Below are positions 1-60,994 of a stretch of 60,994 nt of DNA, piece after piece. The DNA comes from Gemmatimonadota bacterium (GTDB taxonomy: Bacteria; Gemmatimonadota; Gemmatimonadetes; Gemmatimonadales; GWC2-71-9). The notes under the pieces were generated by a model. It was not told where the DNA came from. It worked only from the letters and a program-made list of their open reading frames with translations, and ran no database searches. The first letter of the stretch is position 1. Each line of letters starts with the position of its first letter. The DNA is taken from NCBI GenBank assembly GCA_020350425.1, contig CP070716.1, positions 1,832,887 to 1,893,880 of the forward strand. Reading direction: 5' to 3'. A program made the position numbers and the translations under genes.

Positions 1-209
1 CCAAGCACCTGCGCGTGCTCGAGCGGGCCGGGCTGGTACAGCGGGCCCGCGACGGGCGCGTCAGCCGCTGCGAGCTCGACGCCGCGCCGATGCGCGAGGC
101 CGCCGAGTGGGTCGAGCGCTACCGGGAGTACTGGGAGGGCCGGCTGGACGCCCTCAAGCGCTACGTGGAGCAGGAAGGAAATCCCGAGACACCTCAGAAG
201 AAGGAGTAG
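1..209 (+). CDS. ArsR-family transcriptional regulator, C-terminal part (5' end outside window)
   Basis: The frame is open from base 3 and starts inside the recognition helix of a winged HTH, reading KHLRVLERAGLV, a hallmark of ArsR-type regulators. The wing (RDGRVSRCELD) and a C-terminal amphipathic helix follow, and the protein ends in a charged tail at 207-209. The start codon lies before the window. The next gene, 5 bases downstream, is an SRPBCC/AHSA1 protein; this ArsR-SRPBCC pair is common in bacteria and the regulator is usually thought to control its partner. Its ligand cannot be read from the sequence. Confidence 0.85.
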   Translation, partial: KHLRVLERAGLVQRARDGRVSRCELDAAPMREAAEWVERYREYWEGRLDALKRYVEQEGNPETPQKKE

Positions 210-214
210 CCGTC

Positions 215-655
215 ATGAGCACCGAGACCGCCACCTCACTTCGGATCTCGCGCGTGATCAACGCCGATCGCGAGAGCGTGTTCCGCGCCTGGACCGAGCC
301 GGACCGCCTCAAGCACTGGTCGTGTCCCGAAGGCCTCACCCTGCGCGACGTCCAGGTGGACCTCACGGTTGGTGGGCGCTACCGGCTCCGCATGGAGTCC
401 CCCGACGGGGGCGTGCACACCGCCGTCGGCCTTTACCGGGAGATCGAGCCGCCGCAGCGCCTCGTGTACACCTGGCAGTGGGAGGAAGAGGATCACGACG
501 TCGGTGAGACGCTGGTCACCGTCGAGTTCCACGCGCAAGGAGCCGCGACCGAGGTGGTCCTGACGCACGAGCTGTTCCCCAATGCCGAGGCCAAGGACTC
601 GCACGTCGAGGGCTGGACGAGTTGCCTCAACCGGCTCGAGCGCCTGCTCGGCTGA
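215..655 (+). CDS. SRPBCC (AHSA1/START-like) domain protein
   Basis: A 146-residue protein with the AHSA1 pattern: RVINADRESVFRAWTEPDRL near the N-terminus, VGGRYRLRM and YREIEPPQRLVYTW in the middle, and a closing helix around GWTSCLNRLERLL. This is the helix-grip fold with a hydrophobic ligand cavity; ligand and activity are unknown. I chose the ATG at 215 because GAAGGAG stands just upstream and the protein then begins directly with the fold. An open frame continues further upstream but overlaps the ArsR gene. It is probably co-transcribed with the ArsR gene and regulated by it. Confidence 0.88.
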   Translation: MSTETATSLRISRVINADRESVFRAWTEPDRLKHWSCPEGLTLRDVQVDLTVGGRYRLRMESPDGGVHTAVGLYREIEPPQRLVYTWQWEEEDHDVGETLVTVEFHAQGAATEVVLTHELFPNAEAKDSHVEGWTSCLNRLERLLG

Positions 656-687
656 GCGGATCCACAACGGTCAAGAGGGGAGCATCC

Positions 688-762
688 ATGCGGATAGTGG
701 CACTGACCGCGGCACTGCTCACCCTCGGGCCCCGGCCCCCGCCAGCCTCGCGCCCCCCCCTT
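688..762 (+). pseudogene. Possible remnant: start and signal peptide of a lost secreted protein
   Basis: An ATG at 688 is preceded by a good Shine-Dalgarno (AGAGGGGAG) and encodes MRIVALTAALLTLG, which looks like the start of a signal peptide. From about base 735 the frame becomes proline/serine-rich and then arginine-rich out-of-frame sequence running into the histidine kinase gene, with no recognisable mature protein. This could be the stump of a deleted gene or chance. The rest of the 656-802 gap holds a TTGACC hexamer (772-777) but no other clear signal. Confidence 0.3.
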
Positions 763-802
763 CCGACTTCCTTGACCTGGTCAACCACCACCCGCGGCTA
801 TT

Positions 803-3784
803 GTGGCGCAGCCAACGCCGATACAGTTTCTCTGGATTGTGCGTCCGCCCAAACCGCTTCACTCCGACGAGAATCTCGCCCGGCGTCAGGCGGCGCTGCT
901 CCGGCTGAGCGCCGAGATCGCCGCCGCACTCGACGAGGACGAGATCTGCCAGCGCGTCGTGCACGGCCTGCGCGACCAGGCGCTGGGCTACCACTTCGTG
1001 GGGCTCTTCCTGGTCGACGAGGCAACCGGCGACCGCGTGATGCGCGCGGCCGTAGGCTGGGAGGACACCTCGGCGGGATGGCGGGTCCCGAAGGGTGAGG
1101 GACTGAGCGCCCGCGCCCTGGAGGACGGCGAGGTCCACTACACCCCCGACGTCACGAAGGAGCCGCTCTACATCCCGGGACTCAGCACGGGCTCGGAGAT
1201 CGACGTGCCGCTCATCATCGAGGGGCAGCCCGCGGGCGTGCTGGTGGTGGAGAGCGAGACGCCGGAGGCGTTCGCCAAGGAGGACCAGGACATCCTCACC
1301 GCGGCGGCCACCCAGGCCAGCATCGCCATCGCTCGGGCGCGCCTGGTGGAGAGCCAGCGCCAACTCCTGGCGAGCGAGCGGCGGCGCGCCGACGAGCAGC
1401 AGGCGCTGCTCGAGACGATGGCCGACCTCTCGGCCGAGCTCGAGCTGCCCAAGCTGCTGCAGTCGGTGCTGCGGCGCGCCGTGAGCCTGCTGGGCGTGAG
1501 CGGCGGCGAGCTGGCCATCTACGACGAGGGCACGCGCGAGCTGGAGATCGTGGCGAACCACGCCATGGAGCAGGTGTCGGTGGGCACCCGGCTCGCCGTG
1601 GGCGAGGGCGCGATGGGCCACGTGGCCCAAACGCGGGAGCCGCTCATCATCACGGACTACGAAGAGTGGGCGGGACGCTCCGAACGGTATGCCACCGTTG
1701 ACGCGCACGCCGCCGTGGTCCTTCCGCTGGTGGTGGCGGGCCAGCTCGTTGGCGTGATCGACTTCTGGCACTCCGACCCCAACCGGCAATTCGGCCCTGA
1801 GGACCATCGCCTGCTGAAGCTGTTCGCGACCCAGGCAGCGGTCGCCATCGAGAACGCCCGGCTCTACACCTCGGCGCGGCGGCAGAAGCAGTACTTCGCC
1901 GAGCTGGTGCGCAACAGCCCGGTCGCCATCGTCACGCTGGATCCCGACCACCACATCGTGTCGATCAACCCGGCGTTCGAGAAGCTGTACGGCTACACCG
2001 AGCAGGAGGTGCTCGGCGGCAACCTCGACAACCTGATCACCACGGAGCAGACCCTGGCGGAAGCGGTGGCGTACACGAATGAGGCCTCCGACCACGCCGT
2101 GAAGGGCATCGGGCAGCGCCGCCGCAAGGACGGCACCCTGGTGGACGTCGAGGTGCTGGCCGTTCCGGTGGATGTGGACGGCGAGCGGGTCGGCATCATG
2201 GGACTGTACCACGACATCAGCGAGCTGCTGACCGCGCGACGCGACGCCGAGGCCGCCAACAGCGCCAAGAGCCAGTTCCTGGCGAGCATGAGCCACGAGC
2301 TGCGCACCCCGCTCAACGCCATCATTGGCTACAGCGAGATGTTGCAGGAGGATGCGGAGGAGGCTGAGCAGTCGAGCTTCATCCCGGACCTGGAGAAGAT
2401 CCACGCCGCCGGTCGGCACCTCCTGGCGCTGATCAACGACATCCTCGATCTCTCCAAGATCGAGGCGGGCAAGATGGAGCTGTACCGGGAGGAGTTCGAC
2501 ATCGAGCGCATCGTGCAGGAGGTGGCCACCACGGTGCGCCCGTTGGTCGAGAAGACCGGCAATACCCTCGAGGTGTCGCTCGGCCCCGAGCTCGGCACGA
2601 TGCACTCCGATCTGACCCGGACCCGCCAGGTGCTCCTGAACCTGCTGTCCAATGCCGCGAAGTTCACCGAGAACGGCTCGATCACGCTGCATGCCGGGCG
2701 GGAACGGAACGGCTCCGGCGGCGACGACATCGTGTTCCGGGTGGCGGACACGGGCATCGGCATGACGCCGGAGCAGCTCGGTCGCCTGTTCGAGGCGTTC
2801 TCGCAGGCCGACGTCACGACGAGCAGCAAGTACGGCGGGACGGGGCTCGGCCTGGCGATCAGCCGCCGGTTCTGCCGTATGATGGGCGGCGACGTGACGG
2901 TCGAGAGCGCGCCGGGAGAGGGATCGGTCTTCACCGTGCGCCTGCCGGCCGCGGCACCGGAGGGATCGAGCGCCCCGGACGCCGTTGCCGCCCACGGGGC
3001 GGTCGGGAGCGCACAGGGAGAGGGCGCCGCGGGCTCGGTCCTCGTGATCGACGACGATCCGGCCGCGCGCACGCTCATGGCGCGCATCCTCGCCAAGGAG
3101 GGGTTCGGCGTGCGCGAGGCGCCCGACGGCGAGACTGGGCTGCGCCTCGCCCGAGAGGAGCGGCCCGACGTGATCACGCTGGACGTCATCATGCCGGGGA
3201 TGGACGGCTGGACCGTGCTGTCGGCGCTCAAGGAGGATCCGGCGCTGAGCGACATCCCCGTCGTCATGCTGTCGATCGTGGACGACAAGAACCTGGGCTT
3301 CGCGCTCGGCGCCTCGGAGTACCTCACGAAGCCGATCGACCGGGAGCGTCTCGCTGTCGTCCTGGCCCGCTACCGCCGGGCGGGCGGCGACGCAACGGTG
3401 CTGGTGGTGGACGACGACGCCGCCACGCGCTCGGTGCTGCGGCGCGCGCTGGAGCAGCAGGGCTGGCGGGTAGCCGAAGCGGAGAACGGCCGGGTCGCCC
3501 TCGAACGGGTGGGCGAGGGGCGACCCGAGCTGGTGCTGCTGGACCTGCTGATGCCCGAGATGGACGGATTCGAGTTCCTGGCGGCGTTCCGCGAGCGCGA
3601 TGGATGCCGCGGCGTTCCCGTCGTGGTGATCACGGGCAAGGAATTGACCGACGCCGAGCGCCGTCGCCTCAACGGCGGAGTCGAGTGGATCGTCGAGAAG
3701 CGCGGGCTCGACCGCGACCGCCTGGTGCGGCACCTGCGCGACCTCACCGCCGGGCAGCGCGCGGCCGCCGTGGAGCAGTCATGA
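803..3784 (+). CDS. Hybrid sensor histidine kinase: GAF-GAF-PAS-HisKA-HATPase-REC-REC
   Basis: A 993-residue cytoplasmic kinase with no membrane segment. Approximate domains are GAF 28-185, GAF 200-350, PAS 360-475, HisKA with phospho-accepting His498 in SHELRTPLN, HATPase_c about 600-715 ([12 protein letters not shown] motifs), receiver 1 about 745-860 (Asp794) and receiver 2 about 865-985 (Asp914). It should autophosphorylate in response to signals bound by GAF or PAS and pass phosphate to its own or a neighbouring receiver. The start is uncertain: GTG 803 and GTG 839 are both in frame and neither has a Shine-Dalgarno; TACAGT at 822-827 could be a -10 for a leaderless start at 839. The stop overlaps the next start (ATGA). 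Confidence 0.93.
2250..2342 (+). repeat. Paralogous block shared with 5188-5280 (PAS-HisKA junction)
   Basis: The DNA from the PAS/HisKA linker through the H-box is nearly identical to that at about 5188-5280 in the next gene; most differences are third-codon changes. It encodes the same residues from EAANSAKSQ through the GYSEM motif. The two kinases therefore derive from a tandem duplication, with this block kept by purifying selection or gene conversion. Confidence 0.7.
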
Positions 3785-5931
3785 GCGACCACACCCACGC
3801 CGCCGAGCGGCATGCGAACCCGCGCGGTGCGGTCGCGCGGCGTCAGGCCGCGCTGCTGCGCCTCAGCACCGCGATCGCCGCGGCACAGGACGAGGAGGCG
3901 ATCTACCGCTCCGTGGTGAACGGACTGCAGGACGAGGCGCTGGGCTACAACTTCCTGGGCGTCTTCTTGCTCGACCCGGAGACGGGCGATCGCGTGCTCC
4001 AGGCCAGCGTCGGCTGGCCCGACGTCCCACCCGACTGGCGCGTGCACCGCGGCGAGGGCCTCAGCGAGCAGGCGCTGATGGACGGCAAGCTGCATTACAC
4101 CCCCGACGTCACCCGCGAGAGCAAATACCTGCCGAGCCTCAGCACCGGCTCCGAACTGGACGTGCCGCTCCGCGTCGACGGACAGACCATCGGCGTCCTG
4201 GTGGTGGAAAGCGCCGAGCCCGACGCGTTCGGCGAGGAGGACTTCGAGATCCTCACCGCGGCCGCCAACCAGGCGGCGATCGCGGTGGGCCGGGCCCGGC
4301 TCCTGGTGGCCGAGCGGCTGCGCGCCGACGAGCACAAGGCACTGCTGGACACGATGGCCGACCTCTCGGCGGAGCTCGAGCTCCCCCGGGTGCTCCAGGC
4401 AGTGCTGCGCCGGGCAGTGAGCCTGCTCGGAGTGACGGGGGGCGAAGTCGCGATCTTCGAGGAGGAGTCGCAGGAGCTGCTGGTCGTGGCCAGCCAAGAC
4501 ATCGGCAAGGAGTCCACCGGAACGCGTCTCAAGCTGGGCGAGGGGGCGATGGGCACCGTGGCACGGACGCACGAGCCCCTCATCATCCCGTCGTACCACG
4601 AGTGGCTGGGACGCTCGGGCAAGTACGCCGACGTCACGGTGCACTCCGTGATGGCGGCACCACTCCTGATCGGCCGCCGCCTCGTGGGCGCCATCGCGAC
4701 GGTGCACTCCGACCCCGAGCGGGTGTTCGGGCCCGAGGACCTGCGGCTGCTCAACCTGTTCGCTCCCCAGGCCGCCATTGCGATCGAGAACGCGCGCCTC
4801 TACACTGCCGCGCAGCGCCAGAAGCAGTACTTCGAGGAGGTCTTGCAGAACAGCCCCGTCGCCATCGTCACGCTCGACAGGGACTACCGCATCTACTCGT
4901 GCAATCCGGCATTCGAGCGCCTCTTCGGGTACGCGAGCGCCGAGGCCGTGGGCCGCAACCTGGACGAGCTGATCACGACGGAAGCCTCCCGCTCCGAGGC
5001 GGAGCAGTACACACGGGACGCCCTCGACCGGGCGGTCCACGGGATCGGCCGGCGGCGGCGCAAGGACGGCACGATGGTGGACGTCGAGGTCCTCGGCGTA
5101 CCGGTGATCGTGGACGGCGAGCGGGTCGGGCTCATGGGTCTGTACCACGACATCACCGAGCTGTTGCGCGCGCGGCAGGAGGCCGAGGCCGCCAACAGCG
5201 CCAAGAGCCAGTTCCTCGCGAGCATGAGCCACGAGCTGCGCACGCCACTCAACGCGATCATCGGCTACAGTGAGATGCTGCACGAGGAGGTCACGGACCT
5301 CGGCCATGCGCAGCTGGGCGACGACCTCGAGAAGATCAACACGGCCGGGCGCCACCTGCTCTCCCTGATCAACAACGTGCTCGATCTGTCCAAGATCGAG
5401 GCCGGCCGGATGGACCTGTTCCTGGAGGAGTTCGACGTCGACGCGATGCTCGACGACGTCGTGACGACGGCGCGGCCCTTGGTGGACAAGAACGCCAACC
5501 GGCTGGAGGTGCGCCGGAACGCGCAGCTGGGTCGCATGCGGGCGGACCTGACCAAGGTGCGGCAGATGCTGCTCAACCTGCTATCCAACGCCTGCAAGTT
5601 CACCGAGAAGGGCAACATCATCCTCGATGTCCAGCGCCGCGCCGACGAGGAGCCGTTCGAGGGCGAGCTGATCGCGCTCAGTGTCAGCGACACGGGCATC
5701 GGCATGACGGAGGAACAGATGGATCGGCTGTTCGAGGCGTTCTCCCAGGCCGAGGCGTCGACCACGAGCAAGTACGGCGGCACGGGCCTGGGACTCGCCA
5801 TCACGCGGCGATTCTGCGAGATGATGGGGGGCGACGTCGCGGTGCAGAGCGCGCCGGGGGAAGGAACCACGTTTACGGTCCGCCTGCCGGCGGCCGTAGC
5901 ACCATCGCCGGCGGGCACAGCCGCAGAGTAG
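3781..5931 (+). CDS. Sensor histidine kinase: GAF-GAF-PAS-HisKA-HATPase
   Basis: A 716-residue paralogue of the preceding kinase with the same order of GAF (about 20-175), GAF (190-340), PAS (350-465), HisKA (His484 in SHELRTPLN) and HATPase_c (about 585-705), but without the receiver domains. No transmembrane segment is visible. The ATG at 3781 overlaps the previous stop by four bases (ATGA), so the two are probably translationally coupled. Phosphate must go to a receiver elsewhere; the single-domain receiver 17 bases downstream and the receiver inside the Ser/Thr kinase fusion are the obvious partners. Confidence 0.93.
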
Positions 5932-5948
5932 CGCGCACGGGAGACGCG

Positions 5949-6320
5949 ATGCCGAAGATCCTGTTGGTCGAAGACAACGAGATGAATCGCGACATGCTGT
6001 CGCGCCGGCTCGAGCGCAAGGGATTCGAGGTCGCGATGGCCTTCGACGGACGCCAGGGCGTGGAGATGGCCAAGTCGGACGGCTACGACCTCATTCTGAT
6101 GGACATGAGCCTCCCCGAGATCGACGGCTGGGAGGCCACGCGCCAGCTCCGCGCCGAGCCCAAGACTCAAGCCGTGCCGATCATCGCGCTCACCGCCCAC
6201 GCCATGGCGGGCGACCGCGAACGGGCGCTCGAGGCCGGGTGCGACGACTACGACACCAAGCCCATCGAGCTGCCGCGGCTGCTGGCCAAGATGGAGTCCC
6301 TGCTGGGGAAGACGGAGTGA
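5949..6320 (+). CDS. Single-domain response regulator (CheY/DivK-like)
   Basis: A 123-residue receiver domain with no output domain. It has the acidic pair in [11 protein letters not shown], phospho-acceptor Asp52 in [14 protein letters not shown], the Thr/Ala switch in IALTAHAM and Lys in the final KPI motif. The MDMSLPxxDGWEAT pattern and [16 protein letters not shown] resemble DivK-type relay receivers. It lies between a histidine kinase and a kinase fusion, overlapping the latter by four bases (GTGA), so it probably shuttles phosphate or acts as a protein-protein switch inside this operon. Confidence 0.92.
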
Positions 6321-8239
6321 GCGGACCCGACGGACGCGGCGCGGCGCTCCCGCCCGAAGCGGTTTCGGAGCTGCGGCACGACCTGCGCACGCCGGTCAAC
6401 CACATCGTCGGGTACGCCGAGATGCTCCTCGAGGACGCGGGCGACGGCGATCAGGCCGGGAGGGCGGCGCTCGAGCAGACGCTGGTGGCGGCGCGCGACG
6501 TGCTCACGCTCATCAACGGCACGCTCAGCTCGGGGGGAGTGTCGGTCAGCCAGGCCGACATCGTGGCGCTGTACACCTCCCTCGCAGAGCCGCAGCAGCG
6601 CATCGTGCGCGCGCTCAGCCCCCTGCTGGACGCCGACGGCAACGACGAGGAATTCACCGCCGACCTGCGCCGCATCCTGAGCGCGGCCGACAAGCTCGTG
6701 ACCCGGACGCCCGCGGCGTCGGCCACCGTGGACGGCGACGCGGATGCGGTCGCCGAAGGGGCGGCGGATGGCCAGGCCCGCATCCTGGTCGTGGACGACG
6801 TGGAGGACAACCGCGTGCTGCTCGAACGCCGGCTCAGGCGGCAGGGCCACGCGGTGGAGTCCGTCGACAACGGCCAGGTCGCGCTGGAGATGGCGCAGAC
6901 CGGGTCGTTCGACCTGATCCTGCTGGACGTCCTGATGCCCGAGATGGACGGGTACGAGGTGCTCGAGCGGCTCAAGCAGTCGCCGGTGACGCGGCACCTT
7001 CCCGTGATCATGATCTCGGCGCTGGACGACCTCTCGAGCGTGGTGCGTTGCATCGAGCGCGGTGCCGAGGACTACCTCTCCAAGCCCTTCGACCCGGTCC
7101 TGTTGCGGGCCCGGATCACCGCCTGCCTGGAGAAGAAGCGGCTGCGCGACCGCGAGATCGAGTACCTGGAGCAAGTGCGCTCCGTGATCGACGCCGCCTC
7201 GGCGGTCGAGGCCGGTTCGTACGCGCCCGGCACCCTGGCCGACACGACGGGGCGGAACGACGAGCTGGGCCGCCTGGCCCGCGTGTTCGACCGCATGGCC
7301 AGCGAGGTGCGGGCTCGCGAGGACCGGCTGCGGAACCAGGTGGAGGACCTGCGTCGCGAGATCGAGTCGGCGCGCGAAGGGACCGCCTCCTCCGCGGGGC
7401 AGCTCGACCACGCCAACCTGCCGACCAGCGAGCGCTTCGCCGATCGCTACGAGATCACCGCCGCCCTCGGCCAGGGCGCCATGGGGGCCGTCTACCGGGC
7501 CCGCGATCTCGAGCTGGAGGAGGAGATCGCGATCAAGACGCTCCGTCCGGAGCTGGTCGTGGACCCGATGCTCATCGAGCGCTTCAAGACGGAGATCCGG
7601 CTCGCCCGCCGCATCACGCACCGCAACGTGGTGCGCACGCACGACTTCGGCGAGTGGGCCGGCATCTACTACCTCACGATGGAGTACGTCGAGGGCATGA
7701 CGGTGCGTCAGCTGATCGACGGCCGGGGCCGGCTCGGGGTGTCGGCCACGCTCGCCATCGCCTCGCAGCTCGCGCAGGCCCTGGAGGTCGCGCACGGCGA
7801 GGGCGTGATCCACCGTGACATCAAGCCGCACAACCTCCTGCTCGACGGCGACGGGGTGCTGAAGGTGATGGACTTCGGAATCGCGCGCCTGAGCGAGGCC
7901 ACGATGGGGATCACCGAGACGGGGCTGTCCGTCGGCACCCCGGCGTACATGTCGCCGGAGCAGCTCCTCGCGGAGTCGGACCTGGACGAGCGCAGCGATC
8001 TCTACGCGGTGGGAGTGGTGCTCTACGAATGCCTCACCGGGGGCCTGCCCTTCGCGGCCAAGTCACCCATGTCCCTGGTGGCGATGATGCTGAGCGAAGA
8101 GCCGACGGCGCCTCAGGAGGTGAACAGCGAGATCCCGCCCGCGCTGTCGGGGCTGATCCTCCAGCTCCTCGCCAAGCAACCCGAGCGGCGACTCTCCTCC
8201 GCCCGGGAGCTGGGCGAGCGCCTGGCCCAACTGGAGTAG
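6317..8239 (+). CDS. Fusion protein: HisKA-like domain, receiver, HAMP-like linker, Ser/Thr protein kinase
   Basis: A soluble 640-residue protein starting at GTG 6317, inside the preceding stop codon. Residues 15-120 resemble a HisKA dimerisation domain ([18 protein letters not shown], His21) but no HATPase domain follows. A complete receiver follows (about 154-270, Asp204 in [14 protein letters not shown]), then a HAMP-like and coiled-coil stretch (about 295-360, [18 protein letters not shown]), then a full Hanks-type kinase (about 375-635) with [11 protein letters not shown], Lys407, HRDIKPHN (Asp501), DFG (Asp519) and [10 protein letters not shown]. All catalytic residues are present. It probably receives phosphate from the two upstream kinases and converts this into Ser/Thr phosphorylation; that route is inference. 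Confidence 0.93.
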
Positions 8240-8247
8240 TCCCCGGC

Positions 8248-8718
8248 TCAGCCGCCCCCGGCGGTCATCCGCCGCTTCGCCTCCGGCGTGAGCTCCCACA
8301 GCACGTTGACGATCACCCAGCGGTCGTTCCACCGGGCGATGTGCAGGTAATCGATCCAGTCGTGCGCGTCCACCCGGACGCTCGCGACGTTCTCGTAGAT
8401 GTCCAGGATCCGCACGTCGGTACGCCGCACATCGAGCGGTGTGCGCGCCCCATATCCGGCATCGGTCGCCCCGACCAGCTCCTCCGCCGTCATGGTCCGC
8501 AGCATGCTCTCACCCGCCTGCGGATTCACGACCACGATCCGCTTGGCCAGCTCGGGATGCACGGCCCGCTCCATGCGGGCGGCGTCCCCCGCGTACCACC
8601 CCTCGATGTAGTCCAGGGCGGCACCGCGGATCCCCGCCGAGTCCGCCGCGGTCTGCGCCTGCGCCTGCCCTGCGACCGCGATGCCGAACGCCACGGCTGC
8701 TGCAAGCACCCTCTGCAT
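8248..8718 (-). CDS. Secreted NTF2-like protein (putative lumazine-binding / SnoaL-like fold)
   Basis: A 156-residue protein with an N-terminal signal peptide (about residues 1-21, ending AQAQ). The mature part follows the pattern of periplasmic NTF2-like proteins: DYIEGWYAGDAARMERAVHP, then KRIVVV, DVRILDIYENVASVRV and a final strand WVIVNVLWEL. Enzymatic or binding role is unknown. GGAGGAG lies about 6 bases before the ATG. The gene converges on the kinase operon, with only 8 bases between the two stop codons. Confidence 0.8.
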   Translation of the reverse strand: MQRVLAAAVAFGIAVAGQAQAQTAADSAGIRGAALDYIEGWYAGDAARMERAVHPELAKRIVVVNPQAGESMLRTMTAEELVGATDAGYGARTPLDVRRTDVRILDIYENVASVRVDAHDWIDYLHIARWNDRWVIVNVLWELTPEAKRRMTAGGG

Positions 8719-8816
8719 GGCACGCTCCTCCCCATTGGCCGGCCGCCCGGGCGCGCCGCGCCGTCGGGCGGGCCGTGTCTGTCACTGCGTGATACTCGGT
8801 AAACGGGCGGCTGGGC

Positions 8817-8914
8817 GGGGCGGTTGCACGGGACCGCCCCCTGGATTCCCGACTGGGAACCTCCGGGGGCCGGCGCCGTCCGGACCCCGCCGCTCGGATG
8901 GGGCGGCGGAGTCC
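8817..8914. other. Cluster of three stem-loops between two minus-strand genes
   Basis: Three inverted repeats stand in a row: GGGGCGGT/ACCGCCCC (8817-8824 with 8833-8840), TTCCC/GGGAA (8846-8850 with 8855-8859) and CCGCCGC/GCGGCGG (8887-8893 with 8903-8909), the last extended by GGAC/GTCC at 8882-8885 and 8911-8914. A ten-base palindrome, GTCCCGGGAC, covers 8911-8920. They lie just past the stop of the EF-Tu-like gene on the minus strand, so they could stabilise its 3' end or terminate transcription, although no T-run follows. The rest of the 8719-8919 gap shows nothing else beyond the Shine-Dalgarno of the NTF2-like gene. Confidence 0.5.
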
Positions 8915-8919
8915 CGGGA

Positions 8920-9180
8920 CTACTCCGGCTGGACCTTGTAGACCTGGTCGTGCGGCCGGGTGCGCTCCACGACCTGGATGGCGATCTCGTCGCCGACCTT
9001 GGCGGTCTCGACCTTCTTGTGCTCCACCTCCATTGAGGTGACGCGCTCGGTGAAGTCGGTCGTGTGGCCCACGAAGTGAATTTCGTCGCCGACCGCGATC
9101 TCGCCCTCCGTGACCTTCACCACGGCCACACTCGGCCCCTTGAAGAAGTGTGTCACCGTTCCGACGAGCTGCTCCGCCAT
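8920..9180 (-). CDS. EF-Tu domain-II-like small protein
   Basis: An 86-residue protein that looks like a free-standing beta-barrel of the translation-factor domain II type: LVGTVTHFFKGPSVAVVKV, GDEIHFVGHTTDF, SMEVEHKKVETAKVGDEIAIQV. The pattern matches the EF-Tu/IF2 domain II element in which a cargo passes through a KVGD/GD turn. Such small proteins are widespread and usually annotated as translation elongation factor-like, without known function. A strong Shine-Dalgarno (GGGAGG) lies upstream of the ATG. It stands alone on its strand, with stem-loops just past its stop. Confidence 0.8.
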   Translation of the reverse strand: MAEQLVGTVTHFFKGPSVAVVKVTEGEIAVGDEIHFVGHTTDFTERVTSMEVEHKKVETAKVGDEIAIQVVERTRPHDQVYKVQPE

Positions 9181-9254
9181 TGCCCCTCCCTGAAACGGCA
9201 GTGCCTAATAATCGGTCCGCGATGACGGGCCCGCTAGAGCGACCCGATAGGCCC

Positions 9255-9283
9255 TTGGCCGCGTAGGGACGTGCATCTATTGT
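9255..9283 (+). promoter_or_regulatory. Sigma-70-type promoter for the 9385 gene
   Basis: TTGGCC (9255-9260), exactly 17 bases, then TATTGT (9278-9283). The predicted start of transcription is near 9290, giving a leader of about 95 bases before the gene at 9385. Confidence 0.55.
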
Positions 9284-9384
9284 TCAGCCCCGCGGCGTGC
9301 GCGTGTCGCAGTGAGGGGTCGGGGTGCCCCGGCGTGGGACCTGGGTCCATCTTTCAGGAGACAGCCACGGAAGGCGATGAACGG

Positions 9385-9792
9385 ATGACGATGGTGCTCT
9401 TTCACCGCACGACCATCGGCGAGGCCCGGAAGATCATGCAGTCCGGGTTCGAGGACATCGAGTGGGACTTCGGGCTCAAGGACGTCCAGACCGGACGGGA
9501 CGCGGTCGTCCCTGGCGTATGGCTCGCCGATCGCCCGCTCGGGCACGACGAGGGACTCGAGGGCGATGCGCTGCTCGAGGTGAAGCTGGATCTGGCCGAC
9601 GATGACCTCAAGCCGTTCGAGCTCGAGGGCATGTTGTGGAACGCCCATCTGTGGGTGGCCCCGGCGGAGCTGATCAACGGCCACAGCCAGGTCCGGATAC
9701 GCGAGGTGGATCCCAGGACGTCGTGGTTCCACGAGGCGTGGGACGGGGAGACGGAGCCCGACGAAGAAGACGAGCCGGGACGCTCCTCGTGA
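9385..9792 (+). CDS. Uncharacterised small protein, possibly ADP-ribosyltransferase-like
   Basis: A 135-residue protein, not recognised with certainty. The N-terminus (VLFHRTTIGEARKIMQSGF) followed by GVWLADRPL resembles the first strand and helix of small ART-fold proteins, where a His/Arg plus Thr precedes a helix with a GF turn, but no third catalytic residue can be assigned. The C-terminal tail is very acidic (EPDEEDEPG). ATG 9385 is chosen because it follows GGAAGG and starts the conserved-looking part; ATG 9391 is possible. It is a single gene between its own promoter and prs. Confidence 0.6.
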   Translation: MTMVLFHRTTIGEARKIMQSGFEDIEWDFGLKDVQTGRDAVVPGVWLADRPLGHDEGLEGDALLEVKLDLADDDLKPFELEGMLWNAHLWVAPAELINGHSQVRIREVDPRTSWFHEAWDGETEPDEEDEPGRSS

Positions 9793-9850
9793 TGCGGCCG
9801 GCCGCATACCCCGTCCCGTAGCCCTCCTCCTGGCAGCCCGCCCCGGCGGG

Positions 9851-9879
9851 TTGGCTTCCGATCTGCAACTAGCTAGTTT
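9851..9879 (+). promoter_or_regulatory. Promoter of prs, apparently leaderless
   Basis: TTGGCT (9851-9856), 17 bases, TAGTTT (9874-9879); the overlapping TAGCTA at 9870 is an alternative -10. Transcription should begin around 9886-9891, at or a few bases before the prs ATG (9891). No Shine-Dalgarno is present before that ATG, in keeping with a leaderless or near-leaderless mRNA. Confidence 0.6.
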
Positions 9880-9890
9880 TTGGGGCTCTC

Positions 9891-10844
9891 ATGGCCGATA
9901 TCTCCCTTTCGGGCAGCAAGATGCTACTCATGGCCGGGACGGCGAATCGCCCCCTGGCCGAGGAGATCGCGGCGCAGCTGAACGAGCCGCTCTGTCGCGT
10001 AACGATCCGGCGGTTCGCGGACGGCGAGATTTTCGTCAAGATCGACGAGAACGTGCGGGGGCAGGATGTGTTCATCATCCAGCCCACCAACGCGCCAGCC
10101 GAGAACCTGATCGAGTTGATGATCCTGATCGACGCGGCCAAGCGGGCGAGCGCTGCCCGGGTGACTGCCGTGATACCCTACTTCGGGTACGCCCGGCAGG
10201 ACCGCAAGGACCAGCCGCGCGTGGCGATCAGCGCCAAGCTGATGGCGAACCTGATCACGACCGCGGGAGCGGAACGGGTGCTGGGCCTCGATTTCCACCA
10301 GCACCAGTTGCAGGGGTTCTTCGACATCCCGGTGGACCACCTGTACGCGGCCCCGGTGCTGGTGCAGCACTACCGGCAGAAGCAGATGCATCAGCCGGTG
10401 GTGGTGGCGCCCGACGTGGGGGCGGCGAAGATGGCGCGGGGGTTCGCCAAGCGGCTCGACGCCTCGCTGGCCATCATCGACAAGCGGCGGCCGTCGGCCA
10501 ATGTCGCCGAGGTCGTGAACGTGGTGGGTGAGGTGGACGATCGCGACTGCCTGTTGGTGGACGACATGATCGACACCGCCGGCACGATGACGGAAGGCAT
10601 CATGGCGCTCAAGCGCCTGGGAGCGCGGAACGTGTTCGCCTGCGCCTCGCACGCCCTGCTGTCGGGCCCCGCGGTGGACCGTCTCGCTTCCTCGGAGGTG
10701 ACCGAGGTGGCGGTAACGAACACGATCCAGATTCCGGAAGAGCGCCGCTTCGAGAAGTTGAAGATTCTCTCAATCGCACCGCTGCTCGCGCAGGCCGTGC
10801 GGTTCACACACAGCGACCAGTCGGTCAGCTCGCTGTTCGGCTGA
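9891..10844 (+). CDS. prs: Ribose-phosphate pyrophosphokinase (PRPP synthase)
   Basis: A 317-residue class I PRPP synthase that transfers pyrophosphate from ATP to ribose 5-phosphate, feeding purine, pyrimidine, histidine, tryptophan and NAD synthesis. Diagnostic segments are the N-terminal GTANRPLAEEIA, RRFADGEIFVKI, the ATP-binding FGYARQDRKDQPR flexible region, VVAPDVGAAKMA and the PRPP loop DRDCLLVDDMIDTAGTM. The length is normal for the family. It heads a run of translation genes (rplY, pth) as in many bacteria, and is expressed from the promoter immediately upstream. Confidence 0.98.
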   Translation: MADISLSGSKMLLMAGTANRPLAEEIAAQLNEPLCRVTIRRFADGEIFVKIDENVRGQDVFIIQPTNAPAENLIELMILIDAAKRASAARVTAVIPYFGYARQDRKDQPRVAISAKLMANLITTAGAERVLGLDFHQHQLQGFFDIPVDHLYAAPVLVQHYRQKQMHQPVVVAPDVGAAKMARGFAKRLDASLAIIDKRRPSANVAEVVNVVGEVDDRDCLLVDDMIDTAGTMTEGIMALKRLGARNVFACASHALLSGPAVDRLASSEVTEVAVTNTIQIPEERRFEKLKILSIAPLLAQAVRFTHSDQSVSSLFG

Positions 10845-10881
10845 TCACGGCACGAAACGAGAAGGGTAGTAGCGAAACGGT

Positions 10882-11565
10882 ATGGCACAGACGGTCTCAC
10901 TCAACGCAGAGCGGCGCAGCACCAGTGGCACGGGGGCGGCGCGGAAGCTCCGGCAGGCGGGGATGGTCCCGGCGGTCGTCTACGGTCACGGACGCGAGAC
11001 GGAGTCCCTCACGCTGAACCTGGCCGACCTCGAAAAGGCGCTGCAGGGTGCCTCGGGCTCGACCATCATCGAGCTCTCGATCGACGGCACGACGCTCAGG
11101 GCGCTGATCCGCGAGATCCAGCGGCACCCGACCCGGAAGACAGTGTCACACGTGGACTTCCTCGAGATCCACGCCGGCGAGAAGATCACGCTCGACGTCC
11201 CGCTCCTGCTGGTGGGAACGCCGGAGGGCGTGCGCAACGCGGGTGGCGTGCTGGAGCAGTTCCTGCGCGACGTCGAGATCGAGGTACTCCCGCGAGACAT
11301 CCCGGAGCGCATCGAGGTGGACGTCTCCGCGCTGGAGATCGGCGACTCCCTGCACGTGTCTGACCTCTCGGTGGAGAACGCCGAGATCCTCGCCGAGGCG
11401 GACCAGACGATCTGCACGGTGGTGCCGCCGCGGGTGGAAGAGGTCGCGGTGCCCGAGGTGGCCGAGGAGGAGGAGGCCGCCGAGCCCGAGCTCATTCGCA
11501 AGGCCAAGGACGAAGAGGAGGGGGCGGAGGGGGCCGCACCCGAGGGCAAGGCGCCCCAGGAGTAA
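10882..11565 (+). CDS. rplY: 50S ribosomal protein L25, long (Ctc/TL5) form
   Basis: A 227-residue protein with an N-terminal 5S-rRNA-binding L25 domain (about 1-95; LRQAGMVPAVVYG, HVDFLEI) followed by the beta-rich TL5/Ctc C-terminal domain (about 100-185; VPLLLVGTPEGVRNAGGVLEQ, LPRDIPERIEVDVS). The last 40 residues are a low-complexity acidic tail rich in Glu and Ala. It starts 37 bases after prs. Its TAA stop stands six bases before, and in the same frame as, the apparent start of pth. Confidence 0.95.
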   Translation: MAQTVSLNAERRSTSGTGAARKLRQAGMVPAVVYGHGRETESLTLNLADLEKALQGASGSTIIELSIDGTTLRALIREIQRHPTRKTVSHVDFLEIHAGEKITLDVPLLLVGTPEGVRNAGGVLEQFLRDVEIEVLPRDIPERIEVDVSALEIGDSLHVSDLSVENAEILAEADQTICTVVPPRVEEVAVPEVAEEEEAAEPELIRKAKDEEEGAEGAAPEGKAPQE

Positions 11566-11568
11566 CCG

Positions 11569-12146
11569 CTGCGCGCCATCGTCGCGCTGGGCAATCCCGG
11601 TCCGAAGTACGCGGTCACCCGGCACAACGCCGGCTTCCTGCTGGCGGACGTGCTGGCGGAGCAGTGGCGGCTCCCCAAGCTCCGGCGCTGGGGGCACGCG
11701 CTGGTCGCCGAGGGGAGGCGGCGCCGGCAGTCGCTCGTGCTGCTCAAGCCGCAGACCTACATGAACCTGAGCGGCGATGCGGTGGCCCAGCTCCTCGCGG
11801 CGCGGGACCTAGACCCCTCCACCGATCTCCTGGTGCTGGTCGACGACATCGCGCTCCCGCTGGGGACCTTCCGGCTGCGCGCGCGCGGGTCGGCCGGCGG
11901 CCACAACGGTCTAGAGAGCGTCGAGGCGGCGGTCGGATCGCCCGAGTACGCGCGGCTGCGCATCGGGGTGGGCCCCCTGCCCGAAGACGTGGACGACCAG
12001 GCGGAGTTCGTGCTGTCGAACTTCGAGCCTGAGGAGATCGCAACACTGGCGGACCTGCTGCCGCCGCTCGTGGACGCGGTGGAGTGCTGGCTGCTCGAGG
12101 GCATCGACGCCGCCATGAATCGATTCAACCGACGAGGAACCGAAAC

Positions 12147-12150
<4 letters not shown>
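11569..12150 (+). CDS. pth: Peptidyl-tRNA hydrolase, apparent CTG start
   Basis: Pth releases peptides from prematurely dissociated peptidyl-tRNA. The motifs are complete only if translation begins upstream of any ATG, GTG or [22 protein letters not shown] with catalytic His19 lies between 11578 and 11640, and the frame is closed by the rplY TAA at 11563-11565. The only plausible initiation codon is CTG at 11569, preceded by AGGAG (11558-11562) at a six-base spacing. That gives 193 residues, the normal family length. The next GTG (11650) would remove the active site. Later motifs are [20 protein letters not shown] and [11 protein letters not shown]. The stop overlaps hppA (GTGA). Confidence 0.92.
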
Positions 12151-14204
<2,054 letters not shown>

Positions 14205-14236
14205 GCCGGCGCCGCTAGCCCGCGCCTGACGGCGAC

Positions 14237-14268
14237 AGACGCCTGGACGTTGCGACGTTCAGGCGTCT
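14237..14268. other. Long perfect-type dyad between hppA and ychF, overlapping the ychF promoter
   Basis: Two 14-base arms, AGACGCCTGGACGT (14237-14250) and ACGTTCAGGCGTCT (14255-14268), flank a TGCG loop. They pair fully apart from one G-U wobble. As RNA this is a strong hairpin that could end the hppA transcript, although no T-run follows. As DNA the right arm ends on the first base of TAGTCT (14268-14273), a plausible -10 for ychF seven bases before its ATG, so the dyad could also be an operator. Confidence 0.6.
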
Positions 14269-14280
14269 AGTCTTATACCC

Positions 14281-15384
14281 ATGCTCCGCTTGGGCATCAT
14301 CGGCCTCCCCAACGTGGGCAAGTCCACGCTGTTCAACGCGCTCACCAACGCCGGCGCCGCGGCGTCCAACTATCCGTTCTGCACCGTCGATCCCAATGTC
14401 GGGGTCGTGCCCATCCCCGACGAGCGACTCGAGCGCCTGGCCGCGACCGTGGGCCAGCGCAACGTCGTGCACGCCGCGGTGGAGTTCTTCGACATCGCGG
14501 GGCTGGTCGAGGGCGCGAGCAAGGGCGAGGGCCTGGGCAACCAGTTCCTCGCCCACATCCGCAACGTGCACGCCGTGGTGCACGTGGTGCGTTGCTTCGA
14601 GGATCCCGATGTCACCCACGTGGCGGGTGCCGTGGACCCGGTGCGGGATCACGACATCGTCACGACGGAGCTGGCGCTGGCCGATCTGGCCGTAGCGCAG
14701 CACCAGCGGGAGCGGGCACAGAAGCTGGCCCGCTCGGGGGACAAGGACGCCCAAGCCGAGGTGGAGCTGCTCGAGCGGGTGATCATTGAGCTCGATGCCG
14801 GCCGCGGAGCGCGCAACGCCGTCGCCGCCGAACGCGAGCGCCGCGCGCTGGAGCAGCTGGGCCTCCTGACCCTCAAGCCGGTCCTCTACGCCGCCAACGT
14901 GAGCGAGGCCGAGCTCGGTGCCGAGCGCATCCCGGCGGTCGAGGCGCTTGCCGCCGCCGCCAAGGGACACCACGAGACCGCGGAGGTCGTGTCCTTCTCC
15001 GCCAAGTTCGAGGCCGAGCTGGCCGAGCTGGACGGGGCCGAGCGAGACGAGTTCCTCGCCAGCGCGGGGATCGACGAACCCGGACTCGACCGGCTGATCC
15101 ACGCCTGCTACCGGCTCCTCGACCTGGAGACCTTCTTCACGGTCGTGGGGGACAGGGAGGTCCGGGCGTGGACCCTGCCCGCCGGAGCCACGGCCTACGA
15201 GGCCGCCGGCCAGATTCACTCCGATTTCCAGAGGGGATTCATCCGCTGCGAAGCGGTGCAGGTCGAGGACTTCATCAGGAGGGGCTCCTACAAGGCGGCC
15301 CGCGAACAGGGCGTGATCCGCAGCGAGGGCAAGGACTATGTCGTACGGGACGGCGACGTGCTGCTGTTTCGCTTCAACGTGTAG
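14281..15384 (+). CDS. ychF: Ribosome-binding ATPase YchF (OLA1 family)
   Basis: A 367-residue TRAFAC-class P-loop NTPase. It has GLPNVGKST (G1), [22 protein letters not shown] (G3 region) and NVSE in place of the NKxD G4 motif, the change that makes YchF prefer ATP. The C-terminal TGS-like domain reads [19 protein letters not shown] and ends with [18 protein letters not shown]. Length and ending are typical. The family binds ribosomes and is linked to oxidative stress control. There is no Shine-Dalgarno before ATG 14281; with TAGTCT seven bases upstream the mRNA is probably leaderless. Confidence 0.97.
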
Positions 15385-15454
15385 CCGTTCGCGGGGGGGA
15401 GGGTATGGCGCGACCGTCGCACCGCTCCCCCTTCCCCACCGCACCCAAACCCAC

Positions 15455-15499
15455 TAGCTTCCCCGCTTCAAATCTCCTACTCCGCCCGGCACCGGGCGG
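15455..15499 (+). promoter_or_regulatory. rpsF operon leader: -10-like TAGCTT and GC hairpin
   Basis: TAGCTT (15455-15460) matches the -10 sequences seen elsewhere in the window, though the -35 region is weak (CTTCCC, 15431-15436). It would give a leader of about 60 bases holding a hairpin, CCGCCC/GGGCGG (15482-15487 with 15494-15499), then the Shine-Dalgarno AAGGATG before rpsF. rpsF leaders in several phyla bind the S6:S18 complex for feedback control. I see a suitable position but cannot confirm the consensus. Confidence 0.35.
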
Positions 15500-15525
15500 G
15501 GTCACTTTGTCCGAAGGATGGTGCA

Positions 15526-15900
15526 ATGACCCGTCAGTACGAGCTGGTCTACATCTTCGACAGCACGCTGGAAGAGGCGCAGGTGAACGAGCGCCTCGAA
15601 CGCTTTCACACCCTGACCAAGACTCCGGAGGCCGCTGAGCCAGTGACATCGGCGAGTCACTGGGGCAAGCGTACGCTCGCCTACCCCATCAAGGGCAAGG
15701 AGACGGGCTACTACGTGGTGGAGCAGTTCGAAACCAATCCGGAGCTCCTGGGCGAGCTGGAGCGGGCGCTCAAGCTGGACGACGCCGTGCTGCGCTACCT
15801 GCTGGTCGTCAACGAAGGGCTGGCACCGGTTGGCGCGGAGCGTGGCGCCGAAGCCCCCACGCCGCCGGAAGCCAAGGCCGGCGAGGAGGTGGAATCATGA
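15526..15900 (+). CDS. rpsF: 30S ribosomal protein S6
   Basis: A 124-residue S6 with the family's ferredoxin-like fold: [24 protein letters not shown]([19 protein letters not shown]), and [27 protein letters not shown]. The last 20 residues are an extended Ala/Glu-rich tail. S6 binds S18 on the 30S platform, and the rpsR start overlaps its stop (ATGA). It is the first gene of an operon that runs on through rpsR, a DUF2232 protein and rplI. Confidence 0.97.
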
Positions 15901-16118
15901 GGCGTCCTCGCAAGAGCTGCCCGGTGTGCGAGATGGGGATCCGCCAGGTGGACTACAAGGACGACCGGAGCCTCTCCCGCTTCATCACGGAACGCGGCAA
16001 GATCATTCCGAGCCGGCTTTCGGGCATGTGCGCTCGGCACCAGCGCCAGCTGTCACAGGCGATCAAGCGGGCACGGCACCTGGCCCTGATACCGTACGTC
16101 CGGGGCCACGGCCGCTAG
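15897..16118 (+). CDS. rpsR: 30S ribosomal protein S18, zinc-binding type
   Basis: A 73-residue S18 with [24 protein letters not shown] and [23 protein letters not shown]. It carries CPVC near the N-terminus and C-x-x-H further on, so it is the cysteine-containing (C+) form that can bind zinc. ATG 15897 overlaps the rpsF stop. The DUF2232 gene follows with no gap. Confidence 0.97.
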
Positions 16119-17072
16119 ATGACGCCGCCGTCCGAGCGAGCGCCGCATGGCGGGCTCGGGCGTCTGGTGGCGGGGGCCATCGCCTTCGCCTTGGTTGCAC
16201 CCCTGGCGCTGGCGGCGCTCCCGCTGGCGGCGCTCCTGCTGGGATCGAGCCCCCGCACCCGCGGCGAGACGGTCACGGCGGGGATCGCCGCCGGCGTCAG
16301 CGCGTGGTGGCTCCTCGGGCTGGGCGAGCTCCCGGATCAAATGGTGCGTGCCGCGGCCGTGCTCACCACCGCGTTCTTCGTGGTGGCGACCTTTCGCACG
16401 CAGCTCTCGGTGATCCACCGAGGCCTCGTCGCGGTCACGGGAGCCGCCGCCGGGGTCGTCGCCCTCCTGGCGGCGCTGGGGTCGTCGTGGGGGGAGCTGC
16501 AGTGGTGGGTGGCTCGCCGCGCCAGCCACACCGCCAGGATCCTGATGGGCCAGATCTGGTTCACGCGGGCCGATCCGGCACCTGAGGCTCTGCAGCAGCT
16601 CGAGGCGTGGCTGGGGACGGTCGTGCAGTTCCTGTCGGATTTCTTTCCGGCGGTGACGCTGCTGCAGCTGCTCGCGGGGCTCGCCCTGGCCACCGCGGTC
16701 TATGAGCGGGTGGCCCTGCGGCCGGTGGGCGTGCCTCCCAGGCGGCTGCGGGACTTCCGCTTCAACGAGCACCTGGGATGGGCGGTAGTCGTTCCACTGA
16801 TCGTGGTGCTGATCCCGAAGTTGGGTGCCTTCAAGGCCGCGGCGGCCAACATCCTGCTCGCCAGCGGGGCGCTCTACGCCCTGCGGGGGGCGGCCGTGGC
16901 GGTGTTCGGCCTGCAGCTCGTGGGAGCCGGAGGGACCTTCCTCACGGCGCTCCTCGCGGTGATCTTTTTGCTGGTGTTGCCTGCCGCGCTCGGCGGTGCC
17001 ATTCTGTTGGGCGTGCTGGACGCGGGCCTCGACCTGAGACGGCGGTGGACGCCACCGTCGGTGAGAGATTGA
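16119..17072 (+). CDS. DUF2232 (YybS-like) membrane protein
   Basis: A 317-residue integral membrane protein with about seven to eight hydrophobic helices (for example residues 13-40, 48-65, 70-85, 97-118, 170-190, 215-235 and 270-300). Its position between rpsR and rplI, and the architecture, fit the DUF2232/YybS family, often found beside ribosomal protein genes. Molecular function is unknown. ATG starts directly after the rpsR stop. The C-terminal 20 residues are basic and cytoplasmic. Confidence 0.8.
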   Translation: MTPPSERAPHGGLGRLVAGAIAFALVAPLALAALPLAALLLGSSPRTRGETVTAGIAAGVSAWWLLGLGELPDQMVRAAAVLTTAFFVVATFRTQLSVIHRGLVAVTGAAAGVVALLAALGSSWGELQWWVARRASHTARILMGQIWFTRADPAPEALQQLEAWLGTVVQFLSDFFPAVTLLQLLAGLALATAVYERVALRPVGVPPRRLRDFRFNEHLGWAVVVPLIVVLIPKLGAFKAAAANILLASGALYALRGAAVAVFGLQLVGAGGTFLTALLAVIFLLVLPAALGGAILLGVLDAGLDLRRRWTPPSVRD

Positions 17073-17075
17073 CGG

Positions 17076-17522
17076 ATGGATGTGATTCTGAGAGAGACGG
17101 TGGAAAACGTGGGCCGGGCCGGCGAGATCGTGAAGGTGAAGGACGGCTACGCCCGCAACTTCCTGATTCCCAAGGGGCTGGCCTACCAGGCCACCGACGC
17201 CAACAAGCGCCGGTCGGAGGCCGAATCGAAGCGCCTCGCGGGAAAGCTGGCCGCCGACCAGGGCGATGCCGAGGCGCTGGCCGCACGGCTCGCGGGCGTG
17301 GAGCTGCGGTTCGCGATGAAGGCGGGCGAGGGCGACCGGTTGTTCGGCTCCATCGGATCGGCCGACATCGCGGCCGGGCTCGCTGAACGGGGTCTCACCG
17401 TGGACAAGCGCGTGATCGAGCTGGAGGAGCCGATCAAGATGATCGGCGTCTACCAGGTGCCGATCCGGCTGCATTCGGAGGTCCGCGGCGAGATCCGGGT
17501 TTGGATCGACAAGGAAGCGTGA
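17076..17522 (+). CDS. rplI: 50S ribosomal protein L9
   Basis: A 148-residue L9: the N-terminal 23S-binding domain (MDVILRETVENVGRAGEIV, then VKDGYARNFLIPKGLA), a long connecting helix (about 45-75), and the C-terminal domain with RLFGSIGSADIA. It ends in GTGA, overlapping the start of the FakA-FakB fusion gene. Length and order are typical for the family. Confidence 0.97.
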   Translation: MDVILRETVENVGRAGEIVKVKDGYARNFLIPKGLAYQATDANKRRSEAESKRLAGKLAADQGDAEALAARLAGVELRFAMKAGEGDRLFGSIGSADIAAGLAERGLTVDKRVIELEEPIKMIGVYQVPIRLHSEVRGEIRVWIDKEA

Positions 17523-19384
17523 CGGCAACCGCGGTCGGGATCACGTACCTCGACGGCCCGCGCCTGAGGCGGTCCGTCCTCGCCGCCGCTGACTGGGTGG
17601 ACGCCGGTCGCGACGAGCTCAACCGCATCAACGTCTTCCCGGTCCCCGACGGGGACACGGGCACCAACTTCGCCATGACGCTGCGAGCGGCGGCCGAGGG
17701 GGTACGCGCGCTGCACCGGCGCGCCACGCTTCCGGCGGTCACCCGTGCCATGGCGGAATCCTGTGTGTTCGGAGCCCGCGGCAACTCCGGCATGCTGCTC
17801 TCCCACTTCCTGCTCGGCTTCCGGGAGTCGCTCGGCGATCTGGAGGTCGCCTCCGCGGCCGACGTGGCACGCGCGATTCGCGCCGGCGCGAATCACCTGT
17901 ATCACTCCCTCGACGAGCCCGTGGAAGGCACCATCCTGACGGTTTCCCGCGAGGTGGCCGACGCGGCCGAGTGGGCGGCGAAGCGCAACCACAACCTGCA
18001 GGAGATGATGGTGCACGTGATGCGGCAGGCGGAGGACTCGCTGCGCCGCACGCCCGAGCTGCTCGAGGTGCTGCGGGAGGCTGGCGTGGTGGACGCCGGG
18101 GCCAAGGCGTTCGTGCGGGTGCTCGAGGGGGTCATGCGGCTGATCGAGGGCGACCCCATCCTGCCGGCGGCGGAGCCTGTCCAGTACACCGTGCCCGACG
18201 CGGCGGCCATCGCCGAGGTTGCGGCGGAGCGGGACTACGGCTACTGCACCGAGGTCCTGGTGCGTGGGAGGGGTTTCCCGCCGAGCACGGAGATCCGCAA
18301 GACGCTGCGCAGTCTCGGGGGATCGATCGTGGTGCTGGCCACCGACGATCTGCTGAAGGTCCACGTGCACACGGACACGCCGCAGGAGGTGTTCACGCTC
18401 GCCGAGAGCTGGGGCACCGTCGAATCCACCAAGGCCGACGACATGCGGGCGCAGCATCGCGCCCTGCACGAGGCGCACCGCAAGATCGGCATCGTCTTGG
18501 ACTCGTCGTGCGACCTTCCGGACCAGCTGGTGGACCGCCACGGGATGGTGGTCGTGCCGCTGCAGGTGATCCAGGGCAACACCACCTATCTGGATCGGCT
18601 CGAGATCGGCGGCAGCAAGCTGTACGACCGCATGCGCGAGGGCGAGATCTTCACGACCTCGCAGCCGACGCCCGGCGCCTTCGTGCGCGCGTACGAAGAT
18701 GCGCTCTCTAGCGCCGACCAGGTGCTCGGTCTGTTCCTCGCCGGCTCGCTGTCGGGCACCCTGGCCTCGGCACAGGCGGCGGCCAAGGCGCGCGACAGCG
18801 CCGACCGCATCACCCCGTTTGACTCCCGCACGGCATCGTTCGGCCTGGGCATGCTCGCGATCCGCGCTGCCGAGCTGGCCGAGGCGGGGTGGGAGATCCC
18901 CGCCATCGTGCGGGAGCTGGATCGCATTCGCAATCAGTCGGGCGCATTCTTCACGGTCGACGTGTTCGACAACCTGCTCCGCTCGGGGCGGGTGAGCAGA
19001 GGGCGCGCCTGGCTCGGCGGCCTGCTCGACATCAAGCCGATCCTCGAGGTCGGTCTCGACGGTCGGGTCGTGCCGCTCGACCGCGTGCGTGGGCGTGACG
19101 CCCTCGTCCCGCGCGTGCTGCGGCATCTCCAGCGGCGCCTCACCCCCCGCCCCGAGTCGCTGCGCATCGCCGTGGCCCACGCCGGCGTGCCCGAGATCGC
19201 CGAGCGGATCCACGAGGAAGTCGTGAGCCGCTTCCAACCCCGCGATACGTACGTGAGCGACGTGACCGCCGCCCTCGGTGTGCACGTCGGCCTGGGCGCC
19301 TGGGGCGTCTTCTGGCAGGTCGAAGACGCCACGCCCGCGGAAGCCGCAGAGCCATTCCCCGCAAGACGCACACGGCAAGCGTAG
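17519..19384 (+). CDS. Fatty acid kinase fusion: FakA-like (DhaL/DAK2) plus FakB-like (DegV)
   Basis: A 621-residue protein joining what are usually two polypeptides. Residues 1-200 are the DhaL/DAK2 nucleotide domain with NVFPVPDGDTGTNF (Asp44, Asp46) and GARGNSGMLLSHF. Residues about 205-320 are the FakA middle domain (DYGYCTEVLV, LLKVHVHTDTPQEV). From about 322 a complete DegV fatty-acid-binding domain begins (IGIVLDSSCDLPDQLVD, TSQPTPGAF, FLAGSLSGTLASAQ, NLLRSGRVSRG). In Fak systems FakB presents fatty acid to FakA for acyl-phosphate formation; here both are in one chain. GTG 17519 overlaps the rplI stop. Lipid specificity is unknown. Confidence 0.9.
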   Translation: MTATAVGITYLDGPRLRRSVLAAADWVDAGRDELNRINVFPVPDGDTGTNFAMTLRAAAEGVRALHRRATLPAVTRAMAESCVFGARGNSGMLLSHFLLGFRESLGDLEVASAADVARAIRAGANHLYHSLDEPVEGTILTVSREVADAAEWAAKRNHNLQEMMVHVMRQAEDSLRRTPELLEVLREAGVVDAGAKAFVRVLEGVMRLIEGDPILPAAEPVQYTVPDAAAIAEVAAERDYGYCTEVLVRGRGFPPSTEIRKTLRSLGGSIVVLATDDLLKVHVHTDTPQEVFTLAESWGTVESTKADDMRAQHRALHEAHRKIGIVLDSSCDLPDQLVDRHGMVVVPLQVIQGNTTYLDRLEIGGSKLYDRMREGEIFTTSQPTPGAFVRAYEDALSSADQVLGLFLAGSLSGTLASAQAAAKARDSADRITPFDSRTASFGLGMLAIRAAELAEAGWEIPAIVRELDRIRNQSGAFFTVDVFDNLLRSGRVSRGRAWLGGLLDIKPILEVGLDGRVVPLDRVRGRDALVPRVLRHLQRRLTPRPESLRIAVAHAGVPEIAERIHEEVVSRFQPRDTYVSDVTAALGVHVGLGAWGVFWQVEDATPAEAAEPFPARRTRQA

Positions 19385-19782
19385 AGAACGACGCCCGGCG
19401 CGATCTGGGCGTCGCCGTCGCAGCGCTCGACGAGCACAAGGCGACCGACGTCGTCGTGCTGGACCTGCGCTCCGTCAGCGACGCGGCCGACTACTTCGTG
19501 ATCGCGTCGGGAACGTCGGACGTCCACGTGCGCACCCTCGCCGAGAGCGTCCAGCACGCCATCGAGCAGCGCGGCCGGCGGCCGCATCACGTCGAGGGCG
19601 TGGCGGCAGGTCGCTGGGCGCTGCTCGATTTCGTGGACGTCGTCGTGCACGTCTTCCACCCGACCCTGCGGGCGTACTATCAGCTCGAGCGGCTGTGGGG
19701 GGATGCCGATGCGGTAGATGTGGACAAGCTGTCGCGAGGACCGACGCAGCGTCGAGGGGGAAGCGGAACGCGAGAACGGTGA
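19354..19782 (+). CDS. rsfS: Ribosomal silencing factor RsfS, start codon non-standard or uncertain
   Basis: RsfS binds L14 and blocks subunit joining in starvation. The diagnostic stretch is ATDVVVLDLRSVSDAADYFVIASG, followed by HVRTLAESVQ and WALLDFVDVVVHVFHP. No ATG, GTG or TTG lies upstream of the conserved N-terminal helix (AVAALDEHKATDV). The candidates are ATT at 19354, which gives a Met-Pro-Arg-Lys start inside the previous gene, and CTG at 19405. The first standard codon, GTG 19456, would cut off that helix. The tail after GDADAVDVDKL is basic and low-complexity. It is in the rpsF-rplI operon line. Confidence 0.88.
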   Translation: MPRKTHTASVENDARRDLGVAVAALDEHKATDVVVLDLRSVSDAADYFVIASGTSDVHVRTLAESVQHAIEQRGRRPHHVEGVAAGRWALLDFVDVVVHVFHPTLRAYYQLERLWGDADAVDVDKLSRGPTQRRGGSGTRER

Positions 19783-19817
19783 TGGCGCTTCCCCGTTCCC
19801 CCCTCGCGTCCTGCCTA

Positions 19818-19847
19818 TTGCCCGCCATGCGGTTCGCCCCCTAGCTT
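19818..19847 (+). promoter_or_regulatory. Promoter of the SPOR lipoprotein gene, apparently leaderless
   Basis: TTGCCC (19818-19823), 18 bases, TAGCTT (19842-19847), then five bases to the GTG start at 19853. No Shine-Dalgarno lies between, so the mRNA should begin at or next to the start codon. Confidence 0.55.
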
Positions 19848-19852
19848 CCGCT

Positions 19853-21244
19853 GTGCCCTCTCGTCACGCCCTGATCACCGCTCTCGCGGCGCTGCTCGCG
19901 TGCACATCCGGCCAGGACGACTCGTCGCTGCGCGAGGCCCTGGCCCAGTCGCCCTACGGCACCGGCGTCCCGGCCTCGGTGGCGTTCCGCTTCCCCGCGA
20001 CCCCCGGTCAGCGCAACGCGACGCTCTATCGGCTACCCGACCTCGACCAGGTCGCGTGGCGCTTCGAGGCGGAGGACAATCCCGTGGCCCGGACGGTGGG
20101 GTTTGCGGGCGACGACGACCTGGCCTTCACACTGACGAGCGAAGCGGAGCTGGTGGCCCTCGACCTCGCCAGCGGCCGCGCCCGCGTAGTGGACAGCAGC
20201 GTCGCCCTCGCCACCATCGGGCCCGCGGGGAGGCCGTACGTCGTGCACCACGACAGCTCGGTGGCGACGATCCGCCAGCGATCGGTGAATCGCTGGCCGG
20301 TCCGGTTCGACGGTCTCCCGAGCGCCATCTGGGGTGCGGCGCGCAACCGGCTGATCGGCCTGGTCCCCGACGAGCAGGGACGCACGCTGCAGCTCCTCTC
20401 CGACGGGCAGGCGCCCGTGTCGCAGCGCCTGCCGGGGGGCGTCGTGGCGCTGTCGCGCTGGGGCGACCTGGCTGCGGTCGCGACCGACTCGGGGCTCGTG
20501 GTGCTCGACCCGACGGCCAGCGCACCGGCCCGGTTCGCTCCCCTCGCCGATGCGGCCCGCGTGGTGGAGTTCTCCCCCTCCGCGCACCGGATCTTCGTTG
20601 CGGACGCGGCCGGACGCCTGCTGAGCACAGAGCGGTTCTCGTTGACCGTGCTCGACACGCTGCTCCTGGAGGGCCCGGCGAGCGCGCTCCGCACCGACCC
20701 GGGCGGGCGCCTGCTCCTGGTGCAATCGCAGTTCGAAGCGGTCATCTGGGTCGTGGACCAGGTGCATTGGGAGCTGGTGGGCAGCGTGGAGGGCCAGTGG
20801 GACGAGCAGCTCCCGATCGTGGCGCCGGACGGCACCGTCCTGCTGCGGCGCGGTATCCGGATCGTCGCGCTCTCACCCGACTCGTTGCGGCAGACCGGTG
20901 TGGTGCTGGATGAGCAGGGCGACCAATGGCTCCCGCTGGCGTGGGATCCGCGCCGGCCGGTGCTGGAGTTCGCCGAGAGCGGACAGACCGAGGAGCCCGA
21001 GTCCGGCCAACTCATCTACGTGCAGGTGAGCGCCACGCACAACGACGACTGGGCCCGCGACCTGGCCGCCAATCTGGGGCGCGCCGGCATGCCCGCCTCC
21101 GTCCTCCCACCGGCGGATTTCCTCGAGCCGTTTCGGGTCGTACTCGGCCCCTACCCCACGCGGGAGGAAGCCGAGGAGACCCGCCGGATGCTCGACATGC
21201 CTTCCTGGATCCTCACGTTGGACACCGCGCGTACGACCCCATGA
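19853..21244 (+). CDS. Lipoprotein with beta-propeller-like region and C-terminal SPOR domain
   Basis: A 463-residue protein with a lipoprotein signal peptide whose lipobox is LAALLAC (Cys about residue 16). Residues about 45-375 are repeats of short beta-strands ending in aspartates, such as FAGDDDLAFTLTSEAELVALDL and SRWGDLAAVATDSGLVVLD, typical of WD40/YVTN-like propellers. The C-terminal 75 residues (IYVQVSATHNDDWARDLAANL, FRVVLGPYPTREEAEETR) form a SPOR domain, which binds denuded peptidoglycan at division sites. GTG 19853 is chosen because it gives the signal peptide. It is probably lipid-anchored in the periplasm and coupled to the next gene (ATGA). Confidence 0.82.
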   Translation: MPSRHALITALAALLACTSGQDDSSLREALAQSPYGTGVPASVAFRFPATPGQRNATLYRLPDLDQVAWRFEAEDNPVARTVGFAGDDDLAFTLTSEAELVALDLASGRARVVDSSVALATIGPAGRPYVVHHDSSVATIRQRSVNRWPVRFDGLPSAIWGAARNRLIGLVPDEQGRTLQLLSDGQAPVSQRLPGGVVALSRWGDLAAVATDSGLVVLDPTASAPARFAPLADAARVVEFSPSAHRIFVADAAGRLLSTERFSLTVLDTLLLEGPASALRTDPGGRLLLVQSQFEAVIWVVDQVHWELVGSVEGQWDEQLPIVAPDGTVLLRRGIRIVALSPDSLRQTGVVLDEQGDQWLPLAWDPRRPVLEFAESGQTEEPESGQLIYVQVSATHNDDWARDLAANLGRAGMPASVLPPADFLEPFRVVLGPYPTREEAEETRRMLDMPSWILTLDTARTTP

Positions 21245-22518
21245 CGCCGCGGGAGCTTCCCAGGGCCGAGCTCCCCGCCACCGCCCCCGACCTCCTCTCC
21301 GAGGCCAGCGTCGTCGTCGCCGTCGTGCTGGCCGGGGGCGAGCGCGACAGTGAGGGCATGGCGTGGGAGCTGGCGGCCGCCGTGGCGCGCACCGGCCGCC
21401 GAGTGGCCCTGGTGGATCTCTGCCTCCGGGATCCCGTGCTCGACCAACGCGCCGTGAGCGGCAGCGGAGAGGGGGTGGTGGACGCGTTCCTCTACGGCGC
21501 GTCGCTCCAGCACGTGGCCGTGGAGCAGGATGTGCCCGGCCTGCACGTCATTCCAGTGGGCACCCGACCGACCGATCCCGACGAGGTCTGGTCCCACCAG
21601 CGCTGGCGCCGCCTGGCCCGTGGCTTCGGCGCCGAGGGGGCTTTGTTGATACTGCTGGTGCCGGTCCTCGCGCTGGAGCGGCTGGCGGTCGAGCCCACCC
21701 GCATCGTCGTGCTGGCGCCGGTGGGCAAGGCGAGCGCGGCGCGGCGCCTCGTGCTCCCCGTCGACTGGAGTTCCGCGCCGGTCGATGTCGTCGTCGACAC
21801 ACCGCCGCCGCGGGTGAGCGCCCCCCCCCGGCCACGTCCCAGGGCCGCTCGCCCGGTCGTCACCAGGCGGATCCGGCCATCGCGGCTTCTTCGCTGGGAG
21901 TCCGCGGCCGCGGCCGCGTTGGCGCTCGGCACCGTGGCACTGGCCGTGACGCTGCCGCGGAACCGCAACGGCGCGGTGAGCGAGTCGACCGATTCCGCTG
22001 CGGCAGCCGCGATCCCGGCGCCCGCCACCGCGGAGGCGCGACCCGGAGCGGATTCCCTGTACTACGCCGTGCAGGTAGCAGCCTTCCAGAGCATGGAGGC
22101 TGCGCTCGAGGGGGCGCGCGAGTACCGGACCGCGGGGTGGACGGCGACGGTGAGCCCCGTGCGGCTGGGCCGCCAGGGCACCTGGTATCGGCTCGTCGTG
22201 GCCGCCGTATCGACGCCCGACGCCGCGGAGCGCGTACTCGCCAGGCTGTGGAGCGAGGGCCTCGTGGAGCGGCCCAACGGCACGATTCTGCGCACGCCGC
22301 ACACCATCGGGCTCGACCGCTACCCCGACCTCACGGCCGCGCGTGAGGGGCTTCGTGAGCGGGGGGCGGCAGCGTACATTGTGGAGGCGCCCGACGGGAC
22401 CGCGAGACTCTTCGTGGGCGCCTTCGAAACGCCCGAGCAGGCGCGCCTGGCGGACTCCATCCTCGCAGCTGCGGGCCTCCAGGGCACCGTCGTACCACGA
22501 ACAGGGATCGCGCGATGA
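21241..22518 (+). CDS. MinD/ParA-like pseudo-NTPase with membrane helix and SPOR repeats
   Basis: A 425-residue protein. Residues about 22-200 resemble a SIMIBI-class fold (VVVAVVLAGGERDSEGMAWELAAAVARTGRRVALVDL) but the P-loop position lacks the lysine of KGGxGKT, so ATP hydrolysis is unlikely. A Pro/Arg-rich linker (200-220), one transmembrane helix (about 224-242), an Ala/Pro-rich spacer and two SPOR-like units follow (YYAVQVAAFQSMEAALEGAR; AAYIVEAPDGTARLFVGAF). The topology suggests a cytoplasmic head and a periplasmic peptidoglycan-binding tail. It lies between the SPOR lipoprotein and smc with ATGA overlaps, hinting at a role linking chromosome and division. Confidence 0.8.
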   Translation: MTPRELPRAELPATAPDLLSEASVVVAVVLAGGERDSEGMAWELAAAVARTGRRVALVDLCLRDPVLDQRAVSGSGEGVVDAFLYGASLQHVAVEQDVPGLHVIPVGTRPTDPDEVWSHQRWRRLARGFGAEGALLILLVPVLALERLAVEPTRIVVLAPVGKASAARRLVLPVDWSSAPVDVVVDTPPPRVSAPPRPRPRAARPVVTRRIRPSRLLRWESAAAAALALGTVALAVTLPRNRNGAVSESTDSAAAAAIPAPATAEARPGADSLYYAVQVAAFQSMEAALEGAREYRTAGWTATVSPVRLGRQGTWYRLVVAAVSTPDAAERVLARLWSEGLVERPNGTILRTPHTIGLDRYPDLTAAREGLRERGAAAYIVEAPDGTARLFVGAFETPEQARLADSILAAAGLQGTVVPRTGIAR

Positions 22519-25500
22519 AACTCACCCGCCTGGAGCTGTCGGGATTCAAGTCGTTCGCCGACGGGACCGAGCTCGCCTTCGAGGACGGGATCACGGCGAT
22601 CGTCGGCCCGAACGGGTGCGGCAAGTCCAACATCTCCGACGCCGTGCGGTGGGTCCTGGGCGAGCAACGGGCCCGCCTCCTGCGCAGCGCGCGCATGGAC
22701 GACGTGATCTTCCAGGGGTCGGTCAAGCGGCGCCCGATCAACGTGGCCGACGTCGCCCTCGTATTCGACAACAGCGACGGCGTCCTCCCCATCTCGTACC
22801 ACGAAGTCGTCATCATGCGGCGCATCTCGCGCAGCGGGCAGAGCGACTACCTGATCAACCAGTCCGAGGTTCGCCTGCGAGACGTGGCCGACCTGCTCCA
22901 GGGCACCGGTCTGGGCAGCGACGCCGGCGTGGTGATCGAGGCCCAGATGATCGACCGGCTCCTGTCGGAGCGCGCCGAGGAGCGCCGCTCGTTGTTCGAG
23001 GAGGCGGCGGGCATCGGCCTGTATCGGGACCGCAAGGCAAGCACGGAGCGCCGGTTGGAGCGCACGGGCGCCGACCTGCAGCGCCTCGACGACCTGATCG
23101 GCGAGGTGCACACCCAGGTGCGCAGCCTTTCCCGTCAGCGTGGGAAAGCCGAGCGGCACCGGCAGTTCTCGGAGCAGCGCTTCGCGATCGTGATGACCGC
23201 GACGCGGCGCGAGCTCGAAGCGTTCGACGCCCGCCATGCCGAGCTGCAGCAGCACCGCGAGGCGATCCAGGTCCGCATCCCGGAGGCGCGACGGACAATC
23301 GCGGAGCGCGAGCGGCGGCGCGAGATGCGGGTCCAGGAGCGGGGGGCGGCGGAGGCGCGGCGCACGGAGCTGGAGCGCCGGCTGGGCGCGACCCGCGTGG
23401 AGCTGGAGCGCCTCGAGGGCGACATGAACCTGGCGGTCGAGCGCTTGGAGCACCTCTCCTCCCGGCGCACCCGTGCGATCGAGGAGCGCGCCCAGGCCGA
23501 AGCCAAGGCGCAGCAGGCGGCACGGGAGCTCGAGGCGGCGGCCGCGGAGCGGCAGGCCGCGGCGACGGCCCGCGCGTCGGTGCAGACGGAGCTGGACCTG
23601 CGCACGGCATCCGAGGACGAGGCACGACGGCGGCTGCAGCAGCAGCGGGAGCGGGTACGCGAGCTGGAAGGCGCTCTGCAGCGCACCGCGGAGAACTCGC
23701 GGGCGTTGAGCGGGGAGCGCACGGCCCTCGACGGCGAGCTCGAGGAACTCGGGCGCCAGCACGCCGAGGCAGAGGAACGGCTGCGGGTCGCCGAACAGGA
23801 GCACGGCACGGCGCGCGAGGTGCTCGAAGCCGCTCGCTCGGCCCTGGCGGCGCGGGAGCGGGAGGAGCGCGAGGCGGGGGCCGAACTGGAGCGCGCGCGA
23901 CACGCGCTGGTGGCGGCGCGGGAGCATGAGGCGGCGGTACGGGTGGAGCGGCGCGAGGTGGAAGAGTCCATCGCCCAGCTCTCCGCCCGGCGTGAAGCGC
24001 TGGCCGAGCTGGAACGGAAGCGCGAGGGCATGGCGCCCGCGACCCGGGCACTGCTAGCGGCGCGGGAGGAGTTCGGCGAGGGAGCGATCCTGGGACCGCT
24101 GAGCGACTTCCTCAGTCTCACCCCCGCGGAGGCGCGCGTTACGGAGCGGCTCCTCGCCGACTGGCTCCAGGCCGTGCTGGTGCGGGATGAGGCGACCGTC
24201 GAAGCGGTGACGGCGTGGCACGCCCGTGCCAACCCGGGGCCACTGGTGCTGCTCCCCACGGAGCCGGGCCCCAGCGTCGCACCGGGTGTGGCGCCGCTGG
24301 AGCTCAGCGTCACGGCGCCGGCCCAGACCTGGGTCAGGGCGCTGCTGTCGGGTAACCGGGCGCAAGACCCCGAGGGGCGTCTCGTGCGCCGAGCCAACGG
24401 CGCGGTGTTCCTCCCCGGATCGGAGACGACCGGTCCGCTCAGCCGTCGCGCGGAACTCGACGACTTGGGCCGGCAGCTCGACGAGGCGAACCGCCGGCTC
24501 GGTGATCTCACCGGGCGCGCTCAACAGGCGGCGGAGGCCCACAGCCAGGCGGAGCGGGCGCTGGAAGCGGCCGCCGAGCACAGCACGCGCGCGCGCGCCG
24601 CGTTGCGCGAAGCGCAGGGCGCGAGCGACGAAGCGAGCCGGCATCTCCATCGGGCCGAGCGCGAGCGTGCGGAGGCAACCCAGGCGGTGGCGCGGCTGCG
24701 CGAGCGGCGCAGCGAGCGCCAGGCGCGCCGCCAGGCCGTGACGGAGGAGCAGACGGCCGGGGAGGCTGAGCGCACACGCCTGGGCGAGGAGCTTGCGACG
24801 CAGCAGGCGGTGCTGACCGACCTGGAGTCGATGCAGGAGGCGGCGCGCGAGCGGCGCGTCCACTGGCAGGTGGAGGAAGCACAGGTGTCGGCCCGCGAGC
24901 GGTCGGCGATCGAGCGCGAGGAGCGGGCGCGCCAGGCGCTGGACGAGGCGCGCGCGTCGGGCGAGCGTCTCACGACCGAGCTCGCCGACATCGAGGGCAG
25001 CACGGGCTCGCTCACGCGGCAGCGCGGTGAGTGGACCGACACGCTGGGCGAGCGTCGCGTCGCGGTGCAGGAGATGGAGGAGGCCACCCGGGAGGCCGAG
25101 ACCGCCGTGGCCGCGGCGGCCGAGATCCTCCAGGCGGAGGAGCGCGGGCTGGAGGAGGCGCGCGCGGAGGCCGACCGCCTCAATGAGGAGCTGCATCACC
25201 TCGAGCTCGAGCTGACCGAGGCGGCCGGCCGGCGTCGCGGCCTCACCGAGCGGGTCGAGGCAGAGTGGCACAAGCCTTTCGAGGCACTCCTGGCGGAGGC
25301 GCCCGAGGTCGAGGGAGAGCTCGAGACGCTGCGGCGGGAAGCCGAGGAGCTGGCGCGTGAGCTCGAGCAGATGGGTCCCGTGAACCCCCTGGCCGTTCAG
25401 GAGCACGCCGAGGAGAAGGAGCGGCTCGAGTTCCTCCAGTCGCAGCGCGAGGACCTCGTGGCGGCCCGGAACTCGCTGCAGCAGGCGCTGCGCGAGATCG

Positions 25501-25985
25501 ACGTGACCGCCCGCGAGATGTTCCTCGAAACGTTCGCTGCGGTCCGGGAGAACTTCCGGTCCGTCTTCACGACGCTGTTCGAGGGAGGCGAGTGCGACGT
25601 GCGGCTGGCCGACGAAAATGCTCCCCTCGAGAGCGACATCGTGATCCAGGCGGCGCCACGTGGCAAGCGCATCCAGCGCATTCACCTGCTCTCCTCCGGC
25701 GAGCGCGCCCTGGTGGCCATCTCGCTCTTGTTCTCGATCTACCTCACGAAGCCCGCGCCGTTCTGCCTGCTCGACGAGGTGGACGCGCCGCTGGACGATG
25801 CCAACGTGATGCGCTTCGTGCGACTGCTCGAGGAGTTCAAAGACGAGACGCAGTTCATCGTCATCACCCACAACCCCCGGACCATGCAGGTGGCCGACGC
25901 GGTGTACGGGGTCACCATGCAGGAACCTGGCGTCTCGACGATCGTGGGCGTCCGTCTGGGAGCAGCCGCACAGACGGGCACTTGA
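22515..25985 (+). CDS. smc: Chromosome segregation protein SMC
   Basis: A 1156-residue structural-maintenance-of-chromosomes ATPase. It has the Walker A GPNGCGKSN (about 31-39) with DAVRWVLGEQ, two long coiled coils rich in Glu, Arg and Ala (about 160-500 and 665-1000), a hinge (about 505-650, EGAILGPLSDFL), and the C-terminal head with signature LLSSGERALVAISLLF and Walker B FCLLDEVDAPLDDANV. The signature has Ser for the first Gly of LSGGE. It acts in chromosome compaction with ScpA and ScpB, not seen here. ATG 22515 overlaps the preceding stop. Confidence 0.97.
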   Translation: MKLTRLELSGFKSFADGTELAFEDGITAIVGPNGCGKSNISDAVRWVLGEQRARLLRSARMDDVIFQGSVKRRPINVADVALVFDNSDGVLPISYHEVVIMRRISRSGQSDYLINQSEVRLRDVADLLQGTGLGSDAGVVIEAQMIDRLLSERAEERRSLFEEAAGIGLYRDRKASTERRLERTGADLQRLDDLIGEVHTQVRSLSRQRGKAERHRQFSEQRFAIVMTATRRELEAFDARHAELQQHREAIQVRIPEARRTIAERERRREMRVQERGAAEARRTELERRLGATRVELERLEGDMNLAVERLEHLSSRRTRAIEERAQAEAKAQQAARELEAAAAERQAAATARASVQTELDLRTASEDEARRRLQQQRERVRELEGALQRTAENSRALSGERTALDGELEELGRQHAEAEERLRVAEQEHGTAREVLEAARSALAAREREEREAGAELERARHALVAAREHEAAVRVERREVEESIAQLSARREALAELERKREGMAPATRALLAAREEFGEGAILGPLSDFLSLTPAEARVTERLLADWLQAVLVRDEATVEAVTAWHARANPGPLVLLPTEPGPSVAPGVAPLELSVTAPAQTWVRALLSGNRAQDPEGRLVRRANGAVFLPGSETTGPLSRRAELDDLGRQLDEANRRLGDLTGRAQQAAEAHSQAERALEAAAEHSTRARAALREAQGASDEASRHLHRAERERAEATQAVARLRERRSERQARRQAVTEEQTAGEAERTRLGEELATQQAVLTDLESMQEAARERRVHWQVEEAQVSARERSAIEREERARQALDEARASGERLTTELADIEGSTGSLTRQRGEWTDTLGERRVAVQEMEEATREAETAVAAAAEILQAEERGLEEARAEADRLNEELHHLELELTEAAGRRRGLTERVEAEWHKPFEALLAEAPEVEGELETLRREAEELARELEQMGPVNPLAVQEHAEEKERLEFLQSQREDLVAARNSLQQALREIDVTAREMFLETFAAVRENFRSVFTTLFEGGECDVRLADENAPLESDIVIQAAPRGKRIQRIHLLSSGERALVAISLLFSIYLTKPAPFCLLDEVDAPLDDANVMRFVRLLEEFKDETQFIVITHNPRTMQVADAVYGVTMQEPGVSTIVGVRLGAAAQTGT

Positions 25986-28267
25986 GACGCACCGCCCTGC
26001 TCCTCGCCGCCCTGCTTGCCGGCGGGGCGACGGCGCACGCGCAACAACCCACCGTCTCCCGCGCGCTCCAGTCGATGGTGCGGCGCGACTCCGTGGTCGC
26101 CGTCTGGTTCTTCGGTGCGGCCGGCCGCTCGCTCGACGAGGTCGCCGCCGCGGTCACGCAGGTCCAGGGCCGGGTTCGGCACCGCAGCCGCTGGCTCCAC
26201 GCGGTGTCGGCGGACATCCCGTCCGCCGCCGTGGCGCTGGCGGGCACACGGACCGAGTTCCGCCACCTGCAACCGGTGGCACGCTCGCTCCCGCCGCCGC
26301 CCCTTCCCCGTGAGGCGCATCGCCCCGGCTTGGCGCCGCCGCGCGCCCCGGCCGACCTCGATTCGCTGATTGCGCTGTACGGCCCTTCGAGCATGCCGCT
26401 GCGCCGGCTTGGCCTCTTCCCGCTGGTGGAACGGGGCTACCGCGGCGCCGGGCTCACGATCGCGGTGCTGGACACCGGCTTCGAGACCGAGCACGCCGCA
26501 TTCGACTCGGCCACGGTCGCGGCCCAGTGGGACTTCATCTTCAACGACTCGATCGTGCGCAACGAGCCGTTTGACGACCCCGGCCAGTCGCGCCACGGCA
26601 CGCAGGTGTGGTCGCTGCTTGCGGCGACCCTGCCCACTCAGGTGATCGGGGTGGCGCCGGAGGCCACCTACCTCCTGGCCAAGGTCGACACCGTGGGCGC
26701 CGAGCCGCGTGCCGACGAAGACCGCTGGGTGGCGGCGCTGGAGTGGGCCGACTCGATCGGGGTGGACATCGTGACCTCGAGCCTGGCCTACCTCGACTTC
26801 GACGACGGCTTCAGCTATGCGCCCGAGGATCTGAACGGCGACGTGGCGGTGACCACGGTGGCGGCCGATGCGGCCGTCGCGCGTGGCATCGTGGTGGTGA
26901 ACGCCGCGGGCAACCGCGGGCCCAGCTTCTACACGCTCGCCACTCCCGCCGACGGGGACTCCGTCATCTCCGTGGGGGCGGAGGATTCGCTCGGTGTCGT
27001 GCAGTCGTTCAGCTCGCGCGGCCCCACGGCCGACCGGCGGCTGAAGCCCGACCTCTCGGCACCGGGGCGAGCCGTGTACGTGGTAGACCCCCCACCGCTC
27101 GGAACGGGCTTCCTGCGGGTGAGCGGCACGTCGTACAGCACGCCGCTCATTGCGGGCGCGGTCGCCCTGTTCCTGGAGCTGCACCCGCTGCTGGCTCCCA
27201 TCCAGGTACAGGAGGCGCTGCGCCGCACCGGCAGCAACGCCGCCGCGCCCGACTCCTCACGAGGGTGGGGCCGGCCCGACGGCGCCGCGGCGGCGTACTT
27301 CCCAATCGGCATCGTGATCACGGCGCCGGCCGACACCGCGCTCACCAGCGTGACGCCGACGTTCGACTGGCTCGTGCCCGGCTTTCCCGGGTTTGCGCTG
27401 CCGCTCACCTACCGCCTCCGCCTCTCGAGCCCGCTCGCTACGCCGAGCCTGCTGCTCGACACGGTCGTGACGGAATCTCCGGTGACCATCACCACGCCGC
27501 TCAGGCCCGGAGTCAGAATCACCTACACGGTGACCGGCACGGCGGCCGATGGCGTGCGGTACATGACCCTGCCCTCCGCGGAGCACGTGGTGCCGCCCTG
27601 GGCGGAGCTGCTCACGCTCGACGAGCCCGCGGGCATCACCATTCGCGAGCCGCGCCCCACCTTCCGCTGGTCCTCGCCCGACGTGATCGAGCCGCCGGGC
27701 CCGTTCGTGTACGACCTCAGCGTCATCCGCAACGACGACGACGAGATCGAGATCGACGAGCGGGGGCTGACCGCTACGGAGTACGTCCCGCCGGCGGATC
27801 TGGAGCGGAACACGCCGTACCGGTGGCAGATCACCGCGCACCTGGGGCCCGACAGCGCGATCACCGAGAGCCAGGGCACCTTCGTGATCATCGACGATTC
27901 GGTGCCCACGGTCACGCTGCTGTTCCAGAACTTTCCGAACCCCTTCCCGAATCGGGCCACGGGGCAGCAGGCTACCTGCATCTGGTTCGACCTGGCCGAG
28001 GGCGGCGAGATACGGCTCGACATACTGGATACCCGGGGACACGTTGTGCAGACGGTGATTCCCAGCGCCGCGTTCCCCGCCCGGCTCGACGCAGGCCGCT
28101 ACGGCCGGCCCGACGTGGGGCAGACCGGAAGCTGCGACCCGAACCTCCAGTGGGACGGACGGGCAGCCGACGGATCGACGGTGCCACAGGGGATCTACCT
28201 CATCCGACTGGTCACCCCAGAGGGCACCTTCTTCAAGCGCATCGTGTTCATGGGAGCCGGGTTCTAG
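25982..28267 (+). CDS. Secreted subtilisin-like (S8) serine peptidase with FlgD-like C-terminal domain
   Basis: A 761-residue protein starting at TTG 25982, inside the smc stop. A signal peptide (RRTALLLAALLAGGATAHA) is followed by a prodomain-like region, then the catalytic domain with Asp164 (IAVLDTGFE), His205 (RHGTQVWS), the oxyanion region NAAGNRGPS and Ser384 (GTSYSTPLIAGA). All three triad residues are present. From about 440 come two beta-sandwich segments, and the last 120 residues resemble a FlgD Ig-like or sorting-type domain (NFPNPFPN, LDILDTRGHVVQ, WDGRAADGSTVPQGIYLIRL, FFKRIVFMG). It is probably exported to the surface; substrate unknown. Confidence 0.93.
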   Translation: MRRTALLLAALLAGGATAHAQQPTVSRALQSMVRRDSVVAVWFFGAAGRSLDEVAAAVTQVQGRVRHRSRWLHAVSADIPSAAVALAGTRTEFRHLQPVARSLPPPPLPREAHRPGLAPPRAPADLDSLIALYGPSSMPLRRLGLFPLVERGYRGAGLTIAVLDTGFETEHAAFDSATVAAQWDFIFNDSIVRNEPFDDPGQSRHGTQVWSLLAATLPTQVIGVAPEATYLLAKVDTVGAEPRADEDRWVAALEWADSIGVDIVTSSLAYLDFDDGFSYAPEDLNGDVAVTTVAADAAVARGIVVVNAAGNRGPSFYTLATPADGDSVISVGAEDSLGVVQSFSSRGPTADRRLKPDLSAPGRAVYVVDPPPLGTGFLRVSGTSYSTPLIAGAVALFLELHPLLAPIQVQEALRRTGSNAAAPDSSRGWGRPDGAAAAYFPIGIVITAPADTALTSVTPTFDWLVPGFPGFALPLTYRLRLSSPLATPSLLLDTVVTESPVTITTPLRPGVRITYTVTGTAADGVRYMTLPSAEHVVPPWAELLTLDEPAGITIREPRPTFRWSSPDVIEPPGPFVYDLSVIRNDDDEIEIDERGLTATEYVPPADLERNTPYRWQITAHLGPDSAITESQGTFVIIDDSVPTVTLLFQNFPNPFPNRATGQQATCIWFDLAEGGEIRLDILDTRGHVVQTVIPSAAFPARLDAGRYGRPDVGQTGSCDPNLQWDGRAADGSTVPQGIYLIRLVTPEGTFFKRIVFMGAGF

Positions 28268-29031
28268 TGGAGCTCGTCGTGCTGGGAAGCGGCACCGCGG
28301 CGCCGACGGCCGAGCGCACGGCGCCGGCCCATTGGGTGGAGGCCGGACCGGTCAAGCTGCTGCTCGACTGTGGCGCGGGGGTCCTACACCGCGCGGCCGC
28401 GTTCGGCGTGCCGTGGGCCGCGGCAACACACCTGGCGATCACCCACTTCCACCCCGACCACTGGGGCGAGCTTGCGGCGTACCTCTTCGCGCTGCGCTGG
28501 GGCATCGAGCCGGCCCGCAGCGCTCCGCTCATGCTGCTCGGGCCGCCGGGTTTGCTGCTTCGGCTGGAGCGGCTGGCGGGCGCCTTCGGCGGCTGGGTGC
28601 TGGAGCCCGAGTTTCCGCTGGAAGTGGTCGAGATCGCGGCGGGCGCCACCAGGGAGCTGAGCCCCGGCATTACGCTCGAGACGTGCGACACGCCCCATAC
28701 CTCGGAGAGCATCGCCTACGCCGTCCGGACCGGCGAGGCACGGCTGGTGTACACGGGAGATACGGGACCGAGCGAGGCGCTGGCCCGCTGGGCCGCCGGG
28801 TGCGACCTGCTGCTGGCCGAGTGCTCGCTACCCGATGAGCGAGCCATCGGGGTACATTTAACCCCCACGCAGGCCGGTGCGCTGGCGCACGCCGCGCGCG
28901 CCCGGCGGCTGGTGCTGACGCATTTCTATCCGGTGTTCGGCGCGACCGACCCGGTGCGCGCGGCCGCTCGGGAGTTCCACGGGGAGATCGTCGCCGCCCG
29001 AGACGGCGACCGTTTTGTCATAGGGACGTAA
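28267..29031 (+). CDS. Metallo-beta-lactamase-fold hydrolase (RNase Z-like)
   Basis: A 254-residue protein beginning at GTG 28267, one base inside the preceding stop. It shows VVLGSGTAAPTAERTAPAHWVE, the metal motif THFHPDHWGEL, then DTPHTSESIAYAV, VYTGDTGPSE, LLLAECSLPDE and a final LVLTHFYPV. This is the arrangement of RNase Z/ElaC-type MBL proteins, but it is shorter than true tRNase Z and lacks an obvious flexible arm, so it may act on another phosphodiester or ester. It precedes aroF by two bases. Confidence 0.88.
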   Translation: MELVVLGSGTAAPTAERTAPAHWVEAGPVKLLLDCGAGVLHRAAAFGVPWAAATHLAITHFHPDHWGELAAYLFALRWGIEPARSAPLMLLGPPGLLLRLERLAGAFGGWVLEPEFPLEVVEIAAGATRELSPGITLETCDTPHTSESIAYAVRTGEARLVYTGDTGPSEALARWAAGCDLLLAECSLPDERAIGVHLTPTQAGALAHAARARRLVLTHFYPVFGATDPVRAAAREFHGEIVAARDGDRFVIGT

Positions 29032-29033
29032 CG

Positions 29034-30077
29034 ATGCTGGTTGTGATGCAGCACGACGCGAGCGGCGATGAGATCCAGCGCGTCGTGGACACCATCGAAG
29101 AGCTGGGCTACGAGGCCCGCCCCATGCCGGGCAAGCAGCGCACCGCCGTCGGCCTGGTGGGCAACGACGGGCGTGTGGACGCCTCCCGCCTGGCGGCGCT
29201 GCCCGGCGTCAAAGAGATCATCCACGTCACGCAGCCGTACAAGCAGGTTTCCCGCGAGTGGAAGGAGGAGTCCACCGTGGTGCGGCTGCCCGGCGGCCTG
29301 CGCATCGGCGGCAACGAGGTGGTGGTGATCGCCGGCCCCTGCTCGGTGGAGAGCGAGGAGCAGATCATCCAGACGGCGCGCTCGGTCCGCGCGTCCGGCG
29401 CCGCGATGCTCAGGGGCGGCGCGTTCAAGCCGCGCTCGTCGCCCTACTCGTTCCAGGGACTCGGGGAGGAGGGGCTCAAGCTCCTGGCCAAGGCGCGGGA
29501 AGAGACCGGGCTGCTGGTGGTGACCGAGGCGATGGATGCCGAGGGCGTGGATCTGGTGACGCAATACGCCGACGTGATCCAGATCGGCGCGCGCAACATG
29601 CAGAACTCCTCGCTGCTCAAGCGCGCGGGCCGCGCCGGCAAGCCGGTGCTGCTCAAGCGGGGCATCGCGGCCACGATCACCGAGCTGCTGCTCTCCGCCG
29701 AGTACCTGTTGGCCGAGGGCAACCACGACGTGATCTTGTGCGAGCGCGGCGTCCGCGGGTTCGACAACGCCACGCGCAACGTGTTCGACCTCGCCGCCAT
29801 CACCGTGGTGCACGGACTCTCGCATCTGCCGATCATCGCCGATCCCAGCCACGCCACGGGATGGCGTGACAAGGTGACGCCGATGGCGCGGGCCGCGGTG
29901 GCCGCCGGTGCCGACGGCGTGATGGTGGAGGTGCACCAGCAGCCCGACCGTGCGCTGTCCGACGGCGCACAGAGTCTCTACCCCGAACAGTTCGCCGAGC
30001 TGATGCGGGAGATCCGGGTGATCGCCGAGGCAATCGGGCGCGTAGTGGCCGAACCGCTCCCGGCGGTGAGCGCGTGA
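29034..30077 (+). CDS. aroF: 3-deoxy-7-phosphoheptulonate synthase (DAHP synthase)
   Basis: A 347-residue class I-beta enzyme that joins phosphoenolpyruvate and erythrose 4-phosphate, the first step of the shikimate pathway. Residues 1-70 are an ACT/ferredoxin-like regulatory domain (MLVVMQHDASGDEIQRVVD); from about 95 the TIM barrel shows VVVIAGPCSVESEEQ, RGGAFKPRSSPYSFQGLG, QIGARNMQN, LLKRG, LCERGVRGF and IADPSHATG. These match Thermotoga/Bacillus-type DAHP synthase, usually feedback-regulated through the N-terminal domain. The stop overlaps the LolA-like gene (GTGA). Confidence 0.96.
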   Translation: MLVVMQHDASGDEIQRVVDTIEELGYEARPMPGKQRTAVGLVGNDGRVDASRLAALPGVKEIIHVTQPYKQVSREWKEESTVVRLPGGLRIGGNEVVVIAGPCSVESEEQIIQTARSVRASGAAMLRGGAFKPRSSPYSFQGLGEEGLKLLAKAREETGLLVVTEAMDAEGVDLVTQYADVIQIGARNMQNSSLLKRAGRAGKPVLLKRGIAATITELLLSAEYLLAEGNHDVILCERGVRGFDNATRNVFDLAAITVVHGLSHLPIIADPSHATGWRDKVTPMARAAVAAGADGVMVEVHQQPDRALSDGAQSLYPEQFAELMREIRVIAEAIGRVVAEPLPAVSA

Positions 30078-30730
30078 GGTTGCTTCCCGGCGCCGCAGCC
30101 CTGGCGGCGCTCACTCTCACCGCCGCCCCCGCCCCGGCACAGGACGCCGCGACGGCCCTCGACCGCGCCGAGCGGGCCTACCGCGCCACCAACACCCTCA
30201 CTGCCGAGTTCGCGCAGATCCTGGTGAACCCCATGCTGGGCGACCCGGAGGTCACACGGGGCCTGTTGTTCCTCGATCCCCCCGAGCGCTTCGCCATGCG
30301 GTGGACCCAGCCCGCCGGCGAGCGGGTGGTGGCCGACGGCGTGTGGCTCTGGGCGTTTGCGCCGAGCAGCGTGCCCGATCAGGTGATTCGCCAGCCCATT
30401 CCCCGGTACGGCCCGTCGTCGCCCGAGCTCATCGGGCAGTTCGTGAACCGGCCGCTGGACCGCTACGACGCGCGCTACGTCGGAGCCGAGACGGTGGAGG
30501 GTGAGGTCACCGACGTGGTGCACCTCGTGCCCAAGCGTGACGACATGCCGTTCCGTGACGCCGAGATCGCCATCGCACGCAGCGACGGGATGCTCAGGCG
30601 CATTAAGGTGACCGAGGCCTCGGGCCAGCGGCGCACCTTGGTATTCGCCAACCTGCGGGTCAACGCATCGATTCCGGCGACCGAGCTGCGGTTCGACGTG
30701 CCGGATGGGGTGAGAGTCGTCACGCCATAG
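30074..30730 (+). CDS. LolA-like periplasmic lipoprotein carrier
   Basis: A 218-residue protein starting at GTG 30074 with a signal peptide (about 1-22, ending APAPAQ). The mature part has the LolA pattern: RAYRATNTLTAEFAQILVNP, GLLFLDPPERFAMRWTQP, VVADGVWLWAF, and later VHLVPKRDD and IKVTEASGQRRTLVFANLRVN. LolA carries lipoproteins from LolCDE to the outer membrane. Because it sits after aroF instead of with other lol genes, a more distant outer-membrane carrier role is possible. Confidence 0.85.
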   Translation: MRLLPGAAALAALTLTAAPAPAQDAATALDRAERAYRATNTLTAEFAQILVNPMLGDPEVTRGLLFLDPPERFAMRWTQPAGERVVADGVWLWAFAPSSVPDQVIRQPIPRYGPSSPELIGQFVNRPLDRYDARYVGAETVEGEVTDVVHLVPKRDDMPFRDAEIAIARSDGMLRRIKVTEASGQRRTLVFANLRVNASIPATELRFDVPDGVRVVTP

Positions 30731-30832
30731 TGGATTCCCCCACAGCACTCCGCGCGGCGTTGCGGGCAACAGTACCTCACTACAGATTCCACACAACCGA
30801 ATTCACTTCCCCACGCACTTCGAGGCACACTC

Positions 30833-32764
30833 ATGTCGGTAAAGCGCACGCTCACCGCCGCCACGCTGGTTTCCATCGCAGTCGCAGCGCCCGCCCTCGC
30901 CCAGGACCCGATCCCCCCAGCCGAGGCGCTGGAGGGTGCGTTCCAGGCACAGAAGCACTTCTCCCCCTACGCGGGGCGCAACTTCCCCACCCAGGTGTAC
31001 TGGGGTGACACGCACCTGCATACGGGCCTGTCCATGGACGCGGGCGCTTTCGGGGCGCGGCTCACGCCGGAGGACGCGTATCGCTTCGCGCGGGGCGAGG
31101 AGCTCACCTCGTCCACCGGCCTGCAGGTGAAGCTGGGCCGGCCGCTCGACTTCCTGGTCGTGGCCGATCACTCCGACAACATGGGCTTCTTCCCACGGCT
31201 GTTCGCCGGCGACCCCGGTATGTTGGCCGACCCCACTGGCCGGCGCTGGTACGACATGGTGCAGGCCGGTGGTCAGCAGGGTGTCGCGGCCGCCGTCGAG
31301 GTCATCGTCGCGTTCTCGCAGAACCAGTTTCCCGAGGCATTGGCTTCCCTACCGGGGAGCCCGGCCTACCGCGCGGCGTGGGAGGAGATGATCGACGCGG
31401 CCGACGAGTACAACGATCCCGGTGAGTTCACGGCGTTCATCGGCTACGAGTGGACCTCCAACACGGCCGGGAACAACCTGCACCGCGTCGTGATCTTCCG
31501 GGACGACGGCGCCAAGGCCACTGTTGTAGAGCCCTATACAACGCTGGCACCGCTAGGCAGCGACAACCCGCGCGACCTGTGGAACTGGATGCAGGCGTAC
31601 GAGGACAAGACGGGTGGGCAGGTGCTGGCGATCGCGCACAACGGCAATCTCAGCAACGGCATCATGTTCCCGATCGTGGACTCGTTCACGGGTCGGCGGT
31701 TCGACCGCGCCTACGCCGAGACGCGCGCGGCGTGGGAGCCCCTCTACGAAGCCACCCAGATCAAGGGCGACGGCGAGGCGCACCCGTACCTCTCGCCGAC
31801 CGACGAGTTCGCCGACTACGAGACCTGGGACAAGGGCAACCTCGACCTCAGCGTGGCGAAGCAGAACGACATGCTGCAGTACGAGTACGCCAGGTCAGGC
31901 CTGCAGATCGGGCTGCAGCTCGAGCGGCAGCTCGGCGTGAACCCCTACAAGTTCGGCATGATCGGCTCGACCGACAGCCACACCGGCCTCGCCACCGCCG
32001 AGGAGGAGAACTTCTTCGGCAAGCACTCCGGCACCGAGCCGGGACCCGAGCGCTACAAGCACCCGATGGCGGAAACGCCGAACGGGCGCTACGAGAGCTG
32101 GGACATGGTCTCGTCCGGCTACGCCGCAGTGTGGGCCACCGAGAACACGCGCGAGGCGATCTTCGACGCCATGATGCGGCGGGAGACGTACGCCACCACC
32201 GGCTCGCGCATGCTGGTGCGGTTCTTCGGCGGGTGGGAGTTCACCGCCGCGGACGCGCAGAGCCGGCTCCCCGGCGCGCTGGGCTACACCAAGGGCGTGC
32301 CGATGGGCGCCGACCTGCCGGCGCGATCGGGCAACGGGGCGCCGACGTTCCTGGTGGCCGCGCTGAAGGATCCGTTCTCGGGCAACCTCGACCGCATCCA
32401 GATCGTGAAGGGCTGGCTGGATGCACGTGGTGAGCGGCACGAGCAGGTGTACGACGTCACCTGGAGCGATACCGACCGCCGCCAGCCCGGCGCCGACGGC
32501 AAGCTCCCCCCAGTGGGCAACACCGTCGACGTGGCCAACGCGACGTGGACCAACACCATCGGCGCGCCGGAGCTGATCACGGTGTGGACCGATCCCGACT
32601 TCGACCCGTCGCAGCCCGCCGTGTACTACGCGCGCGTGCTCGAGATCCCGACGCCACGCTGGACGGCGTACGACGCCAAGCGGTACGGGATCACGATGGA
32701 TCCCGAGGTCCCGATGACGACCCAGGAGCGGGCCTACACCAGCCCGATCTGGTACACGCCGTAA
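30833..32764 (+). CDS. DUF3604 secreted protein
   Basis: A 643-residue protein with a signal peptide (about 1-23, ALAQ). It opens with the DUF3604 hallmark YWGDTHLHTGLSMDAGAFG, then DFLVVADHSDNMG, FTAFIGYEWTSN, IAHNGN, MIGSTDSHTGLA and METYATTGSRMLVRFFGGW-like motifs (RRETYATTGSR). The His/Asp pattern (GDTHLHT, ADHSD, HN, DSH) resembles PHP-type metal hydrolases, so a metal-dependent esterase or phosphatase role is plausible but unproven. A weak promoter (TTGCGG 30760, TACAGA 30781) lies upstream. It is followed by a beta-barrel, a PPIase and a HupE-like gene. Confidence 0.9.
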   Translation: MSVKRTLTAATLVSIAVAAPALAQDPIPPAEALEGAFQAQKHFSPYAGRNFPTQVYWGDTHLHTGLSMDAGAFGARLTPEDAYRFARGEELTSSTGLQVKLGRPLDFLVVADHSDNMGFFPRLFAGDPGMLADPTGRRWYDMVQAGGQQGVAAAVEVIVAFSQNQFPEALASLPGSPAYRAAWEEMIDAADEYNDPGEFTAFIGYEWTSNTAGNNLHRVVIFRDDGAKATVVEPYTTLAPLGSDNPRDLWNWMQAYEDKTGGQVLAIAHNGNLSNGIMFPIVDSFTGRRFDRAYAETRAAWEPLYEATQIKGDGEAHPYLSPTDEFADYETWDKGNLDLSVAKQNDMLQYEYARSGLQIGLQLERQLGVNPYKFGMIGSTDSHTGLATAEEENFFGKHSGTEPGPERYKHPMAETPNGRYESWDMVSSGYAAVWATENTREAIFDAMMRRETYATTGSRMLVRFFGGWEFTAADAQSRLPGALGYTKGVPMGADLPARSGNGAPTFLVAALKDPFSGNLDRIQIVKGWLDARGERHEQVYDVTWSDTDRRQPGADGKLPPVGNTVDVANATWTNTIGAPELITVWTDPDFDPSQPAVYYARVLEIPTPRWTAYDAKRYGITMDPEVPMTTQERAYTSPIWYTP

Positions 32765-32922
32765 CGAGCGGCTCGATTCACGAGCGACGCGGGCCGGCCT
32801 GGACAGCCCAACGGCACCCTGTTTGGCCCATCGGTTTGACGTGCCGAGCCCAGGGGGTGACCGATGCGCCCCCCCCGAATGAACCACGAACGTCGCGGAA
32901 CACGCGACACGGGAGAGACATC

Positions 32923-33777
32923 ATGCGTCATCGCACCAGGGCCATCACGTGGGCGCTGCTGCTCGCAGGCATGCCACTGGCGCTCGGCGTGGTGCCGCTC
33001 GCGGCTCAAGAACAGACGCGCGAGTCCATGGCGTTGGACAATACCGCAGCCCAGTGGTCTTTCCAGTTCGCCTACCAGCGGATGCTGGACTACCGACAGG
33101 ACACGCTGGCCAACGGCTTCGTCCGCCCCGCGGGCAACAAGGGATACGCCCAGTTCCGCATGGTGGCACCCATTTCGCTCGGCACGGTGACCATCCTGCC
33201 GCGCCTGACGGCGCGCCTCTCCGAGAACAAGGACGGAGAGTGGGGGCTCTCACCTACTGACCTGTTCGCACTCATCGTGCCGTTCCAATGGTCCACCGGC
33301 CGCCTCGGTGTCGGCCCGGATCTGGTGTTCCCCGGCAGCGCCAAGGTGGGCAGCAACGAGTGGGCTTATGGGCTCGCGGGCGCGGTGATTCAGCGGTTCT
33401 TCGACGAGAAGTTGATGGTCGGGCTGCTGCTGCAGCAGACGTGGGGCCGCCGCGACGTGATCGACCCGGATCAGCCCGTGCCCACCGACAGCACCGAGAC
33501 GGGAGCCAACCCGATCATCATCAACCCGTTCGTCAATCTCCAGCTCGGAAACGGGTGGTATCTGGGCACCAACGATTTGCAGGCACAGTACAGCTGGGAG
33601 TTCGGCGGCTGGAAGCTCCCGGTCGGCGCACGCCTCGGGTACGTGCTGGTGCGCCCCAAGAACTCCTGGAACTTCTACGTCGAGTACGCCACGGACTTCG
33701 CCACCGGCGATTGGCCAGGCGCGGCTGCGAAGCACAAGGTCCGCATCAACGCGTCGTTCTCGATTCCGGTGGGGTGA
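32923..33777 (+). CDS. Outer-membrane beta-barrel protein
   Basis: A 284-residue protein starting at ATG 32923, chosen for the GGGAGAG Shine-Dalgarno and the signal peptide that follows (about 1-28, VPLAAQ). The mature part is made of alternating hydrophobic strands with aromatic girdles (GYAQFRMVAPISLG, LSPTDLFALIVPFQWS, GLAGAVIQRFFDEKLMVGLLLQQTWG, INPFVNLQLGNGWYLG) and ends with KVRINASFSIPVG, typical of a 10-12-strand barrel. Function is unknown; it may be the outer-membrane partner of the DUF3604 protein. The 32765-32922 gap shows only the Shine-Dalgarno. Confidence 0.8.
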   Translation: MRHRTRAITWALLLAGMPLALGVVPLAAQEQTRESMALDNTAAQWSFQFAYQRMLDYRQDTLANGFVRPAGNKGYAQFRMVAPISLGTVTILPRLTARLSENKDGEWGLSPTDLFALIVPFQWSTGRLGVGPDLVFPGSAKVGSNEWAYGLAGAVIQRFFDEKLMVGLLLQQTWGRRDVIDPDQPVPTDSTETGANPIIINPFVNLQLGNGWYLGTNDLQAQYSWEFGGWKLPVGARLGYVLVRPKNSWNFYVEYATDFATGDWPGAAAKHKVRINASFSIPVG

Positions 33778-33943
33778 GATCACACGTTGCTGTGGAGCGG
33801 CTACTCGGCGGCCCGTCGCGTTCACCCTGCAGGCCGAGCCTCCACGAGGTGACGCGGGAAGAGTCGCAGATGTCCTCGCGCAGGCGACCACACGCTGCTG
33901 GCGACATCGCCGGTCAGATCTGGTAACCGCCGTAGCGACTCCG

Positions 33944-33949
33944 TAGGTT
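33944..33949 (+). promoter_or_regulatory. Putative -10 box of the PPIase/HupE operon
   Basis: TAGGTT, of the same type as the -10 boxes before the SPOR lipoprotein and MBL genes, lies seven bases before an ATG at 33957. No good -35 is visible (TGGTAA at 33921 is the nearest). The remainder of 33778-33943 shows no gene or clear structure. Confidence 0.35.
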
Positions 33950-33956
33950 CGGACCG

Positions 33957-34037
33957 ATGCGGGCCGGTCCGGGAACGTCGACGTCACCCGGCTCGGCCCG
34001 CACCCTCAGAGTACGGGAAACGACTGACCGACAATGA
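33957..34037 (+). CDS. Possible 26-residue leader peptide, overlapping the PPIase start
   Basis: An ATG placed seven bases after TAGGTT starts a 26-codon frame (MRAGPGTSTSPGS and on, Ser/Thr/Arg-rich) that ends in TGA at 34035-34037, overlapping the next gene's ATG by four bases (ATGA). No Shine-Dalgarno precedes either ATG. It could be a leaderless leader peptide that delivers ribosomes to the PPIase start, or a chance frame. There is no family resemblance. Confidence 0.35.
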   Translation: MRAGPGTSTSPGSARTLRVRETTDRQ

Positions 34038-34936
34038 ACGAAAAACTCACACGCTGGCTGCGCGAGCCGCTGGTGCACTTTCTGGCCATCGGCGTGGCGC
34101 TGTTCGCCGTGAACGCCCTGCTCACCCGCGGGGAGTCGAACGACGCAGCCGACCGCCGCGTCACGGTGACGGAGGCGGAGGTCCGGTGGCTGCGCGACAC
34201 CTGGCAGAGCCGCTGGCAGCGCCCCCCCACCCAGGCGGAGCTGCGGGGCCTGGTGGACGACTACGTGCGCCAGGAGATCCTCTACCGCGAGGCCATCGCC
34301 ATGGGACTCGACCGGGACGACGAGGTCATCCGGCGGCGCATGGTGCAGAAGATCGAGTTTCTCACCAACGACCTGGCAACCCAGGTGCAGCCCACCGAGC
34401 CGCAACTCCAGGCCTACTTCCAGCAGAACCTCGACCGCTACCGCATTCCCGAACTGCGCAGCTTCGCGCACGTCTACTTCAACCTCGACCAGCGCGGTGA
34501 GGCAGCCGTTGCGGATGCGGAGCAGCTCGTCGCCCGGCTTCGCAGCGAAACACCCGGCACCGTGCGCCCCGCCGAGCTGGGGGACCGCTTCATGCTGCAG
34601 CATGAGTACCGGCTGCAGAGTGAGCAGGACGTCGGGCGGATCTTCGGTCAGCGCTTCGCCGGCGCGCTGTTCGAGCTGGAGCCTGGCGAGTGGCAGGGCC
34701 CGATCGGCTCCGGCTACGGGCTGCACCTCGCGTACGTAACGGAGGTCGAAGAGCCGCAAATGCCCACCCTGGCGCTGGTTCGCGGCGACGTGCTGCGGGA
34801 TTATGCCTCGGAGCTGCGAGAGCAGGCGAACGACGCGATGCTCGCCAGCGTGCGCAGTCGTTACACCGTGGAGATCGACGAAGCGGCGATCCGCGTGCTG
34901 GCACTCGGCGGGGATTCGTCGGTGGGAGACCGCTGA
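34034..34936 (+). CDS. Membrane-anchored parvulin-type peptidyl-prolyl isomerase
   Basis: A 300-residue protein with one N-terminal transmembrane helix (about 13-30, VHFLAIGVALFAVNALL) and a periplasmic remainder. An N-terminal helical SurA/PrsA-like segment follows (LRGLVDDYVRQEILYREAIAMGL, then RRRMVQKIEFL), then a PpiC-like domain (about 135-235: ELRSFAHVYFN, AEQLVARLRS, GRIFGQRFAGALFELEPGEWQGPIGSGYGLHLAYV). Proteins of this kind often sit beside HupE/UreJ-like and DUF3604 genes; here HupE follows after one base. It probably folds a secreted or outer-membrane partner. Confidence 0.87.
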   Translation: MNEKLTRWLREPLVHFLAIGVALFAVNALLTRGESNDAADRRVTVTEAEVRWLRDTWQSRWQRPPTQAELRGLVDDYVRQEILYREAIAMGLDRDDEVIRRRMVQKIEFLTNDLATQVQPTEPQLQAYFQQNLDRYRIPELRSFAHVYFNLDQRGEAAVADAEQLVARLRSETPGTVRPAELGDRFMLQHEYRLQSEQDVGRIFGQRFAGALFELEPGEWQGPIGSGYGLHLAYVTEVEEPQMPTLALVRGDVLRDYASELREQANDAMLASVRSRYTVEIDEAAIRVLALGGDSSVGDR

Positions 34937-34937
34937 C

Positions 34938-37157
34938 GTGCGTGCGCTGCTACGGGCATTCGTGCTCCTTTCGGCGTTGGCCGTCGCGGCACCCGCCGCG
35001 GCCGATGACGTTCCGCCGGTGCAGGTGCAGCTCAAGGAGCGCGAACCCGGGTCCTTTCTGGTGCAGTGGTTCGTGCCGTCGGTCATTCCGGCGCAGGCGA
35101 TGCCCCACCCCGAGCTGCCGACCCACTGTCGTCCAGAGGGCGAGCGGGTGGTGCTTGCCCAGTCGGGCGGCTGGCTCAACCGCCAGGCGTACCGCTGCCC
35201 CGGAGGGCTCGCCGGCCACGCCATCGGCATTCGCTACCCGGTGCCCAACCCCGCGATCCGCACGGTCATGCGCCTCGAGCTGCTGTCAGGCGAGCGGTTC
35301 GCGCACGCCCTGGGGCCGATGGAGACCGGCTGGCAGGTGCCTGAGGCAAACGTCGGGCCGTTCACTCAGTGGTCGCGCGACGCGCGGAGTTCCGTGCTCG
35401 GCGGCGCACGGCACATTGTGGGTCACTGGGTGCACGTGTCGTTCCTGCTGGCGCTCGTAGTGCTGGGTGGCGCGCTCGGCTCGATCCGGCTCGTGACCGC
35501 GTTCGCGGTTGGGCAGCTCGCGGCGGTCGGGATCACCGTGCTGCTCGGCCGGCCGCTCAGTGCGGTCGTCGCCGAGATCTGCGTTGCCGTCGCCGTGGTG
35601 TTCCTGGCGCGGGAAGCGCTACGGTCAGCGCCGCAGCGGCGGCGCGCGGCCGGCGTGGCCGCCGGGGCCGGGTTGTTCCACGGCGTAGCCCTGGCAGCCT
35701 TGCTGCCGGCCGCTCCCGGCGGGGGCGCCGTTTCCTGGTCGCAGCTCCTCGTGCTCGTGCTGGGGATGGACGCGGCACTCCTCGTGCTGGGCACGATGGC
35801 CGCGTCCCTGGGTCGGCTCGTGACGCGGCGCTCGCCGCTCGCGGGGGCGCGCGGACGCGCGGCCCTGACCTACGTGCTGGGGGGCACCGCCGTCGCCGCC
35901 GCGCTGTCGCTGGCGGTGGCAGGGCAGATCGGTGATGTCGCTGCCACGCCGACCGCCCCACAGCTCCCCGGCGCCGGCGCAGGTCCCACCGGTGCCGGGA
36001 TGCCGGGCTCGCGGCGGGTCGCCACGCAGCGGCTCGACATCCCGATCCAGAGCTACCTGGCGGTGGAGCCGTTCGAGGTGCGACACGAGGCGCTGCTGCG
36101 GCTGCAGGACCTGGCTCCCGAGATCGGCGTGCGCGTGCCTCAGGACGGCGACCTCGCGGTCGCAGCACAGGACGAGGTGGGCCAGCGCCTCGCCGAGTTC
36201 GTCGCCGCGCGAACCACCGTTGCGATCGACGGCGCCCCCGCCGACGGCCTCATCGACCGCGTCAGCTTCATGACCGTCGACCCGCAGGGCGTGCTGCCGC
36301 GGCAGACGCCGGTACCCGAGGCCGTGGACGAGGCGTTCGTGGGCGTGACGGTGGTGTATCTCACCTCAGGAATGCCGCAGAACGTGACCCTCACCTGGGA
36401 GACGTTTCCCGGAGCGGGAGCGGCCATCCCCGCCACGGCGATCGACCCCGAGTCGTCACGCTCGACGATGCTGACGCCCGAGGAGCCGGCGCTGCGCTGG
36501 CAGAACGAGCTCATGGAGAGCCCGGTGCCGACGGTGGCCGCGGTGGCCGTCGAGCCACCCGAGCTGCCGGTACCGCTGCTCTCGCTGCTGTGCGTCGGGC
36601 TGGCGATCACGCTTCTCGCGGTCGCCTGGCGTGGGTGGAACCGCACGACGTCGCTCGCCACCGCTCGCGTCACGCTGGCCCTGGCGTTCGCCGCAACCCC
36701 GCTGGCGCAGGTATCGCTCACCCTCCCGACGTCAATCGGGCGAGTGACGTCACCGCACCAGGCGCGTCGCGTGCTGGCGAGCGTGCTCCCCAACGTCTAC
36801 CGCGCGTTCGAGTTTCGCGACGAGGGCGCGGCCTACGACCGGCTCGCCGTGGCGGTCACGGGGCCCACGCTCACCGACATCTACCTCGAGCACCAGCGCG
36901 CGATGGTGATGGAGGAGCGCGGCGGCGCGCGGGCCCGCGTGGACGCGGTCGAAGTAACCGAGGTCCGAACCGTGGAGCCGCGCGAGGGCGGTGGCTTCGA
37001 CGCCGAAGCTTCGTGGACCGTCGGGGGCACGGTAACGCACTTCGGCCACCGCCACTTTCGCCAGAACCGTTACGACACACGCGTCGCGGTCGTGCCGGTG
37101 GACGGCACGTGGAAGATCGAGTCGATCGAGATCCTGGAGCAAGAGCGGCTGAAGTAA
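34938..37157 (+). CDS. HupE/UreJ-like membrane protein with long C-terminal extension
   Basis: A 739-residue protein starting at GTG 34938 with a signal peptide (about 1-22). Residues 25-150 are a periplasmic beta-rich domain. Residues about 150-345 hold six to seven helices of the HupE/UreJ type (GARHIVGHWVHVSFLLALVV, TAFAVGQLAAVGITVLL, GAGLFHGVALAALL). The family's HxxxDH-like and xxHS metal positions are only partly kept: H154-like and the later FHG remain, but TAFT-x-HS has become TAFAVGQ. A second periplasmic beta domain (about 365-555), one more helix (about 562-580) and a final domain of about 130 residues with WTVGGTVTHFGHRHFRQN follow. Transport of nickel or cobalt is not safe to assume. 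Confidence 0.83.
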   Translation: MRALLRAFVLLSALAVAAPAAADDVPPVQVQLKEREPGSFLVQWFVPSVIPAQAMPHPELPTHCRPEGERVVLAQSGGWLNRQAYRCPGGLAGHAIGIRYPVPNPAIRTVMRLELLSGERFAHALGPMETGWQVPEANVGPFTQWSRDARSSVLGGARHIVGHWVHVSFLLALVVLGGALGSIRLVTAFAVGQLAAVGITVLLGRPLSAVVAEICVAVAVVFLAREALRSAPQRRRAAGVAAGAGLFHGVALAALLPAAPGGGAVSWSQLLVLVLGMDAALLVLGTMAASLGRLVTRRSPLAGARGRAALTYVLGGTAVAAALSLAVAGQIGDVAATPTAPQLPGAGAGPTGAGMPGSRRVATQRLDIPIQSYLAVEPFEVRHEALLRLQDLAPEIGVRVPQDGDLAVAAQDEVGQRLAEFVAARTTVAIDGAPADGLIDRVSFMTVDPQGVLPRQTPVPEAVDEAFVGVTVVYLTSGMPQNVTLTWETFPGAGAAIPATAIDPESSRSTMLTPEEPALRWQNELMESPVPTVAAVAVEPPELPVPLLSLLCVGLAITLLAVAWRGWNRTTSLATARVTLALAFAATPLAQVSLTLPTSIGRVTSPHQARRVLASVLPNVYRAFEFRDEGAAYDRLAVAVTGPTLTDIYLEHQRAMVMEERGGARARVDAVEVTEVRTVEPREGGGFDAEASWTVGGTVTHFGHRHFRQNRYDTRVAVVPVDGTWKIESIEILEQERLK

Positions 37158-37188
37158 CGGCAGCGCAGTTGCTGCGAGGAGACCGAAC

Positions 37189-37707
37189 ATGACCAGTCCC
37201 AACTCCACACCGCCGGCGGCCCCTCCCACGGGGCGGCTCGTCGTGGGTGGCGTGATCTTCGTCGCCGGCTTTCTGGCTCCACTGCTGATCCCGCTCGTGG
37301 CGGTCCTACCACTGCCTGGGGGCTGGAAGGCACCACTCTCCGCCTTGCTGGCCCTGGGGATTCCTGAGCTGGGCATGCTGGTAGCCGTGGCGGTGATGGG
37401 GAAGCCGGGCTTCGCGTTCCTGAAGATGCGGCTCGTCCGCGTCGTCAGACAGTACGGGCCGCCCGCCGACGTGGGTCCGACACGATACCGCGTCGGTATG
37501 GTGATGTTCGCGCTGCCGCTGCTCGTCGCGTGGGCCACGCCGTACGCGCCGTATGTGCTGCACGGATTCGATCCCAACCGGCTCGACGTGGCCGTCGCCG
37601 GCGATGTGCTGCTCCTGGCCAGCTTGATCGTGCTGGGCGGCGACTTCTGGGACAAGCTCAGGTCGTTGTTCGTGTACGGATCCAGGGCCCAGTTCCCAGT
37701 GCGCTAG
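37189..37707 (+). CDS. Small membrane protein, transporter-suffix-domain type
   Basis: A 172-residue protein with about four transmembrane helices (for example 18-42, 55-70, 104-120 and 136-152). The ending VLGGDFWDKLRSLFVYGSRA matches the conserved tail of proteins annotated as having a transporter suffix domain, usually with FWDKLRALF. Function is unknown. GAGGAG stands before the ATG. It lies between the HupE-like and TMEM175-like genes in the same direction. Confidence 0.75.
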   Translation: MTSPNSTPPAAPPTGRLVVGGVIFVAGFLAPLLIPLVAVLPLPGGWKAPLSALLALGIPELGMLVAVAVMGKPGFAFLKMRLVRVVRQYGPPADVGPTRYRVGMVMFALPLLVAWATPYAPYVLHGFDPNRLDVAVAGDVLLLASLIVLGGDFWDKLRSLFVYGSRAQFPVR

Positions 37708-37762
37708 CCCATCAGCGACGAGACCGGGCCACTCGTCGCGCCGTCGACTCGGAGACCCTCGC

Positions 37763-38416
37763 ATGACGACACCCCAGAGCGACCCCTCGCGCGATCACAC
37801 GGAGGAGCGGGCCATCCTCCAGCTCAGCCGCCTCGAGCGGTTGAGCGACGTCGTCTACGCCCTCGTCATCCTGCGCATCTTCCTGTTCGTGCCCCGCCCC
37901 GGCGACGACGACTGGCACTGGACCACGATCGGCGCGTTCGTGCTGGACAACTGGATGACGTTTGCAGCGGTGCTGGTGGCCATCGCCATCACGATCATCT
38001 ACTGGCTGCAGAGCAACGTCCTGTTGGGCCACCTGGTGCGGACGGACGGACGGCACACGTCACTCATGATCGGGCAGCTGTTCTTCCTGTTCTTCTTCCT
38101 GTATGCGATCGGCCTGGGGATCAACCTCGGCCCGTCCGCCGGCGCCAGGACGTTCGAGAGCGTCACCGCGGCGCTGCTCGGCATCAGCGGCGGCTGGGCG
38201 TGGGCGTACGCCATCAGGCGGCGACGCCTGCTGCGGCCCGACGTCACCGACGAGGAGGCACGCGCGCTGGCCCACCGCATCCTGGCGGAGCCGATCACGG
38301 CGATGGTCACGATCCCGTTCGCGTTCGTGGGGCCGGGCCTGTGGGAGCTCTCCTGGCTGAGCTACCCGCTGTGGGTGAGGCTGCTGAAACGCCGCCGGCG
38401 GGGCGCGAACGGGTAG
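37763..38416 (+). CDS. TMEM175-like (DUF1211-type) membrane protein
   Basis: A 217-residue protein with about six helices. Its first helix reads RLERLSDVVYALVILRIFLFV, close to the TMEM175/DUF1211 pattern RxxxFSD(G)VFAIA in which the FSD triad shapes a potassium channel; here Phe is replaced by Leu (LSD). Helices follow near 50-75, 88-108, 120-135 and 165-190, with a basic C-terminus. Channel activity is possible but the altered triad makes it uncertain. Confidence 0.7.
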   Translation: MTTPQSDPSRDHTEERAILQLSRLERLSDVVYALVILRIFLFVPRPGDDDWHWTTIGAFVLDNWMTFAAVLVAIAITIIYWLQSNVLLGHLVRTDGRHTSLMIGQLFFLFFFLYAIGLGINLGPSAGARTFESVTAALLGISGGWAWAYAIRRRRLLRPDVTDEEARALAHRILAEPITAMVTIPFAFVGPGLWELSWLSYPLWVRLLKRRRRGANG

Positions 38417-38430
38417 GGGACAGAGCGAAT

Positions 38431-39384
38431 ATGGCGCCGACGAGGGACGGGGAGCGGGCACGCGGGCGAGAGGGCGGCGCCCGACGCGCCAGCGGTTGGC
38501 TGGTCGCGCTACTCCTGCTACTTCCCGCGACCGTTGCGGGCCAGGAACTCGAACCGCGTGCCCTGGCCAACGTGCCGGTCGGCTGGAACTTCGCCGTGCT
38601 CGGTTACGGCTATGCCACCGGCAACATTCTGCTCGACCCGGCAGTTCCGATCGAGGACCTCAATTCCCGGGTTCATACCGTCGTCGGCGCCTACGTGCGC
38701 TCCCTGTCGCTCTTCGGCCTGTCCAGCAAGCTCAACGTGCTCGTTCCGTTCGCCTCGGGGTCGTGGGAGGGCCAGCTCGAGGGACAGGACACGAGCCGGG
38801 CGGTGACCGGCTTCGGGGATCCCCGCGTTGCGCTCTCGTTGAATTTCGTGGGAGCGCCGGCGCTGCGCGCTTCCGAGGCCCGGAGCTATCAGCAGAAGAC
38901 GATCGTCGGCGCGAACCTCCGGGTTACCGTACCGCTGGGCCAGTACGACCCGTCGAAGCTCATCAACCTGGGCTCCAACCGCTGGACCTTCCGGCTCCAG
39001 GTCGGAGCATCGCACGCCACCGGCCCCTGGATTCTGGAAGCGTATGCGGCCGCCTGGTTCTTCACCGCCAACCCCGACTTCTTCGGCGGCTCCAAGCTCG
39101 AGCAACAACCGCTCTCGGCATTCAAGCTGCACCTCATCCGATCCGTAGGGCGCCGCTTCTGGATCGCCCTGGACGGGGGCTACGGGATCGGCGGCCGCTC
39201 GGCGATCGATGACGTCGATACGGAAACCCTGATCTCCACCTTTCGCTTCGGCCTCACGGGGGCCTTTCAGGTGGCGCCGCAGCACACGGTACGGCTCGTG
39301 CTCGCGAGTGGGAAAAGGGTGCTGCGCGGTGCGGATCACGATGCCATCGCGCTGACGTATCAGTTCCGCTGGGGGGGATCGTGA
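38431..39384 (+). CDS. Outer-membrane transporter-like beta-barrel (MetA-pathway family type)
   Basis: A 317-residue protein from ATG 38431 with a basic N-region and signal peptide (about 22-38, ending TVAGQ). The mature chain has barrel strands with features of the phenol-degradation MetA-pathway family: LANVPVGWNFAVLGYGYATGNIL, YVRSLSLFGLSSKLNVLVPF, GFGDPRVALSLNF, GANLRVTVPLGQYD, WTFRLQVGASHATGPWILEAYAAAWFF and LTYQFRW at the end. Substrate unknown. The stop overlaps the BamA-like gene (GTGA). Confidence 0.85.
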   Translation: MAPTRDGERARGREGGARRASGWLVALLLLLPATVAGQELEPRALANVPVGWNFAVLGYGYATGNILLDPAVPIEDLNSRVHTVVGAYVRSLSLFGLSSKLNVLVPFASGSWEGQLEGQDTSRAVTGFGDPRVALSLNFVGAPALRASEARSYQQKTIVGANLRVTVPLGQYDPSKLINLGSNRWTFRLQVGASHATGPWILEAYAAAWFFTANPDFFGGSKLEQQPLSAFKLHLIRSVGRRFWIALDGGYGIGGRSAIDDVDTETLISTFRFGLTGAFQVAPQHTVRLVLASGKRVLRGADHDAIALTYQFRWGGS

Positions 39385-41009
39385 CCGTTCGCATCGGGTG
39401 GGCGCTCGGCCTCGTGGTCGGCGCGTGGGCCGGCCCACTCGCCGCCCAGCAGATCTCCCCGCCCCCACGCACCATCGACACGATCGTGATCATCACGCAG
39501 GACCCCTTCACGCCGGAGGAGGCCGAGGGGAAGGCTCTGTTCCGCGCGATGAACAAGCTCCACATCACGACCAAGCTCAAGGTGATCTTCGACGAGCTGC
39601 TGTTCCGCGTGGGGGAGCCGTTCGATCCGGTCAAAGTGCAGGAGTCGGAGCGCAACCTGCGCACACGGGAGATCTTCAAGTCGGTGCGGCTCGACACCGC
39701 GACCGTCGGCGGCAAGTTTGCCGTCATCGTGGACACGCAGGACGGCTGGACCACCAAGCCCAACCTCCGGTTCAGCGTCGCCACCGACGGCACCTGGACC
39801 GGCCGGTTCGGCCTCACCGAGTCGAATCTGCTCGGGCGCGGCAACCTGGCGAGCGCCGCGTTCGTGAAGGAGGTGGACCGGCAGGGGCTCGAGCTGGCGG
39901 CCAACTTCCGCCGCATTGGCGGCAGCCAGGTACGGGCCAAGGGGCTGGCGACGTTCTGGAACGATGGCCGTGACGGGTGGTGGCGCGCCGGCGATCCGTT
40001 CTACTCCAACCTTGACCGACTCGCCATCGATTACGACGGGCAGGCGGCGGGACGACGCGTGCTGCGGTACCGTGTGGACAGCGCCGGCACCGACACCACC
40101 GAGTACCGCCGCGCCGCATCCATCAACCGGCTCTGGGGCGGCTTCGCCACCACGGCACGTCCGACGCGCTACCTGCGGCTCGGCGCGCAGGGTGAGATCC
40201 GCCAGGAGAAGTTCGTGCTGGTGCAGGACACCGGCACGGCCGTACCCGACAGCGTGTACGGCGTCGTGGGGCTCTGGGCCGAGTACCAGCGCACCCGGTT
40301 CACCGAGATGCGCTACTTCAACGGCTTCGGCACCGAGGACATCGACGTCAGCACACGCGTCAGGCTCACCGTCAACATCGCACCGGACGCGTGGGGCTAC
40401 GCCAGCAACGGCATCGGCCCCCAGCTCGAGGCAGCGTGGGGCAGCGCCGGGCGGAGGGGCTTCTTCGCGGCCGTGCTCAAGGCCAACGCCCTGTTCAACG
40501 ACGCCGGCCTCGACTCGGGGCGGGTCGTCTTCGACCTGACGCTGGGCACGAAGTTCGCCGAGCGCCACTCGACGGCGCTGCACATCGAGGGCGGAGTACT
40601 GGAAAACCCACCGCCGGGGGAGGAGTTCGACCTCGGCTTCAACACACCGCCGCGCAGTTGGGGGGCACACTCCTTCGTGGGCACGCGCGCCATCTGGGGG
40701 ACCCTCGAGCACCGCTGGTATCCCCTTGAAGCGCTATTCAAGCTGATCTCGCTCGGGTTCGCCGCGTTCTTGGACTATGGGGGCGCCTGGTATCCCGACC
40801 AGGAAGCGCGCTTCGGAGGGAACATCGGCATCGGGCTGCGACCCGGGGGAGCGCTCGGCACCGCGGCGCGGACCGGGCGGATCGACATCGGGTACCGGTT
40901 TGGGGAAGGTGCAGATCAGGGCGGCCGCCTCGTGCTCACGTTCGGCGGCTCCATCGTGTTTCCGTGGAACAAGGACGCCGGGGCCCTGGTGAAGAAGGAC
41001 GGCCCCTAG
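39381..41009 (+). CDS. BamA/TamA-like outer-membrane protein with a single POTRA-like domain
   Basis: A 542-residue protein starting at GTG 39381 with a signal peptide (about 1-23). Residues about 30-115 look like one POTRA domain (TIDTIVIITQDPF, FDELLFRVGEPFDPVKVQESERNLR, IFKSVRLDTATVGG). The rest is a 16-strand-type barrel of the bacterial surface antigen class (FGLTESNLLGRGNLASAAFVKEV, RYFNGFGTEDIDVSTRVRL, GTLEHRWYPLEALF, FLDYGGAWYP, RIDIGYRFGEG). A full BamA has five POTRA units, so this is a smaller Omp85 member, possibly coupled to export by this cluster. Its stop lies one base from that of the convergent DUF2520 gene. Confidence 0.85.
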   Translation: MTVRIGWALGLVVGAWAGPLAAQQISPPPRTIDTIVIITQDPFTPEEAEGKALFRAMNKLHITTKLKVIFDELLFRVGEPFDPVKVQESERNLRTREIFKSVRLDTATVGGKFAVIVDTQDGWTTKPNLRFSVATDGTWTGRFGLTESNLLGRGNLASAAFVKEVDRQGLELAANFRRIGGSQVRAKGLATFWNDGRDGWWRAGDPFYSNLDRLAIDYDGQAAGRRVLRYRVDSAGTDTTEYRRAASINRLWGGFATTARPTRYLRLGAQGEIRQEKFVLVQDTGTAVPDSVYGVVGLWAEYQRTRFTEMRYFNGFGTEDIDVSTRVRLTVNIAPDAWGYASNGIGPQLEAAWGSAGRRGFFAAVLKANALFNDAGLDSGRVVFDLTLGTKFAERHSTALHIEGGVLENPPPGEEFDLGFNTPPRSWGAHSFVGTRAIWGTLEHRWYPLEALFKLISLGFAAFLDYGGAWYPDQEARFGGNIGIGLRPGGALGTAARTGRIDIGYRFGEGADQGGRLVLTFGGSIVFPWNKDAGALVKKDGP

Positions 41010-41010
41010 C

Positions 41011-41841
41011 TCAGGGCCTCAGGGCCTGCTCGATCGCAGCTCGCCGCTCGGCCGGGAGCTCGGCCAAGCGCAGCGCGGCCCGTGCCAGTTCGCGGTACAG
41101 ACCACGCACATCGTCGGGCAACGCCGCGACGTGCCGGCGCACCGTCTCCGCATCTCCTCGCGCGACGGGGCCGGTGAGCGCTGCCGCCGGACCGTCGGCG
41201 AGGGCGTGCTCGAGCGCTGCCGCCATGAGAGGTCCCAACGCGGCACGCGCCTGCTCGGGACTCATCCCCACATCGGCCAGGAGCCTCTCGGCAACGCCGG
41301 CGAGCGTCACCAGGTAGTTGGACGCGAACACGGCGGCCGCGTGGTACGTCGTGCGCCGCTCCTCGGGCACCTCGACGGGCAAGAGTCCCACCGACCGCGC
41401 CAGCGCCGAGGCAACGGCGACCGCGTTCGCGGAGCCTCCCACTCCCGCCACCGCGCCCGCCAGCGCTCCCGCGCCCTCTGGCGTCGCCTCGAGCGTCTGA
41501 AAGGGGTGCAGCGAGCCCAACGCGGCACCGTGAGCGCCCAGCGGCTCGAGCACATCGGTGCCCAGGGCGCCCGACAGGTGCAGCACGGTGTGACGTTCCG
41601 TCACCGCCTGCGTCGCCGCCAGCGACGCGACGACCGCCGCCACGGCATCGTCGGGCACCGCCAGCAGCACGATCTCCACCTCGCGCAGCCAGGGCGGGGC
41701 CTCTCCGACCGTCAGTGTGAGTGGGGGGGGGAGCTCTCGGCTGTGCCGGCCGTGAAACACCACACGGTATCCGGCCCGGGACAGCGCGAGGCCGAGCGCG
41801 ACACCTGCGCGACCCGGCCCCACGATCCCGACGCTACTCAC
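41011..41841 (-). CDS. Rossmann-fold oxidoreductase-like protein with DUF2520 domain
   Basis: A 276-residue protein starting at GTG 41841. Its N-terminal Rossmann domain shows VGIVGPGRAGVALGLALSRAGY and EIVLLAVPDDAVAAVV; the C-terminal helical part (about 135-270) matches the DUF2520 pattern with GSLHPFQTLE, TTYHAAAVFASNYLVTLAGVAERLL and LTGPVARGDAETVRRH. The family is related to F420/NADP reductases and ketopantoate-type dehydrogenases; substrate is unknown. It is the last gene of the rpmE-prfA operon, overlapping the peptidase gene by four bases. Confidence 0.87.
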   Translation of the reverse strand: MSSVGIVGPGRAGVALGLALSRAGYRVVFHGRHSRELPPPLTLTVGEAPPWLREVEIVLLAVPDDAVAAVVASLAATQAVTERHTVLHLSGALGTDVLEPLGAHGAALGSLHPFQTLEATPEGAGALAGAVAGVGGSANAVAVASALARSVGLLPVEVPEERRTTYHAAAVFASNYLVTLAGVAERLLADVGMSPEQARAALGPLMAAALEHALADGPAAALTGPVARGDAETVRRHVAALPDDVRGLYRELARAALRLAELPAERRAAIEQALRP

Positions 41842-43469
41842 GGCGTGCGGCTGACCTCCGTGCCCTCGCGTTGCGCGAGGGTGAGCAACTCGTTCTGCGT
41901 GCGCGCCTCGCGCAGCAGCAGCAGCGCCTTCTGCACCTGCGGGTCGTCGGCGATGCGTCGTCGCGACTCCGACTCGCGCCCGAACACGTAGCGCTGCACC
42001 TCGTACGCGAACTGCTGGTCGATGAGATCTCGGGCGGCGCCGAACTGTGCGTCGGTCACCTTGACCTCACGCTCCTTGAGGCGATTCAAGAGCTCGGCAC
42101 GCATGGCGGCCGTGATCGTGAAGTTGGAATCGGTCACGGTGCCGGCGGCCTTGAGCTCCAGCGCATAGGTCGTCATCACGTCGCGCCAGAGCGGGAGCTT
42201 GGACCCGAGCGCCCGCAGGAAGTCCTGCTCGGCGTCGGTCAGCGTGTCCACCGGCACGATCAGGTCGGGGCGAATTCCCCCTCCGCCGATCACCGTGCGG
42301 CCGGAGTCCGTGCGGTACACGTCCGCGGAGTCGGGACCCGCCGTGTCACCGGCTTCGCCCTGGACCTGCGCCATGGCCAGCGCCTCCAGACCCCGCCGGT
42401 CCATGGGCCGCTGGATGGTCCGGCCGCTCGGCGTGTACCACCGCGCCGTGGTGAGACGCAGGGCCTCGGTGCGCCCCAGCCGGAACACGGTCTGCACCAA
42501 GCCCTTGCCGAACGTCGGCGTGCCCACGATGAGCGCGCGGTCGTGGTCCTGCAACGCGCCGGCGATGATCTCGGAGGCGCTCGCCGTTCCGCCGTTCACC
42601 AGCACGACCATCGGCATCTCGGGCCACTGCTGCTCCTCGCGCGCCCGGTAGGACTCCGACGTGCCGCGGGCCCTCCCCTTGGTGGCGACCACCGACTCGC
42701 CGCGGTCGAGGAACAGGTCGGTGACGTCCACGCCGGCGTCGAGCAGCCCGCCGGGGTTGTTGCGCACGTCCAGGACGAGTGACCGCGCGCCCTGCTGGCG
42801 CAGCCGCACGACCTCCTGCTCCAGCTCCCGGGCCAGCGACTCGCTGATGCTGGAATAGACGAGCGAGATGTAGCCCACGTCGTTTCCCAGGATCGTGGAG
42901 AGCTGGATCGCGTTGATGTGGATGAGCGCGCGTTCGACGCTCACCTCGAACGGCTCGGGGAAGCCGGGGCGCGCCACCGTGATGAGCACTTCGCTGCCGG
43001 GCTTGCCGCGCAGCGCCGACACCGCCTGGTCGCTCTTCCACCCGAAGGTGGACTCGCCTTCCACCTCGATGATCTGATCGCCCGTCTCCAGGCCCGCATC
43101 CTCGGCGGGCGTGCCGGCGATCGGCGCGATGATGACGATCCACCCGTCGCGCACGTCAATGCGGATGCCGAGCCCGCCGTAGTTCCCCGTCGTGCTCTCG
43201 GTGAGCTCCTCGTAGTCCTCCCGTCGGAGGAACCGGGCATAGGGGTCGTCGAGCTGGTCGAGCAGGCCGTCGATGGCCATGTCGTACAGCTCGTCGACGG
43301 CGACCGAGTCCACGTAGTAGTCGGCCACGTACCCGATCACGTCGTCGAACAGCCTCGCCTGCTGATAGATGTTGCCCGCCCGCGAGGTGCCCCGCTGGAG
43401 GAGCCATCCGCCCGACAGGAACGAGATGAACCCCACCAGAGCGAGCAACAGTATCCGCCGACCCCTCAT
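41838..43469 (-). CDS. ctpA: Carboxyl-terminal processing protease (S41 family) with PDZ domain
   Basis: A 543-residue protein with an N-terminal signal anchor (about 5-24). A PDZ domain follows (about 95-175, GGLGIRIDVRDGWIVIIAPIAGTPAEDAGLETGDQI). The S41 core has the catalytic pair Ser297 in NGGTASASEIIAGAL and Lys322 in TFGKGLVQ. The last 180 residues are a helical tail including HAMRAELL-like elements (TAAMRAELLNRLKEREV). It degrades or trims periplasmic proteins at their C-termini. A strong GGAGGT precedes its ATG, 59 bases after tmk. Confidence 0.95.
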   Translation of the reverse strand: MRGRRILLLALVGFISFLSGGWLLQRGTSRAGNIYQQARLFDDVIGYVADYYVDSVAVDELYDMAIDGLLDQLDDPYARFLRREDYEELTESTTGNYGGLGIRIDVRDGWIVIIAPIAGTPAEDAGLETGDQIIEVEGESTFGWKSDQAVSALRGKPGSEVLITVARPGFPEPFEVSVERALIHINAIQLSTILGNDVGYISLVYSSISESLARELEQEVVRLRQQGARSLVLDVRNNPGGLLDAGVDVTDLFLDRGESVVATKGRARGTSESYRAREEQQWPEMPMVVLVNGGTASASEIIAGALQDHDRALIVGTPTFGKGLVQTVFRLGRTEALRLTTARWYTPSGRTIQRPMDRRGLEALAMAQVQGEAGDTAGPDSADVYRTDSGRTVIGGGGIRPDLIVPVDTLTDAEQDFLRALGSKLPLWRDVMTTYALELKAAGTVTDSNFTITAAMRAELLNRLKEREVKVTDAQFGAARDLIDQQFAYEVQRYVFGRESESRRRIADDPQVQKALLLLREARTQNELLTLAQREGTEVSRTP

Positions 43470-43528
43470 GCGCGTACCTCCGTGATATCCGTCTCGAAGC
43501 TCCCGTTCTGCTACAACCCTGCCGCCCC

Positions 43529-44152
43529 CTACGGTGTTCCTGCGAGCCGCTTCCGTACCGTGTCCCAGGCCACGTTCGCCAACTCCTCGGGCCCGAGCGC
43601 CGCATCCAGATGAACGATGCCCGCTCCCCCGGCATCCCGGAAGGCCCGCGCCACCCGGTCGTGCATGGCGGGGTGCTCCCGCTCCATCCGATCGGGGCGC
43701 TTGCCCTGGACCTGCTGGCGCCGCCGGCCCTCAGCGGGATCCAGATCCAATACCAACGTAACGTCGGGAACCAGCCCCCCGGTTGCGAGCCGGTTGGCCG
43801 CCAGGACGGCCTCCCGCTCCAGCCCGCGTCCCGCCACCTGGTAAGCCACGGTGGAGAGATCGAATCGGTCGCTGATCACGACGCGGTCGCCGCGCTCCAG
43901 GTGCGGCCGGATCACCTTGTCCACCAGCTCCGCCCGGGCGGCCAGGATCAGAAACAGCTCGGCCGCCGGGCTCCACCGGCGGGCCGGATCCAGCACCAGA
44001 TCCCGGGCCGCCTCGGCCCCGTCGGTGCCGCCGGGCTCCCGCACCTCCAGCACCTGGTGGCCTGCCTCGCGCATCCGGGCGGCCAGCCCCGCCACGAGAG
44101 TCGTCTTGCCCGCCCCCTCCGGCCCCTCCACGACGATGAAGAACGGTGCCAC
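43529..44152 (-). CDS. tmk: Thymidylate kinase
   Basis: A 207-residue dTMP kinase with P-loop VEGPEGAGKTTLVAGLA, the EPGGT motif after VLEVR, SDRFDLSTVAYQ and the LID region with an Arg-rich stretch (RRRQQVQGKRPDRME). It makes dTDP from dTMP. GTG start. It lies between ylbF and the S41 protease in the rpmE-prfA operon. Confidence 0.96.
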   Translation of the reverse strand: MAPFFIVVEGPEGAGKTTLVAGLAARMREAGHQVLEVREPGGTDGAEAARDLVLDPARRWSPAAELFLILAARAELVDKVIRPHLERGDRVVISDRFDLSTVAYQVAGRGLEREAVLAANRLATGGLVPDVTLVLDLDPAEGRRRQQVQGKRPDRMEREHPAMHDRVARAFRDAGGAGIVHLDAALGPEELANVAWDTVRKRLAGTP

Positions 44153-44168
44153 GCGCGGAACCTGCCCC

Positions 44169-44522
44169 TTACTCGAGGGTGATGATCATGCTTTCGGAGC
44201 CCTTCTTGATGCCCTCCATGATCTGGTCCTGCACCCGCAGCATGAGCTTGTCGAAGTTGGCCTGTGCCGCCACCATGCCCTGATAGCGCGAGTCCGACTG
44301 CACCTGGCCCAGGAGGCCCTCGTAGGTCTCCCGGTCGGCCTGCGCGGGCTCGGCCCCCTCCATCATCGCCTTTTCCATGCGCGCGGCGACCTGCTGCAGC
44401 TCCTCGAGCTTGGCGTCCAGCTCCGCGACGCCCTCGAGCGCGTCTCGAGCGCGCTTGAGCGCCTTGAAGTCCTCACTCTGGCCGATGAGACGTCCCAGCT
44501 CCTGGGCTTTCGCTTCGATCAC
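44169..44522 (-). CDS. YlbF/YmcA family protein
   Basis: A 117-residue helical protein of the YlbF family: EAKAQELGRLIGQSEDFKALKRARDAL, LDAKLEELQQVAARME, SRYQGMVAAQANFDKLMLRVQDQIMEGI. In Bacillus, YlbF and YmcA form a complex that influences RNase Y and RNA processing; the role outside that group is unclear. It overlaps the context of prmC (4 bases apart) and tmk, so it is in the same operon. Confidence 0.85.
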   Translation of the reverse strand: MIEAKAQELGRLIGQSEDFKALKRARDALEGVAELDAKLEELQQVAARMEKAMMEGAEPAQADRETYEGLLGQVQSDSRYQGMVAAQANFDKLMLRVQDQIMEGIKKGSESMIITLE

Positions 44523-44525
44523 AGC

Positions 44526-45365
44526 TCACTCCTTGGTGGCGAGGAGATAGCGCAGGCGTCCGAACAGGTCGCTCTCGAGGCGCGCCCCACGCCAGCCGGC
44601 CTCGCGAGCAAGGCGGAGGGTAGCCTCCGCCCGGGTGGAATCTACCTCCAGCGCGAGCAGGCCGCCGGGAGCGAGGAGCGGGGCCGCCCCCTCGAGCAGG
44701 CGACGGGAGTGCTGCAGCCCGCCCTCGGGGCTCACCAGCGCTTCCCGCGGCTCGTACAGGCGGACTCCGTCGTCCAGCGCCTCGAACTCCTCGGCCGCCA
44801 CGTAGGGCGGATTGGAGACGATGGCGTCGAATGTCTCCCCGCTCACCGGCTCCAACAGGTCCCCGTGGCGGAACTCCACGGCAACCCGCGGGGCCAAGCG
44901 GGCCGCGTTCGCCCGGGCCACATCCAGGGCGGCATTCGACGCGTCGGTGGCCACGACCCGGCTGAACCCTCCCTCGGTCGCGAGGCTCAGCGCGATGCAG
45001 CCGCTCCCGGTCCCCACGTCCAGGGCTGACCCGCTGCCGCCGTGGCCCAGCACGCGCTCCACCAGCCCCTCGGTCTCGGGGCGCGGGATGAGCACCCGTG
45101 GATCGATCGTGAGCTCCAGCCACCGGAACCCGGCCCTGCCGGCCGCATACGCCGCCGGCTCGCCCCGCGCCCTGCGCTCCACGGCGTCCCAGTAGCGGGT
45201 GCGGCGCCCCTCAGGGGCCTCGCGGTCCTGCTCCAGCCACACCTCGCCCACCGTGCCGCCCGACAGCCGGGCCCACAGGCCGGCCGCCTCCCGGCGCGGC
45301 GCGTGGCAGCCCGCCTGCGCCAGCCGGTGGGCCGCGGCGCGCAGCTCCTCTCCCACCTTCGGCAC
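44526..45365 (-). CDS. prmC: Release factor glutamine methyltransferase
   Basis: A 279-residue SAM-dependent methyltransferase. The N-terminal helical domain is followed by PRPETEGLVERVL, the SAM motif ALDVGTGSGCIALSLA, and the catalytic NPPYV. It methylates the Gln of the GGQ motif in release factors. Its gene follows prfA by 5 bases, a very common pairing. The start is a GTG at 45365. Confidence 0.96.
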   Translation of the reverse strand: MPKVGEELRAAAHRLAQAGCHAPRREAAGLWARLSGGTVGEVWLEQDREAPEGRRTRYWDAVERRARGEPAAYAAGRAGFRWLELTIDPRVLIPRPETEGLVERVLGHGGSGSALDVGTGSGCIALSLATEGGFSRVVATDASNAALDVARANAARLAPRVAVEFRHGDLLEPVSGETFDAIVSNPPYVAAEEFEALDDGVRLYEPREALVSPEGGLQHSRRLLEGAAPLLAPGGLLALEVDSTRAEATLRLAREAGWRGARLESDLFGRLRYLLATKE

Positions 45366-45370
45366 GGGGC

Positions 45371-46429
45371 TCAGCTCTCGGCGCGCTCGTCCCGGTACGC
45401 AACCGTGAGCGCGTCGATGAGCTCCTCCAGCTCGCCGTCGAGCACCTCGTCCAGCCGGTGCGTGGTCAGGTTGATGCGGTGGTCGGTGACCCGGTTCTGC
45501 GGGAAGTTGTAGGTGCGGATCTTGGCCGAGCGGTCACCCGTGCTCACCATGGCCCGCCGCTCCCGCGCCCGCGAGGCCTCGTGCTCGGCCACGATCCGGT
45601 CCAGCAGGCGCGCCCGCAGCACCTCCATGGCCCGTATCTTGTTCTGTAGCTGAGACTTCTGGTCCTGGCACTGGACCACGAGTCCCGTCGGCAGGTGGGT
45701 AATCCGCACGGCGCTGTCGGTGGTGTTCACGCTCTGCCCGCCGGGCCCCGAGGAGCGGAAGACGTCGATCTTGAGCTCCTTCTCCTCGATCTTGACATCC
45801 ACCTCTTCGGCTTCCGGCAGCACGGCAACGGTGGCGGCCGACGTGTGGATGCGCCCCTGGGTCTCGGTGGCGGGAACCCGCTGCACCCGGTGCACGCCCG
45901 ACTCGTACCGCAGGCGGCCGTAGGCCTTCTGGCCCGACACCTTGAACACGGCCTCCTTCACCCCCCCCACGTTGCCCTCGGAGGCGCTCACCATCTCCAC
46001 GCGCCATCCGTGCCGCTCAGCGTACCGCGTGTACATGCGCAGGAGGTCCGCGGCGAAGAGCGCCGCCTCGTCACCCCCCGTGCCGGCCCGGATCTCCACG
46101 ATCGTGTCCCGGTCGGCGAGGGGGTCGGGCGGCACCAGCAGCTCCTGGAGCTCCGCCTCCAGCGCCGCGACCAGGGGCTGCAGCCGCTCCAGGTCGGCCT
46201 GGGCCAGCTCGGCGAGCGCCGGATCGGGATCCCGCGCCAGCTCCTCCGCCTGCTCCAGCTCGTCCCGCAGCTTCTGACGGCGGGCGGCGCCTCGCCGGAT
46301 GGGCTCCAGGCGGGCATACTCCCGTCCCAGCGCCTTCAGCTTTGCGGGATCGCGTGCGGTGGCGGGGTCGGCAAGCTCTCGATCGATTTCGGCCGCGCGA
46401 GCAAGCGCGGCCTCGAGCCGCGCTTTCAT
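45371..46429 (-). CDS. prfA: Peptide chain release factor 1
   Basis: A 352-residue class I release factor. Domain 2 has [29 protein letters not shown] with the PAT tripeptide that marks RF1 (UAA/UAG). The GGQ motif is in [26 protein letters not shown], and the C-terminal part has [19 protein letters not shown]. Length is normal. It lies between rpmE and prmC, and its GGQ is the likely substrate of the latter. Confidence 0.97.
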
Positions 46430-46435
46430 GACGAG

Positions 46436-46654
46436 CTACGCTCCGCGCTTCTCGACCGTCCCCGAGTAGCGCTGGCGGAAACGCTCCACGCGGCCAGCCG
46501 TGTCCACGAGCTTCTGCTTGCCGGTGAAGAACGGATGGCAGCGCGCGCAGATCTCCACGTGGATGTCGGACAGGGTCGAGCGCGTCTCGAACGTGTTGCC
46601 GCAGGCGCACTGCACGACCGCGCGCTGATAGGTGGGATGGATATCCGCTTTCAC
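46436..46654 (-). CDS. rpmE: 50S ribosomal protein L31, zinc-binding type
   Basis: A 72-residue L31 beginning with [15 protein letters not shown]. It has CAC (Cys-x-Cys) followed by [26 protein letters not shown], giving the four-cysteine C+ form that binds zinc. GTG 46654 is chosen because GGGAG stands eight bases upstream and the family always begins this way; the frame is open further upstream without similarity. It is the first gene of the minus-strand operon. Confidence 0.94.
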
Positions 46655-46708
46655 CAAGTACACTCCCAACGTGCAAAACGGTACAACATGCTGGTTTGAA
46701 GAGGCGGA

Positions 46709-46738
46709 AATATAATCCTGGCACGGACTTGGGGGCAA
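46709..46738 (-). promoter_or_regulatory. Promoter of rpmE-prfA operon (minus strand)
   Basis: On the minus strand, TTGCCC (46738-46733), 18 bases, TATATT (46714-46709), leading to rpmE with a leader of about 50 bases. It is back to back with the crp promoter; the two -35 boxes are 19 bases apart. Confidence 0.6.
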
Positions 46739-46757
46739 GCGGCCCCGCGGATTTCAA

Positions 46758-46786
46758 TTGACAGGCTCCCGACCGGGACGTAAGCT
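46758..46786 (+). promoter_or_regulatory. Promoter of the Crp-family gene, apparently leaderless
   Basis: TTGACA (46758-46763, a full consensus -35), 17 bases, TAAGCT (46781-46786), then 10 bases to the ATG at 46797. There is no Shine-Dalgarno, so the transcript probably begins at or just before the start codon. Confidence 0.65.
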
Positions 46787-46796
46787 AGGCCTGTTT

Positions 46797-47495
46797 ATGA
46801 GCGACAAAGCCTCAAGCGACCCCTCGCAGTCGGCGGCCGAACGGCTCAAGAGCATCCCGCTCTTCACACAGCTCAGCGAGGTGGAGGTCACCCGCATCAC
46901 CGAGGTGGCGCGGGAGCGCACCTACCCCAAGAACAGCGTGATTCTGTTCGAGGACGACCCCGGCGACGCCCTCTACGTGGTGCTGACCGGGGAGGTAAAG
47001 GTGGTGCTGATCGGTGAAGACGGGCGGGAGGTCATTCTGTCGATCCTCCGCTCCGGAGACTTCTTCGGGGAGATGTCTCTCATCGACGACCAGCCCCGTT
47101 CGGCGCACGTCATCGCCACGGAGGATTCCAATCTCCTCGTGCTGCGGCGAGACGAGTTTCGGCAGTGCCTCGAGGACGCGCCACGCATCGCCCTCGGGCT
47201 GCTGCAGGCGCTGTCGCGGCGCCTGCGGCGTGCCGACGACAAGATCGGCGGCCTCGTGCTGCTCGACGTGAACGGGCGTGTCGCGCGGGTCCTGGTGGAG
47301 CTCGCCGACGAGCACGACGGCGAGCACGTGCCGCGCAAGATCACCCACCACATGCTGGCCCAGATGATCGGATCGAGCCGCGAGACCGTCTCGCGCACGA
47401 TCCGGGATCTGGGAGAGCGGGGCCTCATCAAGGTGTCCCGGAAGGACATCACCATCGTGGACCGCCCGGGCCTCGAGGAGCTCGCCGGGCTCTAG
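46797..47495 (+). CDS. Crp/Fnr-family transcriptional regulator
   Basis: A 232-residue regulator. The cyclic-nucleotide-binding-like domain (about 18-140) has SIPLFTQLSEVEVTRI, GDALYVVLTGEVKVVL, and GDFFGEMSLIDDQPRSAHV, including the FGE-x-x-L and R-S-A positions that contact cAMP in CRP. The C-terminal winged helix (about 165-225) shows KITHHMLAQMIGSSRETVSRTIRDLGERGLI. No Fnr-type cysteines are visible. ATG 46797 is preferred to an upstream TTG since the upstream codons lie in the -35/-10 promoter. Confidence 0.93.
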   Translation: MSDKASSDPSQSAAERLKSIPLFTQLSEVEVTRITEVARERTYPKNSVILFEDDPGDALYVVLTGEVKVVLIGEDGREVILSILRSGDFFGEMSLIDDQPRSAHVIATEDSNLLVLRRDEFRQCLEDAPRIALGLLQALSRRLRRADDKIGGLVLLDVNGRVARVLVELADEHDGEHVPRKITHHMLAQMIGSSRETVSRTIRDLGERGLIKVSRKDITIVDRPGLEELAGL

Positions 47496-47530
47496 TGAGC
47501 CATGTCACGGATCACGCGTGACTGCGCCGC

Positions 47531-47560
47531 TTGTCTGACGGCCGCCCCGGCCGGTAGGTT
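47531..47560 (+). promoter_or_regulatory. Promoter of MBL-CsgG genes
   Basis: TTGTCT (47531-47536), 18 bases, TAGGTT (47555-47560). The start is expected near 47567, at an ATG that opens an 11-codon frame (47568-47603) overlapping the MBL start at 47588. Confidence 0.5.
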
Positions 47561-47587
47561 CGCGGGGATGACGGCCCGACCGGTCGG

Positions 47588-48463
47588 ATGGCCTACACGA
47601 TAACGATCTGGGGCGCGCGGGGGTCCATTCCGACCCCCGGGGCGCTGACCACCCGCTACGGGGGGAATACCCCCTGTGTGGCCGTCGAGCAGAGCCGCGA
47701 GGCGGGCGACCGGCTCGTCATCCTGGATGCGGGCACCGGCATCCGGCTGCTGGGGCAGGAGCTGGTCGAGCGCGGCAATGGCCCGCTGCAGGTGGACCTG
47801 CTGCTGAGCCACACGCACTGGGACCACATCCAGGGCATCCCGTTCTTCGCGCCGTTCTTCAACGACGGGAACGAGGTGCGCGTCTGGGGGTCCAAGCAGG
47901 GAGACGTCGATCTCGACGTCATCCTGCGGCAGCAGATGCACCCCGTGGTGTTCCCGGTGCCGCTGGACCGCGTCTCCGCGGAGCTGTTCGTGGAGCACGT
48001 CGAGCCGGGCACGTTCGAGATCGACGGGTTCCAGGTGGAGGCGTTCCGGCTGCGCCACCCGGGCAACACGTTGGGCTACCGGCTGCAGCCGATGGGGGGC
48101 GGGGCCAGCATGGCCTACGTCACCGACAACGAGCTGGGACCGGGCGGGGAGTACGATGTCGGGCCGAAGTGGCGCCGCGAGTTGGTGCGGTTTCTCAAGG
48201 GCGTGGATGTGCTGATCCACGACGCGATGTACACGCCCGAGGATCTGGAGCAGCACCGCGGTTGGGGGCACTCATCGTATGCCGAGGCGGTGACCCTGGC
48301 CGCCGACGCGGGGGTCGGGCGGCTCGTGCTATTCCACCACCGCCCCGAGCACGACGACGCGGCCATGGACAACTTGGTCGAGGCGGCACAGACAGAAGCG
48401 GAGGAGACGGGGCAGACCCTCGAGGTGATCGCCGCCACCGAAGGGATGCAGCTCACCCTCTGA
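47588..48463 (+). CDS. Metallo-beta-lactamase-fold protein (phosphodiesterase/PqqB-like type)
   Basis: A 291-residue MBL protein: ITIWGARGSIPTPG, the NTPCVAV motif, VILDAGTGIRLLG, the metal motif LSHTHWDHIQGIPFF, and FRLRHPGNTLGYRL, DAMYTPEDLEQHRGWGHSS and LVLFHHRPEHDD. The GxRGSxPTPG start marks the group of MBL proteins including cyclic-nucleotide phosphodiesterases and sensor-associated hydrolases. With the Crp-type regulator one gene away, a link to cyclic nucleotides is possible but not shown. Confidence 0.88.
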   Translation: MAYTITIWGARGSIPTPGALTTRYGGNTPCVAVEQSREAGDRLVILDAGTGIRLLGQELVERGNGPLQVDLLLSHTHWDHIQGIPFFAPFFNDGNEVRVWGSKQGDVDLDVILRQQMHPVVFPVPLDRVSAELFVEHVEPGTFEIDGFQVEAFRLRHPGNTLGYRLQPMGGGASMAYVTDNELGPGGEYDVGPKWRRELVRFLKGVDVLIHDAMYTPEDLEQHRGWGHSSYAEAVTLAADAGVGRLVLFHHRPEHDDAAMDNLVEAAQTEAEETGQTLEVIAATEGMQLTL

Positions 48464-48482
48464 GAGGACGGAGGAGGAACTC

Positions 48483-49184
48483 ATGCGCTGGCGTTCGGTA
48501 ACGGTTCTGGCCCTAGCAGCGGGCCTCGCAATACCTCCAGTCGTCCGCGGACAGGACGTGCGGCCGGGCGTCGCCGTGATGCCGTTCGAGGACGGCGGCT
48601 CCTACGGCCAGGACGCGGAGGACTTCGAGGCGCTCACCGTCGGGATGCAGCAGCTGCTGATCACGGAGTTCGCCATCAACGACGCGCTACGGGTGGTTGA
48701 GCGCGGCCGCATCAACGACCTCCTCGCCGAGATGGAGCTGGGGGCCTCCGGCACGGTGGACGCCGGCACGGCGGCCGCCGTGGGCAAGCTGGTGGGTGCG
48801 AAGTACATGGTGTTCGGCAGCTTCATCGACTGGTACGGTGACTTCCGCGTGAACGCGCGGATCGTCAACGTGGAGACCGGCGAAATCGTGAAGGTGGAGC
48901 GGGGCCGCGAGAAGCGGGAGAACCTCTTCCCGATGGTCGTGGACCTGGCCAACAACATCACCAAGGGACTCGACCTCCCGGTGTTGACGGACCAGGCCTA
49001 CCAGGGGCGCCGCGATCGGTCGGAGGACATTCCGCAGGAGGCCCTCAGGCTCTACAGCAAGGCCCTGCTGTATCAGGACCGTGGTGACACGGAACGTGCG
49101 GTGGAGCTGTTCAGTCAGGTCACCCGAGACTTCCCCCAGTACACGGAAGCTCAGGAGGCCTTGAGACAGATCGAGCAGGGATAG
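48483..49184 (+). CDS. CsgG/FlgO-like periplasmic protein with a TPR-like tail
   Basis: A 233-residue protein with a signal peptide (about 1-23). The core resembles CsgG/HfaB/FlgO-type domains: RPGVAVMPFEDGGSYG, LTVGMQQLLITEFAINDALRVVERGRINDLLAEM, AAAVGKLVGAKYMVFGSFIDWYGDFRVNARIVNVETGEIV. The last 45 residues form one TPR-like pair (ALRLYSKALLYQDRGDTERAVELFSQVTRDFP). No lipobox cysteine is present. GGAGGAG lies before the ATG. Pore formation is not implied by this shorter form. Confidence 0.85.
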   Translation: MRWRSVTVLALAAGLAIPPVVRGQDVRPGVAVMPFEDGGSYGQDAEDFEALTVGMQQLLITEFAINDALRVVERGRINDLLAEMELGASGTVDAGTAAAVGKLVGAKYMVFGSFIDWYGDFRVNARIVNVETGEIVKVERGREKRENLFPMVVDLANNITKGLDLPVLTDQAYQGRRDRSEDIPQEALRLYSKALLYQDRGDTERAVELFSQVTRDFPQYTEAQEALRQIEQG

Positions 49185-49196
49185 TAACATAGGCGC

Positions 49197-49979
49197 GTGA
49201 CGGCGCCTGTTGCGGCACTCGGTCAGGGAGTAGCGCGCTCGATCGCCTTATTGGGGGCGCTGGCGCGCTTTTCCTTTCTTACCCTGGAGGCGGCCCGATG
49301 GCTGCCCCGGGCGGGGCGCCGCGTCGCCTTCCGCGTGCTCCTGAGGCAGGTGTGGTTCACCGCGCTGCAAGCCCTGCCGCTGATCCTCGTCCTCTCCTCG
49401 ATCCTCAGCTTCCTCGTCATCTCGCAGGCCGTGCGGGAGCTCGGGCGCCTCGGCGCGACCGAGCTGCTCGGGCGGCTCATGGTGATCGCGATCGTGCGGG
49501 AACTGGGCCCGCTCATCACGGCCCTCGCCGTCGCGGGCCGGTCGGGCACGGCCATCGCTGCCGAGCTGGCCACCAACAAGGTGATGGGCGAGATCAATGC
49601 GCTCGAGGGCATGGGCATCGACCCCTTGCATTACCACGTGCTGCCGCGCTTCGGGGCGGCGATTCTCTCGGTCCTCGGGCTCATCATCATGTTCGACCTG
49701 GTGGCCATCGTCTCGGGCCTGCTGGCGGCCACCGCGAACGGCATGGTGCCGGCGCGTTACTTCGACATCGTGCTCGCCTCGCTCGCATTGGGCGACGTGT
49801 GGGTGACGGTAACCAAGGGGCTCCTGTTCGGGATCATCGTGGGCACGATCCCGAGCTTCCAGGGCTTGCGAGTGCGGGGCTCGCCGACCGAGATCCCGGT
49901 GGCGGCCAGCCAGGCCGCTGTCGGCAGTATCATCGCCATCTTCATCTGCTCCGGCCTCTTCGTGTTCCTGTTCGCATGA
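49197..49979 (+). CDS. mlaE: MlaE-family lipid ABC transporter permease
   Basis: A 260-residue permease with about five helices. The MlaE motif is present: RELGPLITALAVAGRSGTAIAAELATNKVMGEINALEGMGIDP. Later segments FGAAILSVLGLIIMFDLVAIV and KGLLFGIIVGTIPSFQGLRV are also typical. It belongs to the system that moves phospholipids between membranes in diderms. GTG start 49197; the ATPase gene overlaps its stop (ATGA). Confidence 0.92.
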   Translation: MTAPVAALGQGVARSIALLGALARFSFLTLEAARWLPRAGRRVAFRVLLRQVWFTALQALPLILVLSSILSFLVISQAVRELGRLGATELLGRLMVIAIVRELGPLITALAVAGRSGTAIAAELATNKVMGEINALEGMGIDPLHYHVLPRFGAAILSVLGLIIMFDLVAIVSGLLAATANGMVPARYFDIVLASLALGDVWVTVTKGLLFGIIVGTIPSFQGLRVRGSPTEIPVAASQAAVGSIIAIFICSGLFVFLFA

Positions 49980-50644
49980 CCGCACCGCTCCAGTTCGAGG
50001 ACGTGGCCCTGCCGGGGTTGGGCTCGCGGATCACGCTGGAGGTCCCGGAGCACCGGGCGGTGGTGGTGACCGGACCCGAGGCGAGCGGGGTGGATGCCCT
50101 GCCCGGGTTCGCCCTGGCCCTGGCCCGTCCGGCCGCCGGCCGGGTGCTGCTCTTCGGGGAGGACGTGGCCAACTTGTCGCGCCGCGACGCGCTCGCCTTC
50201 CGACGACAGGTGGGATACCTTCCCGCCGGCGACGGCCTGCTGCACAACCTTTCGCTCAGGGACAACGTCGCTCTGCCCCTGCGCTACGGCAGCGACTTCA
50301 CCGAGCGCGAGATCGACGGTCGGATCCGGATCATGCTGACCCTCGTCAAGCTGGCCGATGCGCCGGACCTCCGTCCCGCCGACGCCACCGACGAGCAGCG
50401 CCGGCGCGCGGCCCTGGCGCGTGCCCTAGCGTTCGACCCCGGCCTGGTGATCCTCGCAGATCCATTCGACGGGCTGACCACCCGCGCAGCCGCCGAGCTG
50501 CTGGAGCTTGCGCGAGGTGGTGAAACCGAGACAGGTTCGAGGCGCACCGTGTTCATGACGGGGCAGTCCATTCCCCAACTGCTCGAGCCGCGGGTCGAGG
50601 TGCGGTACCGCCTCGCCCAGGGTGAGCTCGTGCGCGACGCGTGA
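49976..50644 (+). CDS. MlaF-like ABC ATPase with all catalytic motifs degenerate
   Basis: A 222-residue protein aligned by eye along its full length to MlaF-type ATPases, but without the working residues. The Walker A position reads TGPEASGVDAL (no GKS/GKT), the Q-loop reads VGYLPAGDG (no Gln), the LSGG signature region reads ADATDEQRRRAALARAL, Walker B reads GLVILADPFDGL (DE lost) and the H-loop reads FMTGQSIPQ (no His). The scaffold of strands and helices, for example LALARPAAGRVLLFGEDVANLSRRD and LHNLSLRDNVALPLRY, remains. It is in the correct operon position between permease and MCE protein, so it is most likely a structural subunit. Confidence 0.9.
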   Translation: MTAPLQFEDVALPGLGSRITLEVPEHRAVVVTGPEASGVDALPGFALALARPAAGRVLLFGEDVANLSRRDALAFRRQVGYLPAGDGLLHNLSLRDNVALPLRYGSDFTEREIDGRIRIMLTLVKLADAPDLRPADATDEQRRRAALARALAFDPGLVILADPFDGLTTRAAAELLELARGGETETGSRRTVFMTGQSIPQLLEPRVEVRYRLAQGELVRDA

Positions 50645-50657
50645 GCGGGAGGTAGCC

Positions 50658-51575
50658 ACGGGACGTACCGATTTTCTGGTCGGGCTCTTCATCCTGGTGA
50701 CCATCGGGATCGTGGTGGGCACCGCCGTGCTGACGAGCGGCCTGCTTGAGGGTCGCTACGACCTGCACATGCGGGCGGCGGAGGCCGAGGGCCTCAACCA
50801 GGACACGCGGGTGGAGCTCCAGGGGCTCCAGATCGGGCGGGTCACGGCCGTCAACCCGCACCTCGATTCCACGAGCAACCGGCTCGACTTCATCGCCACA
50901 CTGTCGATCCGGGAGCGGTTCCCCGACGGCACGCGCCTGCGGCTCCCCGTGGGCACGCAGGCGGTCATCGCTCCGCCCCCGACCCTCGTCGGCGCCGCCA
51001 TCATCGAGTTCGAGATGCCACCCCCCTCCCCGGCGACCGCCTACCTGGTGCCGGGCGACACGCTCGATTCGGAGCGGCGCGCCAACATGATGGAGGCCCT
51101 GCTCGACATCGCCACCGGCATGAAGGGCGACATGCTCGAGGCACTCACCGAGACGCGGCAGTTGGTCGTCAAGACGACCGAGGCGGTCGATCAGACGGGC
51201 TCCCTGCTGGCGAGTGCACGCCCCCAGCTCGAGACCGTGCTGGACCGGCTCTCCCAGAGCCTGGAGCGCACCAACCGCATCCTCGCGCAGGTCGAGCCGC
51301 GCGTCGGACCGATGACCGACAGCCTCATGATCGCGCTCGAGACGACCAACGAGCTGCTGTCGGAGCTCGACAGCCTCGCCGTCACGGCACACGACATGGC
51401 CAGTGACAATCGGGAGGACATCGACTTCGCCATCGACAAGCTCGCACGCTCCGCGGTGATCCTGGAGCACTTCGCCGAGCAACTCAGCCGCCGGCCGCTG
51501 CGGATGCTCTGGGGCGTCACGCCTCCACCGCCGCCGGACTCCACCGTCCCCGACAGCACGACGCCGTCGCCATGA
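50658..51575 (+). CDS. mlaD: MlaD-like MCE-domain protein, apparent ACG start
   Basis: A protein of about 305 residues: an N-terminal transmembrane helix (TDFLVGLFILVTIGIVVGTAVL), then an MCE domain (about 35-120; YDLHMRAAEAEGLNQDTRVELQGLQIGRV) and a helical tail with DRLSQSLERTNRIL, ending in a Pro-rich stretch. The family starts near MxxRTDFLVG, but here the codon is ACG 50658, five bases after GGAGG (50648-50652). GTG 50622 is an alternative with a 23-base overlap and no Shine-Dalgarno. It is the substrate-binding subunit of the Mla-type system. Confidence 0.88.
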   Translation, partial: TGRTDFLVGLFILVTIGIVVGTAVLTSGLLEGRYDLHMRAAEAEGLNQDTRVELQGLQIGRVTAVNPHLDSTSNRLDFIATLSIRERFPDGTRLRLPVGTQAVIAPPPTLVGAAIIEFEMPPPSPATAYLVPGDTLDSERRANMMEALLDIATGMKGDMLEALTETRQLVVKTTEAVDQTGSLLASARPQLETVLDRLSQSLERTNRILAQVEPRVGPMTDSLMIALETTNELLSELDSLAVTAHDMASDNREDIDFAIDKLARSAVILEHFAEQLSRRPLRMLWGVTPPPPPDSTVPDSTTPSP

Positions 51576-53509
51576 AGTACTGCCTGCTTCACACGGGCAC
51601 GCTCGAGCTCGACACGATCTCGGGAGCGCTGGATTCCGAGGGGATCACGCCCCAGCTCGTGGAGTCGCTCGGCGAGCTCGCAGTGGCCGGGTCCCCCACC
51701 GTCTTGGTGCTCGGCGCGGCGAACCGCGACCGCTTCCCCACCGACCGGCTGCGCCGCTTCGTGGGCGAGGGCGGCGCCATCGTCGCGACCGGGGCGCCCG
51801 ACGAGCAGGACGTCCCCGCGGAGCTGCCCGAAGACCTGATTGCGTCGTTCGTACCGCACCCCTGGCAGCCGCGCCAGCTCCTCGTGGCGCTGCGCGGCGC
51901 CTACCGCGAGGCGGCCGCCCGCGCCGACGCCATTCGCGCGCGCCAGGAAGCGGCGTTCCGCACGCGGGAGATCAAGGAGCTCACCCGCATCGGGATGGCG
52001 CTCTCGACGGAGCGCGACTACCACACGCTGCTCGAGCTCATTCTCTCACAGGCGTTGCGCATCACCGGGTCGGACGGGGGCAGCCTCTACATCGTGGAGG
52101 AGCAGGAGGACGGCACCAAACGGTTGCGGTTCACGCTCTCCCAGAGCGTGTCCCGGCCAGACATTCCGTTCGTCGAATACACGATGGCGATGGACACGAG
52201 GAGCATTGCCGGCTACGCGGCCACGACGGGCGAGCCGCTGGTGATCGACGACGTGTACTTCCTGCCGCCGGACGTGGACTACACATTCAACCGCTCGTTC
52301 GACGAGAAGTACGGCTACCGCTCGAAGTCGATGCTCACCGTCCCGATGAAGGACCACAAGGACGAGGTCATCGGCGTGCTGCAGATTCTCAACCGCAAGC
52401 GCCACGGTGACGCCAAGCTGACCGAGCCGGAGGACTTCGACGCCGAGATCATCCCCTACACGCACCGCCTGGTGGAGCTGGTCTCGGCCATGGCGGGGCA
52501 GGCCGCGGTCTCGATCGAGAATAGTCAGCTCTACGAGGACATCGAGCGCCTCTTCGAGGGGTTCGTGCGGGCCTCGGTCACCGCCATCGAGCAGCGCGAC
52601 CCCACCACGTTCGGCCACTCGGGACGGGTCGCCTCGATGACGGTGGGGCTGGCCGAGGCGGTGGACCGGGTGCACGACGGCCCGTACCGCCACGTCCGGT
52701 TCTCCAAGGAGGAGATCCGGGAGATCCGCTACGCTGGTCTGTTGCACGACTTCGGCAAGGTCGGTGTGCGCGAACAGGTGCTGGTCAAGGCGAAGAAGCT
52801 CTACCCGCCGGACCTCGCGCTCGTCAAGCAGCGCTTCGCGTTCATCCGGCGCACGACCGAGGCAGAGTTCCAGCGGCAGCGCGCCGAGTACCTCGAGCAG
52901 CACGGCACGGAGGGATACCGGGAGTTCCTGCGGACGCTCGAGGGAGAGCACGGTGAGCATCTCCGGGAGCTCGACGAGTTCATGCACCTCGTGCTCGACG
53001 CGAATGAGCCCACGGTGCTCCCCGAGGGGAGCTTCGAGAATCTGGTGCGGTACGCGGAGCAGTACTACGAGGATCTCGACGGCAAGCGGCAGCCCTATCT
53101 CACCGGCGACGAGGTGCGGTTCCTGAGCATTCGCAAGGGGAGTCTGGACGAGAGCGAGCGGCTGGAGATCGAGAGCCACGTGACGCACACGTACCGGTTC
53201 CTGATGCAAATCCCCTGGACCAAGGAGCTCCAGTCGATTCCGTCGATCGCCTACGGCCACCACGAGAAGCTGGACGGCTCGGGGTACCCACGGAGGGTCC
53301 CGGGCGATCAGATCCCGATCCAGACCCGCATGATGACAATCGCCGACATCTTCGACGCGCTCACGGCCGCCGATCGCCCCTACAAGCGCGCGGTCCCCGC
53401 CCCCAGGGCGCTGGACATTCTGCGGACCGAGACGGAGGCGGGGATGCTCGATGCGGATCTGCTGAGGCTGTTCGTCGAGGCCAACGTGTTCGCCAAGCAG
53501 GACGAGTGA
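51572..53509 (+). CDS. GAF/HD-GYP domain protein with a large insertion
   Basis: A 645-residue soluble protein. Residues 1-110 resemble a degenerate receiver (LAVAGSPTVLVLGAANRD), followed by a coiled linker, a GAF domain (about 140-325, GGSLYIVEEQEDG, RSIAGYAATTGEPLVIDDV) and an HD-GYP phosphodiesterase domain: LLHDFGKVGVREQVLVK (His392/Asp393), and HHEKLDGSGYPRRVPGDQIP (His563/His564). Between these motifs lie about 170 residues; HD-GYP proteins usually have about 60. The extra 100-110 residues are helical and charged (ERRTEAEFQRQRAEYLEQ-like). Cyclic-di-GMP hydrolysis is plausible. ATG 51572 overlaps the mlaD stop. Confidence 0.88.
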   Translation: MKYCLLHTGTLELDTISGALDSEGITPQLVESLGELAVAGSPTVLVLGAANRDRFPTDRLRRFVGEGGAIVATGAPDEQDVPAELPEDLIASFVPHPWQPRQLLVALRGAYREAAARADAIRARQEAAFRTREIKELTRIGMALSTERDYHTLLELILSQALRITGSDGGSLYIVEEQEDGTKRLRFTLSQSVSRPDIPFVEYTMAMDTRSIAGYAATTGEPLVIDDVYFLPPDVDYTFNRSFDEKYGYRSKSMLTVPMKDHKDEVIGVLQILNRKRHGDAKLTEPEDFDAEIIPYTHRLVELVSAMAGQAAVSIENSQLYEDIERLFEGFVRASVTAIEQRDPTTFGHSGRVASMTVGLAEAVDRVHDGPYRHVRFSKEEIREIRYAGLLHDFGKVGVREQVLVKAKKLYPPDLALVKQRFAFIRRTTEAEFQRQRAEYLEQHGTEGYREFLRTLEGEHGEHLRELDEFMHLVLDANEPTVLPEGSFENLVRYAEQYYEDLDGKRQPYLTGDEVRFLSIRKGSLDESERLEIESHVTHTYRFLMQIPWTKELQSIPSIAYGHHEKLDGSGYPRRVPGDQIPIQTRMMTIADIFDALTAADRPYKRAVPAPRALDILRTETEAGMLDADLLRLFVEANVFAKQDE

Positions 53510-53518
53510 GGCTGGGCG

Positions 53519-55045
53519 CTACGGCGTCCCCCAGCCACCGCCGCCCGGCGTCTCGATCCGCAGCACATCACCGAGCCGCATGGTCACCTCCACCCGCCCT
53601 CCCAGCGGCTTGCCGTTGAGCGTGTTCCGGCCCGGTGCGCCGGGCCGACCGCCGGCGGATCCCTGTGGCGCGCGGCGCCGCCGCTCGCTGATGACGCTCA
53701 CCTGCACCTCCGCGAGCGCCCGGTAGGCTCGGATCACGCCGTCACCTCCCCGGTGCTTCCCCGCACCGCCGCTCGACGCGCGCCGCGCATACGTCACGAC
53801 CCGGAGCGGGTGCTCCAGCTCGAACACCTCCACCGGCGTGTTCCGCGTATTCGACATCCCGACGTGCACGCCGGACGGCCCGGGACCTGCGGGTGAGGCA
53901 CCCTGCCCGCCACCGAGCGTCTCGTAGTAGGTCCACCCGTCGCCGCCGAGCACTACGTTGTTCATCGTGCCCTGACCCTGGGCCTGGACGTCGGCTGCCT
54001 GGCCGAGCGCGAGGAAGAGCGTGTCGGTGATCCGCTGGGAAGTCTCCACGTTTCCAGCGGCCACCGCCCGGGGCCACGGCGCGTTCACCAGCGACCCGGC
54101 AGGAGCCCGCACCGACACCGCGCGGTGCATCCCCCCATTGGTGGGAATGTCCTCATCCACGAGACACCGCAGCACGAAGAGCACGGCCGAGCGGGTGACC
54201 GAGAGCGGGCAGTTCACGTTGCCGCCGGTCGCGTTGCTCGTGCCCGCGAAGTCCACCACGAGTCCGTCATCCGCCACGTCGACCGCCACGCGGATCGCGA
54301 TCTCGCGGTCGGTGACACCGTCGCCCTCGAGCCAGTCCACCGCGGTGTAGCGGCCGGGGCGGATGCGCGCCCCGATGGCCGCGCGGGTGCGTCGCTCCGC
54401 ATAGTCGAGCAGGTCGCGCACCGCACCCTCCACGAACTCACGGCCGTGGCGGGTCACGAGCTCCCGGTACCGCGTGGCGCCTCGCTCGCACGCCGCGAGC
54501 TGCGCCGCGAGGTCGCCGCGCCGCATGTCGGGGGTGCGCACGTTGGCGAGCAGCAGCTGCAGCACGTCCCGCTGCACCACCCCGCGCACCGTCCACCTGA
54601 CCGGGGGGATGACGAGCCCCTCCTGGAAGATCTCCGTCGAGTGTGGGGGCATGCTGCCCGGCCGGGACCCTCCCACATCGGAGTGATGCGCGCGCACGAC
54701 CGTGTAGGCACCGACGGCCCCATCCACCTCCACGGCGTGCACCATGGTGATGTCGGGCAGGTGGGTGCCTCCGGTGTAGGGATCGTTCAGCACGAACGTG
54801 TCGCCCGGCTCCGGTCCGAGCTCGCGCACCGCCGTCACGGCCTCCGGCATCGCCCCCAGGTGCACAGGGATGTGCGCCGCCTGGGCGATCATCTCGCCAT
54901 CCGCGCCGAACACGGCTGCCGAGGAGTCGCGCCGCTCGCGCACGTTGGGCGACAGCGCACTCGCCACCAGCACGGCCCCCATCTCCTCGGCGAGGCCGGA
55001 GAAGGCGTGCGCCATGACCTCGAGGCCGATGGCGTCGAGCGTCAC
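53519..55045 (-). CDS. hyuB: Hydantoinase B / 5-oxoprolinase subunit (HyuB)
   Basis: A 508-residue protein with the HyuB pattern: DAIGLEVMAHAFSGLAEEMG, ALSPNVRERRDSSAAVFGADGEMIAQAAHIPVHLGAM, VLNDPYTGGTHLPDITMV, ARADHADVGG-like (VRAHHSDVGGSRPGSMP) and GNVETSQRITD. With HyuA it forms an ATP-dependent amidohydrolase on hydantoin or 5-oxoproline-type rings; the real substrate is not readable. GTG 55045 overlaps the hyuA stop. Its own stop lies nine bases from that of the HD-GYP gene. Confidence 0.93.
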   Translation of the reverse strand: MTLDAIGLEVMAHAFSGLAEEMGAVLVASALSPNVRERRDSSAAVFGADGEMIAQAAHIPVHLGAMPEAVTAVRELGPEPGDTFVLNDPYTGGTHLPDITMVHAVEVDGAVGAYTVVRAHHSDVGGSRPGSMPPHSTEIFQEGLVIPPVRWTVRGVVQRDVLQLLLANVRTPDMRRGDLAAQLAACERGATRYRELVTRHGREFVEGAVRDLLDYAERRTRAAIGARIRPGRYTAVDWLEGDGVTDREIAIRVAVDVADDGLVVDFAGTSNATGGNVNCPLSVTRSAVLFVLRCLVDEDIPTNGGMHRAVSVRAPAGSLVNAPWPRAVAAGNVETSQRITDTLFLALGQAADVQAQGQGTMNNVVLGGDGWTYYETLGGGQGASPAGPGPSGVHVGMSNTRNTPVEVFELEHPLRVVTYARRASSGGAGKHRGGDGVIRAYRALAEVQVSVISERRRRAPQGSAGGRPGAPGRNTLNGKPLGGRVEVTMRLGDVLRIETPGGGGWGTP

Positions 55046-56976
55046 GTTCGCTCCAGGATGACTGCGCCCGTGGCGTGGACCGCGCCGCGCCACCCTGGCT
55101 CGATCCGAATGGTGCAGTCGATCACGTCGAGCATGTACGGGCCGTCCACCACGGTTCCGGGCCCCAACTCCTCGAGCGCGGCGCGCCCGTCCGCGCGGCG
55201 CGCCTCGGCGGCGCCGGCACGCTCGGCCAGCCGGACGTCGGCACCGCGCCGACTTGCTACCACGCGCACGTTTACCAGCTCGACGGGGCGCTCCCTGTCC
55301 GCGTGGCCGAACCGCTCGCGGTGCGCTTCGTGGAACGCGGCCGCCGTAGCGTCACCCGAATCCCCGACGGCCACCGTGAGCTCGTACCCCTGTCCCGGAT
55401 AGCGGCAGTCGGCGAGGCGCTGCAACGCCGCGCCGGTGAGGGCGTCACGCGCCTGCGTCTCGAGGTCACCGAAGGCTTCCCGCGTGCGCTGCGCGTCGAG
55501 CTCGTGCGCGAGCGCGTGCAGCGACGTCGCGAACTCCAGCTTGTCGGGCGCCGAGGCCAGTCCGAGAGCCGACAGCACGCCCGCATGGGGCGGCACGAGG
55601 GCCCGTTCCATTCCCAGGCTCTCGGCCATGCGACAGGCGAACATGGGCCCGGCACCGCCGAAGGCGACCAGCGTCATGGCTCGCGGATCGACGCCGCGCT
55701 CCACGCTCACGCGCCGGAGCGCCCGGACCATGGCGGCGTTGGCGACCTCGATGATGCCGTCGGCGCAGCGCTCGAGGGAGAGGCCGGCCGCCTCCGCCAC
55801 GCGCCCGACCGCTGCCGTGGCCCTGCCGACGTCGAGGCGCAGGCCGCCGGCGAGCGGATGCGCGGCGTCGAGCCACCCCAGCACCGCGGCCGCATCGGTC
55901 ACGGTCGCCTCGGTTCCTCCGGTACCGTAGCAGGCGGGGCCCGGCACCGCACCTGCGCTCCGCGGCCCCACGCGCAGTGCGCCACCCTCATCCACCCAGG
56001 CCACACTGCCCCCGCCCGCTCCCACGGTCTCGATGAGCACGTGGGGGAGCGCCAGCGGGACACCTCCTACCGCTCCGGCAGCCTGCACCATGGGCTGACC
56101 GGCCAGCACGATGCTCGCGTCGGCACTGGTGCCGCCCATGTCGAGCGTGAGGAGATCGAGCATCCCGAGCTGCGCGCCGACGAGTCGCGCGCCCTCGACC
56201 CCCCCGGCGGGTCCCGACAGCGCGAGGGCGGCCGCACGCTCACCGGCCTGCACCACGCTCAGGGTGCCCCCGTTGGATGCCATGATCCGCAGCTCTCCGA
56301 GCCCCCGTTCGGCCGCGTCGGCGCCCATCCGGGCCACGTACCCGCTCACCTTGGGGCGCAGGTACGCCTCCACCGTTGTGGTGCTGGTGCGTTCGTACTC
56401 GCGAAACACCGGCAGGACTTCACAGCTCGCGGCGACGGGCGTGTCGGGGAGCGCACGGCGCAGCGCGGCCGCGAGACGTCGCTCATGCGTCGGGTCCCGA
56501 AAGCTGAACAGCAGCGCCACGGCCACGGCATCGGGACGGCGTCGCTTCACCTCCGCCACGACGCGCTCGACCTCGGCGTCGCCGAGCTCGCGCACCACTC
56601 CCTCGGCGCCCACCCGCTCGTCCACCCCCACGACGTCGTCGTGCGCCGTCAGAGGGGGTGGGTGGTCACGGGAGAGATCGTAGAGATGCGAGCGATCCTG
56701 CCGCCGGAGCCACAGGAGATCCTCGAACCCCGCGGTAGCGGCCAGGACGACTCTGCCGCCGCTGCGCTCCAGCAGCGCGTTCGTGGCAACGGTCGTCCCG
56801 TGGATCAGGGCCTCGGCTGCGGACTCGCCTCGGCGCAGGCGCTGCAGCGCATTCCACACGTCTGCGCCGACGGCGCCGGGGGTGGATCTCACCTTGTCGA
56901 CGGTGACGTCACCCTGGGGTGAGAGCGCCACGATGTCGGTGAACGTGCCACCGACGTCGACGCCGAAGCGCGTCAC
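55042..56976 (-). CDS. hyuA: Hydantoinase A / 5-oxoprolinase subunit (HyuA)
   Basis: A 644-residue ASKHA-type ATPase: FGVDVGGTFTDIVAL (phosphate 1), IHGTTVATNALLER, TLDMGGTSADASIV, AGGGSVAWVDEGGALRVGPRSAGA with PACYG, and VAFGGAGPMFACRMAESLG. The Hydant_A_N/Hydantoinase_A order and length are normal. GTG 56976 is chosen because it overlaps the lnt stop (GTGA), as elsewhere in this operon; GTG 56988 is also possible. Confidence 0.93.
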   Translation of the reverse strand: MTRFGVDVGGTFTDIVALSPQGDVTVDKVRSTPGAVGADVWNALQRLRRGESAAEALIHGTTVATNALLERSGGRVVLAATAGFEDLLWLRRQDRSHLYDLSRDHPPPLTAHDDVVGVDERVGAEGVVRELGDAEVERVVAEVKRRRPDAVAVALLFSFRDPTHERRLAAALRRALPDTPVAASCEVLPVFREYERTSTTTVEAYLRPKVSGYVARMGADAAERGLGELRIMASNGGTLSVVQAGERAAALALSGPAGGVEGARLVGAQLGMLDLLTLDMGGTSADASIVLAGQPMVQAAGAVGGVPLALPHVLIETVGAGGGSVAWVDEGGALRVGPRSAGAVPGPACYGTGGTEATVTDAAAVLGWLDAAHPLAGGLRLDVGRATAAVGRVAEAAGLSLERCADGIIEVANAAMVRALRRVSVERGVDPRAMTLVAFGGAGPMFACRMAESLGMERALVPPHAGVLSALGLASAPDKLEFATSLHALAHELDAQRTREAFGDLETQARDALTGAALQRLADCRYPGQGYELTVAVGDSGDATAAAFHEAHRERFGHADRERPVELVNVRVVASRRGADVRLAERAGAAEARRADGRAALEELGPGTVVDGPYMLDVIDCTIRIEPGWRGAVHATGAVILERT

Positions 56977-58526
56977 CTCCGACGCCACACCGCGTAGCCG
57001 ACGAGGAGCGCCGTCGCGAGGAGCGAGAGCATTCCCACCCAATCACCGAACCGAGCGTACAGCGACATGCCCTCGGCGGTGAGGACTTCGCGCGTCTTGG
57101 ACGTGCGCGCGTTCAGGGCGGTCGGCTCGTGGATGCGTCCGAGCGGGTCGACGAACTCCGAGATCCCGGAGTTGGCCGCCCTGGCGATGCCCACACGACT
57201 CTCGATCGCCCGCATGACCAGGTGCGCGGCGTGCTGGTGGGGCCCGACGGTGTGGCCGAACCAGACATCGTTGGTGATGTTGACGAGGAACTCCGCACCA
57301 CCCTGCCGGTAGCCGCGGGCGAGGTCCTCGAATGCCGACTCGAAGCAGATGAGCGCGCCGAAGCGCAGCACGTTTCGCGAGCGCTCGACCTCCACCTCGT
57401 AGACCGGCAGCTCATCACCCGGCGTAAAGCCGCCGAAGAACCGCGATAGTGCGCGCGGCGCGGCGATGGGGGCACGCTCCGTAATCGGCACCAGGTACCG
57501 CTTGTGGTAGACGGGATACGTCAGCGCCGTATCCCGAGCGCCGATGAGGAAGCCCGCGTTGTAGAGCTCGACGCGCCCGTCATCGGTTTCCGAGAGGTCG
57601 AGCGCCCCGACGAACAGGGGCGTCTTGCTCCCGACTGTGAATTGCCTCAGGATCACCCTCCACAGCGGGTTCCGCTGGAAGCTCCCCGGCATCGCTACCT
57701 CGGGCCACACGATCAGATCGGGCACCCGGGGCGCCTCGGCGGCGAACGCCTCGGTCGACAGACGGAGGTGATCGCTGAAAATCTGATCCCCTTGTCCCGG
57801 CTCCCACTTGTCCCGGAACCCGATGTTGGGCTGGATGACCGTCACGACCCCCACCGGCCGGAGGTCGAGGGTGCGCTCCCGCACGACCCCGTACGCCAGC
57901 GCCACCACGATTCCGACGACGACCCCGGCAGCGAGCACTGCGGCCCGCCGCCGCTCGGCGCGGTGGCGCAGCGCGAGCGCGAGCGCGACGTTGGCCAGCG
58001 CGAGGAGATAGGTGACACCGCGCGCCCCCACGATATCGGCGATCTGCACCATCGTGGGGTAGCCCGTGAGCGACGTCCCCAGCCCCAGCCAGGGGAACCG
58101 GAAGTCACCCAGATGCCCCACGATCCACTCGTGCGCCACCCACACGACCGGGAAGACGAGCAGCACGGACACTCCCGTCGTACGGATCACCCATCCGGTG
58201 ACCGCGAAGAGGATGGCGCTCACGAGCGCCAAGCCCACCAGACCGGCGGCGAAGCCGATCACGGAAAGCGGCGTGTAGTTCCAGAGCGCGACGGCGATCC
58301 AGTGGAGCACGAGGCCGTTCGCCGCCAATCCGAACCAGAAGCCCTGGGCGAGGTGCCGGCGCGCGGGCCGGGGGTCGTCAGCACCGTCGAGGATCAGCCA
58401 GGCGGCCGGAACCAGGCACACGAACGACGGCAACAAGAGATGGAACGGCGGGTACGCGGCGGCCGTGAGCACCGCCCCGGCGATCACCAGGCGCCAGTCG
58501 GCCTGCGGCAACGCCAGCGGCCTCAC
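56973..58526 (-). CDS. lnt: Apolipoprotein N-acyltransferase
   Basis: A 517-residue inner-membrane enzyme that adds the third acyl chain to lipoproteins. Several transmembrane helices precede a periplasmic nitrilase-like domain whose triad is visible: Glu276 in WPEVAMPG, Lys342 in YHKRYLVPITER, Cys394 in GALICFESAFED, with spacing (66 and 52) close to that of E. coli. A C-terminal helix follows. GTG 58526 overlaps the Gfo/Idh stop. Confidence 0.96.
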   Translation of the reverse strand: MRPLALPQADWRLVIAGAVLTAAAYPPFHLLLPSFVCLVPAAWLILDGADDPRPARRHLAQGFWFGLAANGLVLHWIAVALWNYTPLSVIGFAAGLVGLALVSAILFAVTGWVIRTTGVSVLLVFPVVWVAHEWIVGHLGDFRFPWLGLGTSLTGYPTMVQIADIVGARGVTYLLALANVALALALRHRAERRRAAVLAAGVVVGIVVALAYGVVRERTLDLRPVGVVTVIQPNIGFRDKWEPGQGDQIFSDHLRLSTEAFAAEAPRVPDLIVWPEVAMPGSFQRNPLWRVILRQFTVGSKTPLFVGALDLSETDDGRVELYNAGFLIGARDTALTYPVYHKRYLVPITERAPIAAPRALSRFFGGFTPGDELPVYEVEVERSRNVLRFGALICFESAFEDLARGYRQGGAEFLVNITNDVWFGHTVGPHQHAAHLVMRAIESRVGIARAANSGISEFVDPLGRIHEPTALNARTSKTREVLTAEGMSLYARFGDWVGMLSLLATALLVGYAVWRRR

Positions 58527-59533
58527 AGCGCGACTTCGCGGCCTTCGGCCGCCGACTGGTAGATGGCTTCCATCACGCGGTGCAGCAGCAACTGGTCGTC
58601 GAGCGCGGGCGCCGGGCGCTCGCCCCGCACCACGGCGAGGAACTCCTCCCACTCGGAATGGTACGAGGCGCTGAAGGAGTCCCGCGGTCCCGCGTCCTGG
58701 GGCGGTGTCACGTTCATCGGCGTCCCATGCATCTCCTTGAACACCGCCAGCGGCGCGAGGCTCGCGCTGCCACCATCGCCCAGCACCTCGAACGCGAACT
58801 GCTCCTCGTGTCCCACGTAGCGCCACGACACATCGACGAAGATCGAGTGCCCCCGATCGCAGCGGATCAGGGCGCAGCCCGAGTCCTCCACCGTGCCGTT
58901 GCCATCGCGCGAACTGAACACGGCCGTGACGCGCTTCGTCCCCGGGCATCCCGACAGATGGAGCCCGAGATCGACGAGAGGCAGTCCGAGATCGAACATG
59001 GCGCCACCGCCCGATTCCTGGCGCCGCACCCGCCACTCGGCGAGCCGGCCCACCGGGCGATAGATGTGCCACCGCGCCCGCACCGCTCGGAGTGCGCCGA
59101 GCTCTCCGCCCGCGAGGAAGTCCCGCACCGCTACGGTGTCGGCGCGGTAGCGGTGGTTGAGGCCCACGAGCACCGCCTTGCCCGCCTGCTCACGCGCCGC
59201 AATCACGTGCTCGACGCCGCCGACCGAGAGCGCCAGCGGGCGCTCACACAACACGTGCACTCCCGCCGACAGCGCGCTCGTGACGTGGATCTCGTGGAGG
59301 TGATTGGGGGTGCACACCACCACGGCATCGGGGCTCCCGTAGCGCAGCAGATCCTCAATGTCGTCGTACACGTCGGGGATGCCGAAGCGACCCGCCAGGG
59401 CCCGCGCCTTGGGCACGTCGATGTCACAGATGCCGACCACCTCGACACCCTCGAGTCGACTCAGCGTGACCAGGTGGGCCACCTGGGCGATGGCTCCGGA
59501 GCCGAGCACCCCGACGCGCACCCGCTCGCTCAC
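58523..59533 (-). CDS. Gfo/Idh/MocA-family oxidoreductase
   Basis: A 336-residue NAD(P)-dependent oxidoreductase with Rossmann motif VGVLGSGAIAQVAHL, then VVGICDIDVPKARALAGRFG, VVVCTPNHLHEIHV and VLCERPLALS, where the usual EKP is ERP. The C-terminal beta-sheet domain contains WEFAFEVLG-like (EQFAFEVLGDGG) and SEWEEFLAVVRGERP. The substrate is probably a sugar derivative; not identified. GTG 59533 overlaps the preceding stop. It is just before lnt in the operon. Confidence 0.92.
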   Translation of the reverse strand: MSERVRVGVLGSGAIAQVAHLVTLSRLEGVEVVGICDIDVPKARALAGRFGIPDVYDDIEDLLRYGSPDAVVVCTPNHLHEIHVTSALSAGVHVLCERPLALSVGGVEHVIAAREQAGKAVLVGLNHRYRADTVAVRDFLAGGELGALRAVRARWHIYRPVGRLAEWRVRRQESGGGAMFDLGLPLVDLGLHLSGCPGTKRVTAVFSSRDGNGTVEDSGCALIRCDRGHSIFVDVSWRYVGHEEQFAFEVLGDGGSASLAPLAVFKEMHGTPMNVTPPQDAGPRDSFSASYHSEWEEFLAVVRGERPAPALDDQLLLHRVMEAIYQSAAEGREVAL

Positions 59534-60171
59534 CGGCTGTCCTTGTGAGGGAGCCGGTAGGTGATGCCGCCGCGCACGGAGGCGAGCAGCAGCTCGGTGG
59601 TCGCTTCCCCACGGGCGTCGGCCGTCAGCACGAGCGACCGGGTGAGTCCGATCTCGAGCCCCAGGGACCCGATGAGGCCAACGTCCACCATGTCCAGCGC
59701 GCCCTCCACGAAGGTCCCGCTGATGGCGTCGCCGGAGCCGTTGCGGAGATGGAGACCCAGGCCGAGGCCGGCATAGGGCCGCACGCGCCGCGCCGGCTCG
59801 AACAGATAGTGGAAGTCGAGCGCGAGGCCGTAATCGGCCCACGTGATCGCGCCGAGATCGATCGTCACCGAGGGATCGTCGATGATGTTCTCGAGCTGGC
59901 GCTCGAACTCGTCGATCTCCTCCTGGCGGAACTCACGCCTGAAGTAGCTGGCGCTCACCAGTACCCGCACCTTCGGCGCGAAGTGGCCAAAGTCGATGCG
60001 CAGCGCCCCCACCGGTCCGGTCGTCAAGCGGTTGGACCAGACGGGACCGACGTCGACGCCGATGCCCGAGAGCCGGAGGCCTTCGTAGCTGAACTGCTCC
60101 CAGAAGCCCTGGGCCCATACGGACCCCGGGAGGAGCAACATCGCGAGCCCGAGTCTAATACCAGCGCTCAA
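59530..60171 (-). CDS. Outer-membrane beta-barrel-like secreted protein
   Basis: A 213-residue protein from TTG 60171 with a signal peptide (about 1-20, GSVWAQ); the ATG at codon 11 is a less good start. The chain has barrel-like strands (DVGPVWSNRLTTGPVGALRIDF, VRVLVSASYFRREF, WADYGLALDFHYLF, VRPYAGLGLGLHL, VGLIGSLGLEIGLT, LVLTADARGEAT, GGITYRLP), about ten in all. No domain is recognised. The start overlaps the SpoIID stop by 17 bases. Confidence 0.75.
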   Translation of the reverse strand: MSAGIRLGLAMLLLPGSVWAQGFWEQFSYEGLRLSGIGVDVGPVWSNRLTTGPVGALRIDFGHFAPKVRVLVSASYFRREFRQEEIDEFERQLENIIDDPSVTIDLGAITWADYGLALDFHYLFEPARRVRPYAGLGLGLHLRNGSGDAISGTFVEGALDMVDVGLIGSLGLEIGLTRSLVLTADARGEATTELLLASVRGGITYRLPHKDSR

Positions 60172-60994
60172 GGGTCGTCCCCGGGAAGTAGGTCGTCACT
60201 ATGGTGCGCGCGTCCTGACCGGCCCGTGCCCGACCGACGGCGCCCCACTGGCACATCCCCACGCCGTGTCCCCACCCGGCACCGGTGGCCGTGACGCGCT
60301 CCACGCGACCGCCGCGGCGCTCGACGGCGATCTGGAAGGCCGTGCTGCCGAGCGACCGGCCGTCGGGCGTGGAGAAGACCGCGCGGATGTCGGGACCGAA
60401 CACGGGGATCTCACCGCGGCTCACCACGATCCGGGCTTCCGCGACCCGCCCGGAGGGCCCCGTGCGCTGCACGCGCACGTCACGTACCTCGTCCACCGTC
60501 ACCCTCTCCAAACCCAGCTGGGAGGGTACAGTTCGGCGTAATATACGTGCGAGCGTTTCCGCATCCCACTCCACGGTCCAGCGAAAGTTCGGCGAGATAT
60601 CGCAGTAGTGCCCGCCGGTGCGCTGGTCCGAGATCGGTCGGAGATAGGGGAGCCGCCGCCCGAAGCGGAACACCTCGTCGGGCGAGGCGGTGGAGTATCC
60701 GCAGGTCGAGTGAAAGAACGTGCTGATGAGCTCCCCGCGATACGTCACGACCGTCCCCGACGTCGAGCGGACGCCGTCCCAGCCGCGCTCACTCTCGACC
60801 GCCACGCCGCCGTATGCCTGGTCCGTCACGGTCGCCCGCAGGTCGTAACCCTCCGAGGCGAACCGCCCGCGGTTCTTGAGCGCGTAGGTCCGCGCCACGA
60901 TCACCTGCGCCTCCACGGCGGCCTGCTCGTTCGGCGCACGTCGCCCCAGTTCGGCGTTCACCACTCCGGCGAGGTATCCCTCGAGCGCGAGCTC
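60155..60994 (-). CDS. SpoIID/LytB-domain protein, 5' part outside window
   Basis: The frame is open from the window end (first visible residues ELALEGYLAGVVNAELG). It shows the SpoIID/LytB sequence: EAQVIVARTYALKNRGRFASEGYDLRATVTDQAYGG, the FFHSTCGYSTASPDE region, and near the end GAGWGHGVGMCQWGAVG. In Bacillus SpoIID is a lytic transglycosylase acting on denuded peptidoglycan; in a diderm this may be a related cell-wall hydrolase or its regulator. The protein is truncated at its N-terminus by the window. Confidence 0.9.
   Translation of the reverse strand, partial: ELALEGYLAGVVNAELGRRAPNEQAAVEAQVIVARTYALKNRGRFASEGYDLRATVTDQAYGGVAVESERGWDGVRSTSGTVVTYRGELISTFFHSTCGYSTASPDEVFRFGRRLPYLRPISDQRTGGHYCDISPNFRWTVEWDAETLARILRRTVPSQLGLERVTVDEVRDVRVQRTGPSGRVAEARIVVSRGEIPVFGPDIRAVFSTPDGRSLGSTAFQIAVERRGGRVERVTATGAGWGHGVGMCQWGAVGRARAGQDARTIVTTYFPGTTLERWY

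Follow-up and report, generated by a model that had tools for sequence, protein, structure and literature searches.

Enzymes that are exported unfolded must acquire their metals after translocation, and how they do so is poorly understood. HupE/UreJ proteins are known as importers. For the HupE/UreJ-2 group, capture as well as import of metals has been proposed (PMC12537917). In Bacillus, the TerC proteins provide enzymes destined for export with manganese and are co-precipitated with PrsA, a parvulin (PMC10550928). A secreted metalloenzyme that offers a further point of reference is Sb-PDE of Sphingobium TCM1, described in PMC5460133 as a zinc-containing phosphodiesterase of the PHP fold.

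Here we analyze a locus that combines comparable parts. It lies in a 60,994-nucleotide stretch of a Gemmatimonadota genome (hereafter the window), where four open reading frames, all on the forward strand, follow one another between positions 30833 and 37157 in the order DUF3604, putative outer-membrane barrel, PpiC and HupE-like protein, as established by an ORF and Pfam check (Table 1). The last two genes are 1 base apart, as first annotated: PpiC ends at 34936 and HupE begins with a GTG codon at 34938, a likely start because the automatic one (34803) falls inside PpiC. DUF3604 is single-copy in this 2.87-Mb genome. Scans for promoters, terminators, RNA families and tRNAs gave nothing useful for the locus.

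Table 1. Genes and protein domains of the DUF3604 locus (positions in the window).
Feature	Position	Strand	Evidence
DUF3604 protein, 643 aa, with signal peptide; predicted secreted PHP-fold metallo-phosphoesterase	30833..32764	+	PF12228 827 bits, E 1.1e-248; AF2 pLDDT 92.2; PHP fold Z 15.6/15.1
Predicted PHP-fold catalytic part, about aa 53-450 of DUF3604 protein	30989..32182	+	Alignment of compact PHP chains with roughly residues 53-458 of the model; near-invariant residues
C-terminal Ig-like beta-sandwich of DUF3604 protein, about aa 457-643	32201..32761	+	Many weak Ig-like rows, Z 3-4; model strands
284-aa secreted protein, putative outer-membrane barrel; occasional fourth member	32923..33777	+	Homologues at other loci
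PpiC, membrane-anchored periplasmic parvulin-type foldase, SurA/PrsA-like	34034..34936	+	PF13145 57.5 bits; SurA/PrsA profile matches; conserved N-terminal anchor
HupE/UreJ-2-type membrane protein, long form, 739 aa	34938..37157	+	PF13795 39.6 bits (cut-off 24.5); long-form alignment; model pLDDT 81.9
N-terminal periplasmic beta domain of HupE, aa 28-133	35019..35336	+	Model strands; N-terminal comparison
HupE transmembrane bundle, aa 141-335, motif His-Val-His-Gln	35358..35942	+	Model; motif alignment
Second periplasmic domain of HupE, aa 366-535, fold like anglerase Ang-1, ZrgA, PA4063	36033..36542	+	Foldseek; VIA
C-terminal NTF2/VirB8/ARC6-like domain of HupE, aa 597-739	36726..37154	+	VIA Z 11.9 (5d9r); many NTF2-like rows Z 8.7-10.5

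The predicted enzyme and its neighboring foldase

The DUF3604 protein begins with a Sec-type signal (signal peptides and cleavage sites were called by eye throughout), and its AF2 model best matched PHP folds. The structural comparison with VIA returned at ranks 1 to 10 (Z 15.6 to 7.6) what we take to be PHP-domain chains, some of them so titled, with the first non-PHP row at rank 11 (Z 4.5). Nine residues (H61, H63, D69, H113, E206, H217, H269, D381, and H383) were near-invariant, each conserved at a frequency of at least 0.99 across 111 sequences, and their order (H, H, D, H, E, H, H, D, H) presumably matches the PHP metal-ligand set in residue letters. Computation thus shows a predicted PHP metallo-phosphoesterase fold with nine near-invariant His, Asp and Glu residues, and the first-pass annotation of a predicted secreted metal-dependent hydrolase gains support from the modeled fold and the conserved positions. 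Foldseek with the same model gave no match at E ≤ 0.001, the Pfam PHP model (PF02811) did not match the protein at E ≤ 0.1 and only PF12228 did, and no relatives of solved structure were found by sequence. With Sb-PDE the protein shares the predicted PHP fold, a Sec-type signal and metal-ligand-like conserved residues; it differs in length (643 vs. 441 aa), in its added C-terminal Ig-like domain and in lacking a PF02811 match, and the text of the Sb-PDE article (PMC5460133) names no DUF. For a family still listed in Pfam as of "unknown function," the model suggests both a fold and a probable chemistry, PHP-type phosphoester hydrolysis.

PpiC combines its PPIC-type domain with a conserved hydrophobic N-terminal anchor, in keeping with its original label of a membrane-anchored parvulin. 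It has the PF13145 domain and the envelope location in common with SurA, PrsA and PpiC parvulins, and its profile matches SurA and PrsA chains, but it forms a subfamily of its own that is almost confined to DUF3604-bearing genomes. That it folds DUF3604 is plausible. At the position where the window's copy has His, 11 of 21 parvulins carry Gln, nine His and one Leu, which suggests from the alignment that PPIase catalysis may not matter.

Recurrence of DUF3604 with PpiC and HupE

The first-pass annotation had noted that similar combinations occur in unrelated bacteria and had let its reading depend on this; for DUF3604, PpiC and HupE, recurrence is strongly supported. Among 299 Pseudomonadota genomes, the PpiC subfamily was present in 18, DUF3604 in 19 and both in 17 (Fisher 1.4e-24). 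HupE adjoined PpiC at all 20 places of this subfamily, with DUF3604 alongside at 18, whereas generic PF13795 loci had a cassette-type PpiC in only 1 of 30 cases. The unbiased count comes from a scan by DUF3604 only: both partners were nearby at 50 of 80 loci and not at 18, and 12 had too little flank. Neither partner was near 17 of those 18 loci, all with full flanks, and the remaining one (L039) had only HupE; most checked genomes whose DUF3604 stands apart hold a PpiC-HupE pair elsewhere. Seven gene orders were seen among 72 non-redundant loci, so the linkage survives rearrangement, in a survey that is biased upward because some regions were fetched via PpiC and from which 10 of 113 representatives were set aside for short flank. 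The set is present on many rhizobial plasmids; all eight annotated plasmid regions contained DUF3604, a peptidylprolyl isomerase and HupE/UreJ, and PpiC and HupE overlapped by 4 bases in seven of them. We found no paper on this combination in the PMC literature searched, including by combined family terms; DUF3604 itself appeared there in a single paper, as an entry in a list.

The association is looser in places. PpiC-HupE pairs were found without DUF3604 at five loci (L170, L172, L173, L177, and L281), and a related pair at L299. In Gemmatimonadota, 14 genomes with DUF3604 were compared, and in five of them a PpiC of the cassette type was not seen. Among eight divergent Gemmatimonadota DUF3604 loci (L270-L277), several of them on short stretches, the pair was present at one (L270) and absent at seven.

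The putative barrel, which had been taken as part of the row, is not a regular member: it was present in 6 of 81 loci by neighbor clustering and in 5 of 80 by the DUF3604 scan, and was rejected as a core component. Homologues occurred at L005, L011, L034, L047, L085, L090, L092, and L211 (partial in L003 and L293), and in loci of the Roseobacter group and of Gemmatimonadota the protein accompanies the set repeatedly. Pfam gave no match for it or for four relatives.

Short and long forms of the HupE-type protein

The cassette HupE occurs in two forms. The membrane domain (PF13795) of the window's long form scores 39.6 bits (cut-off 24.5; Table 1) vs. 149.5 bits for a short copy in the same genome, which belongs to a second PpiC-HupE pair and has an intact motif. 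That motif, His-Asp-His-His, was found in all 84 complete short HupEs (a count that leaves out the truncated long forms L002, L004, and L029 and the broken fragment L284), with a His spacing of 7/28 residues equal to that of the predicted HupE site in PMC12537917. The window's protein has lost the Asp and the third His and keeps two of the three His positions, and of 11 long HupEs, none retains the Asp and nine have Gln in place of the third His. In short forms, the N-terminal residue that follows the signal is often His; in the window's copy the signal ends in AAA and is followed by DDVPP, placing an Asp there instead (cleavage by eye). The suggestion that HupE moves a metal is therefore plausible for the short form and fits the window's long form badly, two of four motif positions being lost.

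The nearest folds to the second periplasmic domain of the long form are those of the copper-binding anglerase and the zinc-binding ZrgA; Foldseek gave 9gce as best match (E 7.2e-5), and VIA gave Z 10.9 (8f1b), 10.5 (9gce), and 9.5 (7ahw). Cassette HupE profiles did not match the Ang-1 crystal sequence. With the HupE/UreJ-2 permeases that carry anglerase domains, described in PMC12537917, cassette HupEs share the PF13795 domain and a periplasmic N-terminal domain, but in the window's long form the Ang-1/ZrgA-like fold stands after the membrane bundle, and this form lacks two motif residues as well as the N-terminal His. Having gained two domains while losing part of the metal site in the membrane, the long form may be a docking or handover protein and not a permease.

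A proposed maturation cassette and its alternatives

The reading we favor, at roughly even confidence, is that the cassette serves to produce and activate a single secreted metalloenzyme, combining a PHP enzyme, a dedicated foldase and a metal-handling membrane protein. The DUF3604 apo-enzyme would leave unfolded via Sec, PpiC would fold it in the periplasm from its inner-membrane anchor, the HupE-type protein would supply or hand over its metals, and the mature enzyme, in the periplasm or beyond the cell, would cleave a phosphoester that may be a diester. Since HupE/UreJ proteins are known importers, they would transport in the wrong direction to supply an enzyme in the periplasm, unless handover is the task of the periplasmic domain. 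More tentatively, the three genes may be a self-contained metallation cassette, coupled to secretion, that spreads between phyla; the permease would then have turned, in the lineage of the window, into a "pseudo-permease" that no longer transports and whose added domains hand over metal or hold the client. The parallel with the Bacillus TerC proteins MeeF and MeeY, PrsA and LtaS is a membrane metal protein and a parvulin foldase tied to exported-enzyme metallation, as proposed here for the cassette; TerC, however, is Pfam03741 and not HupE, and the Bacillus genes are general helpers, whereas those of the cassette are encoded beside one client enzyme (PMC10550928). If correct, the pairing of a single client enzyme with a dedicated foldase and metal protein, present in many phyla, would be a genetically compact system for testing how exported enzymes are metallated. 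Besides the direction of transport, points against maturation by the cassette are the two motif residues missing from the window's HupE, DUF3604 loci without partners, PpiC-HupE pairs without DUF3604, the lack of a Foldseek match for DUF3604, Gln in 11 of 21 parvulins and the 5 of 14 Gemmatimonadota genomes without this PpiC.

Two alternatives appear unlikely, to a similar degree. In the first, DUF3604 would act outside the membrane on a chelate or an organic phosphorus compound, freeing a metal or small molecule for import by HupE, and PpiC would merely fold envelope parts. The proposed role of HupE/UreJ-2 proteins in metal capture and import (PMC12537917), the frequent N-terminal His of short HupEs, the occasional outer-membrane-like protein and a CobW-type protein added in one plasmid cluster are consistent with such uptake; the window's HupE, lacking the Asp, the third His and the N-terminal His, argues against it, as do the shared neighbors, among which neighbor clustering (81 loci) revealed none naming a pathway, and no metal regulator, TonB receptor or ABC transporter that stood out by eye, beyond close relatives. 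In the second, the long HupE would dock foldase and enzyme without transporting anything, and metal loading would be spontaneous. The motif losses common to long HupEs and their two added periplasmic domains point that way, but the window's protein keeps two of three His positions and the genome's second PpiC-HupE pair is intact. Co-inheritance without joint function is very improbable: the many rhizobial plasmids and the seven phyla mixed in the clade of the window's DUF3604 would suit it, but conservation of the other neighbors ends with close relatives, whereas DUF3604, PpiC and HupE remain linked through seven gene orders and co-occur genome-wide. Arylsulfatase, DUF481, DUF2092, multihaem cytochrome, CobW, and MBL proteins were each seen in one or a few of the plasmid clusters.

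Gene row and recurrence of the trio

The row of four consecutive genes described in the first-pass annotation was borne out, the start of HupE alone needing care. PpiC, which carries an N-terminal anchor and groups with SurA/PrsA by profile match, is separated from HupE by one base.

Coordinates of the window (in its genome, G000) and of genes within it
Feature	Position	Strand
Window	G000 contig 1, 1832887-1893880	
DUF3604 (PF12228)	window 30833-32764	+
284-aa secreted protein, putative barrel	window 32923-33777	+
PpiC-type parvulin (PF13145)	window 34034-34936	+
HupE-like protein (PF13795), 739 aa	window 34938-37157	+
TMEM175-family potassium-channel-like protein, downstream of HupE (PF06736, 26 bits vs. 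cut-off 25)	window 37763-38416	
Outer-membrane protein, weak BamA similarity (NCBIfam TIGR03303, 37 bits vs. cut-off 297), without Pfam match	window 39381-41009	

The proposal of a functional unit recurring in unrelated bacteria stands for the trio DUF3604-PpiC-HupE. A scan with DUF3604 alone gave 80 loci, which were then searched with profiles made from the proteins of the window: both partners lay no more than 4 kb from DUF3604 in 50 loci, HupE without PpiC in one (L039) and neither in 17, with the flank too short for judgement in 12. The putative barrel, although present in the window's row, is optional and not a regular member, and a comparison of neighbours found no further gene family common to DUF3604 loci beyond close relatives. 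A search of the PMC literature found no paper on the trio.

Among 299 Pseudomonadota genomes (thresholds E ≤ 1e-20 for the PpiC subfamily and ≤ 1e-10 for DUF3604), the PpiC subfamily occurred in 18, DUF3604 in 19 and both in 17, the exceptions being weak or partial (G562, weak PpiC; G352, fragment; G443, divergent). The Fisher p for this overlap (1.4e-24; 2.1e-23 with the chosen centre genome left out) overstates certainty because the genomes lack independence and DUF3604-linked copies served to train the PpiC profile; the near-perfect overlap stands independently of the p-value. At the survey's 20 PpiC places (centre G306 excluded), HupE adjoins in all 20 and DUF3604 in 18. Via the loci, 24 DUF3604-bearing genomes were reached, 23 with a PpiC match at E ≤ 1e-15; in genome G316 the match is weak and HupE was not seen nearby. 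Support is weaker in Gemmatimonadota (9 of 14 DUF3604-bearing genomes). Generic PF13795 proteins are common in that phylum (124/200 genomes), and this PpiC stood beside one in just 1 of 30 loci examined.

Gene order, plasmids and spread

Seven gene orders were found among 72 non-redundant loci holding all three genes, a set biased upward by regions fetched for PpiC and from which 10 of 113 representatives were left out for short flank: DUF-Ppi-Hup in 58, Ppi-Hup-DUF in seven, and five others totaling seven. The trio can be read from the annotated names in all eight plasmid regions that carry annotation, from rhizobia and one Rhodobacter, seven with a 4-base ppiC/hupE overlap, and the plasmid records matched by DUF3604 (80) and PpiC (78) come from nearly identical genera. 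A tree of 77 DUF3604 proteins places the window's copy in a fully supported 18-row set from seven named phyla. The placement suggests exchange between phyla, but most of the rows are metagenome bins, the scan is weighted towards close relatives, and there are paralogues.

On a Rhizobium leguminosarum plasmid (L290:1184-7174), genes for an arylsulfatase, a HAD hydrolase, a multihaem cytochrome and a DUF481 protein lie directly upstream of the trio. On a Rhizobium indicum plasmid (L298:10044-12661), PpiC-HupE-DUF3604 is followed by an MBL-fold protein and a CobW-family protein (PF02492, 167 bits), the latter possibly another metal link.

DUF3604 fold and putative metal site

The DUF3604 structure, modeled from a 70-sequence alignment (pLDDT 92.2, pTM 0.89), has the PHP fold: PHP chains took VIA ranks 1-10 (3e38, Z 15.6, 226 residues, 3.5 Å; 2anu, Z 15.1, 211 residues, 3.3 Å), the best non-PHP row having Z 4.5. 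Foldseek by itself gave a weak signal: potassium channels ranked first, and the PHP chains 9etk and 3e0f scored E 0.005-0.011. Residues H61, H63, D69, H113, E206, H217, H269, D381 and H383 are kept at ≥0.99 in 111 sequences, in an order that presumably fits the nine-ligand PHP metal site. PMC5460133 describes a PHP phosphatase whose metals are coordinated by nine residues. Among experimentally known proteins, the closest parallel to DUF3604 is Sb-PDE, a secreted PHP phosphodiesterase that contains zinc; DUF3604 may likewise act on a phosphoester.

HupE forms and a possible division of labor

HupE occurs in a short form (~335 aa) and a long form (the window's and ten others). All 84 complete short sequences carry His-Asp-His-His, with His spacings of 7 and 28 equal to those of the predicted HupE metal site (His194, His201, His229) in PMC12537917; the residue right after the signal is His in many and Asp in others. 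The long forms have lost the Asp (11/11) and mostly replaced the third His by Gln (9/11). The suggestion that HupE moves a metal is thus plausible for the short form but doubtful for the window's copy. In the model of the long form, the extension holds a domain most similar in fold to Ang-1 (9gce), which binds Cu, and to the Zn-binding proteins ZrgA and PA4063; two helices and an NTF2-like domain follow it. Because the His of its EVRHE stretch is not kept in all long forms, metal binding by this domain stays putative.

PpiC would fold the Sec-exported DUF3604 enzyme, its putative client, and HupE would help to metallate it. In function the trio resembles a Bacillus arrangement (PMC10550928) where exported enzymes get Mn from TerC membrane proteins and the parvulin PrsA co-precipitates with these proteins. 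What the window's long HupE does is the least secure step of the proposal. At least two full DUF3604 copies occur in 19 of the 80 loci, which suits a single helper pair serving several enzymes.

The window's genome encodes a second PpiC-HupE pair (L170:7976-9783; G000:C1:1014957-1016815), far from any DUF3604, whose short HupE has an intact motif and an N-terminal His. The pair at L299:6244-9640, with another HupE N-terminus and an adjoining DctP-type solute-binding protein, is a sister system without DUF3604. At L270:6210-11688 a PpiC-HupE pair adjoins a divergent DUF3604 protein of 863 aa (PF12228, 65.5 bits) that begins like a lipoprotein. Penicillin-amidase-family proteins are encoded divergently from PpiC-HupE at L180:9712-12207 and from DUF3604-PpiC-HupE at L181:3562-6072.

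Follow-up and report, generated by a model that had tools for sequence, protein, structure and literature searches.

Three adjoining genes at 49197-51575 of the window, the 60,994-nt stretch of contig CP070716.1 (GCA_020350425.1) to which coordinates refer unless a locus is named, encode what is, by its sequence, an additional, diverged Mla-type (MlaE-F-D) complex whose ABC ATPase has turned pseudo-ATPase. The middle gene, lying between MlaE and MCE/MlaD genes, specifies an ABC ATPase-like protein that we refer to as psi-MlaF. An earlier note on this DNA had described this protein as devoid of every catalytic motif and its reading frame as intact. The frame is indeed open at exactly 49976-50644 (+), giving a protein of 222 aa, and an alignment of psi-MlaF members with a reference set of 14 intact Gemmatimonadota MlaF sequences bears out the loss of all the motifs.

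Gene layout and related systems

The trio lies on one strand within a series of almost touching genes, in the order CRP-like, MBL-fold, CsgG-like, MlaE' (the permease), psi-MlaF, MCE and GAF/HD-GYP (Table 1). The start of psi-mlaF overlaps the stop of mlaE' by 4 bases, as does the HD-GYP gene the end of the MCE gene; for the latter, a GTG at 50652 is an equally possible start. The MCE protein (roughly 300 aa) consists of an N-terminal hydrophobic anchor, with a hydrophobic stretch in residues 17-40, followed by one MCE domain (PF02470, 36.4 bits with a cut-off of 25.1), a long helical region and a Pro-rich tail. A low-confidence structure model (two-row alignment, pLDDT 41) places helices at 147-290, and the protein shows no evident C-terminal beta-barrel.

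Table 1. Positions of the trio, its neighbours and the former catalytic motifs in the window
Feature	Position	Strand	Evidence or context
CRP-like gene	46758-47495	+	upstream of MBL-fold gene
MBL-fold (metallo-beta-lactamase-fold) gene	47588-48463	+	upstream of CsgG-like gene
CsgG-like periplasmic protein, upstream operon partner	48483..49184	+	PF03783 2.1e-16
MlaE' permease	49197..49979	+	PF02405 4.5e-55; 187 bits vs cut-off 22.5
Coupling-helix region of MlaE', residues 126-146, TNKVMGEINALEGMGIDPLHY	49572..49634	+	column comparison with ordinary MlaE
psi-MlaF, ABC ATPase fold without catalytic residues	49976..50644	+	Pfam ABC_tran PF00005 3.1e-9
Former Walker A, residues 33-40, GPEASGVD	50072..50095	+	Lys replaced by V/I/L in 25/25
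Former Q-loop, residues 81-88, YLPAGDGL	50216..50239	+	Gln gone in 23/25
Conserved helical / MlaE-facing stretch, residues 89-104, LHNLSLRDNVALPLRY	50240..50287	+	among the family's most conserved
Former ABC signature, residues 137-144, ATDEQRRR	50384..50407	+	Gly-Gly gone, E140 present, 25/25
Former Walker B and D-loop, residues 157-168, LVILADPFDGLT	50444..50479	+	Asp-Glu pair in 0 members
Former H-loop, residues 195-199, TGQSI	50558..50572	+	His gone in 25/25
MCE/MlaD-like protein	50622..51575	+	PF02470 6.2e-9; orthologues at same loci
GAF/HD-GYP protein, downstream operon partner	51572..53509	+	HD_5 and GAF domains; synteny

In its gene set, MlaE-MlaF-MlaD, the trio resembles the MlaFEDB systems of E. 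coli and A. baumannii, from which it differs in that the ATPase subunit lacks both the catalytic residues and the C-terminal extension, and in that no MlaB, MlaC or MlaA gene adjoins it. PqiB and LetB are MCE lipid conduits whose operons contain no ATPase and which work with PqiA/LetA-type membrane proteins; the psi-MlaF system instead uses an MlaE and an ABC-fold subunit. The MlaEFD system of Veillonella parvula is likewise made up of three genes, lacks MlaABC and has an MCE protein extended by a long helical region (PMC10665443); the differences are the C-terminal beta-barrel, not evident in the MCE protein of the trio, and the ATPase, dead only in the system described here. Such long MlaD proteins are thought to span the periplasm as a transenvelope bridge (PMC10665443).

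Catalytic residues of psi-MlaF and the coupling helix of its permease

Within the window's psi-MlaF, the Walker A Lys and Ser are replaced by V39 and D40, the Q-loop Gln by A84, the SGG of the signature by TDE at 138-140, the Walker B Asp by A161 and the catalytic Glu by D162, the D-loop Asp by T168 and the H-loop His by Q197. Column counts taken over the 25 complete members tabulated show that the loss is common to all of them: in addition to the changes given in Table 1, the Ser/Thr adjoining the Walker A Lys is gone in 25/25, the D-loop Asp is Thr in 23/25, and position 35, within the former Walker A, is acidic in 24/25. Two extra members read by tblastn (L145, L146) have the same losses. 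Single residues do persist here and there, D161 of Walker B in L020/L079 and the catalytic E162 in L022/L084, yet no member has both together. The Gly-rich loop (GxxxSG) is still present. In L031 and L032 (family f3), the Q-loop Gln (Q84) is kept and every other catalytic motif is gone.

The protein nevertheless scores as an ABC domain, reaching 38 bits against the ABC_tran profile PF00005 (cut-off 25), while its score with the curated MlaF equivalog model NF008809 is 70.2 bits against a cut-off of 441. A search of solved structures with the family profile returned A. baumannii MlaF (7d06_B) as the best single-domain match; a structure model of psi-MlaF itself, built from a two-row alignment, was unusable (pLDDT 34). 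At 222 aa the protein stops after the last strand and is without the C-terminal handshake extension, canonical Gemmatimonadota MlaF being about 250 aa long.

Conservation within the family is highest in the Q-loop/helical stretch 82-104, which by ABC architecture faces the coupling helix of the permease. The former catalytic positions, expected to be raised, are only of average conservation (P 0.43). This pattern, the peak at the permease-facing stretch in combination with the merely average former site, fits a subunit that would be kept for permease binding rather than for chemistry. Near the old site the family has acquired new invariant residues, E140, R143, R144, F164 and R190.

The permease is altered as well. 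Sequences of the MlaE' subfamily (E below 1e-72) occur in exactly the 18 of 61 genomes that have psi-MlaF and in 0/43 of the others, and nearly all of the 61, whether or not they carry psi-MlaF, have ordinary MlaE genes. MlaE' retains the general MlaE residues (ELGP, RxG, AE, PR, K207, G223), and its best PDB match is P. aeruginosa MlaE (7ch8_G); with the curated model TIGR00056 it reaches 135.8 bits, below the cut-off of 212.2. Its coupling helix reads N-V-GE in 25/25 members where the canonical one reads M-VTEQ: N127, G131 and E132 are present in 25/25 MlaE', the corresponding residues of ordinary MlaE being M in 16/16, E in 15/16 and Q in 15/16. In MlaFEDB it is this helix, linking TM2 to TM3, that touches MlaF (PMC7790496). 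Going by the 61 genomes compared, MlaE' is a distinct subfamily found only together with psi-MlaF. The earlier note had the ATPase gene coupled to normal MlaE and MlaD; the coupling stands, while the MlaE is not quite normal.

A search for a second mlaF located an intact one (L008/L092) elsewhere in the window's genome, in an ordinary operon; this operon, the genome's one complete ordinary MlaE-MlaF-MCE set, lies at C1:2712.4-2714.3 kb and has all motifs intact. The 99% complete genome G019 carries two complete ordinary Mla systems in addition to the psi-MlaF system. A truncated third MlaE with no MlaF or MCE adjoining was also seen in the window's genome (L093 6675-7784; G000:C1, 1039.3 kb), and its counterpart in G019 (L096) is complete.

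Distribution, selection and history of the trio

Of 61 relatives, 18 have an orthologue of psi-MlaF (E below 1e-30); with an 18-row profile, open frames were recovered from 28 of the 288 genomes of the order, spread over 16 genera in two families. The 28 carriers, uncultivated bacteria whose genomes appear from their many contigs to be mostly or all metagenome-assembled (L033, the only record with a name, is a MAG), show 0 internal stops, one copy ending at a contig end. Pairwise dN/dS is 0.13-0.28 for psi-MlaF (eleven pairs), 0.06-0.16 for MlaE' and 0.15-0.40 for MCE, values by which psi-MlaF is under purifying selection. Chance as the cause of the motif loss is ruled out by the shared loss in these orthologues with their stop-free frames, and the open frames of 28 carriers together with the low dN/dS also lead us to reject assembly error or local decay, in agreement with the earlier view that this is not simple decay.

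Among 395 genomes of the phylum, no true psi-MlaF member was detected outside Gemmatimonadales. The next profile match (G064/L089, E 6e-33) was rejected as a member, being a canonical MlaF with intact motifs that adjoins an ordinary MlaE. The closest intact relative seen is an MlaF of G064 (L101 5227-5934), with an unusually high similarity to psi-MlaF (40% over 149 aa). The psi-MlaF sequences form one clade with support of 100 on a long stem; since the clade is single and fully supported, the catalytic loss, as read from this tree, arose once. Grouping of the clade with MlaF proper receives an AU p of 0.275 with that long stem, a value compatible with descent from MlaF and also with descent from another ABC subfamily.

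Carriers share one gene order: flanked on one side by prfA and prmC, the genes run CRP, MBL, CsgG-like, MlaE', psi-MlaF, MCE and HD-GYP. In eight non-carriers (L136-L143) the same flanking genes enclose a short gap from which mlaE', psi-mlaF and mce are cleanly absent, and the CsgG-like orthologue, directly 5' of mlaE' in carriers, there lies directly 5' of hdgyp. An intact MlaF at this locus, which would have spoken against the earlier note's reading, was found in no relative: every carrier has the dead form, and in the eight non-carriers examined all three genes are missing. A ninth non-carrier (L135 5456-6134; G017:C6) holds a fossil, the first mlaE' codons (LGALARF...) fused to the 3' half of mce by a deletion that removed psi-mlaF. 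In a quick tree of the HD-GYP protein, made without six genomes, carriers lie interspersed among non-carriers, with four changes. The orthologous position in both families, in combination with the fossil and this tree, would indicate that the common ancestor most likely had the trio and that several losses, each of the whole unit, followed. From the repeated losses it follows that the trio is dispensable.

The CRP-like, MBL-fold, CsgG-like and GAF/HD-GYP genes (46758-53509) stay together beside prfA-prmC throughout the order, whether or not the trio is present, and make up a conserved putative signalling module.

A proposed nucleotide-free clamp and the competing explanations

The explanation we favour, at about an even chance, is a clamp model in which psi-MlaF serves MlaE' as a nucleotide-free clamp and the complex lets lipid move or equilibrate in an ATP-independent way. 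Psi-MlaF would still dock on the MlaE' coupling helix and hold the MlaE' dimer open, free of nucleotide, above the MCE ring with its helical extension. Between the inner membrane and the periplasm or outer membrane, lipid could then move or equilibrate; the most likely course is down the lipid's gradient, outward from the inner membrane. In apo MlaFEDB, the V-shaped MlaE dimer opens onto the MlaD channel (PMC10212509), and in E. coli Mla lipid passes from MlaD to MlaC spontaneously, which ATP hydrolysis prevents (reviewed in PMC10212509). Because apo MlaFEDB is open and passes lipid without hydrolysis, a permanently ATP-free complex of MlaE' and psi-MlaF would be expected to stay in an apo-like open state and to conduct passively, probably outward. 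ATP-driven activity would be supplied by the ordinary Mla operon or operons of the same genome. The fuller proposal, a naturally evolved Mla complex that has given up ATP and conducts phospholipid passively, probably in the anterograde direction, beside ordinary ATP-driven Mla complexes in the same cell, is somewhat less probable than the clamp as such and falls a little short of an even chance.

The behaviour of relatives counts against the clamp model. E. coli loses Mla function when the Walker motifs of MlaF are mutated or its C-terminal extension is deleted (PMC7367683), and in Mycobacterium, MceG with a mutated Walker B fails to stabilise Mce complexes (PMC9947336); by these precedents a dead ATPase gives no working system in either E. 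coli Mla or mycobacterial Mce. Since inactivating the ATPase is not enough there, the compensating changes in MlaE' would matter. The repeated loss of the trio, read from the genomes compared, counts against the model too, the trio being dispensable.

Alternatively, psi-MlaF might be a regulatory or sensory subunit of a lipid/envelope sensor or gate, its remodelled site binding another ligand or partner and the complex being coupled to the CRP-like, MBL-fold and HD-GYP genes. The tight operon, in which the HD-GYP frame overlaps the trio and the CRP-like and MBL-fold genes lie upstream, speaks for this, as do the new invariant residues near the old site, but the signalling genes persist in non-carriers and are thus independent of the trio, and the former catalytic positions are no more conserved than average; we regard a regulatory role as unlikely, if worth keeping in mind. 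Slightly less probable still is that MlaE' is powered by an active MlaF from another operon, alone or in a mixed dimer with psi-MlaF, as the earlier note had suggested. In its favour, the genome has an intact MlaF gene at another locus. Each ABC ATP site, however, brings together the Walker A motif of one subunit and the partner's signature, and as psi-MlaF has neither, its homodimer would have no site and a dimer with active MlaF two half sites, which disfavours the heterodimer. Use of another ATPase without psi-MlaF is disfavoured in turn by the coupling-helix sequence of MlaE', which sets it apart from the 16 ordinary MlaEs in the comparison, and by the constant company of psi-MlaF, which is present in 18/18 genomes with MlaE' and would compete for the same groove. 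There is precedent for a borrowed ATPase in MceG, which is common to the mycobacterial Mce systems (PMC9947336). The heterodimeric ABC exporters TM287/288, BmrCD and TAP also contain one ABC subunit without catalytic residues (reviewed in PMC7756269); in these, however, the partner completes a working site, whereas psi-MlaF is without both halves of the site and its operon contains no second ABC gene.

A psi-MlaF that retains nucleotide binding and slow hydrolysis at a non-canonical site appears improbable: the remaining Gly-rich loop and the single residues kept in a few members (Q84, D161, E162) speak for it, but the P-loop is without Lys or Ser/Thr and almost always acidic at position 35, and the signature and H-loop His occur in no member. 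Least credible of all, and very improbable, is a decaying relic kept by chance. The catalytic loss and the repeated loss of the trio, fossil included, would suit a relic, but selection on psi-MlaF in both families contradicts it, as do the low dN/dS, the stop-free frames, the conserved synteny and the family's own conserved motifs. Passive or ATP-independent transport, as in the clamp model, would be the best remaining of the three readings put forward in the earlier note.

The literature library searched yielded no description of an ATPase-dead Mla complex of this type. With permease, MCE protein and ATPase fold kept and the catalytic residues gone, the trio represents a natural ATPase-dead Mla that is directly testable. 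If the clamp model is true, psi-MlaF would clearly exemplify an ABC nucleotide-binding subunit retained in a non-catalytic role, as the sole such subunit in its operon. The direction of lipid movement by Mla, outward or inward, and the role of ATP in it have been debated for years, with laboratory results suggesting that hydrolysis checks a spontaneous flow in the outward direction, and an ATP-free Mla conduit could help settle that direction.
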